64,000 bases of DNA from positions 232,001 to 296,000 of the forward strand of contig QCNP01000001.1 of NCBI GenBank assembly GCA_003210095.1. The letters are read 5' to 3'. A model generated the notes under the pieces. It made no database searches and had not been told where the DNA came from. It saw nothing but the letters and a program-made list of their open reading frames with translations. Each line of letters starts with the position of its first letter. The stretch's first letter is position 1. Origin of the DNA: Pelagibacteraceae bacterium AG-426-E17 (GTDB taxonomy: Bacteria; Pseudomonadota; Alphaproteobacteria; Pelagibacterales; Pelagibacteraceae). Below are positions 1-64,000 of this stretch, piece after piece. The position numbers were made by a program, and so were the translations under genes.

Positions 1-840
1 TTCACGTCTAAAAATTATTATTGAAGATAAGATTACTAACAACCCGCCAATTAATGATTTCAAAGATGGAACCTCACCCCATATTAAATAACCAAAAAAA
101 ATAGCAAAAACTAATCCTAAATATTTTAATGGAGTAACCAAAGATACCTCCGAAAATTTATAAGATTGGCTAAGCCATAGGTTTGCAATACCACCAAACA
201 AACCAACTAGAGATAAAACAAAAAAATCAATAAAGGAGGGTATTTTCCAACCATAAGGTAAAGTACATAACCCAGCAATTGTGATTGCAATTGAAAAATT
301 TAATGAAATTAACCAAACTGGTTCAGTTGAGGAAAGCTGTCTTATTGCAATAGCAACATATGAAAGACCAATACAAAAAATTATTGGGAAGATATAATAA
401 ATATTTAAACTTTCAAAACCTGGCTCTGTAATAATTAGAATACCCACAAATCCAATTACTACAGCGAGCCATCTATAAATACCAACCCTCTCACTTAAAA
501 AAAATATTGAAAAAATAGTTGTAAATATAGGTGCAGCAAATGATATGCTAACTACGGTAGCTAAAGGTAAATTTCTTAGTGCAATAAATATTGCCACCAT
601 TGCTATAAGACCTATGAAGCACCTTAAAAAATGTAAAAACGCTCTTTTTGTTTGATAAAAATCATTTATTCTATTTTTAGGTATTACAAATAAATAAAAT
701 ACTATACCAAAAAAACCTCTAAAAAAAACAACTTGTCCAAGTGGGTAATCTGCAGTCCATTTTATTATTAAATCCATCAGTGAAAAAGCGCACACTGATA
801 GAAACATGTACAAAAAACCTAATTGATTTTTACTGAGCAT
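1..840 (-). CDS. DMT-family permease (EamA domains), 3' end outside window
   Basis: Reading leftwards from the ATG at 840, an open frame runs to base 1 with no stop: 280 codons, beginning MLSKNQLGFLYMFLSVCAF and still open in a final hydrophobic helix (ILSSIIIF followed by Arg-Arg-Glu). The translation is a chain of about ten hydrophobic segments in two similar halves, the pattern of EamA/RhaT drug/metabolite transporters of the inner membrane. The helix around LPLATVVSISFAAPIFTTIF, followed by SERVGIYRW, is typical of the first EamA repeat. At 280 codons it is nearly full length for the family (about 290-300). The substrate cannot be read from sequence; exporters of amino acids or metabolites are common in this family. 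It is divergent from msrA across a 44-base gap. Confidence 0.88.
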   Translation of the reverse strand, partial: MLSKNQLGFLYMFLSVCAFSLMDLIIKWTADYPLGQVVFFRGFFGIVFYLFVIPKNRINDFYQTKRAFLHFLRCFIGLIAMVAIFIALRNLPLATVVSISFAAPIFTTIFSIFFLSERVGIYRWLAVVIGFVGILIITEPGFESLNIYYIFPIIFCIGLSYVAIAIRQLSSTEPVWLISLNFSIAITIAGLCTLPYGWKIPSFIDFFVLSLVGLFGGIANLWLSQSYKFSEVSLVTPLKYLGLVFAIFFGYLIWGEVPSLKSLIGGLLVILSSIIIFRRE

Positions 841-884
841 ATGATTAACTCAATACACTATTAGATACTTTAATTTAATAATCA

Positions 885-1331
885 ATGGAAATAGCAATCT
901 TAGGTTTGGGATGTTTTTGGGGACCAGAGAGAAAATTTGGTGAAATAGATGGTATAACTAATACTGAAGTAGGATACTGCGGCGGAAAAAATAAAAATAC
1001 AAATTATCAAGAAGTTTGCACTGGTACAACTGGACATGCTGAAGTAGTAAAAATTGAATTTGATGAAAATATCATTTCATACGAAAAAATAATAAATCTA
1101 TTTTTTGATTTTCATGATCCAACAACTCTTGACCGACAAGGTCCAGATATAGGAACCCAGTATAGAAGTGAAATTTTTTATTTAAATGATATCCAAAAAA
1201 AAGTAGCTGGAAAAGTGTTAGATGAGAGAAATTTAGATTTTAAAGGTAGGATCGTTACAAAAATAACTGAAGTTTTAAATTACTGTAAGGCTGAGGAATA
1301 TCATCAAAAATATCTTATGAAAAATCTATGA
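885..1331 (+). CDS. msrA: Peptide-methionine (S)-S-oxide reductase MsrA
   Basis: A 148-residue cytosolic repair enzyme that reduces methionine S-sulfoxide in proteins. The active-site signature GCFWGPE has the nucleophilic Cys at residue 10, followed by the MsrA-typical GYCGG, GHAEVV, FHDPTT and GPDIGTQYRSEIFY motifs and the late AEEYHQKYL block. It is short for the family: the N-terminus starts almost at the active-site strand and there is no long C-terminal tail. No strong ribosome-binding site precedes the ATG. The stop overlaps the start of the next gene (ATGA at 1328-1331), so it heads a four-gene operon with a sulfurtransferase and an RND efflux pair. Confidence 0.95.
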   Translation: MEIAILGLGCFWGPERKFGEIDGITNTEVGYCGGKNKNTNYQEVCTGTTGHAEVVKIEFDENIISYEKIINLFFDFHDPTTLDRQGPDIGTQYRSEIFYLNDIQKKVAGKVLDERNLDFKGRIVTKITEVLNYCKAEEYHQKYLMKNL

Positions 1332-2152
1332 GTTTAATTTCAACAGACTTTGCAGAAAAAAATTTAAAAGAATTTAAAATTATTGATGCTTCATGGCATT
1401 TACCAAATGAAAATAGGGATCCTTATTTAGAATATAAGGTGAGTCATATTCCTAACTCAGTTTTTTTTGACCTAGACAACACATCTGAAAAAAATACTGA
1501 TCTCCCTCACATGTTACCCTCTGAGGATCAATGGAGCAAAAGTATTTCCAATTTGGGCATTTCCAACAATGAAAAAATTCTTATATACGATAACTCAAGA
1601 TTATATTCAGCTTGCAGATGCTGGTTTTCTTTATTGTATTTTGGGCATGATATTGAAAAATTATATATTTTAAATGGAGGATTGAAAAAATGGAAACAAG
1701 AGAATAAAGCTTTAACTAATGAGAAAACCAATATCGTAACTTCAAATTACAAAGCAATTAAAAAAGATAATTATGTTTTTAATATGAGCCAAATAAATGA
1801 AAATATTGATTCAAATAATTTTGTAGTAGTTGATGCAAGAAGCCTCAAAAGATTTAATGGAGAAATAGATGAGCCTAGAAAAGGATTAAGAAGAGGAAGT
1901 ATCAAAAACTCTTTATGTTTGCCTTATGGAGAATGTATAAATCAAATTACAAACGAATTAAAAACCAAAGACGAACTTAAGTTAATTTTTGAAAAAATAA
2001 TAAAAACAAAGAACAATAATAAATTTGTTTTTACTTGCGGATCAGGTGTCACTGCTTCAGTGCTAGCATATGCTTATAAGATAGTAAATAAAGACTACCA
2101 GCCAATTATTTATGATGGATCTTGGAGTGAATATGGTAGGTATTCACCATGA
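1328..2152 (+). CDS. sseA: Sulfurtransferase, tandem rhodanese (3-mercaptopyruvate/thiosulfate type)
   Basis: A 274-residue protein with two rhodanese domains: an inactive N-terminal one (IDASWHLP, then HIPNSVFFDLD) and a catalytic C-terminal one (VVDARSLKRFNGE to the end). The active-site loop is CGSGVTAS with Cys237. CG[ST]GVTA is the loop usual for 3-mercaptopyruvate sulfurtransferase rather than thiosulfate-specific rhodanese, so transfer of sulfane sulfur from mercaptopyruvate is the best guess. It overlaps msrA upstream and the adaptor gene downstream by 4 bases each (ATGA), implying translational coupling. The choice between mercaptopyruvate and thiosulfate as donor is inference. Confidence 0.9.
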   Translation: MSLISTDFAEKNLKEFKIIDASWHLPNENRDPYLEYKVSHIPNSVFFDLDNTSEKNTDLPHMLPSEDQWSKSISNLGISNNEKILIYDNSRLYSACRCWFSLLYFGHDIEKLYILNGGLKKWKQENKALTNEKTNIVTSNYKAIKKDNYVFNMSQINENIDSNNFVVVDARSLKRFNGEIDEPRKGLRRGSIKNSLCLPYGECINQITNELKTKDELKLIFEKIIKTKNNNKFVFTCGSGVTASVLAYAYKIVNKDYQPIIYDGSWSEYGRYSP

Positions 2153-3012
2153 TTAAATCGAAAAAAATTCAATTTTTTTTAATAGTTTTATTAATTATTA
2201 TTATTTCAGTAATTGTTGGTAGGCATTTTGTTACTAAACACTTTGTAAAGAAATTTTCTAAAATGCCACCACCAGGTGTAATAGTTAACGCTGTAAGCAA
2301 GTCCACATTTTATGAAAGTATAGAAACTTTTGGAACCGCATTATCTCTTAAAAATAAAAATTATAGAATTAAAAAAAGTGAAATATTAAACGAAAACATA
2401 ATTATAGGTAAGGTTGTTGAAGAGGGAGAGGTTATTTTTGAAACTTCAGATAAAAAAATTGTCGCGCCTTTTAAAGGTATTTTAGGAAAAAGAGAAATAG
2501 CACAAGGAGTTTTGGGAACTGAGTCTTTTATATTAACTTTGGATGATACAACATCAATATTGCTAAATATTAAAGTTCCTGAAATATATTTAAACATATT
2601 AAAACCTGGGCTTTCAGCTGAAGTTAAATCAGATTCGTTTGAAAAAAAATTTTACGGTACTATAGAGTCTGTCAGTTCAAGGGTAGACCCCAGTACAAGA
2701 TCTGTACTTGCAAGTATAATTGTTGAAAATAAAGACTTAAATTTAATTCCAGGTATGCTTTTAGATATAAAAATTATTTACGATAAGAAAGAACAACTAG
2801 GAATTCCTGAAAATTCACTTTTAATTCAAGGTGAAACTGCTTTTGTCTACAAAGTTCTAGAAGATAATACGGTCAGTAAGATCAAAGTGAAAATTGGAAA
2901 GAGAAACTTTGGTAAAGTTTCGATAATTGATGGATTGTCTTTAGGAGATAAAATAGTTACCGAAGGAATATCAAAGGTAAGAGACAAAATTAAAATAAAA
3001 ATTTTAAATTAA
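2149..3012 (+). CDS. RND efflux periplasmic adaptor (membrane fusion protein, HlyD family)
   Basis: A 287-residue protein with an N-terminal membrane anchor (about residues 6-24, hydrophobic, after Lys-rich start) and a periplasmic body. The body has a barrel-sandwich (lipoyl-like) half reading GKVVEEGEVIFE and APFKGILGKREIAQG, a beta-barrel (GLSAEVKSD..FYGTIESVSSRVDPSTRSVLA) and a membrane-proximal domain ending GLSLGDKIVTEGISKVRDKIKIK. The SRVDPSTRSV block is characteristic of adaptors for AcrB/MdtC-like pumps. It is shorter than typical adaptors (about 350-400), with no room for a long alpha-hairpin between the two lipoyl halves. The pump gene follows after one base. No outer-membrane channel (TolC-like) gene is in the window. 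Confidence 0.9.
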   Translation: MIKSKKIQFFLIVLLIIIISVIVGRHFVTKHFVKKFSKMPPPGVIVNAVSKSTFYESIETFGTALSLKNKNYRIKKSEILNENIIIGKVVEEGEVIFETSDKKIVAPFKGILGKREIAQGVLGTESFILTLDDTTSILLNIKVPEIYLNILKPGLSAEVKSDSFEKKFYGTIESVSSRVDPSTRSVLASIIVENKDLNLIPGMLLDIKIIYDKKEQLGIPENSLLIQGETAFVYKVLEDNTVSKIKVKIGKRNFGKVSIIDGLSLGDKIVTEGISKVRDKIKIKILN

Positions 3013-3013
3013 A

Positions 3014-6000
3014 ATGTTTCTAACTGATTTATCTATTAAAAGACCTGTCATTGCCTCAGTGATGAGTTTGGTATTAGTAATATTTGGAAGTCTAGTTTTC
3101 TTTGATATCCCTACTAATGAAATTCCAGATATTGATAGACCAGTAGTATCGATACAAACAGATTATAAAGGCGCGTCTGCAAATGTTGTTGATAAACAAA
3201 TTACTCAAAAAATTGAGGACTTTGTAGGAGGTACTGCTGGATTAGTCTCAATAGAGTCAATGAGTGAAGATGAAAGGTCAAGAATTGATCTGACATTCAA
3301 AGATAATCTTGATATTGATGATGTGGCAAATGACGTGAGAAGTTCTATAGCAAGAGTATTAGATAATTTACCTACTGAGTCAGATGCACCTGAAATATTC
3401 AAACAATCAGCTGGTTTTAGAACAACCATGTGGTTAAGTTTTAGTTCTGACTTTATGTCTGATCTTGAATTGACAGATTATGCGGATAGGTATTTAACCG
3501 ACTATTTTTCAACAGTTGAAGGTGTTGGAAGAGTGAGGTTGGGTGGAGAGAGGGAACTTTCTCTTAGGGTCTGGTTAGATCCACTTTCATTAGCAGCTAG
3601 AGATCTTACAACTCAAGATATAGAAAGTGTTCTTAGGCAGGAAAACGTAGAATTTCCTGCTGGAAAAATAGAATCTAAAGATATTGATTTAACAATTAAA
3701 CTCGAAAATGCATATGAATCACTTGAATCTTTTAAAAAATTGCCATTAAAAAAATCGATAGACGGATCTATTACTAAACTTGAAGATGTTGCTAGAATCG
3801 AATTCGGTCCAGTGTCAACAAGAACATTATTTAAAGGAAATGGTAGACAAGTAGTCGGTATAGGTATTTATCAAAACTCAGATGCAAACACTATTTCAGT
3901 AGCAAACAGAATTAAGAAAAAAATAAAACAAATTGAACCCAGTCTACCAGATGGAACAAAATTAGAAGTTTCTTTTGATAGGAGTAATTACATTTCTAGT
4001 GCAATTAAAGAGGTTTATAAAACACTTTTTGTAGCCTTAATACTTGTATCATTTATAATTTATTCTTTTTTGGGTAATTTTAGGTCATTGATAGTACCTC
4101 TTGTTGCTCTGCCCGTTTCACTAATTTCTACATTTCTGGCAATATATTTTTTCGATTTTTCAATAAATCTTTTCACATTAATGGCGCTAGTGCTTGCCAT
4201 TGGAATTGTAGTAGATGATGCCATAGTAATGTTAGAGAATATTGTAAGAAGAATTGAGCTTGGAGAGTCACCATTAGTTGCGGCTTACAAAGGCTCGAAA
4301 CAAGTTTCATTTGCAATTATTGCAACAACATTAGTACTTGTAGCCGTTTTTATTCCTCTAATTTTTGTTAAGGGATTATCAAGTGTTCTTTATATGGAAA
4401 CTGCCGTTACCTTAAGCTTTGCAGTGATAATTTCTAGTTTTGTGGCTTTATCCCTAAGCCCTATGCTAGCAAGTAAGGTCCTAGGGCAAAATGATAAAAA
4501 AAACAAATTAACTTATAGTTTCGAAAAAAAACTGAAAGACTTTAAAATATTTTATAAGAACTCGCTTTCATACTGGATCGATAAGAAAAAGACAGTTATA
4601 TTTTTTTTGTTTTCTGTTTTAATATTAACGATAGCAGCATTTCTTTATGCTCCAAAACAACTAATTCCAAAAGAAGATAGGGGAGCTTTTTTTGTAATTG
4701 TAAAAGCACCACAAAGTTCTGGCTTTGATTTTACATCAAACAAAGCTCAAGAAATTGAAGGATTTCTCCTCCCTAAAATTGGCAAAGGTGAGTACAGAAG
4801 AGTGATATTAAGAGTACCTGGGTTTGGAAAAAGTAGTAAACAAGTAAACTCTGCCTTCATAATCGCTTTACTAGAGAGTTGGGAAAAAAGAGACAGGAGT
4901 GGTCAAAAAATTATGATGGAGTCTTTTAAAGAAATTTCTAAAGTGCCCGGAGTTTTAGCTTTTCCAATAATGCCACAAGGAATTAGAAGTGGTGGTGTAG
5001 AAAAACCTATTCAATTTGTAATACAAGGAAATACATATGAGGAATTAATAAAGTGGAAAGAAATAATAAAGTTAGAGGCAAGAAAAAATAAAAATCTGGC
5101 AAATATTGAGGATGATTTTGAACTTAATAAACCAATTTTAAATGTAAAAATAGATCAAGAAAAAACCTCTGATTTAGGTATCTCGACTGTTGAGATTGGA
5201 AAAACTATTGAAACAATTTTTGGTTCAAAGAATGTTACTAACTTTACTAAAGATGGAAAAGAGTATTCTATAATATTACAAGGTGATATATCAAATAGAA
5301 ATGAGCCATCTAGTTTAAATAAAGTTTATGTTAGATCAAAAAATACCAATAAGCTTATTTCTCTATCTAATTTAGTCACAATTGATGAGGAAGGTACTTC
5401 TCCATTTTTATCAAGATATAACAGACAAAAAGCTGTAACAATATCTGCGAATATTATAGGCGATTATACATTGGTATCAGCACTTAATTTTTTGGAAGAT
5501 GTGGTGAAGAAAAATACACCAGAGGCCAGGGTTGAATTCAAGGGTGAAAGTGAGCAAATAAAGGAAATTAGTTATCAAATATATTTAATATTTGTTTTAG
5601 CATTAATAACTGCTTATTTAGTAATGGCTGCCCAGTTTGAAAGCTTCAAACATCCACTAACTATTATGTTAACAGTTCCACTAGCTATTCTAGGTGGTTT
5701 AGTCGGTATATTACTAGTGGGAAGCTCAATAAATGTTTATAGTCAAATAGCGTTAATCATTCTTATAGGTCTAGCCACAAAAAATGGGATTTTGATTGTC
5801 GAATTCGCAAATCAATTAAGAGCTGAGGGTAAAAATATTAAAACAGCTGTTATGGAGTCAGCTAGTATTAGGTTAAGACCAATACTAATGACATCATCCT
5901 CTACTATATTTGGAGTTTTACCATTAATAATTAGCAGCGGTCCTGGCGAGGCAAGTAGATTAACTGTTGGTATAACGATATTTGCAGGTATGTTTTTTTC

Positions 6001-6106
6001 AACATTTTTTACCTTGTATGTGATACCAGTAATTTATTTGATAATTGGAAAAAATACTAAAAGTATTAACTATATTGAGGAAAAATTAAATAAAGAGTTA
6101 AATTAA
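3014..6106 (+). CDS. RND family efflux pump, inner-membrane transporter (AcrB/MdtB-like)
   Basis: A 1030-residue proton-driven transporter with the RND layout: TM1 near residues 10-30 (after SIKRPVIASVM), a large periplasmic loop, TM2-6, a second helix and loop, and TM8-12. The proton-relay residues are present: Asp401-Asp402 in GIVVDDAIVMLENI and Lys923 in LATKNGILIVEFANQ, matching Asp407/Asp408/Lys940 of AcrB. Other family blocks include IPTNEIPDIDRPVVSI, AAQFESFKHPLTIMLTVPLA and RLRPILMTSSSTIFG. It belongs with the adaptor encoded one base upstream. Export of hydrophobic compounds or lipids is possible, but the substrate is unknown. Its TAA stop and the opposite-strand stop of the next gene share the palindrome TTAA. 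Confidence 0.95.
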   Translation: MFLTDLSIKRPVIASVMSLVLVIFGSLVFFDIPTNEIPDIDRPVVSIQTDYKGASANVVDKQITQKIEDFVGGTAGLVSIESMSEDERSRIDLTFKDNLDIDDVANDVRSSIARVLDNLPTESDAPEIFKQSAGFRTTMWLSFSSDFMSDLELTDYADRYLTDYFSTVEGVGRVRLGGERELSLRVWLDPLSLAARDLTTQDIESVLRQENVEFPAGKIESKDIDLTIKLENAYESLESFKKLPLKKSIDGSITKLEDVARIEFGPVSTRTLFKGNGRQVVGIGIYQNSDANTISVANRIKKKIKQIEPSLPDGTKLEVSFDRSNYISSAIKEVYKTLFVALILVSFIIYSFLGNFRSLIVPLVALPVSLISTFLAIYFFDFSINLFTLMALVLAIGIVVDDAIVMLENIVRRIELGESPLVAAYKGSKQVSFAIIATTLVLVAVFIPLIFVKGLSSVLYMETAVTLSFAVIISSFVALSLSPMLASKVLGQNDKKNKLTYSFEKKLKDFKIFYKNSLSYWIDKKKTVIFFLFSVLILTIAAFLYAPKQLIPKEDRGAFFVIVKAPQSSGFDFTSNKAQEIEGFLLPKIGKGEYRRVILRVPGFGKSSKQVNSAFIIALLESWEKRDRSGQKIMMESFKEISKVPGVLAFPIMPQGIRSGGVEKPIQFVIQGNTYEELIKWKEIIKLEARKNKNLANIEDDFELNKPILNVKIDQEKTSDLGISTVEIGKTIETIFGSKNVTNFTKDGKEYSIILQGDISNRNEPSSLNKVYVRSKNTNKLISLSNLVTIDEEGTSPFLSRYNRQKAVTISANIIGDYTLVSALNFLEDVVKKNTPEARVEFKGESEQIKEISYQIYLIFVLALITAYLVMAAQFESFKHPLTIMLTVPLAILGGLVGILLVGSSINVYSQIALIILIGLATKNGILIVEFANQLRAEGKNIKTAVMESASIRLRPILMTSSSTIFGVLPLIISSGPGEASRLTVGITIFAGMFFSTFFTLYVIPVIYLIIGKNTKSINYIEEKLNKELN

Positions 6107-6699
6107 TAAATTACAAATTTCTTTCGACTTAATTTTTTTTTACACTTCGTTAATTGTTTTTTATATATTTCAGAATAACCTTTTACTTTTTTAGCTAAAT
6201 TAATGACCTTTTTATTTCTTTTATAGTGTTTATAATTGCCCCACCCTTCATGATAAGCAATATATTGTCTAAAGGGATCTTCTTTTGAAATTTTTAATAA
6301 TTTTGAGGACTTGCTTGTATACCAGCCAATAAAATCTACACTATCTTTAAACCTATTTCTAATTGCTAGCGGATTGTTTGTTTCTTTTTTGTATTGCTTC
6401 CAGGTACCCTTGACTGCTTGAGAATACCCAAAAGAAGATGAAGGTCTTTTATAAGGAATTATTTTAAAAATCTTATTTCTCTCGGGTTTAGCAAGCCAAT
6501 CGAAATCAGACTCCATTTTAATTATTGCTAATTGTATATAAATTGGTGTACCCCATTTTTGCTCTGTTTTTTTTGAATGCTTATACCATAAATATCTTTC
6601 GGAAAATATTGAACAGCCATCAGATGTATTTTTTGGTATCGATGAGCAACTTATTAAAAAAAAGAAAAAAATTATCCAAGTTTTTTTAATATGTATCAC
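6103..6699 (-). CDS. Lysozyme-like (SLT-type) lipoprotein, putative lytic transglycosylase
   Basis: A 198-residue exported protein. The N-terminus (MIHIKKTWIIFFFFLISCSS) is a lipoprotein signal with lipobox LISC, so Cys18 should be lipidated. The body resembles the goose-lysozyme/SLT fold: an IIKMESDFDW segment offers the catalytic Glu, SSFGYSQAVKGTWKQYKK matches the central GYSQ/GLMQ block, and YIAYHEGWGNY the later conserved block. It probably cleaves peptidoglycan glycan strands at the outer membrane. The Lys/Arg-rich tail is unusual. It lies downstream of a secreted nuclease gene (14-base gap) on the same strand. The fold is fairly clear; activity is inferred. Confidence 0.75.
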   Translation of the reverse strand: MIHIKKTWIIFFFFLISCSSIPKNTSDGCSIFSERYLWYKHSKKTEQKWGTPIYIQLAIIKMESDFDWLAKPERNKIFKIIPYKRPSSSFGYSQAVKGTWKQYKKETNNPLAIRNRFKDSVDFIGWYTSKSSKLLKISKEDPFRQYIAYHEGWGNYKHYKRNKKVINLAKKVKGYSEIYKKQLTKCKKKLSRKKFVIY

Positions 6700-6713
6700 T
6701 TCAGAATTATAAT

Positions 6714-7232
6714 TTATTTATTTTTTTTTCTCCATTCCCATGGTTTATCAAATTGACCTTTCCACAGTCCCAATTTTTCTCTCTTAGCTTGTATTTCGGA
6801 ACTAATATATTTTCTCGAATACTTGGTATAATTTAATGCTAACCCATTTTTAACCATCCAATTGTTTAAATCAATTTTTTTTTTGTAACAAATTGCAATT
6901 AATCTTTTATAGCGATCATACTTTTCACCTTTACATTTTATTTTATTTTTTGAAATAATTTTATCTAATCTTTCTTTTGCTACTAAGCCACATTTGTATT
7001 TTTTATTTAAAGTAACAAAATTAAATTGGATCCAAGGTTTCCTGCAATGCTGTTTAAGTTCAGGTGCATCTATTCCTAATAATCGGATTTTTTTTTTATC
7101 TACAATTATTGTATCGCCATCAATAACTTTTGCGAATCCCTCTACCTCAAATGCATGAATAGGTTTTGCAATTAAAAAAAAGAGGGTAATCAAACTATAA
7201 AAAATCTTTTTTTGCAATTTGAAGCAGTTCAT
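6714..7232 (-). CDS. Secreted thermonuclease-like protein (SNase family)
   Basis: A 172-residue protein with a Sec signal peptide (Lys-rich start, hydrophobic FYSLITLFFLIAKP, probable cleavage after HA) and one staphylococcal nuclease (OB-fold) domain. The motif GFAKVIDGDTIIV carries the Ca-binding Asp, IRLLGIDAPE the catalytic Arg and Glu, and EKYDRYKRLIAICY the second catalytic Arg region. NNWMVKNGLALNY and the KLGLWKG..W close are typical of the family. It is probably a periplasmic or secreted nuclease giving access to phosphate or nucleosides. Its start lies inside the 3' end of the DUF1476 gene (38-base overlap); no later ATG leaves a complete signal peptide. Confidence 0.9.
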   Translation of the reverse strand: MNCFKLQKKIFYSLITLFFLIAKPIHAFEVEGFAKVIDGDTIIVDKKKIRLLGIDAPELKQHCRKPWIQFNFVTLNKKYKCGLVAKERLDKIISKNKIKCKGEKYDRYKRLIAICYKKKIDLNNWMVKNGLALNYTKYSRKYISSEIQAKREKLGLWKGQFDKPWEWRKKNK

Positions 7233-7503
7233 CTAATTTTTCTCTTACATTATTTTCTGAAATATTGTTATCTTTTAAATCTTGATATACTTTTTTTATT
7301 ATATCCTCGTCTCCTGGTTCACTAAAATCAGATTTTATTACTTCTAGTATATATTTTTCTTTTTCTTGATCTTTTTTTCCCAAAATTTCTGCAGCCCATT
7401 CACCTAAATATTTATTTCTTTTTGAATTTACTTTAAATTTAAGCTCTTCATCATGAGCAAATTTGTTTTCGAAATTTTTTTTTCTATCTTCGAATGAACT
7501 CAT
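7195..7503 (-). CDS. DUF1476 protein, F1-ATPase inhibitor zeta subunit
   Basis: A 102-residue, highly charged, all-helical protein. MSSFEDRKKNFENKFAHDEE followed by KFKVNSKRNKYLGEWAAEILG is the diagnostic N-terminus of alphaproteobacterial DUF1476. In Paracoccus this family (zeta) inserts its N-terminus into F1 and blocks ATP hydrolysis. The rest (SDFSEPGDEDIIKKVYQDL) is also standard. The F1 genes themselves (atpHAGDC) are about 36 kb away in this window, so it is not in the ATP synthase operon. It overlaps the VanZ-like gene upstream by 20 bases and the nuclease gene downstream. Function in this organism is by family transfer. Confidence 0.9.
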   Translation of the reverse strand: MSSFEDRKKNFENKFAHDEELKFKVNSKRNKYLGEWAAEILGKKDQEKEKYILEVIKSDFSEPGDEDIIKKVYQDLKDNNISENNVREKLDELLQIAKKDFL

Positions 7504-7885
7504 AAAATTTTATCAATATATAGCTGATTATAACACCTGTTACGTTGCCAATCAAATCCTCAAATTGAAAACTTCTATTCGGAATTATAATATGAGCTAG
7601 TTCTAGGATTATTGAGATAGAAAATAAATATAAAAACACGTAATTAAGTTTTTTTGATTTATTTGAATAACTTAAAACTGCAATAAATGATAAAATTAAA
7701 AATGTATAAAAATGATTAGATGATAAAAATAAAAAATCTTTTGTTAATTGAGGTTGTAATTTTAAACTTCCATATAGTATCCATCCAAGAATACTCCCAG
7801 GAAATAAATATAGAATTATTATAATAAAATTGGTAATTTTGAAAAATAAGTCTAAATATTTTCTAAATTTTGTTATTATAAACAT
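7484..7885 (-). CDS. Small VanZ-like membrane protein
   Basis: A 133-residue protein with four predicted membrane helices (about residues 17-35, 45-65, 75-95 and 108-128). The motif FPGSILGWILYGSLK, a mid-protein SNHFYTFLILSFIAVLSYS and a final IPNRSFQFEDLIGNVTGVIISYIL match the VanZ-like family, where the F.D...N..G block is conserved. The molecular function of chromosomal VanZ-like proteins is generally unknown. It is the first gene of a leftward run with DUF1476, the nuclease and the lysozyme-like lipoprotein, and divergent from gpmA (38-base gap). Confidence 0.75.
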   Translation of the reverse strand: MFIITKFRKYLDLFFKITNFIIIILYLFPGSILGWILYGSLKLQPQLTKDFLFLSSNHFYTFLILSFIAVLSYSNKSKKLNYVFLYLFSISIILELAHIIIPNRSFQFEDLIGNVTGVIISYILIKFYEFIRR

Positions 7886-7923
7886 TTATTTAATTGTAAT
7901 TTTAAGCTATCTAACATGTAAAA

Positions 7924-8646
7924 ATGGTACACCTTGTATTAATAAGACATGGACAGAGTGAATGGAATAGTCAAAATAAGTTTACTGGATGGGTTGATAT
8001 AGATTTATCTGATCAAGGTAAAAAAGAAGCAAAAATTGCTGGGGAACTCATTAATAGCGAGAATCTGAAATTTGATTACTATTTTTCCTCCTTTCAAAAA
8101 AGAGCTATAAATACTTTAAAGTTAATCCAAGAAACTACAAGAATTGAAAATCTAAAATTTGAAGAAGCCTGGCAACTAAATGAAAGGCATTACGGAGCTT
8201 TAACTGGCCTAAATAAAGAAGAAATGAAAAAAAAGCTAGGAGAAAAAAAAGTATATGATTTTAGGAGATCATGGAGTTTAAAGCCAGAAAATTTAGATAA
8301 AAATAATGCATATCATCCATTGAATATAGAAAAATACAAAAATATTCCAAAAAAAAATATTCCTGACTCCGAATCTTTGGAAGACACATATAATCGTGTT
8401 ATCCCTTATTTTGAAAGTAAAATATTAAAACTACTAAAATTAAAAAAAAAAATATTGGTTGCTGCACATGGGAATTCTATTAGAGCTTTATGTAAGTATT
8501 TGTTTAAAATAAGTAATGAAGATATTTCAAATTTGGAAATACCTACTGGCAACCCCTTGGTTATAAATTTTGATAAAAGCTTAAACGTAATTGAAGCAAG
8601 GTATCTTGATGTAACAAGAGCTAAAAAATTATTGTTTACTAATTAA
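7924..8646 (+). CDS. gpmA: 2,3-bisphosphoglycerate-dependent phosphoglycerate mutase
   Basis: A 240-residue glycolytic/gluconeogenic enzyme interconverting 3- and 2-phosphoglycerate. LIRHGQSEWN gives the phospho-accepting His (residue 8), followed by FTGWVDIDLS, the LNERHYGALTG active-site block with its Glu, the insert RRSW.LKPENL typical of dPGM rather than general histidine phosphatases, and VAAHGNSIRALCKYL with the second His. It is a single-gene unit between two divergent or convergent leftward runs. An 11-base A homopolymer at about 8452-8462 encodes LKKKILV. Its last 18 bases overlap the 3' end of the opposite-strand murU gene. Confidence 0.95.
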   Translation: MVHLVLIRHGQSEWNSQNKFTGWVDIDLSDQGKKEAKIAGELINSENLKFDYYFSSFQKRAINTLKLIQETTRIENLKFEEAWQLNERHYGALTGLNKEEMKKKLGEKKVYDFRRSWSLKPENLDKNNAYHPLNIEKYKNIPKKNIPDSESLEDTYNRVIPYFESKILKLLKLKKKILVAAHGNSIRALCKYLFKISNEDISNLEIPTGNPLVINFDKSLNVIEARYLDVTRAKKLLFTN

Positions 8647-9324
8647 TTTTTTATAAATTTTAAAATCGGTTACATGTTTAAATTTAATTTTACTTTCATA
8701 GCCGTATAAACTTTTATTCATTAACAATTTATTCCAGATTAGAGAAATTGGGAAAGTTTTTTTTTTCAAATTATTAAATAGATTTCTGTTTATTATTTGA
8801 CAACCTGTAAATATATATTCTTTCCTTGAATTATATGTAAGAATATTTTTTTTCATTGAAAAATCACCAATTAGTCTTTTATCAAAACTTCTTTTTTTTT
8901 TAACCACAAGTAGCATATTTAATACTTTTTTAGAAAAATATAAGTTTTTCATTCTAACTATTTCAGATACATATTTTTCATCCCAAATTGTGTCTGGGTT
9001 TAAAACTAAATAATTTTTATCTTTCGAGGATTTTATAATATTTAAAATACCTCCTCCTGTGCCAAGAATGTTTTTCTTTTCATCAAATACTTTAATTTTT
9101 TTTGATAATTTCTTCTCTAAAATAAATTTTTTTATTTGTTGACTTAAATGATGGGAATTTAAGAAAATTTTATTTATATTTAATTTAAATAATAACTCTA
9201 TTGTATTTTCTAGAAGAGACTTATTATCTATTTTTAATAGAGGTTTTGGCACTTTATTTGTGAGCGGCTTTAATCTTTTACCAAAACCTGCGCACATAAT
9301 TATAGCTGTGTTTAATTTTTTCAT
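8629..9324 (-). CDS. murU: Nucleotidyltransferase, probable MurNAc-1-P uridylyltransferase MurU
   Basis: A 231-residue protein with the sugar-1-phosphate nucleotidyltransferase fold. MCAGFGKRLKPLTNKVPKPLL is the nucleotide-binding signature, GTGGGILN the substrate/base loop, and LVLNPDTIWD replaces the usual L..N.D metal site. TGCQIINRNLF is the later sugar-binding block. Length and sequence fit MurU, which makes UDP-MurNAc from MurNAc-1-phosphate during cell-wall recycling. The neighbour upstream (6-base gap) is an AmgK-like sugar kinase supplying that substrate, a pairing conserved with tsaE in alphaproteobacteria. Related enzymes acting on mannose-1-P or glucose-1-P cannot be excluded by sequence alone, but context favours MurU. 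Confidence 0.8.
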   Translation of the reverse strand: MKKLNTAIIMCAGFGKRLKPLTNKVPKPLLKIDNKSLLENTIELLFKLNINKIFLNSHHLSQQIKKFILEKKLSKKIKVFDEKKNILGTGGGILNIIKSSKDKNYLVLNPDTIWDEKYVSEIVRMKNLYFSKKVLNMLLVVKKKRSFDKRLIGDFSMKKNILTYNSRKEYIFTGCQIINRNLFNNLKKKTFPISLIWNKLLMNKSLYGYESKIKFKHVTDFKIYKKLISKQ

Positions 9325-9330
9325 TTTTTT

Positions 9331-10236
9331 TTAATTTTTATTATTCAAACAGGATACTAATTCATCAAAGATGTCGTTGCTGCTTGTTCTAAATTTGATT
9401 AATTTCCATGTATAGGGTATTAATTTCAGATAATTATTTTTTTTATCTCTTTTTGCAAGTCTTGTAAAAATTCCTAAAATTTTCAAGTTTCTCAAAACTG
9501 AAAGGATTAAAAAATCATTTTGAAAAGATTTTCTATCTATTTTTTTATTCTTTTGTAAAAAATATGCATAAATTTTTTTTTTTAATAAATTTGAAGATTT
9601 ATATCTAACGTCATCTATTAATGACGCCAAATCATATGCCGGATTACCAACAACAGCATCTTGGCTATCTATCAAGTATATTTTTTTATTTTTATACATC
9701 ATATTAGAAACATGAAAGTCTCGATGAACAAAGGTATTATTTGGTAATTTTATTTTTTTTATTAAGTCATTTATAATTTTTCTAATTTTTTTTTTTTTAA
9801 GAGGTTTCGCCAATTTTTTATCATAATATGGCGTGTACCATTTATTAAATAAATCTGCCTCTTTATATAAATCTTTGTAATTATACTTTTTCATACGATA
9901 GTATTTCCCATTAAAGTTTATGGTTTTTGTATTTTTTATTTTTTTAAAATTAGTGAGTATATCAACAATTTTTTTATAGATTTTATATCTATTATTTTTC
10001 TTTAGAATATTTTTTACACTTTTTTTTCCTAGATCAGTAATCTGTATACAGTTTTTATTATAATCACTTTTTATAAGCCTTGGTGCATGTATTTTATGAC
10101 TATTCAAAATTTTATTAATACAGTCATATACTAAAAGATTTTTATATTTATTTTTTTTCGAATAAATTAATATAGAATTATTTGATCTGTAAAATTCCCT
10201 ATCTGATGCGTCGCCTTTAATTTTTTTAAAATTCAT
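9331..10236 (-). CDS. amgK: Aminoglycoside-phosphotransferase-fold kinase, probable AmgK (anomeric MurNAc/GlcNAc kinase)
   Basis: A 301-residue protein of the APH/choline-kinase fold. The catalytic loop FVHRDFHVSNMMY supplies the Asp/Asn, and LIDSQDAVVGNPAYDLASL the Mg-binding Asp in place of DFG. The N-terminal GDASDREFYR is the hallmark of the AmgK group. It would phosphorylate MurNAc at the anomeric carbon to feed MurU encoded just downstream. I chose the ATG at 10236; an upstream TTG at 10254 would lie further inside tsaE. The N-terminus overlaps the tsaE 3' end by 11 bases. The coding strand contains A-homopolymers of 13 (9786-9798) and 11 (about 9573-9583) bases, both inside Lys-rich stretches. 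Confidence 0.82.
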   Translation of the reverse strand: MNFKKIKGDASDREFYRSNNSILIYSKKNKYKNLLVYDCINKILNSHKIHAPRLIKSDYNKNCIQITDLGKKSVKNILKKNNRYKIYKKIVDILTNFKKIKNTKTINFNGKYYRMKKYNYKDLYKEADLFNKWYTPYYDKKLAKPLKKKKIRKIINDLIKKIKLPNNTFVHRDFHVSNMMYKNKKIYLIDSQDAVVGNPAYDLASLIDDVRYKSSNLLKKKIYAYFLQKNKKIDRKSFQNDFLILSVLRNLKILGIFTRLAKRDKKNNYLKLIPYTWKLIKFRTSSNDIFDELVSCLNNKN

Positions 10237-10696
10237 AATTTTTACAATTTCCAAAAAGTTTAATTTTTATATTCCTATTTTTAAATTTTTTTGAATATTT
10301 AAATTTTAATTCGATACGGTTTTTTGGTTTAAATTTTATTTTTTCTGGCCATTCTACCAAAGAAAGTACCTCTTTATCCTCGAAAATACCAATATTACTC
10401 AATTCTTTATAATTTTTTACCCTATAAAGATCATAATGTTGTATTAGTTTTTTTTTAGCCACATATTCGTACATTATAGTAAATGTTGGACTTGGTACTT
10501 CAGTAATTTCTGAATTTGTTTTTTTTTGTAAATGATTTATAAAAAACCGAGCAAATGTGGTTTTTCCTACTCCGAGCTGACCATATAATAAAATTGTTTC
10601 TCCCGACTTTATTTTATTTGCAATTTTACAAGCTAAATTTTTTAAAACTTTTAGATTTGAAACTTCTAACGAGCTACCCTTAGTAGCGATAGGCAT
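10226..10696 (-). CDS. tsaE: tRNA threonylcarbamoyladenosine biosynthesis ATPase TsaE
   Basis: A 156-residue P-loop protein needed with TsaB and TsaD to form t6A37 on ANN-decoding tRNAs. Walker A is [17 protein letters not shown], followed by [12 protein letters not shown], the HYDLYR motif and SLVEWPEK, all diagnostic of TsaE. The C-terminus is a short Lys/Asn-rich tail. The assigned ATG at 10696 overlaps ahcY by 17 bases, so ahcY-tsaE-amgK-murU are very probably co-transcribed. The exact start may be a little further in, since the family normally begins near SLEVSNL. Confidence 0.93.
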
Positions 10697-11966
10697 CTGG
10701 TTTGTAAGGTCCTTCTTGTTTTACACTAATATAATCTGCTTGCTCTTTAGATAACTTGGTCAACTTAGCTCCAACTTTTTCTAAATGAAGCATCGCAACT
10801 TTTTCGTCTAGATGTTTTGGTAAAACATAAACTTTTTTTTTGTATTTATCAAAATTATTCCATAATTCTATTTGAGCTGTAACTTGATTTGTAAAAGATG
10901 CACTCATAACAAAACTTGGATGTCCAGTCGCACATCCTAAGTTTACTAATCTTCCTTCCGCAAGTAAAATTATTCTTTTTTTGCTAGGGAGTTCTATTTC
11001 ATGAACCTGTGGTTTTATTTCGTCCCATTTATAATTTCTAAGTGCTTCAACCTGAATTTCATTATCGAAGTGACCAATGTTACAAAGTATTGCTCTATCT
11101 TTCATATCTCTCATATGATCAGCTGTTATGATATCTTTATTTCCAGTAGCAGTCACAACTATATCTGCATGCTTAATCATGTCATCCATCAGGACTACTT
11201 CATAGCCTTCCATAGCGGCTTGTAGTGCACAAATCGGGTCTGTTTCAGTAATCATTACTCGTGCACCAGCCTGTCTCAATGATGCTGCACTTCCTTTTCC
11301 TACATCACCAAAACCAGCTACTATGGCTACTTTTCCTGACATCATCACATCTGTTGCTCTTTTGATACCATCTACTAGGCTTTCTCTACAACCATATAGA
11401 TTGTCAAATTTCGATTTTGTAACTGAGTCATTTACATTTATGGCTGGAACTAAAAGAGTTCCTTCGCTTTCCATTTTTTTTAAAGCCAAAACACCTGTGG
11501 TCGTTTCTTCTGACAAGCCTCTAATGTCTTTCATGAGATGTTTATAATCTTTATGCATTAAAGCTGTTAGGTCTCCCCCATCATCTAAGATCATGTTAGG
11601 TTTCCAATCTTTTTTTCCTTCGATTGTTTGTCTCACACACCACCAATACTCATCCTCAGTTTCACCTTTCCATGCAAAAACTGGAGTTCCAGATTTTGCT
11701 ATAGCTGCAGCAGCGTGATCCTGGGTAGAAAATATATTACAAGACGACCATCTGCACTCAGCACCAAGGTCAACTAAAGTTTCAATTAGAACTGCTGTTT
11801 GTATTGTCATATGTAAACATCCTAAAATTCTTGCACCTTTCAATGGACTCTTGCCTTTGTATTCTTTACGCAAAGCCATAAGGCCTGGCATTTCAGTCTC
11901 TGCAAGAGAAATTTCTTTTCTTCCAAAATCAGCTAAATCAATATCTTTTACTTTATAATCAGTCAT
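10680..11966 (-). CDS. ahcY: Adenosylhomocysteinase (S-adenosylhomocysteine hydrolase)
   Basis: A 428-residue NAD-dependent enzyme splitting SAH into adenosine and homocysteine. It carries [14 protein letters not shown] at the N-terminus, the substrate block [38 protein letters not shown], the NAD-binding [23 protein letters not shown] and the C-terminal NAD-binding tail ending KPDAYRY. Length equals the bacterial form lacking the 40-residue insert seen in some families. Chromosomal position after chvI-chvG follows the alphaproteobacterial order, but without the usual intervening PTS genes. A 42-base gap separates it from chvG. This is one of the more evolutionarily conserved proteins here. 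Confidence 0.97.
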
Positions 11967-11983
11967 ATTTTTTCTGCTTGTAC

Positions 11984-12012
11984 ATTAATTCAAAATTTAT
12001 TCAACTAGTCAA
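11984..12012 (-). promoter_or_regulatory. Possible sigma70-type promoter for ahcY
   Basis: On the lower strand, TTGACT (12012-12007) is followed after 17 bases by ATTAAT (11989-11984), about 18 bases before the ahcY ATG. The -35 hexamer is good, the -10 weak. The -35 overlaps the chvG stop codon. Plausible but not strong. Confidence 0.35.
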
Positions 12013-13547
12013 TTTACTACTGGAAAATAAATATCAACTCTCGCCCCGTTTTTAGCCTTGTTATTTGATGCAATTACGCTCCCTCCGTGTAAATCAACAA
12101 GATTTTTCACTATATTCAAACCTAATCCTGAATGCTCTCCAAATTTTTCAGGTCTATTGCTATAAAATCTTTTGAAAATTTTTTCAGTATTTTTTTCTTT
12201 AAACCCTCTTCCCTCATCAACTACTGAAAGTTGGATTTTATTGTTTTTATTTTTCTTAAGTTCGACTATGATTTTTTTGTTATCTTCACTAAAAGAAATA
12301 GAATTTTCAAGAAGATTGGCTAAAACTTGTTCAATTCTATTTTCAATTCCTTTTATAAAGTATTTTTCACCATTTTTTTGAATTTTAAAGTTAATCTTAA
12401 TTCCTCTTTTTGAAAAATATATTGCATTAAAGTCGTCAACAACTGAATTGATAACTTCCTCTAAATCTATATTCTTCATTTGTTCTTGAGTTATAGCAAC
12501 TTCATCTTTTAACATTTGTGAATAGTCTGTAATTAGTCTTTCGATTCTTTCAACATCGTGTGATAAAATTTTGACTAATTTTTCTTTCTCATTATTACTG
12601 CTTGTTTCACTTAAAATTTCTGAAGCACTTTTTAATGATGCCAGTGGATTTCTAATCTCATGTACTAAATCAGTAGAAAAGTTTTCTGCTGTATTTACTC
12701 TTTTTTGTAATTCATTTGTCATATCGCTTAATGAATGTGACAACTTACCTAATTCATCATTTCTTTTAATTAAATTTGTTAAATCAACTCTTTTTTTACT
12801 TCTCTCTTTAATGTTTTGAGTAAAATTAACCAAATTCTTGATTGGCTTTAAAAAATACCTATTTAAAACTAAGGAAAAAATAAAAATTACAATTCCTACA
12901 AATATAGCAGTACGTATAATAAAAGTTTTTCTTTCATTAATCGCGGTCTTAATCTCATTCGCATTTTCTGAAATCAATAAATAACCAGACTGTGTATCAT
13001 TTATTATTAAGTTTTTTACAGTAGATAATTTGAATTGCTGATAACTTTCTGTTGTAAAAGTAAAGGGTTTACCAAAGTTAGTTGAGGAGGCATAATTTGA
13101 TATTTTTTTTTTTAGCTCTGTTTCTTTTTTTTTATTTATTTTATCTTCTTGAGTAACTGTTTCATTATTATTTTTAGAAATATCAAATTCAACTATATCA
13201 ATTCTCTGACTAAATGACCTTGGATCTAAATCTAAAGTGTTAGTGTCTGCTATTATATCATAATCTTCATCTAAAAATACTACTCTATCAACACTCTGAA
13301 ATAAAAATCTTTTAGAAAATAAAAAATTTTTAATATCCTCTTTGTTAAATTGAACATTCAATCTATTTAGGTTTTGTATAGTATTATTTAAAATTTGAAT
13401 ATGTATTGAAGTTTTTTTTTTAATTAAATTTGGTTGAACGTAACTTAAATAGATTATTGTTAGTGAGCCTATAAACAAAAAGATAATTAGATTAATAAAT
13501 AAAAATTTTTTTAAGATTGATAAATTTTTAATAATTGAGGAAAACAT
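12009..13547 (-). CDS. chvG: Sensor histidine kinase, ChvG/ExoS type
   Basis: A 512-residue inner-membrane kinase. It has TM1 (about residues 13-35), a periplasmic sensor of about 180 residues, TM2 (IRTAIFVGIVIFIFSLVLN), HAMP (SKKRVDLTNLIKRNDELGKLSHSL), a dimerisation/phospho-acceptor helix LVHEIRNPLASLKSASE with the His, then N, G1 and G2 boxes (ENRIEQVLANLLENSISFS, VVDEGRGF, HSGLGLNIVKNLVDLHGG). The partner regulator lies immediately upstream; the ATG at 13547 overlaps its stop (TGATG), so I chose that start over one 15 bases earlier. ChvG senses envelope/acid conditions in rhizobia; the signal here is unknown. The periplasmic part is Asn/Lys-rich. Confidence 0.9.
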   Translation of the reverse strand: MFSSIIKNLSILKKFLFINLIIFLFIGSLTIIYLSYVQPNLIKKKTSIHIQILNNTIQNLNRLNVQFNKEDIKNFLFSKRFLFQSVDRVVFLDEDYDIIADTNTLDLDPRSFSQRIDIVEFDISKNNNETVTQEDKINKKKETELKKKISNYASSTNFGKPFTFTTESYQQFKLSTVKNLIINDTQSGYLLISENANEIKTAINERKTFIIRTAIFVGIVIFIFSLVLNRYFLKPIKNLVNFTQNIKERSKKRVDLTNLIKRNDELGKLSHSLSDMTNELQKRVNTAENFSTDLVHEIRNPLASLKSASEILSETSSNNEKEKLVKILSHDVERIERLITDYSQMLKDEVAITQEQMKNIDLEEVINSVVDDFNAIYFSKRGIKINFKIQKNGEKYFIKGIENRIEQVLANLLENSISFSEDNKKIIVELKKNKNNKIQLSVVDEGRGFKEKNTEKIFKRFYSNRPEKFGEHSGLGLNIVKNLVDLHGGSVIASNNKAKNGARVDIYFPVVN

Positions 13548-14245
13548 CAACTGACATTCCACCTGTAGCCACTGCCGTATCTAGTTTCGATAGCTGAAAA
13601 ATTTTCATCGACCTTTTTAAATTTTTTTCTAATTCTTTTTACATGGCTGTCAATTGTTCTATCCTCTATGTCTGTGTCCTCTCTATATGCAATATCCATC
13701 AATTGTGCTCTTTCTTTTATTATTCCTGGTCTTTTTGCTAGCTCTTGAACTATTAAAAATTCAGTAGTTGTTAATTTATCTGGGAGTTGTTTGCCATCCC
13801 ACTCGCATTCCAATTGAGAAGGGTCAAGTTTAAGTTTTCCATGATTAATAATATTTTTTGTGTCCTCAATATTGACATTTTTTTTTCTCAACTGAACACG
13901 AATTCTCTCTATTAAAACTTTTATCGAAAAACCCCCAGACTTTTTCACAAAATCATCTGCACCAAGTTTTAATCCTAGCAACTCATCTACCTCTTCATCT
14001 TTGGAGGTTAAAAAAATAACTGGCAATGAGGTTTTTTTTCTTAATTTTTTAAGCAATTCTTCTCCATCCATTTTTGGCATTTTAATATCTATTATTGCTA
14101 AATCTGGGGGAGTTCTGGATAGACCAATTAGTGCACTTTCTCCGTCTAAATAGGTCTGGACTTTAAATCCCTCTTTTTCTAAAGCTATACTAATGCTTGT
14201 TAGAATATTTCTATCATCATCTACTAATGCAATTGTATGTGTCAT
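13547..14245 (-). CDS. chvI: Response regulator, ChvI type (OmpR family)
   Basis: A 232-residue regulator with a receiver domain (residues 1-120: acidic pair in LVDDDRNIL, phospho-acceptor Asp in [16 protein letters not shown], Thr in IFLTSKDEE, Lys in [11 protein letters not shown]) and an OmpR-type winged-helix DNA-binding domain (residues 135-230, [20 protein letters not shown] and [17 protein letters not shown] ending RYGSGYRW). [17 protein letters not shown] is characteristic of ChvI. It pairs with ChvG just downstream. The gap to polA is 48 bases. In other alphaproteobacteria it controls envelope and acid-response genes; the regulon here is unknown. Confidence 0.93.
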
Positions 14246-14293
14246 GCAGTAATTAAAAATACTAAATTGTTATAATTTGGGCAATAGCTTATC

Positions 14294-17065
14294 TTATTGT
14301 AACAATCCCCAATTTTCACCAATATTAACATCTACAAGTATTGGAATTGAAAATGAATGCAAATCACTTTTCTGAACACTTTTCATTCCAATTTCTACTA
14401 ATTTTTTTGTATTATCTATATTATCTTTCTTAACCTCAAAAATTAATTCATCATGAATTTGTAAAAGTAACTTGCAATCTTTTATTTTTTTAACTTCTAT
14501 TTTTTCAAAAATATTAATCATTGCCATTCTCATTAGCTCAGATGCTGATCCTTGAATAGGGGCATTTATAGCAGCTCTCTCTTGAAAGTTTCTTACATTA
14601 AAATTTTTATCATTAATTCCTGTTATATGTGTTCTTCTTCCAAAAATATTATTAACATATCCACTTTTTCTGCAAAAATTTATTGTGGTTGACATATAAT
14701 CTTTAATCTCAGGGAATTTTTTAAAGTAAGACTTTAGGAACTCATCTGCTTCACCAGTTGAAACGGAGATTTGTTTTGCAAGACCATACTGTGAAATACC
14801 ATAAATTATGCCAAAATTAATTGCCTTTGCTTTACGCCTTAGCTCAGATGTAACATCTTTTATTTTGACATTAAAAACCTGGCTTGCTGTTAATGAATGT
14901 ATGTCTTCTTTATTGTTGAATGCTTTTTTAAGCTCTTTAACATCAGCAAGATCAGCTAATATTCTCATCTCGATTTGATTATAATCTGCGGATAATAAGT
15001 TACATCCTTTATTTGAAATAAATGCCTTTCTAATTTCCTTTCCATCATTAGATTTAATTGGAATATTTTGTAAATTAGGATCACTTGATGCTAATCTGCC
15101 AGTTGTTGTAGCAGCTAATAGAAAACTAGTATGCACTCTTCCTGTGTTAGGATTTAAGAATTCTGGCAATGAATCGGAATAAGTATTTTTTAATTTTGTG
15201 AGCTGTCTCCATTCTAAAACAAGTTGTGGTAGTTCATGACCCTTATAAGCAAGATCCTCTAATACACTAGCACCAGTAGCAAAACTACCTTTTTTCGTTT
15301 TTTTTAAAGCAGATATTTTCAAATCATTATACAGTACTTCTCCAAGTTGCTTAGTTGATCCAATTTTAAATTCTTTTTTAGTTATATTATAAATTTTTCT
15401 TTCCAAATTAGAGATTTTTTTTTGGAAATTTTCAGACAATTTGTTTAAAAATTTTTTGTCAAGTTTGATTCCATTTATTTCCATATGTGCTAAAATTTTA
15501 ATTAATGGTTTTTCAAAAGTCTCGTAGATATTCATCAATTTTTCATTTTTAAGATTAATTAAAAATTTTTTGTAAAGTCTAAAAGTAATATCTGCATCTT
15601 CAGCCGCATAATTTTTTGCATCTTCAACATTGACTTCGCTAAAATTTATTTGTTTTTTACCTGTGCCTACTATTTCTTTGTACGATATTGTCTTGTGACC
15701 CAAATGAATCTCTGACAAAGTATCCATATTGTGCCTGTTTTTGCCTGCATCTAAAACGTATGACATAAGCATTGTGTCTTCTAAAGGTTCTAGATCAATT
15801 CCTCTTCTATAAAATATAATGTAGTCAAACTTAATATTTTGACCAATTTTTTTTATACTTTTGTCTATTAGAATTTTCTCAAGTTTTTTTAGAACATTTT
15901 TCTCGTTTAAATTTTTATAATTTTTATGATTTAGAGGGATATAATAACTTACTCCAACTTTTGGAGATATTGATATACCGATTAAATCTGCTTGATGAGG
16001 ATCAAGAGAACTTGTTTCTGTGTCTATAGATATTTCAGTTAACTCTTCAATTTGAGATATTAATTTGTTAAGTTCGTTTTCATTTTTTATTAAAATATAG
16101 TTTTTTTTTGAAATTTTTTCTGATTTATTTTGAGTAAATATTTTTTTTTCATCTTTGAAATCAATCTCTCCATAGGTTGATATTGCTGAACTTAATAATC
16201 TATTAAACTCCATATCTCTTAAAAAATTATACAATTTTTTTTTATCTATTTGTTTTAATTTAAATTCACCGAATGGAACTTCTAAAGGTACATCTCTTTT
16301 TAAAGTTACCAGTTTTTTACTTATTATTGCTTTTTCACGGTTTTCTATAAGTGTTTCTCTTCTCTTATTTTGTTTAATTTTTTTTGTGTTTAATAATAAT
16401 TTTTCCAATGAACCATATTCATTAATTAGTTCTGCAGCAGTCTTAATACCTATTCCTGGCACACCTGGCACGTTATCGCTGCTATCTCCTGCTAAAGATT
16501 GAACATCTACAACTTTATCTGCGCTGACACCAAATTTTTTTTGTATATCTTCTTCACTAATAAACTTATTTTTCATTGGATCGTAAATTCTTAAATTTTT
16601 TTTATATAGTTGCATCAAATCTTTATCAGAAGATACTACTGTAACATTTTCACCTTTTTTTATTATCTGTTCACTATAAGTTGCGATTAAATCATCTGCT
16701 TCATAATTAGTAAGTTCAATAGATGGTAAATTAAATGCTTCAACAGATTTTCTTATATAATCAAACTGTGGAATTAAATCATCGGGTGCATCTGATCTAT
16801 TCGCTTTGTAATCAGAATAAATTTCGTTTCTAAAGTTCTTCCTTGCAGAATCAAATATAACCGCAAAATGAGTGGGCCTAGATTTATTTTCTAAAGATTT
16901 TGAATCTTCTAATAATTTAAATAACATATTACAGAATCCTGCAACTGCACCAGTCGGTAAACCGTCAGATTTTCTAGATAATGGAGGTAAAGCATAATAT
17001 GCTCTAAAAATATATCCAGATCCATCGATTAAATAATAGTTTTCAGATTTGGATGTTTTGCTCAT
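14294..17065 (-). CDS. polA: DNA polymerase I
   Basis: A 923-residue three-domain repair and replication polymerase. The 5'-3' exonuclease lies at residues 8-290 (LIDGSGYIFRAYYALPPLS, NYEADDLIATY, GDSSDNVPGVPGIG), a 3'-5' proofreading domain at about 320-500 (ISIDTETSSLDPHQADLIG, then YAAEDADITFRLY, so the acidic residues are retained), and the family A polymerase at 530-923 (TGRLASSDPNLQNIP, motif A SADYNQIEMRILADL, motif B RRKAKAINFGIIYGIS, motif C LQIHDELIFEV). Length is normal. It is the first gene of the leftward chvI-chvG-ahcY run, divergent from an ABC ATPase gene. Confidence 0.97.
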   Translation of the reverse strand: MSKTSKSENYYLIDGSGYIFRAYYALPPLSRKSDGLPTGAVAGFCNMLFKLLEDSKSLENKSRPTHFAVIFDSARKNFRNEIYSDYKANRSDAPDDLIPQFDYIRKSVEAFNLPSIELTNYEADDLIATYSEQIIKKGENVTVVSSDKDLMQLYKKNLRIYDPMKNKFISEEDIQKKFGVSADKVVDVQSLAGDSSDNVPGVPGIGIKTAAELINEYGSLEKLLLNTKKIKQNKRRETLIENREKAIISKKLVTLKRDVPLEVPFGEFKLKQIDKKKLYNFLRDMEFNRLLSSAISTYGEIDFKDEKKIFTQNKSEKISKKNYILIKNENELNKLISQIEELTEISIDTETSSLDPHQADLIGISISPKVGVSYYIPLNHKNYKNLNEKNVLKKLEKILIDKSIKKIGQNIKFDYIIFYRRGIDLEPLEDTMLMSYVLDAGKNRHNMDTLSEIHLGHKTISYKEIVGTGKKQINFSEVNVEDAKNYAAEDADITFRLYKKFLINLKNEKLMNIYETFEKPLIKILAHMEINGIKLDKKFLNKLSENFQKKISNLERKIYNITKKEFKIGSTKQLGEVLYNDLKISALKKTKKGSFATGASVLEDLAYKGHELPQLVLEWRQLTKLKNTYSDSLPEFLNPNTGRVHTSFLLAATTTGRLASSDPNLQNIPIKSNDGKEIRKAFISNKGCNLLSADYNQIEMRILADLADVKELKKAFNNKEDIHSLTASQVFNVKIKDVTSELRRKAKAINFGIIYGISQYGLAKQISVSTGEADEFLKSYFKKFPEIKDYMSTTINFCRKSGYVNNIFGRRTHITGINDKNFNVRNFQERAAINAPIQGSASELMRMAMINIFEKIEVKKIKDCKLLLQIHDELIFEVKKDNIDNTKKLVEIGMKSVQKSDLHSFSIPILVDVNIGENWGLLQ

Positions 17066-17115
17066 TTATAAATTTTATTTTAACTTATCTTAATGTTATA
17101 AGCCTATAAATTTAA

Positions 17116-18033
17116 ATGAATAATAAAATTGTACTTTCTGTAAAAAATTTAAACAAAATCTATAACAAAAATATTCAAGCTCTTAAAAATTTAAACTTAG
17201 AGGTGAATGAAGGTGAGATTTTTGGTCTATTAGGTCCTAACGGAGCAGGAAAAAGTACATTCATAAATATTTTATCTGGTATAACTACAAAAACGTCTGG
17301 AGATGTGAATGTTTGGGGTTTTAATTTAGACAAAAATCCAAGACAAGTTAGGGCCTCTTTAGGTATAGTTCCTCAAGAGATAAATGTAGATCCTTTTTTT
17401 ACTCCAAAAAATTTACTAGAGCTACAAGCAGGTCTTTATGGTGTAAAAAAAAAAGACCGAATAACTGATACCATTCTTGAATTAGTGTCTTTGAAAGATA
17501 AAGCCAATAGCTATACAAGAAATTTATCTGGTGGAATGCAAAGAAGGCTTTTAATAGCAAAAGCATTAGTTCATAAGCCACCTATAGTTATTTTAGATGA
17601 GCCAACTGCCGGAGTAGATGTTGAATTAAGAAAAAAACTTTTAGAAAATGTTAAATCTCTCCAAAGTATAGGAGTGACTATAATTTTAACTACCCACTAT
17701 TTGTCAGAGGCAGAGGAAATGTGTGACAGAATTGCTATAATAAATAAAGGTAGATTGATTGCATTAGATACTACAGAAAATATGTTAAATAAAATACAAG
17801 GTAAAATAGTCAAATTTAAAATAAATAAAAAAGTCTCTAATTTAGGAGATATATCTAATTTAATTAAAATAGTATCTAATAATTCTAAAGAATTAATTAT
17901 TTCATATGAAAAAAATAAAGTAAATATTCAAAATATTATTGACAGTCTTAAAGCTCAAAATATAGATATTTTAGACGTTCAATCAACTGATCCTGATTTA
18001 GAAGATGTATTTATAAAACTAATAAAAGACTAG
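17116..18033 (+). CDS. ABC transporter ATP-binding subunit (ABC-2/NodI-like)
   Basis: A 305-residue ATPase with Walker A GLLGPNGAGKSTFI, Q-loop IVPQEINVDPFF, signature NLSGGMQRRLLIAKAL, Walker B PIVILDEPTAGVD and H-loop TTHYLSEAEEMCDRIA. A C-terminal accessory domain (about residues 225-305) ends VQSTDPDLEDVFIKL, the usual tail of ATPases that partner ABC-2 type permeases (drug, polysaccharide or lipid export). No permease gene adjoins it: the next gene is bioY and the preceding one is divergent polA. The partner must lie elsewhere or be supplied by another system. A run of ten A bases occurs near 17445-17454. Confidence 0.92.
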   Translation: MNNKIVLSVKNLNKIYNKNIQALKNLNLEVNEGEIFGLLGPNGAGKSTFINILSGITTKTSGDVNVWGFNLDKNPRQVRASLGIVPQEINVDPFFTPKNLLELQAGLYGVKKKDRITDTILELVSLKDKANSYTRNLSGGMQRRLLIAKALVHKPPIVILDEPTAGVDVELRKKLLENVKSLQSIGVTIILTTHYLSEAEEMCDRIAIINKGRLIALDTTENMLNKIQGKIVKFKINKKVSNLGDISNLIKIVSNNSKELIISYEKNKVNIQNIIDSLKAQNIDILDVQSTDPDLEDVFIKLIKD

Positions 18034-18065
18034 AATAATTTAATTAAAAATTATAAAGTCATTTT

Positions 18066-18617
18066 ATGGAAAATGTAAAAATATTACAAATTCAAAAAAT
18101 TTTTAAAATTTTTTTTATTATAATTTTCGGTTCACTGTTAATAACTCTGTCAGCAAAAATAAAAATTCCATTTTATCCAGTGCCAATGACTATGCAAACT
18201 TTTATGATTATTTTAATAGGAGCTTCCTTTGGATACAAAATTGGATTAGCAACTGTAAGTGTTTATTTATTTGAAGGTATAATTGGTCTACCCGTTTTTT
18301 CGAATTCTCCTGAGAAAGGTACAGGATTAGTATATTTCACAGGTCCAACAATGGGTTATCTTTTAGGATTCCTTGGTGCTGTTTTTTTTGCTGGATATTT
18401 TAAATATAACAAAAATCCTTTTTTAAATTTTATAAAAATAGTTTTTTCTATTTTCACAATTTATTTACTAGGCATTGTATGGTTGGGATATTTAATTGGT
18501 TGGGATAAACCAATATTTAAATTAGGTGCGGAACCTTTTCTTTTAGCAGAATTTTTAAAAATAATAATTCTTACAATTCTTATTCCTCATTTATCTAAAT
18601 TAAGAAAAATTATCTAG
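18066..18617 (+). CDS. bioY: Biotin transporter BioY (ECF S-component)
   Basis: A 183-residue integral membrane protein with about six helices. KIPFYPVPMTMQTFMIILIGASFG and the SVYLFEGIIGLPVFS segment are BioY signatures, and GPTMGYLLGFLGAVFFAGYF is the third conserved block. It takes up biotin alone or with an energising ECF ATPase and transmembrane module (BioM/BioN). Neither module is adjacent; the preceding gene encodes an ATPase of a different ABC class, so partnership with it is not supported. Biotin dependence would suit a streamlined marine oligotroph (inference). Its TAG stop overlaps the 3' end of the opposite-strand regA gene by 8 bases. Confidence 0.92.
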   Translation: MENVKILQIQKIFKIFFIIIFGSLLITLSAKIKIPFYPVPMTMQTFMIILIGASFGYKIGLATVSVYLFEGIIGLPVFSNSPEKGTGLVYFTGPTMGYLLGFLGAVFFAGYFKYNKNPFLNFIKIVFSIFTIYLLGIVWLGYLIGWDKPIFKLGAEPFLLAEFLKIIILTILIPHLSKLRKII

Positions 18618-19182
18618 GTGATCTTTTAGACAAAATTCTTTGTAATGTACGTCTGTGCATTTTAAGTCTCCTTGCAGTTTCAGATACGTTTCTATTACAC
18701 AGTTCAAATACCCTATGAATATGTTCCCATTTTACTCTGTCAGCAGACATTGGGTTTTCAGGTGGATCCGCTTTTTTGTTGGGATTCGCTAATAAGGCTT
18801 TTTCTACATCATCTGCATCTGCTGGCTTAGCGAGATAATCTATAGCACCTTGTTTAATAGCTGCTACAGCTGTTGGTATGTTTCCATATCCAGTGAGCAT
18901 TACTACTCTGCTCCCAGAGTTAGAATTTTGAATTTCTTTTACAACCTCTAGTCCATTTCCATCACCTAGTCTTAAATCTACAACTGCAAAAGCTGGTTTA
19001 TTTGATTTTACGGCATCAATTCCTTTTTTTACTCCCTCAGCTTGAAAAACTTTAAAACCCTTTTTTTCCATCGCTCTTGCAAGTCTTTCTCTAAAGGGAT
19101 TATCGTCATCTACTATCAGAAGAGATTTGTCCTCAAATTCGTTTATATTTTTAACCTTATCTGTCTCCATTGTAGAGGTCAT
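18610..19182 (-). CDS. regA: Response regulator, ActR/RegA/PrrA type
   Basis: A 190-residue two-domain regulator. The receiver (residues 18-130) has LLIVDDDNPFRERLARAM, phospho-acceptor Asp in FAVVDLRLGDGNGLEV, MLTGYGNIPTAVAAIKQGA, and Lys in DYLAKPADADD. A short linker leads to a Fis-type helix-turn-helix (VSETARRLKMHRRTLQRIL) that is near-invariant in RegA/ActR/PrrA. These activators control redox-dependent energy genes in alphaproteobacteria. No RegB/PrrB sensor kinase gene is adjacent. The ATG at 19182 gives MTSTMETDKV; the second Met four codons on (19170) is an equally possible start. Convergent overlap with bioY. Confidence 0.94.
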   Translation of the reverse strand: MTSTMETDKVKNINEFEDKSLLIVDDDNPFRERLARAMEKKGFKVFQAEGVKKGIDAVKSNKPAFAVVDLRLGDGNGLEVVKEIQNSNSGSRVVMLTGYGNIPTAVAAIKQGAIDYLAKPADADDVEKALLANPNKKADPPENPMSADRVKWEHIHRVFELCNRNVSETARRLKMHRRTLQRILSKRSPR

Positions 19183-19285
19183 ATGGTCATAAATACTAAA
19201 ATTTCAATAGTCAAAAAAAACCAAAAAAACCTCATAATTTTCTTTACAGAGCTCACTATATAAGTAAAAAACGATCTACAAAAAT

Positions 19286-19312
19286 TGCATATAAGTTGTG
19301 CAGTTTTTTTTT
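19286..19312 (+). terminator. Hairpin plus T-tract in the leader of the polyamine cassette (possible attenuator)
   Basis: TGCATA (19286-19291), a five-base loop and TTGTGC-type return arm (19297-19302) can form a six-pair stem including one G-U, followed after one base by nine Ts (19304-19312). This is a weak intrinsic-terminator shape. No upper-strand gene ends here (bioY ends 670 bases earlier), and it sits only 26 bases before the decarboxylase start. If real, it would act as a leader attenuator. Confidence 0.35.
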
Positions 19313-19326
19313 ATTAAATTTTTTTT

Positions 19327-19332
19327 AAGGAG
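19327..19332 (+). promoter_or_regulatory. Strong Shine-Dalgarno site for the decarboxylase gene
   Basis: AAGGAG lies six bases before the ATG at 19339. Most genes in this window lack a recognisable Shine-Dalgarno sequence, so this full-length one stands out and fixes the start. Confidence 0.8.
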
Positions 19333-19338
19333 CTAAAA

Positions 19339-20517
19339 ATGAAAAAATTTAAATCGGTTTATGAACTAATAACTGAGTTAAAACCATCTGATCCAGTTTA
19401 CTGCATCAGAAAGAAATCAATAAAAAAAGCTTCAAAATACTTTATAAAAAATTTCCCGGGTAAAGTTTTATACGCAGTTAAAACTAATCCGAACATAGCA
19501 GTTATAAAAACATTAATTGAGAGTGGTATTAGAAACTTCGATGTAGCATCTATTAAAGAAATCCAAGATATAAAAAAGATAGACAATTCTTTAGAGTGCT
19601 CGTACATGCACACTGTAAAAAGTAGAGAGGACATAAGGGATGCATATTTCAATTTTGGGGTAAAAGCATTCTCGCTGGATACTAAGGATGAACTAATCAA
19701 AATTCTAGAGACTACTAATCACGCAAATGATTTAGAATTATATGTAAGAATTGCAGTTTCAAATGAGCACGCAGAAATTGATTTATCAAAAAAATTTGGT
19801 GCTAATACTAACGAAGCACCAGGTCTAATTAGACTTACAAACCAATATACAAAAAAATTAGGGTTAAGTTTTCATGTCGGTTCTCAATGCATGCATCCTA
19901 TTTCTTATACAAAGGGAATATCCGAAATTGGGAATTTAATTAAGAAAACAAAAATTATGCCCGAGGTAATAAATATCGGTGGAGGGTTTCCAACTATTTA
20001 TCCTGACTTAATACCACAAACTTTAAATAATTACTTTAAGGAAATAAAAAAATCATTAAATAATCTTAAGTTAGATAAGTTACCAAAAATAATATGTGAA
20101 CCTGGTAGAGCGCTGGTAGCAGAGTCTGGCTCAACAATTGTAAGAGTAAATTTAAGAAAAAAACAAAAACTATATATTAACGATGGTACGTATGGATCTT
20201 TATTTGATGGAGGTGTTCCAAATATAGTTTATCCATCTAGACTTATTACAAATGGAAGAATGATATCAAAAAAAATGACAGCATTTGATTTTTATGGTCC
20301 AACATGTGATAGCATGGACTATATGAAAGGTCCTTTTATACTCCCAAACAATATAAAAGAAAATGATTACATAGAACTAGGACAGTTAGGTGCTTATGGT
20401 CTTACATTTAGAACTCAATTTAATGGTTTTTACTCTGATAAAATTTTTGAAGTTGAGGATGAGCCAATAATGACTATGTATGATAAAGATAAAAGCAAAA
20501 GTATTCTGGTTGCTTAG
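19339..20517 (+). CDS. PLP-dependent decarboxylase, fold type III (ornithine decarboxylase-like)
   Basis: A 392-residue enzyme of the alanine-racemase-fold decarboxylases. PLP-binding Lys48 is in LYAVKTNPN. GLSFHVGSQ is the PLP-stacking block, INIGGGFPT and CEPGRALVAESG bind the phosphate, and GPTCDSMD places catalytic Cys323 at the dimer interface. Length and GPTCDS loop fit bacterial ornithine (or ornithine/lysine) decarboxylase making putrescine; the much longer SpeA arginine decarboxylase and LysA are less likely. It opens a cassette with a deoxyhypusine synthase homolog and two agmatine-to-putrescine enzymes, so an arginine specificity should be kept in mind. A strong Shine-Dalgarno site precedes it. 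Confidence 0.9.
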   Translation: MKKFKSVYELITELKPSDPVYCIRKKSIKKASKYFIKNFPGKVLYAVKTNPNIAVIKTLIESGIRNFDVASIKEIQDIKKIDNSLECSYMHTVKSREDIRDAYFNFGVKAFSLDTKDELIKILETTNHANDLELYVRIAVSNEHAEIDLSKKFGANTNEAPGLIRLTNQYTKKLGLSFHVGSQCMHPISYTKGISEIGNLIKKTKIMPEVINIGGGFPTIYPDLIPQTLNNYFKEIKKSLNNLKLDKLPKIICEPGRALVAESGSTIVRVNLRKKQKLYINDGTYGSLFDGGVPNIVYPSRLITNGRMISKKMTAFDFYGPTCDSMDYMKGPFILPNNIKENDYIELGQLGAYGLTFRTQFNGFYSDKIFEVEDEPIMTMYDKDKSKSILVA

Positions 20518-20523
20518 AGTTCT

Positions 20524-21558
20524 GTGAAAAAAAACCTAGGTCATAACAGTAAAAAAGATTTTCTCAATAAACCAGTTGAACACATTGATATAACAAAGTT
20601 TGATGCAAGGCCTATAATTTCTTCAATGGAAAAGATGTCTTTCGTATCTCGAGAGACAGCTAATGCTGCAAAAATTTATAATGAAATGCTAAGTGAAAAA
20701 GATTGTACAATTTTTTTAACTTTAGCAGGCTCAACCTCTGCAGCTGGGTGTATGCATATTTATAGAGATTTAGTTAAATATAATATGGTCGATGCTATAG
20801 TCGCAACCGGAGCATCAATCATTGATATGGATTTTTTTGAGGCCTTGGGATTTAGGCATTATCAAGGCTCTCAGTTTCAAAATGATACTGAATTAAGAAA
20901 AAATTATATTGATAGAATATATGACACTTATATTGATGAAGAGGAACTGCAACATTGTGATAAAGTAATTGGAGAAATTGCTGATTCACTTGAACCACGA
21001 CCCTATACGTCGAGAGAATTTATTTGTGAGCTTGGTAAATATTTAAAAAAAAATGCAAAGAAAAAAGGTTCTTTAATTGAAATGTCATATGATTATAACG
21101 TGCCTATATTTTGTCCTGCATTCACAGACTCAAGCGCTGGATTTGGGTTGGTGATGCATCAAGAAAAAAATCCAAAAAAGCATATGACTATTGATTCAAT
21201 TAAAGAATTTAGAGAATTAACCGAGATAAAGATAAAATCAAAAGGATCTGGTTTATTGATGATTGGTGGAGGAGTGCCAAAAAATTTTATTCAGGATACA
21301 GTTATTTGTGCAGAGCTGCTTGGGAAAGAAGTGGAAATGCATAAATATGCTATTCAAATTACAGTTGCGGACTCTAGAGATGGAGCGTGCAGTAGTTCAA
21401 CTTTGAAAGAGGCTAGTTCTTGGGGCAAAGTTGATACCTCTAAGGAACAAATGGTTTTTGCTGAAGCTACGAGTGTATTGCCTCTTATAGTGAGCAATGC
21501 TTACCATTGTGGCGAATGGAAAAAAAGGGTTAGAAAAAAATTTTCTAAATTATTTTGA
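20524..21558 (+). CDS. Deoxyhypusine synthase-like protein
   Basis: A 344-residue member of the deoxyhypusine synthase (DHS) superfamily (NAD-dependent aminobutyl transfer from a polyamine). Visible blocks are IFLTLAGSTSAAGCMHIY, DAIVATGASIIDMDFFEALG, FRHYQGS, LLMIGGGVPKNF, ITVADSRDGACSSSTLKEA and SSWGKV, whose Lys302 aligns with the active-site Lys of DHS. Bacteria lack eIF5A, so the protein cannot be assumed to make hypusine; bacterial homologs are thought to transfer aminobutyl groups between small amines, giving homospermidine or guanidino analogues. It begins with GTG six bases after the decarboxylase stop. The neighbouring polyamine genes support a small-molecule substrate. Confidence 0.88.
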   Translation: MKKNLGHNSKKDFLNKPVEHIDITKFDARPIISSMEKMSFVSRETANAAKIYNEMLSEKDCTIFLTLAGSTSAAGCMHIYRDLVKYNMVDAIVATGASIIDMDFFEALGFRHYQGSQFQNDTELRKNYIDRIYDTYIDEEELQHCDKVIGEIADSLEPRPYTSREFICELGKYLKKNAKKKGSLIEMSYDYNVPIFCPAFTDSSAGFGLVMHQEKNPKKHMTIDSIKEFRELTEIKIKSKGSGLLMIGGGVPKNFIQDTVICAELLGKEVEMHKYAIQITVADSRDGACSSSTLKEASSWGKVDTSKEQMVFAEATSVLPLIVSNAYHCGEWKKRVRKKFSKLF

Positions 21559-21562
21559 TAAA

Positions 21563-22444
21563 ATGACAAAAAAAACCAAGATTGGTTTAATTCAATTAAA
21601 AATTTCAAAATCTTTAAATTTAAACATTAAAAAAGCTATTTCTAAAATTAGAGTTGCATCAAATAAAGGGGCTAAAATTATATGTGTTCCTGAACTATTT
21701 TTGTCTCAATATTTTTGTCAAACTGAAAAACATTCAAACTTTAAATTAGCCGAAAAAATTCCAAATAAAACAACTGATATTTTTTGTAAAATTGCGAAAG
21801 AATTGTCTGTTATTCTAATTTTATCTTTATTTGAGAAAAAGATTTCTGGAATGTATCATAATACGGTTCTCATAATTGACGAAAAAGGAAACATAATTAA
21901 TAAATATAGAAAAATGCATATTCCCGATGACCCAGGCTATTACGAAAAATTTTATTTTGCACCTGGCGATCTTGGTTTTAAAAGTACCAAAACCAAGTAT
22001 TGCAATATTGGATCCCTTATTTGTTGGGACCAGTGGTTTCCTGAAGCGGCAAGAATAACAGCTTTAAAAGGTGCAGATATTATTTTTTATCCTACTGCAA
22101 TAGGGTGGCACCCTAAAGAAAAAAAGAAATTTGGAAAAAAACAATTAGATTCGTGGATTACCATCCAAAGGTCACATGCAATTGCAAACGGTGTATATGT
22201 TGCAGCAATAAACAGAGTCGGTATTGAACGAAACGGTAAGACCAAAATTGATTTTTGGGGCAACTCATTTGTTTCGGATCCAAGTGGAAAAATTATTGGT
22301 AAATTGGGAAGTAAAAAAGATGGTATTTTAATTACGGAAATCGATTTAAAGAAAGTTGAAAGCACTAGACAACATTGGCCTTTTTTGAGAGATAGAAGAA
22401 TTGATGCATATAAAAGTATATTAGAAAATCCTAAAGATGAATAA
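21563..22444 (+). CDS. aguB: N-carbamoylputrescine amidase
   Basis: A 293-residue nitrilase-superfamily hydrolase converting N-carbamoylputrescine to putrescine, CO2 and ammonia. The catalytic triad is visible: Glu in ICVPELFLSQYF, Lys in YRKMHIPDDPGYYEKFYF and Cys in LICWDQWFPEAARI. The latter two blocks match N-carbamoylputrescine amidases closely, as does the C-terminal STRQHWPFLRDRRIDAY. I chose the ATG at 21563, four bases after the preceding stop; an earlier ATG at 21497 would add 22 non-homologous residues inside the previous gene. It overlaps the agmatine deiminase gene by 8 bases. Confidence 0.94.
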   Translation: MTKKTKIGLIQLKISKSLNLNIKKAISKIRVASNKGAKIICVPELFLSQYFCQTEKHSNFKLAEKIPNKTTDIFCKIAKELSVILILSLFEKKISGMYHNTVLIIDEKGNIINKYRKMHIPDDPGYYEKFYFAPGDLGFKSTKTKYCNIGSLICWDQWFPEAARITALKGADIIFYPTAIGWHPKEKKKFGKKQLDSWITIQRSHAIANGVYVAAINRVGIERNGKTKIDFWGNSFVSDPSGKIIGKLGSKKDGILITEIDLKKVESTRQHWPFLRDRRIDAYKSILENPKDE

Positions 22445-23507
22445 AGCTATAAAAACTTGTAGCTTTATAATGCCTGGTGAATTTGAAAAACAAAAATCAG
22501 TATGGATTGTTTGGCCACATAATAAAAATGATTGGCCAGGATATTTTAATAGTATTCCTGGAACTATTTCAAATATAATCTCTAAATTATCAATTTCACA
22601 AAAAGTAAACTTAATAATTCAAAAAAATGAAAATAAAAATGAAATTATAAAACTATTAAAAATAAAAAGATTTAAGAAGCCTAATGTTAAATTTTATAAG
22701 ATCGATACAGATAGAATATGGATTAGAGATTTTGGTCCAATTTACGTGAAAAATCAAACTACTGGTAAAAAAACAATTCTTAACTTTGAGTTTAATGGGT
22801 GGTCGAAATATCAAAATTTTAAAAAGGATAACAAAATTCCTTCAAAAATATGTAAGCTGACTATGATACAAAAAGTAAATCCATATATAAATTATAATAA
22901 AAAAAAATATTACCCTGTTCTGGAGGGTGGAGCATTTGATGTAAATGGAAAAGGTTCAGTTTTATTAACTAAAGAATGTCTGTTAAGTAAAAAACAAGAG
23001 AGAAATCCAGGCTTAAAAAAAAAAGATTATCAGTTATTTTTAGGAAAATATTTTGGTATTAAAAACTTTATATGGCTCAATAGGGGTATTGAAGGTGATG
23101 ACACTCACGGCCATATAGATGATATATCAAGATTTGTTTCAAAAAATACAATAATGACTTGTTTTGAGACAAATAAAAAAGACAAAAATTATAGAACATT
23201 AAATGAGAATTTAAAAATTTTAAAGAAAGCGAGAGATATAAAAGGGGAAAAATTTAGGATAATCAAAATTCCAATGCCAAAAGCGAAATATATTAATAAA
23301 GTACGAGTTCCAGCAACTTATCTAAACTTCTTTATTGGAAATAAAATAGTACTTCTTCCGATATATAACGATAAAAAAGATATTAAAGTTTTAAAAATTT
23401 TTAAAAAATTTTTTAGTAATAGAAAAGTCATTACAATTGATTGTAGTAAATTAATCTGGGGTTTTGGCGCAGTACATTGTATGACGCAACAAGAACCGGA
23501 TATTTAA
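22437..23507 (+). CDS. aguA: Agmatine deiminase
   Basis: A 356-residue peptidyl-arginine-deiminase-fold enzyme converting agmatine to N-carbamoylputrescine and ammonia, the substrate of the enzyme encoded just upstream. MPGEFEKQKSVWIVWPH is the typical N-terminus. DRIWIRDFGPIYV holds catalytic acidic residues, LEGGAFDVNGKGSVLLTKEC and EGDDTHGHIDDISRFV the central Asp/His blocks, and GFGAVHCMTQQEP the nucleophile Cys348. The last motif is usually GGGNIHCITQQ, so the glycine-rich run is degenerate here, but the HC.TQQ core is intact. An insert around residues 110-150 is Lys/Asn-rich. It abuts the opposite-strand transporter gene with no spacer. Confidence 0.92.
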   Translation: MNKAIKTCSFIMPGEFEKQKSVWIVWPHNKNDWPGYFNSIPGTISNIISKLSISQKVNLIIQKNENKNEIIKLLKIKRFKKPNVKFYKIDTDRIWIRDFGPIYVKNQTTGKKTILNFEFNGWSKYQNFKKDNKIPSKICKLTMIQKVNPYINYNKKKYYPVLEGGAFDVNGKGSVLLTKECLLSKKQERNPGLKKKDYQLFLGKYFGIKNFIWLNRGIEGDDTHGHIDDISRFVSKNTIMTCFETNKKDKNYRTLNENLKILKKARDIKGEKFRIIKIPMPKAKYINKVRVPATYLNFFIGNKIVLLPIYNDKKDIKVLKIFKKFFSNRKVITIDCSKLIWGFGAVHCMTQQEPDI

Positions 23508-24056
23508 TCAAATAGGTTTTAAAATTCCCAACAGTAAACGAAAAGGTACTAACATAATTAAAGCTATTAATATTTTTACACCTAAATCTCCAAGTGATAA
23601 TGTTACCCAAGGTACTCCAGTTCCGTAAAACGATATAGAAAAGAATAAAAACGTATCTACAGTTGATCCGATTAACGAGGAAAATAATGGAGCAACAAAC
23701 CATGTTTTCCTTCTCAATTTGTCAAAAACTTGTACATCTAATAATTGAGCTATAATAAATGCTGTTCCAGATCCAATGGCTATTCTAATAGAGATTAAAT
23801 CTGAAAAATTTGTGGAAAATAGGAGCGTAAATAATATTCCAATTGTAAAACCAAAATAAACAATTTTTCTAGCTATTAATTTCCCAAAAGATCTATTTGC
23901 TAAATCCGTAATTAGAAAAGCAACAGGATAACTAAAAGCTCCATAAGTTAATATTTCCTCTAATCCATAATACTTAACGGGAAACTGAACTAAAAAGTTT
24001 GAAATTAGAACTATTAATCCCATTAAAAGGGATAAAGTTAAGAACACTTTATTCAT
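23508..24056 (-). CDS. VUT/YhhQ-family transporter, probable queuosine precursor importer
   Basis: A 182-residue membrane protein with about six helices. LTYGAFSYPVAFLITDLANRSFG is the VUT-family signature (COG1738), with IRIAIGSGTAFIIAQLLDVQVFDKLRR and GSTVDTFLFFSISFYG as the other conserved blocks. E. coli YhhQ imports preQ0/preQ1 for the tRNA modification queuosine. The specificity here is by family transfer, and no queuosine synthesis gene is in the window. The start ATG overlaps the rpmB stop by one base. Confidence 0.82.
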   Translation of the reverse strand: MNKVFLTLSLLMGLIVLISNFLVQFPVKYYGLEEILTYGAFSYPVAFLITDLANRSFGKLIARKIVYFGFTIGILFTLLFSTNFSDLISIRIAIGSGTAFIIAQLLDVQVFDKLRRKTWFVAPLFSSLIGSTVDTFLFFSISFYGTGVPWVTLSLGDLGVKILIALIMLVPFRLLLGILKPI

Positions 24057-24337
24057 TATGCTGATTTTTGAATTATGCTTTTTTTAATTTTCTTTAATCT
24101 TATAGATAAATTTTTTGATTTAACTGTTTTCATAAATTGATCGAAACTACCTTTTTTATCTATAGATCTCATTGCTGCATTAGATACAGTTATTTTTAAT
24201 TTTTTATTAAGAAGATCGCTTTTGAAACTTACTTTTTTTACACTAGGTAAAAATCTCCTTTTTACTTTATTGTTTGCGTGACTTACCTTGTGTCCTTTTA
24301 AAGGTTTTTTTCCCGTTAATTCACACTTCTTTGACAT
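24056..24337 (-). CDS. rpmB: 50S ribosomal protein L28
   Basis: A 93-residue basic ribosomal protein. KCELTGKKPLKGHKVSHANNKVKRRF is the L28 N-terminus, followed by SLLNKKLKITVSNAAMRSIDKKG-like sequence typical of the alphaproteobacterial form, which carries a longer C-terminus than E. coli L28. A Lys-rich tail (RLKKIKKSIIQKSA) follows. It sits 39 bases downstream of the pyrD start, on the same strand but upstream in transcription of the transporter gene, with which it is coupled. Confidence 0.95.
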   Translation of the reverse strand: MSKKCELTGKKPLKGHKVSHANNKVKRRFLPSVKKVSFKSDLLNKKLKITVSNAAMRSIDKKGSFDQFMKTVKSKNLSIRLKKIKKSIIQKSA

Positions 24338-24376
24338 GATGAAGCTGTATAAATGTACTTTTTGTTTCAGTCAAGT

Positions 24377-25414
24377 TTATAATTTACCTATAATTTCAGA
24401 ATAATTTTTTATTTTTTTTTCCTTTAATATTGTTTTAAGTTCTTCATTAATTTTTATTGCAATTTTAGGTCCTCTAAAGACCATACCAGTGTAAAGCTGA
24501 ACAAAATCAGCCCCACTTAAAAATTTTTCATAAGCAGATTTTCCAGAGTCTACACCTCCCACTCCAATTATTTTTACTTGTCCATTTAGATTTTTAAAAA
24601 AATAGTTTATTAACTTATTTGATATATCTCTCAAAGGTTTACCTGATAAACCACCTCTTTGAAATTTTTGATGATCTTTTAAATTATCTCTATTTTGATC
24701 AGTGGTATTTGAAACTATTAATGCATTGACTTTGTATTCTATTAATAATTTAGATATTTCTTTTATGATTTCATTATTAATGTCTGGTGAAACCTTCAAG
24801 GCAATTGGAATTTTGCTGCTTAATTTTCTTTTTTCAGCAAAAATTTTATCTAGTAAATTCTCTAATTCATCTAAATTATGAAAATCTCTCAAGTTTTCTG
24901 TGTTAGGCGAGGAAATATTTATTGTTATGTAATCTGCTAAGTTGTGGAATTTTTTAAAACCAATAAGATAATCTTCTACTCTGTCTTTACTATCCCAATT
25001 AGGCCCTATATTTACACCGAGTATACCAATTGGTTTATTTTTTTTTATTCTTTTACTTACATTATCACTACCTGAATTGTTGAAACCTAGACGATTTATC
25101 AAAGCTTTATCGTTCTCTAATCTGAAAACTCTTGGTTTTTTATTTCCATATTGTTTTAGAGGCGTGACTGTTCCTACCTCTACAAAACCAAAACCTAAAT
25201 TAAATAATGAATTATAAACTTCAGCGTCTTTATCAAACCCAGCAGCAATTCCAATTGGGTTTTTAATCTCTTTTCCAAATAAGCTAGATTTCAAATATAA
25301 GTCCTCTGGAATTTTTTGTTTTAGAAATAAATTTGTTTTGAGAGCTTTAATAGCTAGCGAGTGGGCAAATTCAGGATCTAACTTAAATATTAATGGTCTA
25401 ATTTTATTAAACAT
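24377..25414 (-). CDS. pyrD: Dihydroorotate dehydrogenase (quinone), class 2
   Basis: A 345-residue membrane-associated FMN enzyme of pyrimidine synthesis. The N-terminal amphipathic part (PLIFKLDPEFAHSLAIKALK) is the class 2 membrane-binding helix pair. The barrel shows NPIGIAAGFDKDAEVYN, GFGFVEVGTVTP, NRLGFNNSG, the NISSPNTENLRD block with the catalytic Ser-containing loop, GGLSGKPLRDIS and IIGVGGVDSGKSAYEKFLSGADFVQLYTG for FMN phosphate binding. The start abuts the lysS stop with a one-base overlap, so the two are likely co-transcribed. Confidence 0.96.
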   Translation of the reverse strand: MFNKIRPLIFKLDPEFAHSLAIKALKTNLFLKQKIPEDLYLKSSLFGKEIKNPIGIAAGFDKDAEVYNSLFNLGFGFVEVGTVTPLKQYGNKKPRVFRLENDKALINRLGFNNSGSDNVSKRIKKNKPIGILGVNIGPNWDSKDRVEDYLIGFKKFHNLADYITINISSPNTENLRDFHNLDELENLLDKIFAEKRKLSSKIPIALKVSPDINNEIIKEISKLLIEYKVNALIVSNTTDQNRDNLKDHQKFQRGGLSGKPLRDISNKLINYFFKNLNGQVKIIGVGGVDSGKSAYEKFLSGADFVQLYTGMVFRGPKIAIKINEELKTILKEKKIKNYSEIIGKL

Positions 25415-26982
25415 TAATTTATTTTCTCTTTAATAAGTGAAATCATTTCCTTCCTTCCAAAAAAACTGATGAAAAATCCTAGCCTTGGACCATTTTCTAC
25501 CCCAAATACTACCTCGTAGATTAATTTGAACCATTCTCTAAGGTTTTCTTTATAACCATTGTTTTTTCCTACAGTATAAATTTCTGTCTGTATATCCTCG
25601 GGCTTCATATTATCAGAACAGCTTTCTAATTTTGAAATTAAATCTAACAATGCTTTCATTTCAAAACTATTAGGTTTTTTGTATTTTTTATTTTGTTTGA
25701 CAACGTCGTTAAAGTATTTGATTGAATATTTTATTAAATTATTAAATATAGGAAAATTATTTTTAGCAACATTTGTTTTATAGTTTTTTACAAATTTCCA
25801 GAGTATTTCTTCAGATGATGCATTGCTTGTTTCAACTAAATTTAAAAGCATGGAAAAACTCATAATGTTATCCTCAGATGGAATATTACCATTATGGACA
25901 TGCCACAAAGGATTCAGCAATAGTTCTCGTGCATCCTGTTTTTTGCTTTTTTCTATTAAATCTAGATACTCATCTACAGCCTTTGGTACAATCTCCTTAT
26001 ATAATTTTTTAGCTCTTTTTGGATTTTGATACATGAACAACGACAAACTTTCTGGTGAAGCATAATCCAACCATTCCTCAATAGTTACACCATTACCTTT
26101 AGACTTTGATATTTTTTCACCTTTATCATCAAGAAATAATTCATAAGCAAAACCTGAAGGATTATTTTTTCCTAAAAGTTTAATTATTTTACTGGATAGA
26201 ATTGCGCTCTCAATTAAATCTTTTCCGTACATTTCAAAATCAACATCAAGCGTATACCATCTCATTGCCCAATCTACCTTCCATTGAAGTTTGCAGTTAC
26301 CATCTAAAATACTTGCCTTCAATTTTTTTCCATTATTATCAAAAACTAAAGATGAATTTTTTTTGTCTATTTCAATGATTGGTATTTCTAAAACTTTACC
26401 GGTTTCATTACATATAGGTAAGAAAGGCGAATATGTTTTTTGTCTTTCTTTTCCTAATGTTGGAATAATTATATTCATTATACCCTCGTAATTATCTAAT
26501 ATTTTTTTTAGTGTAGAATTAAAAAAACCAGATTTATATAAATTTGTTGAACTCATAAATTTGTATTCAAATTTAAATTTATCCAAAAATTTTTTGAGCA
26601 TTTCATTATTATGCTCTCCAAAGCTTTTAAATTTTTCAAATGGATCTGGAATATTTGTAAGTGGTTTATGTAAATTTTTATTTAGCACATCTTTATTTGG
26701 GACATTATCTGGTACCTTTCTTAAGCCATCTAAGTCGTCCGAAAATGTAATAATTTCTTTTGGTAGATCGGTTAAATAGTTCAATGCATTAACAACCATA
26801 CTTGTTCTTGCAACCTCCCCAAAGGTCCCAATATGAGGTAATCCTGAAGGACCATACCCAGTTTGAAGAATGATTTTTCCTTTTTTATCAATATATTTTT
26901 TTCTTTCCTTAAGAATCTTTTTTGCTTCTACAATTGGCCAAGAATTTGATTTTTGTATATCTTCTGTTTTAATTTTTATCAT
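25414..26982 (-). CDS. lysS: Lysyl-tRNA synthetase, class I
   Basis: A 522-residue class I LysRS, the form found in archaea and alphaproteobacteria, unrelated to the usual bacterial class II enzyme. The HIGH motif is in GPSGLPHIGTFGEVARTSMV, and the KMSKS equivalent is KISKSKGNGVTIEEWL. The pattern WAMRWYTLDVDFEMYGKDL is class I LysRS-specific. The C-terminal part is a helical anticodon-binding domain. I chose the ATG at 26982 (MIKIKTEDIQKSNSW); an upstream TTG adds 31 residues without family similarity. The gene is divergent from trkH over 85 bases. Confidence 0.95.
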   Translation of the reverse strand: MIKIKTEDIQKSNSWPIVEAKKILKERKKYIDKKGKIILQTGYGPSGLPHIGTFGEVARTSMVVNALNYLTDLPKEIITFSDDLDGLRKVPDNVPNKDVLNKNLHKPLTNIPDPFEKFKSFGEHNNEMLKKFLDKFKFEYKFMSSTNLYKSGFFNSTLKKILDNYEGIMNIIIPTLGKERQKTYSPFLPICNETGKVLEIPIIEIDKKNSSLVFDNNGKKLKASILDGNCKLQWKVDWAMRWYTLDVDFEMYGKDLIESAILSSKIIKLLGKNNPSGFAYELFLDDKGEKISKSKGNGVTIEEWLDYASPESLSLFMYQNPKRAKKLYKEIVPKAVDEYLDLIEKSKKQDARELLLNPLWHVHNGNIPSEDNIMSFSMLLNLVETSNASSEEILWKFVKNYKTNVAKNNFPIFNNLIKYSIKYFNDVVKQNKKYKKPNSFEMKALLDLISKLESCSDNMKPEDIQTEIYTVGKNNGYKENLREWFKLIYEVVFGVENGPRLGFFISFFGRKEMISLIKEKIN

Positions 26983-27067
26983 CAATCTAAAATATCTTGT
27001 ATTTTTAGAATATATTTTATTCTTATAATGTTGAAATTTATTTTCCATAAAATAATGTTCGATAAAA

Positions 27068-28513
27068 ATGTCCAATTATAAAACTGTATTTTTTACACTA
27101 GGTATATTGCTTGTAATTTTAGGAGTTGCGATGTTAATACCTGTTATATTTCAGCTATTTTATAAAGAATTTAATTCAACTTTTATTATTTCATCAATAA
27201 TTACTGTTATATTTGGTATACTATTTTTTTTATCAAATATAGATCATCAGAAAACAATAAATACTCAACAGGCTTTTTTACTTACTGCACTCTCATGGAT
27301 TAGTATTGCAATTTTTGGGTCTATCCCATTTATTTTCTCAGAACTTAATCTGTCTGTAACTGATGCTTTTTTTGAAAGTATGTCAGGTATTACAACAACT
27401 GGTTCAACTATAATTTCTAACATTGAAACTACACCAAAAGCAATTCTAATTTGGCGAGCAATGCTTCAATGGTTAGGAGGAATTGGAATAATTTTAATGG
27501 CAATTACTTTAATGCCAATTATGAACATTGGAGGTATGCAATTATTAAAAATTTCAGGTAATGACACTTCAGAAAAAATTCTTCCTAAGTCTAAGCAGAT
27601 TTCTTTAAGATTAATTATTATTTATCTAGTACTCACCTTTTCTTGTGCTCTCTTTTATAAAATTTCAGGCATGAATTATTTTGATAGTTTATCACACGCA
27701 ATGACAACAATATCTACAGGTGGTTTTTCAAATTATGATCAGTCAATAGGTTATTTTAATAATCCTAAAATAGAAACTGTCTCTATTATTTTTATTTTAT
27801 TGGGAAGTATTCCATTTATTTCTTATATCAAATTTATTTCTGGTAATAAAAAAATAATCTTTAAGGATGAACAAATAAAATTATTTTTTAAAATGATTAT
27901 TATATCAGTTTTTATACTTTTTGTTTATTTAGCAATTGTAAATCAAAATATATTTGAAATCTCTATCAGATCTATAATTTTTAACGTAGTATCAATTCTA
28001 ACAGGAACAGGTTATGTCACTAAAGAATTTGACCAATGGGGAAACTTTCCGCTTATATTTTTTTTGATATTAATGTTTATTGGTGGATGCGCTGGATCAA
28101 CGACATGTGGTATAAAGATATTTAGAGTACATATACTATATTATTTTGTAAAAAATCAACTTTTAAAAGTTATATACCCTAGAGCAATTATAAATTTAAG
28201 ATATAACGACAGTAATGTAGATGATAAGCTAATTGCATCTATAGTTTCTTTTGTTTATCTGTATATATTAATTTTTTTTGTTTTAGCTTCATTGCTAACT
28301 TTAACTGGCTTAGATTTTACAACATCTATATCTGGTGCTGCCTCATCATTGTCAAATGTTGGTCCAGGTCTAGGAAGTGAAATTGGACCAAATAGTAACT
28401 ACTCTAACTTGCCTGAGCAATCAAAATGGTTGCTAAGTTTGGGTATGATAATGGGAAGGTTGGAAATATTCGCAATATTAATAGTTTTTTTACCTTCTTT
28501 TTGGAGAAAATAA
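27068..28513 (+). CDS. trkH: Trk/Ktr potassium uptake channel subunit TrkH
   Basis: A 481-residue inner-membrane K+ transporter with the four MPM repeats of the SKT family. Pore loops are visible as ESMSGITTTGSTII, HAMTTISTGGFSNYD, SILTGTGYVTKEFDQW and SSLSNVGPGLGSEIGP, each with the selectivity Gly. MLQWLGGIGIILMAITLMPIM and GGCAGSTTCGIKIFR are TrkH signatures. The NAD-binding partner TrkA is not in the window. The following AmpG-like gene begins directly after the TAA stop. Confidence 0.95.
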   Translation: MSNYKTVFFTLGILLVILGVAMLIPVIFQLFYKEFNSTFIISSIITVIFGILFFLSNIDHQKTINTQQAFLLTALSWISIAIFGSIPFIFSELNLSVTDAFFESMSGITTTGSTIISNIETTPKAILIWRAMLQWLGGIGIILMAITLMPIMNIGGMQLLKISGNDTSEKILPKSKQISLRLIIIYLVLTFSCALFYKISGMNYFDSLSHAMTTISTGGFSNYDQSIGYFNNPKIETVSIIFILLGSIPFISYIKFISGNKKIIFKDEQIKLFFKMIIISVFILFVYLAIVNQNIFEISIRSIIFNVVSILTGTGYVTKEFDQWGNFPLIFFLILMFIGGCAGSTTCGIKIFRVHILYYFVKNQLLKVIYPRAIINLRYNDSNVDDKLIASIVSFVYLYILIFFVLASLLTLTGLDFTTSISGAASSLSNVGPGLGSEIGPNSNYSNLPEQSKWLLSLGMIMGRLEIFAILIVFLPSFWRK

Positions 28514-29974
28514 TTGAGAAAAAAAATATCTTTTTTTATAAGCGAGAAACCTCTTAAAATGTTGATGTTAGGTTTTTCTTCTGGATTGCCAATACTTCTA
28601 GTATTTTCTACACTATCTGTATGGTTATCTAAAGCAGGGGTAGCTAGAGGAACAATAACTCTTTTTAGTTGGGCAGGTTTTGCTTATGCATTTAAATTTT
28701 TATGGTCTCCTATAGTAGATAAAATTAATATTTCGTTTTTTTCAAAGATGGGCCAAAGAAGAAGTTGGTTATTAATTGTTCAGATATTAATAATAATATC
28801 ACTAATATTAACTTCGTTTACAGATCCACAGAAAAACTTAAAAATCACAGCAATATGTATAACTTTAGTAGCTTTTTTTAGTGCTACTCAAGACATTATA
28901 ATTGATGCTTTTAGAATTGAGTCAGTAAATCAAAACAAACAGGGGCCACTTTCATCAATGTATATAGCTGGATATAGAATAGGAATGCTTATAGGTGGAG
29001 CAGGAAGCTTATGGTTGGCATCATATTGGGGTGTAGAACAATATGATCAATCTGTATGGAAAAAAGTATATTTGACCATGGCTTTACTAATGTTAATTGG
29101 AATATTTGCAAATATTATATCCAAAGATCCATCCAAATTTCAAATAAAGTCAAAAAATACCATGCAACATCTGCGTCTCTTTTTTATAACAATATTATCG
29201 GTATTTATTTTTATTTACCTATATTCAATTATACAAAAATCCTATAACGATAATTTTTTAAATTTTTTATTTACAACTTTTAAACTAGCTTTATGTTTTA
29301 TAATTTGTGGAACTTTGATGTATACACTAACAAAAATTAGAGTAGTTAATAAAAATTTAGTTAATAAATCTTACATAGAGCCCATTAAAAATTTTATAAT
29401 AAGATATGGAAAATTTGCAGTCATTATTCTTCTTTTAATATCTCTTTACAGAATTGCTGACGTAGTCATGGGTGTTATGGCAAATTTATTCTATTTAGAA
29501 AAAGGTTATAGCGTGTCTGAAATTGCGACTTACTCTAAATTTTTTGGTGTTTTTGCAACTATACTAGGCGGAGTCTTAGGAGGTTATTTTGCATTTAAAT
29601 TTGGAACCATGAAAGCTTTATTTTTAGGAGCATTGATAGCCTCAATGAGTAATTTATTATTTGCATGGCTTGCTAATGTTGATACCAATATACAATTTTT
29701 GATTATGGTTATTACTGCAGATAATATTTCTAGTGGATTTGCTGGTGCAGCCTTTGTTGTTTATTTATCTGGTTTAACTTCAATAAAATTTACAGCAACT
29801 CAATATGCTCTATTTAGTTCTTTAATGTTATTCTTACCAAAATTAATTGCTGGGTATTCTGGGTCTTGGGTTGATGTAATGGGATATCAGAATTATTTCA
29901 TTACTACCGCAATGATGGGTTTACCAGTTTTAATATTGATTATTTGGATTTCTAAAATAGCACCAATTAAATGA
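28514..29974 (+). CDS. ampG: MFS permease, AmpG-like muropeptide transporter
   Basis: A 486-residue, roughly 12-14 helix MFS protein. The N-terminal GFSSGLPILLVFSTLSVWL, followed by a helix with FKFLWSPIVDKI, is the AmpG signature. ATQDIIIDAFRIE and the AGYRIGMLIGGAGSLWLASYWG segments are the second and third family blocks. AmpG imports GlcNAc-anhydroMurNAc muropeptides into the cytosol. The start is TTG directly after the trkH stop; the next Met (MLMLGFSS, residue 16) is an alternative. A long loop between residues 200 and 300 is poorly conserved. The adjacent NlpC/P60 peptidase supports a role in cell-wall peptide handling. Confidence 0.85.
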   Translation: MRKKISFFISEKPLKMLMLGFSSGLPILLVFSTLSVWLSKAGVARGTITLFSWAGFAYAFKFLWSPIVDKINISFFSKMGQRRSWLLIVQILIIISLILTSFTDPQKNLKITAICITLVAFFSATQDIIIDAFRIESVNQNKQGPLSSMYIAGYRIGMLIGGAGSLWLASYWGVEQYDQSVWKKVYLTMALLMLIGIFANIISKDPSKFQIKSKNTMQHLRLFFITILSVFIFIYLYSIIQKSYNDNFLNFLFTTFKLALCFIICGTLMYTLTKIRVVNKNLVNKSYIEPIKNFIIRYGKFAVIILLLISLYRIADVVMGVMANLFYLEKGYSVSEIATYSKFFGVFATILGGVLGGYFAFKFGTMKALFLGALIASMSNLLFAWLANVDTNIQFLIMVITADNISSGFAGAAFVVYLSGLTSIKFTATQYALFSSLMLFLPKLIAGYSGSWVDVMGYQNYFITTAMMGLPVLILIIWISKIAPIK

Positions 29975-30684
29975 TTAATAATTACAATATTACAAATATT
30001 TATGAAAAAAATAATTTTAAGTCAAAAATCTCTTCACAATTACTTTACGGTGAAAAATTCAAAATTATTAAAAAAAAACAAGGCTGGTTAAAAATAAAAA
30101 CCAGTTACGATAATTATACCGGTTTTATTAAAAAAAAAAATTATTCAAAAAATTATAAATTAACGCATAAGGTATATAATCTAAAAGCATATCTTTATTC
30201 AAAACCTTTAAAAAGATATAAAACAAAAAAGTTTTTAAGCTTTTGTTCATTAGTTTCTTTAAAAGATAACAAGAATAATTTTTATAAATTAGGTAATCTT
30301 TGGATTGAAAAAAAAGATGTGGTACCTATTAAATATAGAGAGGATTTATTTAAAAGAGTTTCTATTTTTAAAAATGTTAAATATAAATGGGGTGGAAAAA
30401 GTTGTAATGGAATTGACTGTTCAGCATTAATTCAAATTTTTTATAAATTTAATAACTTATATTGTCCAAGAGATACAAAGGATCAAATTAGATATTTCAA
30501 AAATAAGAAAATGATTATTAAAAACGCACTAATTTTTTGGAAAGGTCACGTTGCATTATGCCTTTCAAAATCCAAATTGATTCATGCTTATGGACCAAAA
30601 AAAAAAGTTTTGATAATGGATATAAATAAAACTATTAAATTAATAAAAAAAACAGCAAAGTTAAATGTTATTGGTATTAGATAA
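29971..30684 (+). CDS. NlpC/P60 family cell-wall peptidase with SH3-like domains
   Basis: A 237-residue protein. The N-terminal half holds two bacterial SH3-like segments (LLYGEKFKIIKKKQGWLKIKT and a second ending VVPIKYRED). The C-terminal half is NlpC/P60: KYKWGGKSCNGIDCSALIQ supplies the catalytic Cys, GHVALCLSKSKLIHAYG the His. It resembles gamma-D-Glu-diamino-acid endopeptidases that cut peptidoglycan peptides. No signal peptide is visible, which fits a cytosolic recycling role after AmpG import. It overlaps both neighbours by 1-4 bases, so it is tightly coupled with ampG and the sulfotransferase gene. Very Lys-rich. Confidence 0.88.
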   Translation: MINNYNITNIYEKNNFKSKISSQLLYGEKFKIIKKKQGWLKIKTSYDNYTGFIKKKNYSKNYKLTHKVYNLKAYLYSKPLKRYKTKKFLSFCSLVSLKDNKNNFYKLGNLWIEKKDVVPIKYREDLFKRVSIFKNVKYKWGGKSCNGIDCSALIQIFYKFNNLYCPRDTKDQIRYFKNKKMIIKNALIFWKGHVALCLSKSKLIHAYGPKKKVLIMDINKTIKLIKKTAKLNVIGIR

Positions 30685-32201
30685 TGAAAAATAAAAACCA
30701 TATTTTAAAACAAAAGTTTGAGGATTTAAAAGTTAAACTTTCAGAAAAAAAATTTGATGAGGTTATAAATGAATGCGAGGAAATATTAAAAAATAATGAT
30801 AATCCAGTTTTTTTTAATCTACTTTGTTTAGCTTACATGAACAAAAAGGAGTTTGAAAAAGCTGTAAATATTATGAATCAAGCAATAAATTTAAATTCAA
30901 AAAATCCAGATTTTTATAACAATCTAGGTATGTGCTATTCAAAAATGTTTAAATATAAAAAGGCTAATGAAACATACCAAAAAGGATTAGAATTAGATAA
31001 AGATAACTTGCATATACTTAATAATTTAGGAAATTTAAAAAAAGACTTAGATCAAACTGAAGAAGCAGTCAAGATTTACAAAAAAATTCTTTCAATTCAA
31101 CCAGATGCTATGGCAGTGATTTATAACTTAGCAGGACTTTATAATAGTATGGGTGAAATTGAAAAATCGAAAGTATTATTTTTAAAAATTTTGAAACATA
31201 ACTCGAAGTTTACTGAGGCTGATAGAATTATCTCAGAAACAACAAGGTATGAAAAAAATAATCAACATTTTCAGGAAATGAAAAAAAAACTAAAGAATGA
31301 AAAATTAAACGAAGAGTCTCTTGTGCATTTATATTTTGCACTTGCCAAAGCTTATCATGATCAAAAAGATTTTGATGCTGCTTTTAAAAATTATAAAAAA
31401 GCAAACGATCTTTGTAAAAAGATTAGAAAATATAAAATTGATAAGGATAAGGAAATTTTTTCTTCAATAAAAAAAAACTTCATTAATTTAGATATTTCAA
31501 GTCTTAAAAAAATTGAGAGGAAGTTTATATTTATAATTGGCATGCCTAGGTCTGGAACATCACTAACTGAGCAAATATTATCATGTCACAACAATGTATT
31601 CGGAGGTGGAGAATTACCAATCACAGAACGAATATATAATAATTATTTTGATAACAAACTAATTAATAATGAAACACTAGTTAAATCTAATAAAGAATAT
31701 TTAGAATATATATCGAATATAGATAACACAGGTAAAGTTTTTACAGATAAGGCCCCATTAAATTTTCTGTATGTAGGTTTTATACTAAAATATCTTCCAA
31801 ACTCTAAATTTATAAACATAGTAAGAAATCCAATAGATAACTGCTGGTCAATATATAAAAATTTTTTTCCTGCTAAAATAAATTTTTCTTATAATTTAAG
31901 AGATCTTGCAGAATATTATAAATTATACAAAGATATTATAGTATTTTGGAAAAAATATTATCCAAAAAAAATATATGATTTAAATTATGAAAGTCTAGTA
32001 ACTAATTCAGAAAAAGAAATAAAAAATTTGTTAAAATTTTGTGAATTGGAATGGGATGAGAATTGTTTAAATCCTGAAAAAAATACTAGAGTCATCAAAA
32101 CTATTAGTTACAATCAAGCTAGACAACCAATTTATAAAACTTCTTTAAAATCTTATAGTAATTATGATAATTATTTAAAAGATTTAAAAATATTAATCTA
32201 A
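30684..32201 (+). CDS. TPR-repeat sulfotransferase family protein
   Basis: A 505-residue fusion. Residues 1-250 are about six TPR repeats (NPVFFNLLCLAYMNKKEFEKA, NPDFYNNLGMCYSKMFKYKKA, HILNNLGNLKKDLDQTEEA and so on). Residues 270-505 are a sulfotransferase domain: FIFIIGMPRSGTSLTEQILS binds the 5'-phosphosulfate of PAPS, and FINIVRNPIDNCWSIYKNFF the 3'-phosphate. This architecture is common in marine alphaproteobacteria, but the acceptor is not known. It ends a trkH-ampG-nlpC run. It shares CTAA with the stop of the opposite-strand tyrA. No further function is assigned. Confidence 0.87.
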   Translation: MKNKNHILKQKFEDLKVKLSEKKFDEVINECEEILKNNDNPVFFNLLCLAYMNKKEFEKAVNIMNQAINLNSKNPDFYNNLGMCYSKMFKYKKANETYQKGLELDKDNLHILNNLGNLKKDLDQTEEAVKIYKKILSIQPDAMAVIYNLAGLYNSMGEIEKSKVLFLKILKHNSKFTEADRIISETTRYEKNNQHFQEMKKKLKNEKLNEESLVHLYFALAKAYHDQKDFDAAFKNYKKANDLCKKIRKYKIDKDKEIFSSIKKNFINLDISSLKKIERKFIFIIGMPRSGTSLTEQILSCHNNVFGGGELPITERIYNNYFDNKLINNETLVKSNKEYLEYISNIDNTGKVFTDKAPLNFLYVGFILKYLPNSKFINIVRNPIDNCWSIYKNFFPAKINFSYNLRDLAEYYKLYKDIIVFWKKYYPKKIYDLNYESLVTNSEKEIKNLLKFCELEWDENCLNPEKNTRVIKTISYNQARQPIYKTSLKSYSNYDNYLKDLKILI

Positions 32202-33097
32202 GAGTCATCTCTACCAAAATTTGGTTTTGCAACATCTTGTTTCATAAAAATTATTTGTTTTCTAACTTTTTTCGAATTTTTTAAAATTTTTAGTATTTCT
32301 TTGTTATTTTTATTTTGAATTTTTTTCTTAAAATCTTTTAAATTTTTAATAAACATATCAATAGAATTTATTATATTTCTATCATTACTAAAAAAAATAT
32401 CTCGCCACATAATTTCGTTAGAAGCAGCAGTCCTTGAAAAATCCCTCAAACCGCCAGCGCTAAATTTTATAATATTATTCTTATTTTTTTGTTGAAAGTT
32501 CAAAGCTGTTTTTATTAGATTATATGCAACCAAATGTGGAAGGTGACTAGTTATTGAAAAAATATTATCATGTTCTCTTGTTTTCATTAAGACTGTATTC
32601 GAACCAAGTTTTTTCCAAAATTTCGTTATTAATCTAAGTTTTTTTTTATTTTTATTTTTAATAATTACGCACCATTTATTTTTGAATAATTTTGAATTTC
32701 CATATTCTGGGCCACTTACCTCTGATCCTGCAATAGGATGGCTTAATATGAAATTTCTATCTAATATAGAATTATTTTTAATTAAATTTTCTACATTATT
32801 TTTAGTTGACCCTACATCTGTTATTATATTCTTATCAGTTATATATTTAGATACATTTTTAAGAATATTTTTATATTGAGACATTGGTGTTGCTAAAATT
32901 ATTAAATCCATATTAGAGATTTTATTATCTAAATTTTTTAAAAATTTAACTTTTTTAAAAAGTCTTTTTGTTATTAATCGATTTTTTTTTGATTTTTCAA
33001 AAATGTAAATTTGTTTAGTTAATTTTTTTTTTACAATTCCCCTAAGTAAAGATGATCCAATTAACCCACAGCCAATTATAAGAATATTTTTAAACAT
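32198..33097 (-). CDS. tyrA: Prephenate/arogenate dehydrogenase
   Basis: A 299-residue monofunctional TyrA of tyrosine synthesis. The NAD(P)-binding Rossmann motif is ILIIGCGLIGSSLLRG. LIILATPMSQYKNIL, ITDVGSTKNNVENL, HPIAGSEVSGPEYG and ITSHLPHLVAYNL are standard TyrA blocks with the catalytic His in SHPIAGSE. Prephenate versus arogenate use cannot be told. It lies directly after hisC (8-base overlap), an arrangement common in alphaproteobacteria where HisC also serves aromatic amino acids. Convergent overlap with the TPR-sulfotransferase gene by four bases. Confidence 0.93.
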   Translation of the reverse strand: MFKNILIIGCGLIGSSLLRGIVKKKLTKQIYIFEKSKKNRLITKRLFKKVKFLKNLDNKISNMDLIILATPMSQYKNILKNVSKYITDKNIITDVGSTKNNVENLIKNNSILDRNFILSHPIAGSEVSGPEYGNSKLFKNKWCVIIKNKNKKKLRLITKFWKKLGSNTVLMKTREHDNIFSITSHLPHLVAYNLIKTALNFQQKNKNNIIKFSAGGLRDFSRTAASNEIMWRDIFFSNDRNIINSIDMFIKNLKDFKKKIQNKNNKEILKILKNSKKVRKQIIFMKQDVAKPNFGRDDS

Positions 33098-34172
33098 TAA
33101 TAAATATTGAATTTAAAGCCTTAATTAATAACATATTTTCTTTAGTATTTCCGATAGTAATTCTTAGTTTATTTTTTATTTTATATATTTCAAGACTTCT
33201 AACTATAATACCTTTCTGTTCGAGTTTATCTTTTATATATTTTGCTGAAAATTTGCATTTATCAAAATTTAAAAATAGAAAATTAGCAGAAATATCATTT
33301 GTAGTAATGTTAAATTTTTCAAACGTTTTTTTAAGTTTTTTTGCCCAGAATAAATTATGCTTTATAGATTTTTTAACAAATTTTATATCTTTTAAAGATT
33401 CTACAGCAGACATTTCTCCAATTTTGGTTACATTAAAAGGAGGTTTTATTTTCATTAAAGCATTAACTATTTCACTTGAACCATATCCCCAGCCAACTCT
33501 AAGTGATGCTAAGCCATATATTTTAGAAAAAGTTCTGAGTATAAAAACATTTTTAGTATTTTTAAAAAGTTTTAGGGCTGACGTATAATCGTGATTTACA
33601 ACATATTCCTCATAAGCATCATCTAGAACAAGCAATATATTAGATCTAAGTTTCTTTCTTAAATTTTTTAATTCACTAAGATTTAAATATGAACCAGTAG
33701 GATTATTGGGATTTGCTAAAAATACCATCTTAGTTTTTTTAGTAACTTTTTTGACTATTTGATCAACTGATACTTTAAAATTGATTTCGTTAGCAAAAAT
33801 TACCTTTGCCCCAACAATTTTTGAGTAAATTCTATACATTAAAAAACTATACTTTGGTACTATAACCTCATCATTTTTATTTAAAAATAATTGGCATAAC
33901 ATCTGAATTATTTCATCAGATCCCGAGCCACAAATAACTTGATTAAAGTTACAATTATATTTTTTTGAAATTTCTTTCCTTAAAATTTTTGATTTTGAGT
34001 CAGGATACCTAAAAATTTTTTTAGTTTTGGAAATAATTTTTTTAATTCTTGAAGAACATCCAAGAGCTGACTCATTTGCTGATAATTTAATTACTTTACT
34101 TTTTTTTTTTAATAATGATCTTCCAGGTCTATAGCTCTCTATACCTATTTTTTTAAAAACAATTTTTTGCAT
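33090..34172 (-). CDS. hisC: Histidinol-phosphate aminotransferase
   Basis: A 360-residue fold type I aminotransferase. IESYRPGRS at the start, KLSANESALGCS, ICGSGSDEIIQML, FLANPNNPTGSYL, LVLDDAYEEYV, the PLP Lys in ILRTFSKIYGLASLRVGWG and C-terminal LRITIGNTKENM are all HisC blocks. It catalyses the glutamate-dependent step of histidine synthesis and often aromatic transamination. Coupled to tyrA, which suggests the aromatic role here (inference). An 11-base A homopolymer lies near the 5' end (34100-34110). The gene is divergent from the SAM-II/metX unit. Confidence 0.93.
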   Translation of the reverse strand: MQKIVFKKIGIESYRPGRSLLKKKSKVIKLSANESALGCSSRIKKIISKTKKIFRYPDSKSKILRKEISKKYNCNFNQVICGSGSDEIIQMLCQLFLNKNDEVIVPKYSFLMYRIYSKIVGAKVIFANEINFKVSVDQIVKKVTKKTKMVFLANPNNPTGSYLNLSELKNLRKKLRSNILLVLDDAYEEYVVNHDYTSALKLFKNTKNVFILRTFSKIYGLASLRVGWGYGSSEIVNALMKIKPPFNVTKIGEMSAVESLKDIKFVKKSIKHNLFWAKKLKKTFEKFNITTNDISANFLFLNFDKCKFSAKYIKDKLEQKGIIVRSLEIYKIKNKLRITIGNTKENMLLIKALNSIFINV

Positions 34173-34232
34173 AAGTCTATATATAAATATTATTAGATAA
34201 TTTAAATAAAATTTAATAATGTTTTCTAATAT

Positions 34233-34259
34233 TTGACATTGGTAGCCACATACTATACA
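34233..34259 (+). promoter_or_regulatory. Sigma70-type promoter of the metX riboswitch transcript
   Basis: TTGACA (34233-34238), 15-base spacer, TATACA (34254-34259). The expected start of transcription, about seven bases later near 34266, coincides with the first bases of the SAM-II aptamer, which supports both calls. Confidence 0.6.
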
Positions 34260-34265
34260 AGATTT

Positions 34266-34316
34266 TTGCGCTGATTTAACTGAATTGCGAGCGCTTTAAA
34301 AAAACCGCTAAATAAG
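34266..34316 (+). ncRNA. SAM-II riboswitch controlling metX-metW
   Basis: A compact pseudoknot aptamer. Helix P1 is GCGCT (34268-34272) with AGCGC (34290-34294); the loop carries the invariant GATTTAAC (34273-34280), then TTGCGAGCGC, an A-rich linker (34298-34304) and CGCTAAA (34306-34312), the conserved 3' strand. This matches the known SAM-II consensus of alphaproteobacteria, where SAM binding hides the translation start region and lowers expression of methionine genes. The metX ATG is 33 bases downstream. It is the only riboswitch I recognise in the window. Confidence 0.92.
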
Positions 34317-34348
34317 TTTTTTTTCTCTCACAATTCAAATCAGAAATT

Positions 34349-35470
34349 ATGGAAAAATATAACAATATAAAAAAATTAATTATTAATAAACCATTAAAAC
34401 TTGATTGTGGTGTTACTATTTCAGATTATCCTTTGGCTTACGAGACTTATGGAAATTTAAATAGAAGTAAAGATAACGCAATAATGGTATTTCATGCACT
34501 TACTGGAGATCAATTTGCATCAGGTAAAAATCCAGTCACAAATAAAGATGGTTGGTGGTCTTATGTTATCGGTCCAAACAAAGCGTTGGATACAAATAAA
34601 TATTTTGTAATTTGCGCAAATGTAATAGGTGGTTGTATGGGTTCTTATGGACCAAACTCTATTGATCAAAATAGTGGAAACAAAATTGGTATTAACTTTC
34701 CAGTAATAACAATAAACGACATGGTTAACGCTCAATTCAATCTTCTTAATCATTTTGGTATAAGTAAATTATTTTGTGTAACTGGTGGATCTATGGGTGG
34801 GATGCAAGTTTTACAATTCGTTGCCAACTTTCCTGATAAATCAAAAATTGCCATACCAATAGCATGTTCTGCTAGTCACTCAGCTCAAAACATTGCATTT
34901 AATGAATTAGGTAGGCAAGCAATAATGGCAGATGAGAACTGGAAAAATGGTAATTATGAACTAGAAAATTTATCACCAGCAAAAGGTTTATCAGTTGCTA
35001 GAATGGCTGCCCATATAACATATTTATCCAAAAAAGGTTTACAGGAAAAATTTGGAAGAAAACTTCAGGAACGTGACAAAATTAAATTTGGATTTGACGC
35101 TGATTTTCAAATTGAAAGTTATCTTAGATACCAAGGGTCAATATTTGTTGATCGGTTTGATGCCAATAGTTATCTTTATATTACTAGAGCAATGGATTAT
35201 TTTGATCTAAGCAAGAACTACAATGGTGATTTGTCAAAAGTTTTTAAAAATACTAAAACTAAATTTTTTATTATCTCATTTACTTCGGATTGGCTATACC
35301 CAACTGTGGAAAATAGAGAAATAGTTATAGCTCTTAATGCTATAAATGCAGATGTAGGATTTTTAGAGATTAAATCTGATAAAGGACATGACTCGTTTTT
35401 GTTAGATGTTCCTGATTTTATAAATTCATTAAAAAATTTTGTAGATAATTCTTATAAAAAACAACTATGA
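34349..35470 (+). CDS. metX: Homoserine O-acetyltransferase
   Basis: A 373-residue alpha/beta-hydrolase-fold enzyme acylating homoserine with acetyl-CoA for methionine synthesis. The catalytic Ser is in VTGGSMGGMQVLQF, the Asp in FTSDWLYPT and the His in DKGHDSFLLD. HALTGDQFASG, GWWSYVIGPNKALDT, NVIGGCMGSYGP and AHITYLSKKGLQEKFGR are MetX family blocks. Some MetX homologs use succinyl-CoA, so acetyl-CoA specificity is inferred. It sits under the SAM-II riboswitch and overlaps metW by four bases. Confidence 0.95.
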   Translation: MEKYNNIKKLIINKPLKLDCGVTISDYPLAYETYGNLNRSKDNAIMVFHALTGDQFASGKNPVTNKDGWWSYVIGPNKALDTNKYFVICANVIGGCMGSYGPNSIDQNSGNKIGINFPVITINDMVNAQFNLLNHFGISKLFCVTGGSMGGMQVLQFVANFPDKSKIAIPIACSASHSAQNIAFNELGRQAIMADENWKNGNYELENLSPAKGLSVARMAAHITYLSKKGLQEKFGRKLQERDKIKFGFDADFQIESYLRYQGSIFVDRFDANSYLYITRAMDYFDLSKNYNGDLSKVFKNTKTKFFIISFTSDWLYPTVENREIVIALNAINADVGFLEIKSDKGHDSFLLDVPDFINSLKNFVDNSYKKQL

Positions 35471-36063
35471 AAGAAGAATTTAAAATAATAGCAAACTCAA
35501 TTCAAAAGAATAAATCAATTTTAGACGTAGGGTGCGGGGATGGTGAGTTGATGAAATTTATTTACGAAAATATATCAAACAAAATTAGAGGTTTAGAAAT
35601 TTCAAAAGATAATGTTCAAATATGTATCCAAAAAGGACTTACAGTTATAGAGGGTAATGCTGAAATGGATTTACAGCAATTCCCCAGCAACAGTTTTGAT
35701 TACGTGATATTAAGTCAAACTTTGCAAGCTTTTTTAAATCCTGAAAAAGTTATTAATGATTTATTAAGAATAGGAAAAACTTCTATTGTGACTATTCCAA
35801 ATTTTGGTTATTGGAAGGTTAGATTTAATCTTTTATTTAAAGGAACAATGCCTGTTACAAAAACGTTACCTAATGAATGGTATAATACACCGAATCTCCA
35901 TATGTGCTCAATTAAAGACTTTGTTAATTTCTGTAATAAGAGAAAAATTCATTTATTTAAATCTTTAGCTCTTACAAATAATAAAGTATCTTCAATTAAT
36001 AAGTTTAATTTAAATTTTAAAAACTTAACATCAGAACTTGGAATTTTTTTATTAGAAAAATGA
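35467..36063 (+). CDS. metW: Methionine biosynthesis protein MetW
   Basis: A 198-residue class I methyltransferase-fold protein. SILDVGCGDGELMKFI is the SAM-binding loop. VIEGNAEMDLQQFPSNSFDYVILSQTLQ and SIVTIPNFGYWKVRFNLLFKGTMPVTKTLPNEWYNTPN match MetW, whose last block (PNFGHWR..L) is nearly invariant. MetW is thought to support the homoserine acyltransferase MetX, and it is encoded with it here (ATGA overlaps on both sides). Its own enzymatic activity is not established. The C-terminus is Asn/Lys-rich. Confidence 0.93.
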   Translation: MKEEFKIIANSIQKNKSILDVGCGDGELMKFIYENISNKIRGLEISKDNVQICIQKGLTVIEGNAEMDLQQFPSNSFDYVILSQTLQAFLNPEKVINDLLRIGKTSIVTIPNFGYWKVRFNLLFKGTMPVTKTLPNEWYNTPNLHMCSIKDFVNFCNKRKIHLFKSLALTNNKVSSINKFNLNFKNLTSELGIFLLEK

Positions 36064-36776
36064 TAAAAGTTGAAACTGTAAAATGCTTAAAAGATAATTT
36101 TTCATACGTAATCCATAATAATACTGAGGCATTGGTTATTGATCCAAGTGAGTCTAGACCAATAAATCGCTTACTAGAAAAATTAAAGTTGAAATTGAAA
36201 TATATTTTAAATACACACCATCACTTTGACCATGTTGATGGAAATTCTGATTTAAAAGAAAAATACAAATGTAAAATAATTGGTTTTATAGATGACAAAA
36301 AAAGAATACCTGGAATAGATATTTGTCTGGAAAATCATGAAGTATTCAATGAGGGAGATTTTAAATTTAAAATTTATCATACGCCTGGTCATACTTCGGG
36401 TCATATATGTTATCATTTTTTTGATCAAAAAAATTTATTTACAGGAGATACATTATTTTCCTTAAGCTGTGGAAGATTGTTTGAGGGAACTTATGAGGAT
36501 ATGTTTAAATCTTTATCATTAATTAAAACTTTTGATGAAGAAACACTAATTTACTGTGGACATGAATATACATTGGCTAACGCAAAGTTCTGTATTAAGC
36601 ATGATCCAAATAATGAACACCTTAAAAAGAAAATAGTTTCAATCACTGAAAATATAAAAGCAGGAATACCAACAATTCCAACTATTTTGAAAGAGGAACT
36701 TAAGTGTAATATATTTTTGAAGGCAGAAAACATAGAAACCTTTACGAAATTAAGAGATTTAAAGGATAATTTTTAG
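36060..36776 (+). CDS. gloB: Hydroxyacylglutathione hydrolase (glyoxalase II)
   Basis: A 238-residue metallo-beta-lactamase-fold enzyme hydrolysing S-lactoylglutathione in methylglyoxal detoxification. LNTHHHFDHVDGN is the metal-binding motif, HTPGHTSGHICYHF the second His site, FTGDTLFSLSCGRLFEGT the third, and YCGHEYTLANAKFC with HxxxT...A the glutathione-binding region that distinguishes GloB from generic MBL proteins. It is coupled to metW by an ATGA overlap, so it probably belongs to the metX transcript. Confidence 0.94.
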   Translation: MIKVETVKCLKDNFSYVIHNNTEALVIDPSESRPINRLLEKLKLKLKYILNTHHHFDHVDGNSDLKEKYKCKIIGFIDDKKRIPGIDICLENHEVFNEGDFKFKIYHTPGHTSGHICYHFFDQKNLFTGDTLFSLSCGRLFEGTYEDMFKSLSLIKTFDEETLIYCGHEYTLANAKFCIKHDPNNEHLKKKIVSITENIKAGIPTIPTILKEELKCNIFLKAENIETFTKLRDLKDNF

Positions 36777-36786
36777 TTAATTAACC

Positions 36787-36814
36787 TTGACTATAAAAAG
36801 GCTAATTATATATT
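36787..36814 (+). promoter_or_regulatory. Sigma70-type promoter of the rplU-rpmA-obg operon
   Basis: TTGACT (36787-36792), 16-base spacer, TATATT (36809-36814), in the 63-base gap after gloB. The expected start is near 36821, giving a leader of about 20 bases before rplU. It is one of the best promoter matches in the window. Confidence 0.65.
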
Positions 36815-36839
36815 GCATTAAATTTTTAGGTAAAGAAAT

Positions 36840-37238
36840 ATGTCTTTTGCAATAATACAAACAGGTGGCAAACAATATAAAGTCAAAGCTGGTGAGATAA
36901 TAAAAGTAGAGAAATTTGGTAATAATAAACCAAACTCTACAGTAGAATTTAAAGAAATCCTTGCTTATGGGGATGATAAAAATATTGAAGTAGGTTTACC
37001 AACAGTTCAGGGTGCTAAAGTTGAAGCTGAGTTTTTAAAAAACTCTAAAAATAGAACGGTCCTTATATTTAAAAAGAGACGAAGAAAAAATTCTAGAAGA
37101 AAAAATGGTCACAGACAACAATACGCATTAATTAGAGTAAAAAAGATAATGTCAAAAGATGGTAAAGTGTTATCCGAAGCTGGAAAAATTGATAAGATTA
37201 ATAAAGAAAAAAAGACAGAAACAGGGAAAAACAAATAA
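36840..37238 (+). CDS. rplU: 50S ribosomal protein L21
   Basis: A 132-residue ribosomal protein. AIIQTGGKQYKVKAGEIIKVEK is the L21 signature N-terminus, followed by the basic KKRRRKNSRRKNGHRQQYALIRV segment. The C-terminal 30 residues are a Lys/Glu-rich extension beyond the E. coli length of 103. It starts the classic rplU-rpmA-obgE run, with rpmA three bases downstream. Confidence 0.96.
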   Translation: MSFAIIQTGGKQYKVKAGEIIKVEKFGNNKPNSTVEFKEILAYGDDKNIEVGLPTVQGAKVEAEFLKNSKNRTVLIFKKRRRKNSRRKNGHRQQYALIRVKKIMSKDGKVLSEAGKIDKINKEKKTETGKNK

Positions 37239-37241
37239 ATT

Positions 37242-39605
<2,364 letters not shown>

Positions 39606-39606
39606 T

Positions 39607-40857
39607 ATGAAAAAATATTTGAAAAAATTAGGCCAAGCATCTTGTAAGGCAAGCCTCAATAAAGTTAGTACAAAATTAAAAAATAAAGTTTTATTAAAAT
39701 TTAGCAAGTTGTTGCGGGAAAATTCCAGAGAAATATTGTTGCAAAATAAAAGAGATGTTGAAGTAGCTAAGAAAAAAAATATCAATAAAAACCTCATCGC
39801 AAGACTAGAGATAAGTAAAAAAACGCTTAATAATATAGTTAAAACAGTAATTGATATATCTAGATTGAAAGACCCAGTCGGAATTATTTTGGATAAGTGG
39901 CAAAGACCAAATGGTTTAAAAATAAAAAAAGTATCAATACCAATAGGTGTTATTGGTGTTATTTATGAAAGTAGGCCTAACGTAACTGTGGATCTTTCTT
40001 GCCTTTGTTTTAAATCTGGTAATTCAGTGATTCTAAAGGGTGGATCTGAGGCTTTTTACACAAATAAATTATTTGTAAAGTTATTTAGAGAATCTCTTAG
40101 GCTAAATAGAATAGATAAAAATTACGTACAGTTAATTGAAAAGAAGGAAAGAAAAGTCGTTAAACATCTATTAAAAGATATGAGAGATTATATTGATGTT
40201 ATGATTCCTAGAGGAGGGAAAAATCTTGTAAAGACAGTAAAAAAATTATGTAATGTTCCTGTAATAGGTCACTTAGAAGGTATTTGTCATACATTTATTG
40301 ACAAAAACCTAAGCATAAAAATAGCAAGAAAAATAGTTGTAAACGCAAAAATGAGAAACGTTAGTATATGCGGTGCTACAGAAACTTTATTAGTTCATAA
40401 AGATTGTCCAAAGAAAGAAATAAATTTAATACTTAATGATTTAAAAAATAGTGGATGTGTAATTTATGGTGATAAAAAAACAAAAAAAATTTTTAAAGGT
40501 AATATTAAGGAAGCAAATGATAAAAATTGGGGAAAAGAATATCTTGATGCAAAGATTTCAGTGAAAATTGTGAAAGATATTTACGAGGCAGTGCAACATA
40601 TTAATAAATATGGAACTATGCATACTGATTCTATAATTACAAAAAATATGCTAAATGCTAATTATTTTGTAGGAAATGTAAAAAGTTCTATCGTTATGCA
40701 TAATACATCTACTCAATTTGCTGATGGAGGAGAACTAGGTTTTGGTGGTGAAGTTGGAATATCTACTAATAAATTGCCTCCTAGGGGTCCTGTAGGATTA
40801 AATCAATTAGTATCATTTAAATATCATGTTGCTGGAAATGGCCAAATCAGAAAATAA
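39607..40857 (+). CDS. proA: Gamma-glutamyl phosphate reductase
   Basis: A 416-residue NADPH-dependent aldehyde-dehydrogenase-fold enzyme making glutamate-5-semialdehyde. RPNGLKIKKVSIPIGVIGVIYESRPNVTVD, KSGNSVILKGGSEAFYTN, MIPRGGKNLVKTV, the Cys nucleophile region (VVNAKMRNVSICGATETLLVHKD), and C-terminal FADGGELGFGGEVGISTNKLPPRGPVGL are all ProA-specific. The long Lys-rich N-terminus (about 60 residues) is typical. Its 3' end is overlapped by the nadD start in another frame. Confidence 0.95.
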   Translation: MKKYLKKLGQASCKASLNKVSTKLKNKVLLKFSKLLRENSREILLQNKRDVEVAKKKNINKNLIARLEISKKTLNNIVKTVIDISRLKDPVGIILDKWQRPNGLKIKKVSIPIGVIGVIYESRPNVTVDLSCLCFKSGNSVILKGGSEAFYTNKLFVKLFRESLRLNRIDKNYVQLIEKKERKVVKHLLKDMRDYIDVMIPRGGKNLVKTVKKLCNVPVIGHLEGICHTFIDKNLSIKIARKIVVNAKMRNVSICGATETLLVHKDCPKKEINLILNDLKNSGCVIYGDKKTKKIFKGNIKEANDKNWGKEYLDAKISVKIVKDIYEAVQHINKYGTMHTDSIITKNMLNANYFVGNVKSSIVMHNTSTQFADGGELGFGGEVGISTNKLPPRGPVGLNQLVSFKYHVAGNGQIRK

Positions 40858-41386
40858 ATTAAAAAAAAATTTAACAGAAAAAATTGCTATATTAGGTGGA
40901 ACTTTTGATCCACCACACAAAGGTCATTTAAAGATTTCACAGGTTGCAAAAAAAAAATTTGGATTGAAAAAAGTTTATTGGGCAATAACACAGAAAAGTC
41001 CTTTTAAAAAGAAAAGCTTCAACAATTTGAAAAAAAGAATAATTCTATCTAAGAATTTAACCAAGAAGCAAAAGTACATTCATGTTGTTTTTTTTGAAAA
41101 AAAAATTAATTCCAATAGAACCTATAACCTTATAAAATATTTCAAGCATAAAAATAAGAAAAAAGAATTGTATTTTTTACTAGGTGCAGATAACTTAATC
41201 AGTTTCCATAAATGGCAAAATTGGAAAAAAATATCTAGTATTTGTAAAATAGCTGTATTTGATAGACTTAACTTTAAACAAAAATCAAAAAAATCAGTGG
41301 CATTTAAGACCCTTAAAAATAAAGGTCTTATATATGTAAATTTTAATAGAGTTAATATTTCATCTTCAAAATTAAGGAAATTTTGA
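40838..41386 (+). CDS. nadD: Nicotinate-mononucleotide adenylyltransferase
   Basis: A 182-residue NAD-synthesis enzyme. AILGGTFDPPHKGHLKIS carries the HxGH nucleotidyltransferase motif. VYWAITQKSPFKKK, the FLLGADNLISFHKWQNWKKI block and the final NISSSKLRKF (the ISS.T.R motif) complete the family signature. It begins inside proA; I chose the ATG at 40838 over one 12 bases earlier (40826), which is equally possible. The chain is shorter than E. coli NadD (213) and ends right after the ISSS helix. rsfS follows 15 bases later. Confidence 0.9.
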   Translation: MAKSENKLKKNLTEKIAILGGTFDPPHKGHLKISQVAKKKFGLKKVYWAITQKSPFKKKSFNNLKKRIILSKNLTKKQKYIHVVFFEKKINSNRTYNLIKYFKHKNKKKELYFLLGADNLISFHKWQNWKKISSICKIAVFDRLNFKQKSKKSVAFKTLKNKGLIYVNFNRVNISSSKLRKF

Positions 41387-41401
41387 TATGATGAATAATT
41401 A

Positions 41402-41752
41402 ATGGTTAAAAAACCCGATTTAAAAACTTTAATAATCCAAACACTAGATTACAACAAAGCACTTGACATTGTGTCAATTGACTTAAAAGATAAATCATCC
41501 ATTGCTGATTACATGATAATAGCAAGTGGTACCTCGTCAAGGCACATACAATCTCTATCTGAACAAGTTTTAGAAAAATTTAAGATCAATGGTTTAAATA
41601 ATTGTAAAATTGAGGGCAAAGATAGCTCGGACTGGAAACTTGTTGATGGAATTGATATTGTTGTTCATATATTCAATCCTGAAAAAAGAAAATTCTACGA
41701 GCTAGAAAAAATGTGGTCTGAACTAATACCTAAAGAAAGTTTAATAATATGA
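41402..41752 (+). CDS. rsfS: Ribosomal silencing factor RsfS
   Basis: A 116-residue RsfS/Iojap-family protein binding L14 and blocking 30S joining during starvation. LDYNKALDIVSIDLKDKSSIADYMIIASGTSSRHIQSL is the typical core, followed by EGKDSSDWKLVDGIDIVVHIFNPEKRKFYELEKMW. It overlaps ctpA by four bases. In many alphaproteobacteria rlmH and an M23 peptidase gene lie between rsfS and ctpA; both are missing at this spot. Confidence 0.95.
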   Translation: MVKKPDLKTLIIQTLDYNKALDIVSIDLKDKSSIADYMIIASGTSSRHIQSLSEQVLEKFKINGLNNCKIEGKDSSDWKLVDGIDIVVHIFNPEKRKFYELEKMWSELIPKESLII

Positions 41753-42882
41753 TTAGATTATATATTTTAGTAATTTGTTTTATTTGTTCTTTTGTTTTAA
41801 ATACTTTCGCTAAAGATGAAAGTATATACGACAAAATTGATTTATTTGGAGAGGTTTTAGATAAAATTGGTAAGGAATATGTCGAAGATGTAGATCAATC
41901 AAAAACTATTGATGCTGCAATTAATGGGGTATTGCAATCTTTGGATCCATATTCATCATATTTGTCACCAAAAAATCTTGAGGAAATGCAAACCGACACA
42001 AGAGGAAAGTTTGGAGGTTTAGGTATAGAGGTTGGTATGGAGGCTGGTGTGGTTAAAGTAATCTCTCCAATAGATAATTCTCCAGCTGAAAGAAAAGGTA
42101 TAAAAGCGGGTGATTACATAGTTAAAATTAACAACATACAAGTTCAAGGAAAAACTTTAAATGAAGCTGTAGATTTAATGAGAGGTCCGGTTGGATCAGA
42201 TATAGAGATAACAGTGAGACGTATAGGGGTTAGAAAGTCACTTAAGTTCAATATTACAAGAGAAATTATAGAGGTTGCATCAGTTAAATCTCAAATTTTT
42301 GATAATAAGATTGGTTATATAAGATTGACATCTTTTAATGAAAATAGCGATGATCAAGTTAAAAAAGAAATAAGTAAATTTAGAAAAAATACAAAAATTG
42401 ATGGCTATATTTTAGATCTGAGAAACAATCCTGGCGGTTTATTGACTCAAGCAATAAGGATTTCAGACTTTTTCCTAAATGAAGGTGAAATTGTATCAAC
42501 TAAGGGTAGGGATAAAGAGGAAAATGAAAAATGGTTTGCAAAAAAAGGAGATTTAATAAAAGGAAAAGCCTTAATAGTTTTAATTAACAAAGGATCTGCA
42601 TCAGCATCAGAAATTGTTGCTGGTGCTTTGAAAGATCATAAGCGAGCAATTTTAGTTGGACAAACAAGTTACGGAAAAGGATCAGTTCAATCAATAATAC
42701 CTCTTAAAAATAGAGGGGCAATCAGATTAACTATTTCAAAATATTATTTACCTTCCGGTCAATCAATATCTGAAGTCGGAGTCACACCAGATATATTTGT
42801 AGAGGAAGATAATGATGATTTTAGAATACTATCAGAAAATGATAACCAATTGAATTTTGCTAGAAAATTGTTTACTGGTTAA
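41749..42882 (+). CDS. ctpA: C-terminal processing peptidase, S41 family
   Basis: A 377-residue periplasmic serine protease. A signal peptide (residues 1-21, YILVICFICSFVLNTFA) is followed by the CtpA N-terminal region, a PDZ domain (about 85-165, GGLGIEVGMEAGVVKVISPI to VDLMRGPVGSDIEITVRR), and the S41 catalytic domain with Ser in NKGSASASEIVAGAL and Lys in TSYGKGSVQSI. ILDLRNNPGGLL is the standard S41 block. It degrades or trims periplasmic proteins; in other bacteria partner targets include cell-wall hydrolases. It ends six bases before rppH. Confidence 0.94.
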   Translation: MIRLYILVICFICSFVLNTFAKDESIYDKIDLFGEVLDKIGKEYVEDVDQSKTIDAAINGVLQSLDPYSSYLSPKNLEEMQTDTRGKFGGLGIEVGMEAGVVKVISPIDNSPAERKGIKAGDYIVKINNIQVQGKTLNEAVDLMRGPVGSDIEITVRRIGVRKSLKFNITREIIEVASVKSQIFDNKIGYIRLTSFNENSDDQVKKEISKFRKNTKIDGYILDLRNNPGGLLTQAIRISDFFLNEGEIVSTKGRDKEENEKWFAKKGDLIKGKALIVLINKGSASASEIVAGALKDHKRAILVGQTSYGKGSVQSIIPLKNRGAIRLTISKYYLPSGQSISEVGVTPDIFVEEDNDDFRILSENDNQLNFARKLFTG

Positions 42883-42888
42883 ATAATA

Positions 42889-43368
42889 ATGGATGAAAAG
42901 TTTAAAAATTTACCCTTGAGAATAGGAGTGGGTATAGTTCTTTTAAATAAAGATAATAAAGTGTTTGTAGCAAAAAGATTGGATAACCCGAATAATTTTT
43001 GGCAAATGCCTCAAGGTGGTGTTGATAAAAATGAAAATTATCTAGATGCAGCACTTAGAGAGCTAGAAGAGGAAACAGGTGTTAGAAATGTAGATTTAAT
43101 AAAAGAAATAGATGGATATCAGACTTATTTTTTACCCAACAATCTTCTTGGCATAATCTGGAGAGGTAAATACAAAGGTCAAAAACAGAAATGGTTTTGT
43201 ATGAGATTTAAAGGTAGTGACACAGATATTAACATAAAAACCAAAAAACCAGAATTTTCAGAATGGAAATGGATTGATTTAGACGAAATTACAAATTGGG
43301 TCGTTGATTTTAAAACTCACGTTTACAAAAATTTAAAGTCAGAAGTTAAGAAAATTATATTTAATTGA
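42889..43368 (+). CDS. rppH: RNA pyrophosphohydrolase (Nudix)
   Basis: A 159-residue Nudix enzyme that removes pyrophosphate from 5' ends of mRNA and so starts decay. RIGVGIVLLNKDNKVFVAKRLD and FWQMPQGGVDKNE lead into a Nudix box in which GX5EX7REUXEEXGU is fully satisfied (ending RELEEETGV). The later QKQKWFCMRFKGSDTDINI and FSEWKWIDLDEI are RppH/YgdP-specific. Last gene of the rplU-to-rppH run; it overlaps the 3' end of opposite-strand atpC by 8 bases. Confidence 0.94.
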   Translation: MDEKFKNLPLRIGVGIVLLNKDNKVFVAKRLDNPNNFWQMPQGGVDKNENYLDAALRELEEETGVRNVDLIKEIDGYQTYFLPNNLLGIIWRGKYKGQKQKWFCMRFKGSDTDINIKTKKPEFSEWKWIDLDEITNWVVDFKTHVYKNLKSEVKKIIFN

Positions 43369-43756
43369 GTTTTAAAGAATTTAGAACTTCAATTTTTTGA
43401 TCCAAAATAAATCTTTCCTGATCATTCATATTTTCTTTTTTTAAATCTTCTTCTGCATTTTTAACAATTCTATCAATATTATTTTTATCAAAGTTTTTTA
43501 AATCAAAAATATTACTAGTTAGTATAGACAAGTTATTATCTTTAAACTCAACAATTCCATCATCTACATAAAAATTTAAGGTTTCATTTTTAGATTTAAC
43601 ATCAATTATTCCTGGTTTTAGAAAAGAAATTATAGGTATATGATCTTTTAGTATACCCATATAACCTTCTATTGCTGGTACAATAACTTCAATTGTGTCT
43701 TTTTTTATTAAAAAAGATTTTTCTGGACTTATAATTTCTAAATTAAATTGATCCAT
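43361..43756 (-). CDS. atpC: ATP synthase epsilon subunit (F1)
   Basis: A 131-residue subunit. The N-terminal beta-sandwich is clear (FNLEIISPEKSFLIKKDTIEVIVPAIEGYMGILKDHIPIISFLKPGII). The C-terminal helical hairpin (NAEEDLKKENMNDQERFILD) is present but weakly conserved. Epsilon forms the F1 rotor stalk. It is the last gene of atpHAGDC, directly following atpD without spacer, and overlaps rppH at the 3' ends. Confidence 0.93.
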   Translation of the reverse strand: MDQFNLEIISPEKSFLIKKDTIEVIVPAIEGYMGILKDHIPIISFLKPGIIDVKSKNETLNFYVDDGIVEFKDNNLSILTSNIFDLKNFDKNNIDRIVKNAEEDLKKENMNDQERFILDQKIEVLNSLKLN

Positions 43757-46051
<2,295 letters not shown>

Positions 46052-46059
<8 letters not shown>

Positions 46060-47590
46060 TTTTAAATTTTTCTTTTAATTCATTTATTAATGTTGCTAAT
46101 TGTTTTTCAATATTTTCATCAAGTTTGCCTGTATTAGAAATACTTTCAATAATTTCAGGTTTCTCGGATTTACATTTTTCCAAAAGTTGGTTTTCGAAAT
46201 CTTCGATATTTTTCAGATCTACATCGTCTAGATACCCTCTAACGCCTGCAAATATAGTTAGAACTTGCTCTGCAACAGTCATTGGTGAATATTGTTTTTG
46301 TTTTAATAATTCTGTTAATTTTGATCCTCTGTTTAATAATTTTTGAGTTGAGGCATCTAAATCAGATCCGAATTGGGCAAATGCTGCCATTTCCCTATAT
46401 TGAGCCAACTCTAATTTAATTGAACCTGCAACTTTTTTCATCGCTTTAGTTTGGGCGGCTGATCCTACTCTTGAAACAGATAGTCCAACGTTAACTGCTG
46501 GTCTAATACCTTGGTTAAATAACTCTGTTTCTAAAAAAATTTGTCCGTCTGTAATTGAAATTACATTGGTAGGAATATATGCAGAGACATCTCCTGCCTG
46601 TGTCTCTATCACAGGTAATGCTGTCAATGAGCCACCTCCGTTCGCATCACTTAGTTTTGCTGCTCTTTCTAAAAGTCTACTGTGTAAATAAAAGACATCA
46701 CCTGGATAAGCTTCTCTGCCTGGAGGTCTTCTAAGTAATAAAGACATTTGACGGTAGGCTACAGCTTGTTTTGACAAGTCATCGTAAATAATAAGTGCAT
46801 GCATTCCATTGTCTCTAAAATATTCTCCCATAGCACAACCAGTATACGGTGCTAAGAATTGTAATGGAGCGGAGTCTGACGCTGTTGCTGAAACTATAGT
46901 AGTATATTCCATGGCTCCTGCGTCCTCTAATGTCTTTACAATTTGCGCAACTGTAGATCTTTTTTGACCAATGGCAACATAAATACAATAAAGTTTTTTG
47001 CTCTCATCATCAGACTCATTGATTTTTTTTTGATTTATTATTGTATCGATTGCAACTGCTGTTTTACCAGTTTGTCTATCTCCTATAATTAATTCTCTTT
47101 GACCTCTGCCAATAGGAATTAAACTATCAATCGATTTTAAACCAGTTTGCATTGGTTCACCAACAGATTGTCTAGGTATTATACCTGGTGCCTTTACTTC
47201 TACTCTTCTTCTTTCTAAATTTTTTTCGAAATTAGCTTTACCATCTATAGGGTTTCCTAAACCATCAACTACTCTTCCTAATAATTGTTTACCGACCGGG
47301 ACATCGACTATTGCTCCTGTCCTTTTTACAGTATCTCCCTCTTTAATGGCTCTATCATCACCAAAAATAACAACACCTACATTGTCACTTTCAAGGTTTA
47401 ACGCCATTCCTTTTGACCCATCAGAGAACTCAACCATTTCTCCAGCTTGTACATTGTCAAGACCGTATATTCTGGCAATACCGTCACCAACCGATAGGAC
47501 TTGTCCAATTTCTGTAACTTCTGATTTATCACCAAATTTTTTAATTTGTTCTTTTAATATTTTCGTTACCTCTGAAGGATTTATATCCAT
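46052..47590 (-). CDS. atpA: ATP synthase alpha subunit (F1)
   Basis: A 512-residue non-catalytic nucleotide-binding subunit. It shows [21 protein letters not shown], Walker [69 protein letters not shown] and [35 protein letters not shown] with the Arg finger region. Normal length. It abuts atpH directly (no spacer). Confidence 0.98.
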
Positions 47591-48121
47591 TTATTCCTCT
47601 ATCATTTGTGATTTAATTTGTTTAAGTTTATTTTTAATAGAATTATCTATCATAATACTGCCAACTTGGATTATTATTCCCGAAATAAGTTCTTTATCTA
47701 CCTTACAATCCAAATTAATTTTTGATCCAAATTTAGAAAATAGTTCTTTTTTTATTTTCTCTACTTCATCATCTTTAAGTTCTTTAGCAGATATTAATTT
47801 TGCCTCTACTTCACCTCTTTTAAAAGAACAATATGAAATAAAGTCTTTTAAAATTTTATCTAAATAAAAAAGTCTACGTTTACTCACTAAAAACTTTAAA
47901 AATTTATCTAGTATTGTATTAAACTTAAATTTATTTGCGAGAGCGTTTAACATTTCAACATGATCATTTTTTTTAAAAAGAGGATTTTTAATAAAAGCAC
48001 GAAATTCTTTTATTGTTTCTAAGGCTCTTAAAATAGATTTAGCTTGATTCTCAATTTCATTAGCTGCGTTAGCATCGTTAGCTAATTCATATAAGGCTTG
48101 TGAGTAACTGTTAAAGGCCAT
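47591..48121 (-). CDS. atpH: ATP synthase delta subunit (F1)
   Basis: A 176-residue peripheral-stalk subunit connecting F1 to the b subunits. The N-terminal YSQALYELANDANAANEIENQAKSIL helix bundle and the C-terminal conserved KINLDCKVDKELISGIIIQVGSIMIDNSIKNKLKQIKSQM block are the OSCP/delta hallmarks. It is the first gene of the atpHAGDC operon; the Fo genes (atpB, E, F) are not next to it, as usual in alphaproteobacteria with a separate Fo operon. Confidence 0.94.
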   Translation of the reverse strand: MAFNSYSQALYELANDANAANEIENQAKSILRALETIKEFRAFIKNPLFKKNDHVEMLNALANKFKFNTILDKFLKFLVSKRRLFYLDKILKDFISYCSFKRGEVEAKLISAKELKDDEVEKIKKELFSKFGSKINLDCKVDKELISGIIIQVGSIMIDNSIKNKLKQIKSQMIEE

Positions 48122-48236
48122 TTTAAGTGATTATTTTCAAGTTAGTATAGTTAGATCTTTAATTTTTGAATTAATTAACATATAGCCTAGTTACGATCAA
48201 GCAAGAGGTGAGAAAAAATACATATATTTTTCTGTG
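48122..48236 (-). promoter_or_regulatory. Leader/promoter region of the atp operon
   Basis: This 115-base gap between priA and atpH is the only sizeable spacer in the lower-strand block 43-64 kb. On the lower strand TTGCTT, 16 bases, TATGTT gives a weak promoter, and a TATACT box (48149-48144) lies about 23 bases before the atpH ATG without a good -35. I see no hairpin or small ORF. A promoter is expected here but the exact site is uncertain. Confidence 0.3.
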
Positions 48237-50195
48237 TTAATTGAAGTTTATTGGATCAACATCAACTGAAAGTTTTATTTGGGAAGGTAGTTTAAAATTT
48301 TTTATAATATTGAGTATCTGTCTTTGAATATTTATATTTTTATTAGATCTAATAAGTATTCTATTTCTAAATTTGCCTCTAATTTTATAAATTGGTGCAT
48401 TTACAGGTCCTAATATGTTTCCCTCTGTTTTTTTTTTTAGTAGTGTTACAAGATCAAAAGAAATTTTTTCTGACATTTGGGCATCTTTACAACTTATTAT
48501 AATTGATACAAATCTCTCAAAAGGTGGTAGTTTAAATTTTTTTCTAATTTCAAGCTCTTTTTCTAAAAATATGTATGGGTCAGGGTTTATAATGTAGGAA
48601 ATCATATTATTTTTTTTGTTAATTGTTTGAAAATATACTTTTGATGGCTTGCCCTCTCTTCCAGCACGCCCTGACAATTGATGATACAACTGTACAGTTT
48701 TTTCTAGACTTCTTATATCAAAACCTCTCGAGGCAAAATCTATATCTAATATTACTATGCAGTTTAAATTTGGGAAATGAAAACCTTTTGATATTAATTG
48801 GGTTCCGACTAAAATTTTAATTTCATTATCAATAATTTTTTGTAATTCTTTTTGTGAATTTTTTTTGTTAATTGTGTCACTTGAAAAAATTGCAGTTTTT
48901 TTTTCAGGAAAATTTTTTTTAACCTCTTCTAATATTTTTTCAACACCTAGACCACCAAATATAAATTCACATTTTTCATTGTCTACTTTGCAAATTTCTG
49001 TTAACTCTTTTTTATAACCGCAATAGTGGCATAGAAACTTATTTATTTTTTTGTGGTAAACAAGATTAATAGAACACTTTGAACAAGTGTAGTTTTTTAA
49101 ACATTTTTTACAAATAACAAAAGGAGAATATCCTCTACGATTAACAAAGAATAATACCTGGTCATTCTGTTTTAGATGATTTTTTACCTTACTAATTACT
49201 TTTTCGCATAGTAAGCTATTTTTATTTTTTTTTTCTGTCTTTAAATCAATTAACTCGTATTCAGGTAAATTTGCATTCTTATATCTTTTAATTATTCGAT
49301 GAGAATAATACTTTCCTTTTATAATGTTATTGTAGGTTTCAATAGAAGGAACAGCTGAAATTAAGTTTATTGGAATATTTTCATAAAATGCTCTAGATAT
49401 AGCCATGTCCCTCGCATTATATGATACCCCCTCATCTTGTTTAAAAGATTGGTCATGTTCTTCGTCGACAATAATTATACCTAACTTTTCAAAAGGTAAA
49501 AAAAGAGATGATCTTGCACCAATTATAGCTTTTATTTTTCCACTACTTAAACCATTCCATATTTTCTTTTTATTTTTTGGTGTAACACCAGAATGCCAGA
49601 TAGCTGGTTTAAAGCCAAAAAAATCTATGAATTTTTTTTCAAATTCTCCTGTTAAACCTATTTCTGGTAGCAAAATAATAGCTTGTTTATTTTGTTTAAT
49701 CTTATCTTTAACAAGATTGAAATAAACTAGTGTTTTACCTGAGCCAGTAGTTCCTTGCAGTACATTAACACAAAATTCATTATTTTTTTTTGACAGGTTT
49801 GTAAAACATTTAAATTGCTCATCATTTAATTTATAATTAGATTTTTTTATTATTGGGTTATACTCTACTAAATTAATGTCACTTTTATTTTCTATAGCCT
49901 GATTACTGAGCAAATGAAGCTTTAAAGTCATTCCCTTTGGAACTATGTTATATTTTGAAAACCAATTTAAGAAATCTATGGTTGTTTTTTTTAATGGAGC
50001 AACATCTAATTTCCTCGATATTTTCCTCAGTTGAAATTTTTTTGATTTATCTTGTTCAAATTCATTCCAAACAACACCGTTAATTTTTTTTTTCCCAAAT
50101 GGAACTTCTACATAATCACCAACATTTAAATTAATATCTGAGCTATAAGTAAATGGATGATCAAATATACTTGGGATAAGAACTGGAAACTTCAT
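48237..50195 (-). CDS. priA: Primosomal replication protein PriA (helicase)
   Basis: A 652-residue 3'-5' helicase restarting stalled replication forks. The N-terminal 3' DNA-binding domain (residues 1-100: PFTYSSDINLNVGDYVEVPFGKKKINGVVW) leads to helicase domain 1 with Walker A LQGTTGSGKTLVYF and IIIVDEEHDQSFKQ. A zinc-binding insert follows (CKKCLKNYTCSKC, CHYCGYKKE, plus later Cys), then GTQLISKGFHFPNL and QLSGRAGREGKPSKV in domain 2. It is shorter than E. coli PriA (732). It lies between lpd and the atp operon, an arrangement seen in other alphaproteobacteria where priA precedes atpH. Confidence 0.95.
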   Translation of the reverse strand: MKFPVLIPSIFDHPFTYSSDINLNVGDYVEVPFGKKKINGVVWNEFEQDKSKKFQLRKISRKLDVAPLKKTTIDFLNWFSKYNIVPKGMTLKLHLLSNQAIENKSDINLVEYNPIIKKSNYKLNDEQFKCFTNLSKKNNEFCVNVLQGTTGSGKTLVYFNLVKDKIKQNKQAIILLPEIGLTGEFEKKFIDFFGFKPAIWHSGVTPKNKKKIWNGLSSGKIKAIIGARSSLFLPFEKLGIIIVDEEHDQSFKQDEGVSYNARDMAISRAFYENIPINLISAVPSIETYNNIIKGKYYSHRIIKRYKNANLPEYELIDLKTEKKNKNSLLCEKVISKVKNHLKQNDQVLFFVNRRGYSPFVICKKCLKNYTCSKCSINLVYHKKINKFLCHYCGYKKELTEICKVDNEKCEFIFGGLGVEKILEEVKKNFPEKKTAIFSSDTINKKNSQKELQKIIDNEIKILVGTQLISKGFHFPNLNCIVILDIDFASRGFDIRSLEKTVQLYHQLSGRAGREGKPSKVYFQTINKKNNMISYIINPDPYIFLEKELEIRKKFKLPPFERFVSIIISCKDAQMSEKISFDLVTLLKKKTEGNILGPVNAPIYKIRGKFRNRILIRSNKNINIQRQILNIIKNFKLPSQIKLSVDVDPINFN

Positions 50196-50213
50196 TTGTA
50201 ATACAAATATATA

Positions 50214-51614
50214 CTACGAATGAATCTGTCTTTTATCTACTGATAATGCAGCTTCTTTGATTGCCTCAGAAAAAGTAGGATGAGCATGGCAAGTCCTTGC
50301 TATATCCTCAGAACTTGCACCAAATTCCATTGCAACTGCCATTTCAGCAATCATTTCACCAGCATGGGGACCAATAATATGAACTCCTAAAACTTTATCA
50401 GTTGAATTATCAGCCAAAATTTTTACAAAACCCTCTGGTTCATCAATTGCCTTAGCTCTAGAATTTGCCATGAACGGAAATTTTCCAATTTTATAACTGG
50501 TATTTTGTTCTTTCAATTGTTCCTCTGTTTTACCAATTGTAGCAACTTCAGGAGAGGTGTAAATTACTCCAGGGATTAAATCATAATTTACGTGCCCAGA
50601 TTGGCCAGCAATAATTTCTGCAACTGCTATACCTTCTTCTTCAGCTTTATGAGCCAGCATTGGTCCTTGAATTACATCACCTATAGCAAAAATATTTTTC
50701 TTGTCTGTTCTAAAATTTTTGTCAACTTTTATCCTGCCTTTTTCATCAGTTTTTAAGTTTATTTTTTTTAGGTCTAAATTATTGGTAAAAGCTTTTCTTC
50801 CTATTGAAATTAAAGCAACATCACAAAGGTGTGTATTTTTTTCTCCTTTGTTGTTAGAGGTTTCTATCTCTATATTTTCGTTTTTTTTTGTAATTTTTTC
50901 TACTTTTGTGCTCATATGAAATTTTATATTTTGTTTTTTTAGAATTTTCATAAACTCATTTGAGATTTCCTTATCCATACCAGGTGTTATATGATCTAAA
51001 AATTCTATTACATGAACCTCAGAACCTAATCTTGACCAAACAGAGCCCATCTCCAGTCCAATATATCCACCACCGATCACAATCAATTTTTTAGGAACTT
51101 TCTTTAAGGAAAGCGCACCAGTTGAAGATACGATTTTTTCCTCATCAAAATTAATATTTTGCATTTTAGAAGGTTCCGAACCTGTAGCTATAATTATATT
51201 ATCCCCATCTATTTCTATTTCTTTACCATCAGAACTTTTTATTTTTATTTTTTTATCTGAAACAAAACTTCCAAAACCCTTAAAATACGAAACTTTATTT
51301 TTTTTAAATAAAAATTCTACACCCTTAGTCAGTACAGTTACTGCTTTATCTTTGTTTTTCATCATTTTATCAAGATTTAATTTGATATCACTTATCTCAA
51401 TTCCTACTTTTGAAAAGTTTTTTGCTTTTTGAAAATTTTCGGAGAGGTTTAATAGATTTTTTGAAGGGATACATCCTATGTTTAAACAAGTTCCACCTAA
51501 AGCACCTCTGTACTCTACGCATGCAGTTTTTTTTCCTAATTGAGCAAGTCTTATTGCACAAACATATCCACCTGGACCACCACCTATAACAATTGCATCA
51601 AATTTTTCAGACAT
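50214..51614 (-). CDS. lpd: Dihydrolipoyl dehydrogenase (E3)
   Basis: A 466-residue FAD enzyme reoxidising dihydrolipoamide. FAD-binding VIGGGPGGYVCAIRLAQLG, redox disulfide in GGTCLNIGCIPSKNLL, NAD-binding LIVIGGGYIGLEMGSVWSRLG, the second FAD site FAIGDVIQGPMLAHKAEEEG and the C-terminal base pair in HAHPTFSEAIKEA are all intact. It is placed four bases after sucB, so it is the E3 of the 2-oxoglutarate dehydrogenase complex and may also serve other 2-oxoacid dehydrogenases and the glycine cleavage system. Confidence 0.96.
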   Translation of the reverse strand: MSEKFDAIVIGGGPGGYVCAIRLAQLGKKTACVEYRGALGGTCLNIGCIPSKNLLNLSENFQKAKNFSKVGIEISDIKLNLDKMMKNKDKAVTVLTKGVEFLFKKNKVSYFKGFGSFVSDKKIKIKSSDGKEIEIDGDNIIIATGSEPSKMQNINFDEEKIVSSTGALSLKKVPKKLIVIGGGYIGLEMGSVWSRLGSEVHVIEFLDHITPGMDKEISNEFMKILKKQNIKFHMSTKVEKITKKNENIEIETSNNKGEKNTHLCDVALISIGRKAFTNNLDLKKINLKTDEKGRIKVDKNFRTDKKNIFAIGDVIQGPMLAHKAEEEGIAVAEIIAGQSGHVNYDLIPGVIYTSPEVATIGKTEEQLKEQNTSYKIGKFPFMANSRAKAIDEPEGFVKILADNSTDKVLGVHIIGPHAGEMIAEMAVAMEFGASSEDIARTCHAHPTFSEAIKEAALSVDKRQIHS

Positions 51615-51618
51615 AATT

Positions 51619-52965
51619 TTATAAATTTAAAAATAATCTTCTAGGATCCTCTAGGTTTTCTTTAACAGTTTTTAAAAATGAAACTGCTTCTTTACCATCT
51701 ATTATACGATGATCATAGGACAATGCTAAATACATAATTGGTCTAATTTTAATTTCATTATTAACAACAATTGGTCTGCTCACAATATTATGCATACCTA
51801 AAACACCCGATTGTGGTAAATTTAAAATTGGAGTAGATAACATTGATCCATAAACACCACCATTACTAATCGTAAATGTTCCTCCCTGTAAATCCTCGAT
51901 CGTAATTTTTCCGTCTTTAGCCTTATCAGATAAAGTCTTTATATTCATTTCTATATCTGCGAACGACATCTCATCTGCATTCTTGAGAACAGGAACTACC
52001 AATCCTTTATCTGTTCCAACTGCAAAGCTAATATTATAATAGTTTTTATAAATTATGTTCTCACCCTCTACTTCTGCATTTATTGCTGGATATAACTTTA
52101 GACCAACAACGCAAGCTTTAACAAAGAATGACATTATACCAAGTTTTATTTTAAATTTTTTTTGAAAATCATCTTGATTATTTTTTCTCATATCCATTAT
52201 ATGTGTCATATCTACTTCATTAAAAGTAGTGAGCATTGCAGCATTTTCTTGAGATTGTTTTAATCTTTTTGCAATTGTCATTCTTAATCTTGACATTTTA
52301 ATTTTTTCTTCTTCACCAAATTTTAATTTCCGTTCTGAAGGTGCTGGTTTAGCACCCATTAAACTTAACAAATCTCCTTTAAGAACCATTCCACCTTTAC
52401 CAGATCCTTTAACATCATTTATATTGAGATTATTCTCGCTAACCATCTTTCTAACAGCGGGAGACATAATTTTTTCCTTGCCTGTACTAACTTTTTTCTC
52501 ATGTTTTATTTCTTCAGTTAAAACAAGCACATCTTCCTCTATATTATTTTCGGATACTTGATCTTTAGTTTCATTTAGCTGTTTTTTTTGGGTGTCGGAC
52601 TCAATAATGTTATCAAAAAGTTTGGTATCTCTTTCATTATCAAGCTTTATTACATTGTCGATGTTATCTTTTGTCTGTTGTATTGTTGGTTTAATTTTTT
52701 CTATTTTTTCACTTTTAGAAACTGATTGACCTCCCATTATAGAGCCTAATGTTGCTCCAACTTCTACTGTAGATCCTGCCTCAAAATTTATCTCTCCTAA
52801 AACACCTCCAGATGGTGACGGTACTTCTAAATTTACTTTGTCGGTTTCTAACTCAACGATGGGTTCGTCTGCCTCAACACTATCGCCTTTGCTTTTAAGC
52901 CATTTTGCAACTGTAGCTTCTGTAATGCTCTCTCCAAGGACAGGAACAACTATTTTTTCTGACAT
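51619..52965 (-). CDS. sucB: 2-oxoglutarate dehydrogenase E2 (dihydrolipoamide succinyltransferase)
   Basis: A 448-residue E2. It has one lipoyl domain (residues 1-75, lipoylated Lys in [17 protein letters not shown]), a long flexible linker rich in Lys/Asp/Glu (about 80-170), a peripheral subunit-binding domain ([23 protein letters not shown]) and the catalytic core (residues 215-448) with the acyltransferase motif [32 protein letters not shown] is typical of succinyltransferases. It directly follows sucA without spacer. Confidence 0.96.
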
Positions 52966-55833
52966 CTATTTAAATACTTTATCTAAAATTTCTTTTTGTT
53001 GTTTAGCATGTCTATTAGCATATCCAGTAGCAGGCGATGCTGCGGCTTTTCTGCCAATATATTCTATTTTCTTTTTAACTCCTAAATTATCTAAAGTCCA
53101 TTGAATATAATCTCTCACAGACGACCAAGCACCCATATTTTTAGGCTCTTCCTGACACCAGAAAAACTGTGAATTTGAGACATATGGTTTAATAGCTTTA
53201 ATTAAAGATTTTGCAGGGAAAGGGTATAGTTCCTCAATTCTAACGAAAATTACATCATCAACCTTATTTTTTTCCCTTGCCTCAAGTAAATCAAAATAAA
53301 TTTTACCTGAGCAAATAATAACCTTTCTAATTTTTTTAGATTTCTTAATTTTTAAAAATTTTGAATTTTTAATCAAAGCATGATCTTCAAGCACTCTATG
53401 AAAAGAATTAGATTTATTAAAGTCATCTAAATTTGAAATACAATATTTATGTCTTAACAAAGATTTAGGCGTCATTATAACCAATGGTTTTCTGAATTCC
53501 CTATGAATTTGTCTTCTTAACGCGTGAAAATAATTAGCAGGCGTTGTGCAATTCATAACTTGGATGTTTTCTTGGGCACATAATTGCAAAAAACGCTCTA
53601 ACCTTGCAGATGAATGTTCTGGTCCTTGACCTTCATATCCATGAGGTAAAAGCATAACGAGCCCTGATGCTCTTGACCATTTTCTCTCTCCTGATGCTAT
53701 AAATTGATCAATAACTACTTGTGCTCCATTTGCAAAATCTCCAAATTGTGCCTCCCATATAGTTAATGTTTCTGGTTCGACTAAACTATAACCGTATTCA
53801 AAACCTAGAACAGCCAACTCTGACAGAAGACTATCAACTATTTCATATTTTTTTTGTTTATTTGAAATATTATTTAGAGGTATGTATCTTGAATTGTCAT
53901 TTTGATTTCTAATAACCGAGTGTCTTTGACTAAATGTACCCCTTCCTGAGTCTTGACCTACCAGCCGAACAGGAAAGCCTTCCTCGAGCAGAGTACCAAA
54001 AGCTAGGCTTTCTGCTGTTGACCAATCAATATTTTTACCTTCTATTACTGTTTTTGCTCTTTGAGAAAAAACTCTTTCGATTGTTTTATGAGCAAACATT
54101 TTTGAAGGTATTGAGTTTATTTTTTCTGATATTTTTTTAATTTTGTCATTGTTTACTCCCGTTACTCCTTTTTTATCTTTACCTTTAGTTGGTTGATATC
54201 TTGACCATGTTCCTTCAAACCAATTTAATTTTGGTTTATAATCTTTTGCAGTTTTAAACTGATTTTCCAAAAGTTGTTTAAAATCTGTATTCATTTTATT
54301 AAACTCGCTTTCAGATAAAGTTCCCTCCTGAACCAGTTTTTTACCATAAATATTTAGTGTAGTTGGGTGAGCCCTAATTTTTTTATACATTAATGGCTGG
54401 GTGAATGAAGGTTCATCTCCTTCATTATGGCCAAATCGCCTATAGCAAATCATATCTATTACGACATCTTTATTAAATTTTTGCCTAAATTCTATAGCGA
54501 TTTTTGCACAATGAACAACAGACTCTGGATCGTCTCCATTACAATGTAAAATCGGTGACTCCACAACTTTTCCTAAATCAGAAGGATATGGACTTGATCT
54601 TGCAAACCTTGGGCTGGTTGTAAATCCAATTTGGTTGTTTACGATTATGTGAATGGTTCCTCCGGTATTATGTCCTTTGAGACCTGACATAGCAAAACAT
54701 TCTGCTACTACACCTTGTCCAGCAAACGCAGCATCTCCATGAATTAGAACCGGTATTACTTTTTTTCTTTCTTCGTCCTTATGAAAAAATTGTTTTGCTC
54801 TAGTTTGGCCGAGGACTATGGGATTGACTGCCTCTAAATGTGATGGGTTATCAGTCAAACTCACGTGAACAGAATTTCCATCGAATTCTCTATCTGAAGA
54901 TGCCCCTAAATGATATTTTACATCACCTGTAGAGTCATCATGTGTAGCTGAAAATTCACCTGCAAATTCATTAAAAATTCTTTTATAAGACTTTTGTAAA
55001 ACATTTGCTAAAACATTTAATCTTCCTCTATGAGGCATTCCAATTTTAATTTCTTTTGCACCTAACTGACCTCCTCGTTTAATTATTTGTTCTAAAGATG
55101 GTATTAAGGACTCGCCACCATCTAGACCAAATCTTTTAGTTCCAACATATTTTTTTGCCAAAAATTTTTCAAATCCTTCTGCTTGGATTATTTTATTCAA
55201 AATTGCTATTTTTCCATTTCTAGTAAAATTCAATTGATTTTCTTTTTTTTCCATCCTTTCTCTGAACCAGACTTTTTCAGCTGGATCTGTAATATGCATA
55301 AATTCTGCACCAATTGTTGAGCAATAGATTTTTTTTAAATTATTTGTTATTTCTTTAATTGTTGCATGTCCTATATCCATATAGTTATCTAAGAAAATTT
55401 TCCTATCAAGATCATCTGCAGTAAAACCATGATCTTTTGGATGTAAATCATGTAAGTACTCTCTTTTCATTAAACCTAAAGGGTCTAAATTTGCAATCAA
55501 ATGACCTCTTGTTCTGTAAGCTCTTATTAGCGTTATAGCTCTTATAGAGTCTGAAACTTTTTTATCTGCATTAAAATTTTCTGTAGGGTCATTATTTTTA
55601 TAGTTTAAATTATTTCTATTAATTTTTATTTTTTTAGGACTCCAATTTGGTCCTTGAATTTCTTTGGAAATGACTTCTAAATCTTCATTAAGACTTTCAA
55701 AATAGCTCCTCCAACTTTGAGGTAAATTTGGATCTCCCTCTATAAATTTTATATACATTTTTTCAATAAATCCGCTGTTGGATTTATTTAAAAAAGTTGC
55801 ATTTTTATTATCTAAGTTATTTGAGGAACTCAT
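52966..55833 (-). CDS. sucA: 2-oxoglutarate dehydrogenase E1
   Basis: A 955-residue thiamine-diphosphate enzyme decarboxylating 2-oxoglutarate. The N-terminal FIEKMYIKFIEGDPNLPQSWRSYF segment binds E2/E3. RAYRTRGHLIANLDPLGL, MPHRGRLNVLANVL, HLGASSDREF, LHIHGDAAFAGQG-type VLIHGDAAFAGQGVVAECF, NNQIGFTTSPRFARSSPYPSD and VIDMICYRRFGHNEGDEPSFTQPLMY show the ThDP domain. QDSGRGTFSQRHSV, PHGYEGQGPEHSSARLERFLQL and the C-terminal WCQEEPKNMGAW complete it. It begins 35 bases after sucD. Confidence 0.97.
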   Translation of the reverse strand: MSSSNNLDNKNATFLNKSNSGFIEKMYIKFIEGDPNLPQSWRSYFESLNEDLEVISKEIQGPNWSPKKIKINRNNLNYKNNDPTENFNADKKVSDSIRAITLIRAYRTRGHLIANLDPLGLMKREYLHDLHPKDHGFTADDLDRKIFLDNYMDIGHATIKEITNNLKKIYCSTIGAEFMHITDPAEKVWFRERMEKKENQLNFTRNGKIAILNKIIQAEGFEKFLAKKYVGTKRFGLDGGESLIPSLEQIIKRGGQLGAKEIKIGMPHRGRLNVLANVLQKSYKRIFNEFAGEFSATHDDSTGDVKYHLGASSDREFDGNSVHVSLTDNPSHLEAVNPIVLGQTRAKQFFHKDEERKKVIPVLIHGDAAFAGQGVVAECFAMSGLKGHNTGGTIHIIVNNQIGFTTSPRFARSSPYPSDLGKVVESPILHCNGDDPESVVHCAKIAIEFRQKFNKDVVIDMICYRRFGHNEGDEPSFTQPLMYKKIRAHPTTLNIYGKKLVQEGTLSESEFNKMNTDFKQLLENQFKTAKDYKPKLNWFEGTWSRYQPTKGKDKKGVTGVNNDKIKKISEKINSIPSKMFAHKTIERVFSQRAKTVIEGKNIDWSTAESLAFGTLLEEGFPVRLVGQDSGRGTFSQRHSVIRNQNDNSRYIPLNNISNKQKKYEIVDSLLSELAVLGFEYGYSLVEPETLTIWEAQFGDFANGAQVVIDQFIASGERKWSRASGLVMLLPHGYEGQGPEHSSARLERFLQLCAQENIQVMNCTTPANYFHALRRQIHREFRKPLVIMTPKSLLRHKYCISNLDDFNKSNSFHRVLEDHALIKNSKFLKIKKSKKIRKVIICSGKIYFDLLEAREKNKVDDVIFVRIEELYPFPAKSLIKAIKPYVSNSQFFWCQEEPKNMGAWSSVRDYIQWTLDNLGVKKKIEYIGRKAAASPATGYANRHAKQQKEILDKVFK

Positions 55834-55868
55834 TTATATTTACTATTTATAATACAAAGTTCCTTTAT

Positions 55869-56744
55869 TTAAAGAGACAATTTATCTACAAGTGTTTTGC
55901 CCAACTCGGCAGGAGAATTAGCTATCGTAATGCCTGCTTTTTCCATAGTTTCTATTTTGTCTTTTGCGCTACCTTTGCCTCCAGAAATTATTGCTCCAGC
56001 ATGCCCCATTCTTCTACCGGGTGGGGCTGTAACTCCTGCAATAAATCCAACCATAGGCTTTTTGATAGAATGACTTTTTATAAATTCTGCAGCTTCTTCC
56101 TCTGCAGAACCACCGATTTCCCCAATCATTAGTATAGATTTTGTATCATTGTCTTTTAAAAAAAGATCAAGACAATCAATAAAATTTGTTCCATTAATTG
56201 GATCGCCTCCAATACCTATGCAAGTCGATTGACCTAGTCCATTTTCAGAAGTTTGAGCAACAGCTTCATAAGTTAATGTTCCTGATCTTGAGACTATTCC
56301 AACTGTTCCTTTTTTATGAATATTTCCTGGCATTATTCCAATTTTACATTCATCAGGTGTAATAATACCTGGGCAGTTAGGACCAATCAATCTTGATTTA
56401 GATTTTGATAATTTTTGTTTAACTTTTAACATGTCTAATATTGGTATCCCTTCAGTGATACAAACAATCAATTCTATAGATGCATCTAATGCTTCAATTA
56501 TTGCAGCAGCAGCAAACTTTGCTGGGACATAAATCATTGAAGCATTCGCGCCAGTTTTATCTTTAGCTTCTTTAACAGTATTAAAGACTGGTCTACCCAA
56601 ATGTTCTTGGCCTCCTTTTTTGGGAGTTACGCCACCAACAAGATTAGTTCCATACTTAATAGCTTGTTCAGAGTGAAATGTGCCATGGGATCCTGTAAAT
56701 CCTTGGCAAATTACTTTAGTTTCTTTATTTACTAAAATAGACAT
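55869..56744 (-). CDS. sucD: Succinyl-CoA synthetase alpha subunit
   Basis: A 291-residue subunit binding CoA and carrying the phosphohistidine. [17 protein letters not shown] and [17 protein letters not shown] form the CoA domain; [21 protein letters not shown] and the phospho-His in [18 protein letters not shown] are diagnostic. With SucC it makes ATP (or GTP) from succinyl-CoA. The start overlaps the sucC stop by one base. Confidence 0.97.
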
Positions 56745-57903
56745 TATTTTATTGCTTTTACAATTTTGCTAGCCGCATCTGACAAATCTGATGCAGAAAT
56801 TATTTTTAACCCTGAGTTATCTAAAATTAGTTTACCTTCTTTATAGTTTGTTCCAGCTAATCTAACTACAAGTGGTACATTTATATTAATTTCTTTTGCT
56901 GCCTCAACAACTCCTTGAGCAAGAATATCACATCTCATAATTCCTCCAAAAATATTTATTAGTATTCCTTTAACATTTGGATCTGAAAGTATAATTTTAA
57001 AGGCTGCAGAAACTTTTTCTTTTGAGGCTCCACCACCCACATCTAAAAAATTTGCTGGCTCTTGCCCAAACAATTTAATTATATCCATGGTTGCCATTGC
57101 TAATCCTGCTCCATTTACCATACAGCCAATTGATCCATCTAATTTAATATAGGCTAAATCATGTTTGCTTGCTTCAATTTCTGATGGATCTTCCTCATTT
57201 AAATCCCTTAGGCTTTGAATCTCTGGTTGCCTAAAAATTGAATTATCATCAAAATTCATTTTTGCATCTAAACAGATTAGATTATCATCTTCAGTTAATA
57301 TTAAAGGATTTATTTCAACTAAGTTTGCATCAGTAGATACAAACATTTTATAAATTGATCTAATTAGATTTATTCCTTGTAACGCTGTATTGTCTTTTAG
57401 ATTAAAAATTTTGATAATTTTTTTGCAACTTTCATCATCAATATCCTCGAGATAATCTACTTTAGTCGTAATTATTTTTTCAGGACTCTTTTTAGCTACT
57501 TCTTCAATGTCCATTCCTCCTTGATCACTAGAAATAAATGCAATTTTTGAACTTGCTCTATCAATAAGACAAGACAAATAAAATTCTTTCTTAATTTTCG
57601 ACGACTCTTCAATATAAAGTCTTTTTACTTCTTTGCCATTTGGACCAGTCTGGTGAGTAATAAGAGTTTTACCCAACATCTCTTTTGCAGCATCAGTTAA
57701 TTCCTCAATATTATTCAATATTTTGACTCCTCCAGCTTTACCTCTACCTCCAGCGTGTATCTGTGCTTTTAAAACATATTTTTCAGTCTTAATCTTTTTT
57801 GCTTTTTCAATTAACTCGTTTACTGTGAAAGCAAAATCACCTTTTGGAACACTTGCACCGTATTTTTTTAAAATTTGTTTTGCTTGATGTTCGTGAATAT
57901 TCA

Positions 57904-57904
<1 letters not shown>
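56744..57904 (-). CDS. sucC: Succinyl-CoA synthetase beta subunit
   Basis: A 386-residue ATP-grasp subunit. [20 protein letters not shown] is the family N-terminus; [16 protein letters not shown] binds nucleotide phosphates, [12 protein letters not shown] holds Mg ligands, and [41 protein letters not shown] interacts with the alpha subunit. The start overlaps the mdh stop by one base (TAATG type), giving mdh-sucC-sucD coupling as in many alphaproteobacteria. Confidence 0.97.
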
Positions 57905-58872
<968 letters not shown>

Positions 58873-60366
58873 CTATTTCATTGTTGGCATTATAAACTCT
58901 GGGTTTGATCTAACACCTGAAGGCCACCTTAATGTAATAGTTTTTAATTTCGTATAAAATCTTACACCCTCAGGTCCATGCATGTGTTGATCTCCAAAAA
59001 GTGATCTTTTCCACCCACCAAAACTGTGGAATGCAACTGGTACAGGTATAGGTATATTTATACCAACCATGCCAACTTTGATTTTGCTTGCAAAAGTTCT
59101 TCCAACATCACCATCACGTGTGTAAATACTTGTTCCATTACCAAATTCATGTTCATTAATTAAATTAATTGCCTCATTAAAATCTTTTGCTCTTACAACT
59201 GATAAAACTGGACCGAAGATCTCTTCTTTGTAAATTCTCATATCTTTACTCACATGATCAAATAAACATCCTCCAATAAAAAATCCTTTTTCATAACCTT
59301 GTAACTTTATATTTCTGCCATCTACAACTAACTTAGCGCCCTCTTTCACACCTAAATCTACATATCCTTTCACTTTTTCAAGATGTTCTTTTGTAACTAA
59401 AGGGCCCATCTCTGAACTTTTATCCATTCCAGGACCAACTTTTAAAGTCTCAACTTTTTTTGATAGTTTTCCAATTAATTCATCACCAATTTTTCCAACA
59501 GCTACTGCTACTGATTGGGCCATGCATCTTTCTCCTGCGGATCCGTATGCTGCTCCCATTAATCCATTAACAGCTTGATCTAAATCACAGTCAGGCATAA
59601 CAACACAATGATTTTTTGCACCTCCTAAAGCTTGTACCCTTTTTTCATTTTTTGCAGCATTTTCGTAAATATATTTTGCTATTGGAGTCGATCCAACAAA
59701 ACTTACTGCTTGAATTTTTTTATTTGTTAAAATTGCATCAACTACCTCTTTATCTCCATTGACAACATTAAGAACTCCATCAGGTAAACCAGCCTCTGAA
59801 AAAAGCTCTGCTAACTTTATTGAACATGAAGGATCTTTCTCTGACGGTTTTAAAATAAATGTATTTCCACATGCGATAGCCATTGGAAACATCCACATTG
59901 GTACCATAGCTGGAAAATTAAATGGGGTTATACCTGCACAAACACCAAGTGGCTGTCTAATTGACCAACTGTCAATCTCAGTACCAACATTTTCTGTAAA
60001 TTCACCTTTTAACATTTGAGGTATGCCACAGGCAAACTCAACTATCTCTAAACCTCTTGTCAGTGAGCCTTTCGCATCCTCATAAACCTTACCGTGTTCA
60101 GAAACAATTAATTTTGTTAGCTCATCTGAATTTTTTTCTATCAATTCTTTAAATTTAAACATGACTCTTGCCCTTTGTATTGGTGGTTTTAGAGACCATG
60201 TTTCAAAAGCTTTTGATGCTATATCAACTGCTTGGTCTAAGTCATTTTTTGTTCCAAGTGAGACTTCGCTTTCTTGTGATCCTGTTGCGGGATTAAAAAC
60301 TTTTCCACTTCTTTTGGACGAACCAGGAAAAATTTTACCATTTACGTAATGTTGTATTAAATTCAT
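58873..60366 (-). CDS. mmsA: CoA-acylating methylmalonate-semialdehyde dehydrogenase
   Basis: A 497-residue aldehyde dehydrogenase of valine, thymine and inositol catabolism, releasing propionyl-CoA (or acetyl-CoA from malonate semialdehyde). The N-terminus (HYVNGKIFPGSSKRSGKVFNP) and RQPLGVCAGITPFNFPAMVPMWMFP are MmsA-type. LGGAKNHCVVMPDCDLDQA and the nucleophile Cys in GSAGERCMAQSVAV are intact. EEIFGPVLSVVRA and the final SLFGDQHMHGPEGVRFYT close it. I chose the ATG at 60366 rather than a TTG six bases earlier. Its place between sdhB and mdh, inside the TCA block, is notable. Confidence 0.93.
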   Translation of the reverse strand: MNLIQHYVNGKIFPGSSKRSGKVFNPATGSQESEVSLGTKNDLDQAVDIASKAFETWSLKPPIQRARVMFKFKELIEKNSDELTKLIVSEHGKVYEDAKGSLTRGLEIVEFACGIPQMLKGEFTENVGTEIDSWSIRQPLGVCAGITPFNFPAMVPMWMFPMAIACGNTFILKPSEKDPSCSIKLAELFSEAGLPDGVLNVVNGDKEVVDAILTNKKIQAVSFVGSTPIAKYIYENAAKNEKRVQALGGAKNHCVVMPDCDLDQAVNGLMGAAYGSAGERCMAQSVAVAVGKIGDELIGKLSKKVETLKVGPGMDKSSEMGPLVTKEHLEKVKGYVDLGVKEGAKLVVDGRNIKLQGYEKGFFIGGCLFDHVSKDMRIYKEEIFGPVLSVVRAKDFNEAINLINEHEFGNGTSIYTRDGDVGRTFASKIKVGMVGINIPIPVPVAFHSFGGWKRSLFGDQHMHGPEGVRFYTKLKTITLRWPSGVRSNPEFIMPTMK

Positions 60367-60390
60367 TGGCAAAATTATTTAATTAACTAA

Positions 60391-61164
60391 TTAGCTTGTT
60401 GCAAGCATTTTTTTGATAGATGCTATAGCTTTTGCAGGATTAAGACCCTTTGGACAAGCATTTGTACAGTTCATGATTGTATGACACCTATATAGTTTTA
60501 GTTCATCAGCTACTTTTTTTAATCTTGCTTTTCTATCTTCATCTCTTGAGTCTATTATCCATCTATAGGCTTGAAGTAAAACAGCTGGACCAAGATATTT
60601 GTCTCCGTTCCACCAATAACTAGGGCATGACGTGGAACAACATGCACACATAATACATTCATAAAGTCCATCAAGTTTAGCTCTATCTTCTTTAGATTGT
60701 AAGTTCTCGGTTTTGCTGGATTCGTTTGAGTTTTTTAGCCATGGTTCCACAGACTCATATTGTCTATAAAGTGTACTCAAATCTCCAATAAGATCTTTTA
60801 ATACTTTTAAATGAGGAAGAGGATAAATATTAATATCTCCTTTAATCTCTGAGTGAGGTTTAGTGCAAGCTAAACCATTTTTTCCATCCATATTCATTGC
60901 GCAAGAACCACAAACTCCATGTGCACATGATCTTCTATAAGCAATAGTTGGGTCAATTTCGTTTTTAATTTTATTAAGTAGATCTAAAACTTTTGATGGA
61001 CAATTATCCATATCCACTTCGTAAGTATCAATTCTTGGGTTTTCGCCAGTTGATGGATCCCATCTATAAATATTAACTTTTCTTATATTCTTAGAACCTG
61101 TTGTGTCTTTAAAATATTTGCCTTTTTGGATTTTTGAATTCTTAGGCAAATTTATTTGAACCAT
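60391..61164 (-). CDS. sdhB: Succinate dehydrogenase iron-sulfur subunit
   Basis: A 257-residue subunit carrying three Fe-S clusters. The [2Fe-2S] ligands are in [13 protein letters not shown] plus a later Cys, the [4Fe-4S] in [12 protein letters not shown] and the [3Fe-4S] in [17 protein letters not shown]. It passes electrons from SdhA to quinone at SdhC/D. It overlaps sdhA by one base. Confidence 0.97.
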
Positions 61165-62939
61165 CAGTAGACTCTTTCCTGTGGCGGGAAATACTGCACA
61201 TCATTAGTTAGTGTTGATCTGTGAACTGGTCTATAATCTATTTTTGTTTTCTTGCCTTCACACCAAGATAAAGTATGTTGCATGTATTTTTCATCATTTC
61301 TCTTAGGATAATCTTCTCTAGCATGAGCACCTCTGCTTTCTTTCCTGTAATATGCCGAGTCCATTGTTGTTATTGCTTGTCTTATTAGGTTATCAAATTC
61401 CAAGGTTTCGACTAAATCAGTATTAAAAATTAAAGATTTATCTTTTACTGATAAGTTTTCCATACCATCAAATGGTTTTCTTATTTGATCAATACCTTCT
61501 TTTAAAGTTTTTTCTGTTCTAAAAACAGCGCACTTTGACTGCATTGTTTTTTGCATAGATAATCTTAAATCTGCTGTGCTGTTTGAACCGCTAGAATTTC
61601 TAAGTTTATCAAACCTTGTTAAACATTTATCAGTTTCAGACTCTGGGATATCTTCGTGGGGTTGTCCAGGTTTTACTAATTCAGATGCTCTTTTTGCTGC
61701 AGCTCTTCCAAAAACAACTAAATCAATTAATGAATTAGATCCTAATCTATTTGCTCCATGAACAGATACACATGCAGCTTCACCGATAGCCATTAATCCT
61801 GGAACTGTTTTTTCAGAACCATTTAGTGTTAGCACTTCAGCTTTATAATTTGTAGGTATACCTCCCATGTTATAATGAACAGTCGGTACTACTGGTATTG
61901 GTTCTTTAGTAACATCAACGTTAGCGAATAACCTCGAAGACTCTGATATGCCTGGTAATCTCTCCTCGATAACATTTTTATCTAGATGATCTAAATGTAA
62001 GTGAACGTGATCTTTATCTTTGCCAACTCCTCTTCCTTCATTTATTTCAACTGCAATAGATCTGCTAACCACATCTCTTGATGCCAAGTCCTTAGCTTTG
62101 GGAGCATATCTCTCCATAAATCTTTCACCTTTAGAGTTAACAAGATATCCACCTTCACCTCTTACACCCTCAGATATTAAAGTGCCATGACCATAGATAC
62201 CTGTAGGATGAAATTGAACAAATTCCATATCTTGTAAAGGTAAACCTGCTCTTAATACCATTGCATTTCCATCTCCAGTACAAGTATGTGCTGAAGTAGC
62301 TGAATAATATATTTTTCCATAACCACCTGTTGCAATAATTGTTATGTGAGATCTAAACCTATGAATTGTGCCATCATTTAAATTCCATGCAATTAAACCT
62401 TTGCACTCACCATTTTTCATTAACAGATCTAATGCAAAATACTCAATAAAAAATTCTGTGTTATGTTTCAAAGCTTGTCCATACAATGTATGTAAAATTG
62501 CATGGCCAGTTCTATCTGCTGCTGCACAAGTTCTTTGTACTGGTTCATTACCATAGTTTTTCGTCATTCCACCAAAAGGTCTTTGATAAATTTTGCCATC
62601 GTCTGTTCTGCTAAAAGGAACACCGTATTTTTCTAATTCCAAAACTGCTCGAGGAGCTTCTTTGCACAGGTACTCGATGCAATCCTGATCGCCCAACCAA
62701 TCTGCACCTTTAACTGTATCATACATATGCCAACGCCAATCATCTTCACCCATATTGCCAAGGGCTGCAGAAATTCCACCTTGGGCAGCAGATGTATGGC
62801 TTCTAGTTGGAAAAACTTTTGATATACAAGCTGTCTTAAGCCCAGCTTCACTTAACCCAACAGCAGCTCTCAAGCCTGAACCACCAGCGCCTAACACAAC
62901 TACATCATATTCGTGATCAATAATTTTGTAAGATTTCAT
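61164..62939 (-). CDS. sdhA: Succinate dehydrogenase flavoprotein subunit
   Basis: A 591-residue subunit oxidising succinate to fumarate. FAD-binding [21 protein letters not shown], covalent-FAD His in [19 protein letters not shown], active-site blocks [21 protein letters not shown], and [33 protein letters not shown], and the C-terminal capping [17 protein letters not shown] are all standard for SQR. Normal length. Confidence 0.98.
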
Positions 62940-62942
62940 AAT

Positions 62943-63266
62943 TTATAAATATATAATAGTAATTATTGTAAATAGAGGGATAATTAAAGATGACAAAAAA
63001 ACACCCAAATTTGCATATTTTTTTAGATTTTCCTGCTTTATATAGTCCTCAAAAATCTCACTAATACTGAGAGCTGAATAAAAAAACATGCTAACTATGA
63101 AAATTGAAAATAATATTTTAGATGGCTGTGAGGTAAAGAAATTAACTACCTCGTCATAATTTCCGTTAAATATTGTCACAATATTCATTAAAAACCAAAT
63201 CATAAAGGGAACCATTATTACTGAACTGATTTTTTGGAATAACCATTTTTTTGTAGCTTGAAGCAT
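62943..63266 (-). CDS. sdhD: Succinate dehydrogenase membrane anchor subunit SdhD
   Basis: A 107-residue three-helix membrane anchor (helices at about residues 15-35, 50-70 and 85-105) following the hydrophilic start MLQATKKWLFQKISSVIMVP. YSALSISEIFEDYIKQE is in the position of the usual H.G...I..DY heme/quinone block, with Asp-Tyr kept; the His position is changed to Ser-Ile here. Assignment rests on size, topology and place between sdhC and sdhA. Confidence 0.88.
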   Translation of the reverse strand: MLQATKKWLFQKISSVIMVPFMIWFLMNIVTIFNGNYDEVVNFFTSQPSKILFSIFIVSMFFYSALSISEIFEDYIKQENLKKYANLGVFLSSLIIPLFTIITIIYL

Positions 63267-63649
63267 TAAATTAAAACTCCACTTATAATGTATAAAGCTA
63301 TTGTTAGTATAAAAGAGCCTAATATCACCATGACCCCTGTTATTTTTGTAGTTCTCAATTCAAAACCATAACCCATGTCCCAGAACCAATGTCTGATTTC
63401 ACTTAAAATCTGAAATAAATAGGACCAAATAAATCCAATAATGAAAAACTTGCCCACCATTGATTCTGAAAATTTTGTAAAGTATTGATAACTTTCTGAA
63501 CCAAATATTAAACTAATCACCCAAAAACAAACAAGCACCAATAATAAATAATTTATCACTCCTGTAATTCTATGAGAGATTGATACAAGTGATGAAATAT
63601 GCCAATTATAAACTTGTATGTGCGGAGATATAGGATTGTTATCTTTCAT
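63266..63649 (-). CDS. sdhC: Succinate dehydrogenase cytochrome b556 subunit SdhC
   Basis: A 127-residue membrane subunit with three helices. NNPISPHIQVYNWHISSLVSISHRITGVINYLL is the SdhC quinone-binding N-terminus (Ser and Arg), and EIRHWFWDMGYGFE carries the heme-axial His in the H...D.G.G motif. It overlaps sdhD by one base and lies two bases after asd, so asd and sdhCDAB may share a transcript. Confidence 0.95.
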   Translation of the reverse strand: MKDNNPISPHIQVYNWHISSLVSISHRITGVINYLLLVLVCFWVISLIFGSESYQYFTKFSESMVGKFFIIGFIWSYLFQILSEIRHWFWDMGYGFELRTTKITGVMVILGSFILTIALYIISGVLI

Positions 63650-63651
63650 AA

Positions 63652-64000
63652 TTACTTCTTAGTGTATGCCTCTGCAATTTCTACTGCATTTAAAGCCGCT
63701 CCTCTTAATAAATTGTCTGAAACTATCCACATGTTAATGGCATTTTTTTTACTATTATCTTTTCTAATTCTCGAAATAAAAGTTTCATTTTTTCCTTCGG
63801 CTTCTACTGGAGTAATATATCCTCCATCATTCCTATCATCAATAACTTTACAACCAGATGATTGACTTAAAATTTCTCTAACCTTATCAATTGGTGCTTC
63901 ATTTTCAAACTCAATATTTACAGATTCTGCATGTGATACTAAAACAGGAATTCTGACACACGTTGCTGTAATATCTATATTTGAACCTAAGATTTTATTA
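63652..64000 (-). CDS. asd: Aspartate-semialdehyde dehydrogenase, 5' part outside window
   Basis: The lower strand is open from base 64000 down to a TAA at 63654-63652: 115 codons plus stop, giving the C-terminal third of the protein. TATCVRIPVLVSHAESVNIEFE contains the conserved Arg and His of the asd C-terminal domain, VEAEGKNETFISRIRKD and NNINMWIVSDNLLRGAALNAVEIAE-type sequence (DNLLRGAALNAVEIAEAY) are diagnostic. It makes aspartate semialdehyde for lysine, threonine and methionine synthesis. The start codon lies to the right of the window. Two bases separate it from sdhC. Confidence 0.94.
   Translation of the reverse strand, partial: NKILGSNIDITATCVRIPVLVSHAESVNIEFENEAPIDKVREILSQSSGCKVIDDRNDGGYITPVEAEGKNETFISRIRKDNSKKNAINMWIVSDNLLRGAALNAVEIAEAYTKK

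Follow-up and report, generated by a model that had tools for sequence, protein, structure and literature searches.

The window, a 64,000-nucleotide stretch of the genome of Pelagibacteraceae bacterium AG-426-E17, contains a run of four genes on one strand that are separated by 6, 4, and −8 bases. The first gene (19339..20517, + strand) encodes a 392-residue PLP decarboxylase of the alanine-racemase fold (PF02784/PF00278), which is homologous to ornithine decarboxylase (ODC) and is most likely an arginine decarboxylase (ADC). It is followed by a gene with a GTG start (20524..21558, + strand) for a 344-residue protein of the deoxyhypusine synthase (DHS) superfamily (PF01916, 325 bits), predicted to be of the caldomycin synthase (CdmS) type. 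The third gene (21563..22444, + strand) encodes a 293-residue AguB-type N-carbamoyl amine amidohydrolase of the nitrilase fold (PF00795, TIGR03381-like), and the fourth (22437..23507, + strand) a 356-residue AguA-type guanidine deiminase of the agmatine deiminase family (PF04371, 350 bits; TIGR03380-like). An alternative in-frame ATG at 21497 would lengthen the AguB reading frame and make it overlap the DHS gene. On the left, the run is flanked by a divergent gene for an ActR/RegA-type response regulator (18610..19182, − strand; NF033791, 312 bits), which is kept at the same place in the Pelagibacteraceae loci that extend to it, and on the right by a convergent gene for a YhhQ-type queuosine-precursor transporter (23508..24056, − strand; TIGR00697). 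The packing and families of the four genes are as described in the earlier note, and the residues it named, Lys48 and Cys323 of the decarboxylase and Lys302 of the DHS-like protein, located in the motif SWGK, were verified in the sequence. Rfam, promoter, and terminator scans gave no signal above chance, and the whole window (1-64000) contains no tRNA or tmRNA gene detected by ARAGORN and no Rfam family at the gathering threshold. The source genome has a size of 1.15 Mb and is 99% complete. The nearest named loci all belong to Pelagibacteraceae/Pelagibacterales, that is, to SAR11, one of the ocean's most abundant groups of bacteria.

The decarboxylase is 75% identical to its homolog at locus L124, from Ca. 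Pelagibacter ubique strain SCGC AAA797-I19. Counted from its second start, the L124 protein has 394 residues, which agrees with the length given for WP_075506504, the protein that was assayed. According to Li et al. 2023 (PMC9992855), the decarboxylase of SCGC AAA797-I19 was active on arginine only, and SAR11 ODC homologs decarboxylate arginine with undetectable activity on ornithine and lysine. In HMMER alignments to solved lysine and ornithine decarboxylases, the acidic residue of the ODC Asp332 type is replaced by proline in the window protein. The altered LFDAG/LFDGG loop is common to the SAR11 homologs and to pattern-matched decarboxylases from alphaproteobacterial operons. The protein thus displays the two marks of a SAR11 ODC-derived ADC, in that it is closely homologous to an enzyme that was assayed and has lost the Asp332-type residue, and by sequence comparison it is most likely an L-arginine decarboxylase supplying agmatine. 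The earlier note was puzzled by the lack of a SpeA-like enzyme and suggested either imported agmatine or a decarboxylase with arginine activity. Since the SAR11 "ODC" homologs are arginine-only in PMC9992855, the second suggestion is supported and the puzzle is resolved; agmatine import as a necessity was dropped, because ADC activity is known in homologs. The decarboxylase and the agmatine route, which had appeared redundant, are consecutive steps.

The DHS-like protein passes the NCBIfam caldomycin synthase model NF002699 with 574.1 bits (cut-off 500). It fails the SpeY-related model NF001980 (189.8 bits, cut-off 450) and the models of true DHS, TIGR00321 (232 bits, cut-off 304), NF002006 (304 bits, cut-off 434), and NF002630 (237 bits, cut-off 364). 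The residues proposed to form the active site of CdmS are S67, E136, D143, F204, L286, E293, and K299 (PMC10981699). By the published numbering, these positions fall at 70, 139, 146, 207, 289, 296, and 302 of the window protein, with a constant offset of +3, and six of the seven residues (S70, E139, D146, F207, E296, and K302) are identical; the only mismatch is Cys289 in place of L286. Residues D243 and D316 of human DHS are replaced by Phe207 and Cys289, and CdmS has Phe and Leu at these positions. The six identical residues are invariant across 81 SAR11 sequences and nearly invariant in 16 diverse sequences, one of which, a cyanobacterial plasmid protein, has Leu at position 289. The CdmS-type residue set is missing from a Natrialba DHS and from two other DHS-like proteins of alphaproteobacteria. 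A true deoxyhypusine synthase is ruled out by the model cut-offs and by the replacement of Asp243 and Asp316, and the earlier statement that hypusine is not the product stands. The protein is predicted to be a CdmS-type, NAD-dependent agmatine homocoupling enzyme.

Two further groups of DHS-like genes were observed. A CdmS-type gene (592 bits on NF002699) is located beside rocD on plasmid A of Trichormus variabilis (L047:5998-7041), in a group of nitrogen-fixing cyanobacteria for which SpeY is otherwise known. A different alphaproteobacterial subtype (L043:6802-9483 and L042:6703-7668) reaches the cut-off of no DHS model, and its residues at the two pocket positions are Asn and Tyr; the L043 gene adjoins SpeB-like and SpeE-like genes.

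The catalytic motifs of AguB (Glu-Lys-Cys) and AguA, including the C-terminal HCMTQQEP of the latter, are intact. The best solved relatives of AguB include structures of N-carbamoylputrescine amidohydrolase, and the best solved relative of AguA is 1xkn. AguB scores 307.6 bits on TIGR03381 and AguA 236 bits on TIGR03380, below the NCBIfam equivalog cut-offs of 410.25 and 381.8, respectively, and therefore these models do not certify the exact substrates of the two enzymes.

An ADC-DHS pair with a guanidine-removing module after it is found in 80 of 80 Pelagibacteraceae loci, which are the best matches to the window protein rather than a random sample; two of them are truncated and miss only the ADC end. 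Because of this recurrence, the gene set is non-random, far beyond chance. The order polA, (ABC gene), bioY, regA, ADC, DHS, X, yhhQ, rpmB, pyrD, lysS, trkH is common to the 80 loci as far as their contigs extend, with few departures. Slot X is occupied by a SpeB-type ureohydrolase (SpeB2) in 57 loci and by AguB and AguA in 23, one of which ends after AguB at the end of its contig; no locus has both modules and none has neither. The tree of five flanking genes (73 rows) requires at least nine module changes, eight of them forced by well-supported branches, and the tree of ADC and DHS requires ten. In three close pairs of loci with differing modules (L051/L052, L112/L120, and L060/L055), the flanking DNA is 90–94% identical on both sides, and the similarity drops at the DHS stop and returns at the 3′ end of yhhQ, which is the right border of the exchange. 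The AguA proteins of SAR11 constitute one family with deep branches, as do the SpeB2 proteins, and on this account both modules seem to be old alleles that recombination has moved around and not repeated new imports. We found no report in the literature of a recurrent in-place exchange of the guanidine-removing step. Loci L063 and L080 contain an extra 750–810 bases at the slot, after SpeB2 in L063 and between DHS and SpeB2 in L080; these are possible exchange remnants or inserted genes. Locus L128 has two adjoining ADC-like open frames 5′ of DHS-AguB-AguA, possibly a duplication or a frameshift split.

The model NF002699 is passed in 18 of 289 alphaproteobacterial genomes, a count from which weak DHS-like matches of a different subtype in genomes G258 and G187 were excluded. 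An AguA-family gene is present in nine of the 18 (background rate 99/289). The other nine, without AguA, have an ADC-DHS operon that also contains an arginase/agmatinase-family gene directly 3′ of DHS, and none of the 18 genomes combines an NF002699-type DHS with a lack of guanidine-removing enzymes. Such company is expected if agmatine is the substrate, and it also fits conversion to putrescine first. Most of the 18 genomes have two alanine-racemase-fold decarboxylases (three in two genomes, one in two). Those of AG-426-E17 are LysA and the pathway decarboxylase, and no SpeA or OKR-type decarboxylase was found in this genome, nor was a convincing bacterial HSS, for which there are weak dehydrogenase-type matches only.

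The earlier note considered that a complete spermidine pathway separate from the cassette might exist. A SpeD-SpeE fusion is indeed present, but its independence is not borne out, since this branch needs putrescine, which the cassette can supply. The fusion gene (L045:4236-5276; C1 ~839235-840275 of the AG-426-E17 genome) is part of a methylthioadenosine salvage run, with apt, mtnP, mtnA, and a class II aldolase-type gene just 5′ of it, and such a fusion is already known from SAR11 (PMC11107197). A second agmatinase-family gene (L023:1477-2433; C1 ~61.4-62.4 kb) overlaps an aldehyde dehydrogenase gene, and its product is possibly not an agmatinase but a guanidinobutyrase.

We consider it fairly probable that the four-gene operon encodes a pathway from arginine to homospermidine by coupling of agmatine and subsequent removal of the guanidines. 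ADC would convert arginine to agmatine, the activity shown for its homologs. By analogy with CdmS, NAD would take a hydride from one agmatine, and Lys302 would hold the guanidinobutyl unit as an imine for transfer to a second agmatine, with 1,9-bis(guanidino)-5-azanonane as the product. AguA would then deiminate the guanidino ends and AguB hydrolyze the resulting carbamoyl ends to yield homospermidine. Additionally, the two enzymes should convert free agmatine to putrescine for the SpeD-SpeE fusion. In SAR11 relatives, a single SpeB-type ureohydrolase would do the same net job with the release of urea. Among the options of the earlier note, the transfer to agmatine with AguA and AguB stripping the guanidino ends is thus the one favored by the residue matches and by the CdmS precedent: CdmS of T. 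thermophilus (TTHA1570) uses agmatine alone and couples two molecules into caldomycin, which a SpeB-type ureohydrolase of the same organism was shown to convert to homospermidine (PMC10981699). Counting against the coupling of agmatine, the action of AguA and AguB on caldomycin would be without known precedent, and homospermidine was only low in SAR11 assays (PMC8437039). Furthermore, norspermidine feeding raised homospermidine in strain HTCC7211 (PMC8437039), a rise that would not be accounted for by an enzyme strictly specific for agmatine. The published SAR11 metabolite data are ambiguous.

In the alternative that survives best, AguA and AguB convert agmatine to putrescine, and the DHS-like protein, with the function of SpeY, joins two putrescines into homospermidine, so that the module swap would merely exchange two known agmatine-to-putrescine routes. 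This reading has a real though lesser chance of being correct. The classical role of AguA/AguB and of agmatinase is in agmatine metabolism, and putrescine is needed anyway for the SpeD-SpeE fusion, as Pelagibacter-type enzymes did not aminopropylate agmatine (PMC11107197). Such a pathway was proposed for Zymomonas (PMC8594446), and PMC9992855 draws it for Pelagibacter and Fonsibacter, with the DHS-like protein acting on putrescine as a homospermidine synthase. However, the DHS-like protein reaches 190 bits on NF001980 (cut-off 450) versus 574 on NF002699, and its pocket residues are of the CdmS type. The use of putrescine also predicts that the enzyme occurs in alphaproteobacteria with ODC only, whereas guanidine-removing enzymes are present in each of the 18 genomes found. 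It is very unlikely that the DHS-like enzyme has a broad specificity, moving aminobutyl and guanidinobutyl units among amines including imported spermidine and norspermidine, in an operon mainly for polyamine recycling or catabolism: SAR11 imports and metabolizes many polyamines, Dys2 was proposed as a candidate, and homospermidine rose in HTCC7211 upon norspermidine feeding, but the authors of PMC8437039 favored SpeE for the norspermidine-linked activity, and the enzyme is strictly accompanied by ADC and guanidine-removing enzymes, which points to agmatine made from arginine as its dedicated input.

The SpeY-related model NF001980 is a poor fit to the window protein, which sets the latter apart from cyanobacterial SpeY. 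Burnat et al. in 2018 reportedly described SpeY of Anabaena as a DHS homolog that is needed for homospermidine and uses putrescine; the likeness to the window is that of a DHS homolog in bacteria that possess an agmatine route. CdmS of T. thermophilus shares with the window protein the DHS superfamily, the matching pocket residues (by the published numbering), and the company of an agmatine source and guanidine removal, and its product is the one named in the NF002699 model. In contrast to Thermus, where a ureohydrolase removes the guanidines (PMC10981699), AguA and AguB would take its place in the window. Zymomonas mobilis, in which homospermidine is the major polyamine, has a decarboxylase-DHS pair (ZMO1020/ZMO1019), agmatine deiminase, and N-carbamoylputrescine amidase; unlike in SAR11, AguA and AguB (ZMO1369/ZMO1370) are in a separate operon, and the pathway was drawn through putrescine, unproven (PMC8594446). 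The same SAR11 genes appear in PMC9992855 as ADC-DHS(SpeY)-NCPAH-AIH or agmatinase clusters of Ca. Pelagibacter ubique and Ca. Fonsibacter ubiquis, and the contrast of agmatinase with AIH and NCPAH is noted there for two genomes. The DHS-like protein is labeled as putrescine-type in that text, which, in its available parts, does not describe the recurrent exchange or the CdmS-type residues. Thus, the cluster and the arginine decarboxylase are already known in SAR11; what is added here is the assignment of the SAR11 enzyme to the caldomycin type and the recurrent exchange of the module.

We tentatively propose that AguA and AguB strip both guanidines of caldomycin, and that SpeB2 and AguB-AguA are two ancient interchangeable alleles that recombination exchanges at one fixed slot, perhaps under selection from the supply of nitrogen or metals. 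The SpeB2 allele would release urea and probably depend on Mn, and the AguB-AguA allele would release ammonia and is probably metal-free. Urease is absent from four of four SAR11 genomes tested, and therefore the urea from the ureohydrolase would be lost and only AguB and AguA would recover the guanidino nitrogen, a possible reason to keep both alleles. If the proposed pathway is correct, the SAR11 "deoxyhypusine synthase" (Dys2) needs renaming, and models of SAR11 polyamine metabolism should run via agmatine and a guanidino intermediate. Furthermore, one chromosomal slot would represent a natural experiment in which two unrelated enzyme systems have been repeatedly substituted, with the guanidino nitrogen leaving as urea in one and recovered as ammonia in the other. 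Selection by nitrogen or metals on a single metabolic step would thereby become testable in culture and in metagenomes.
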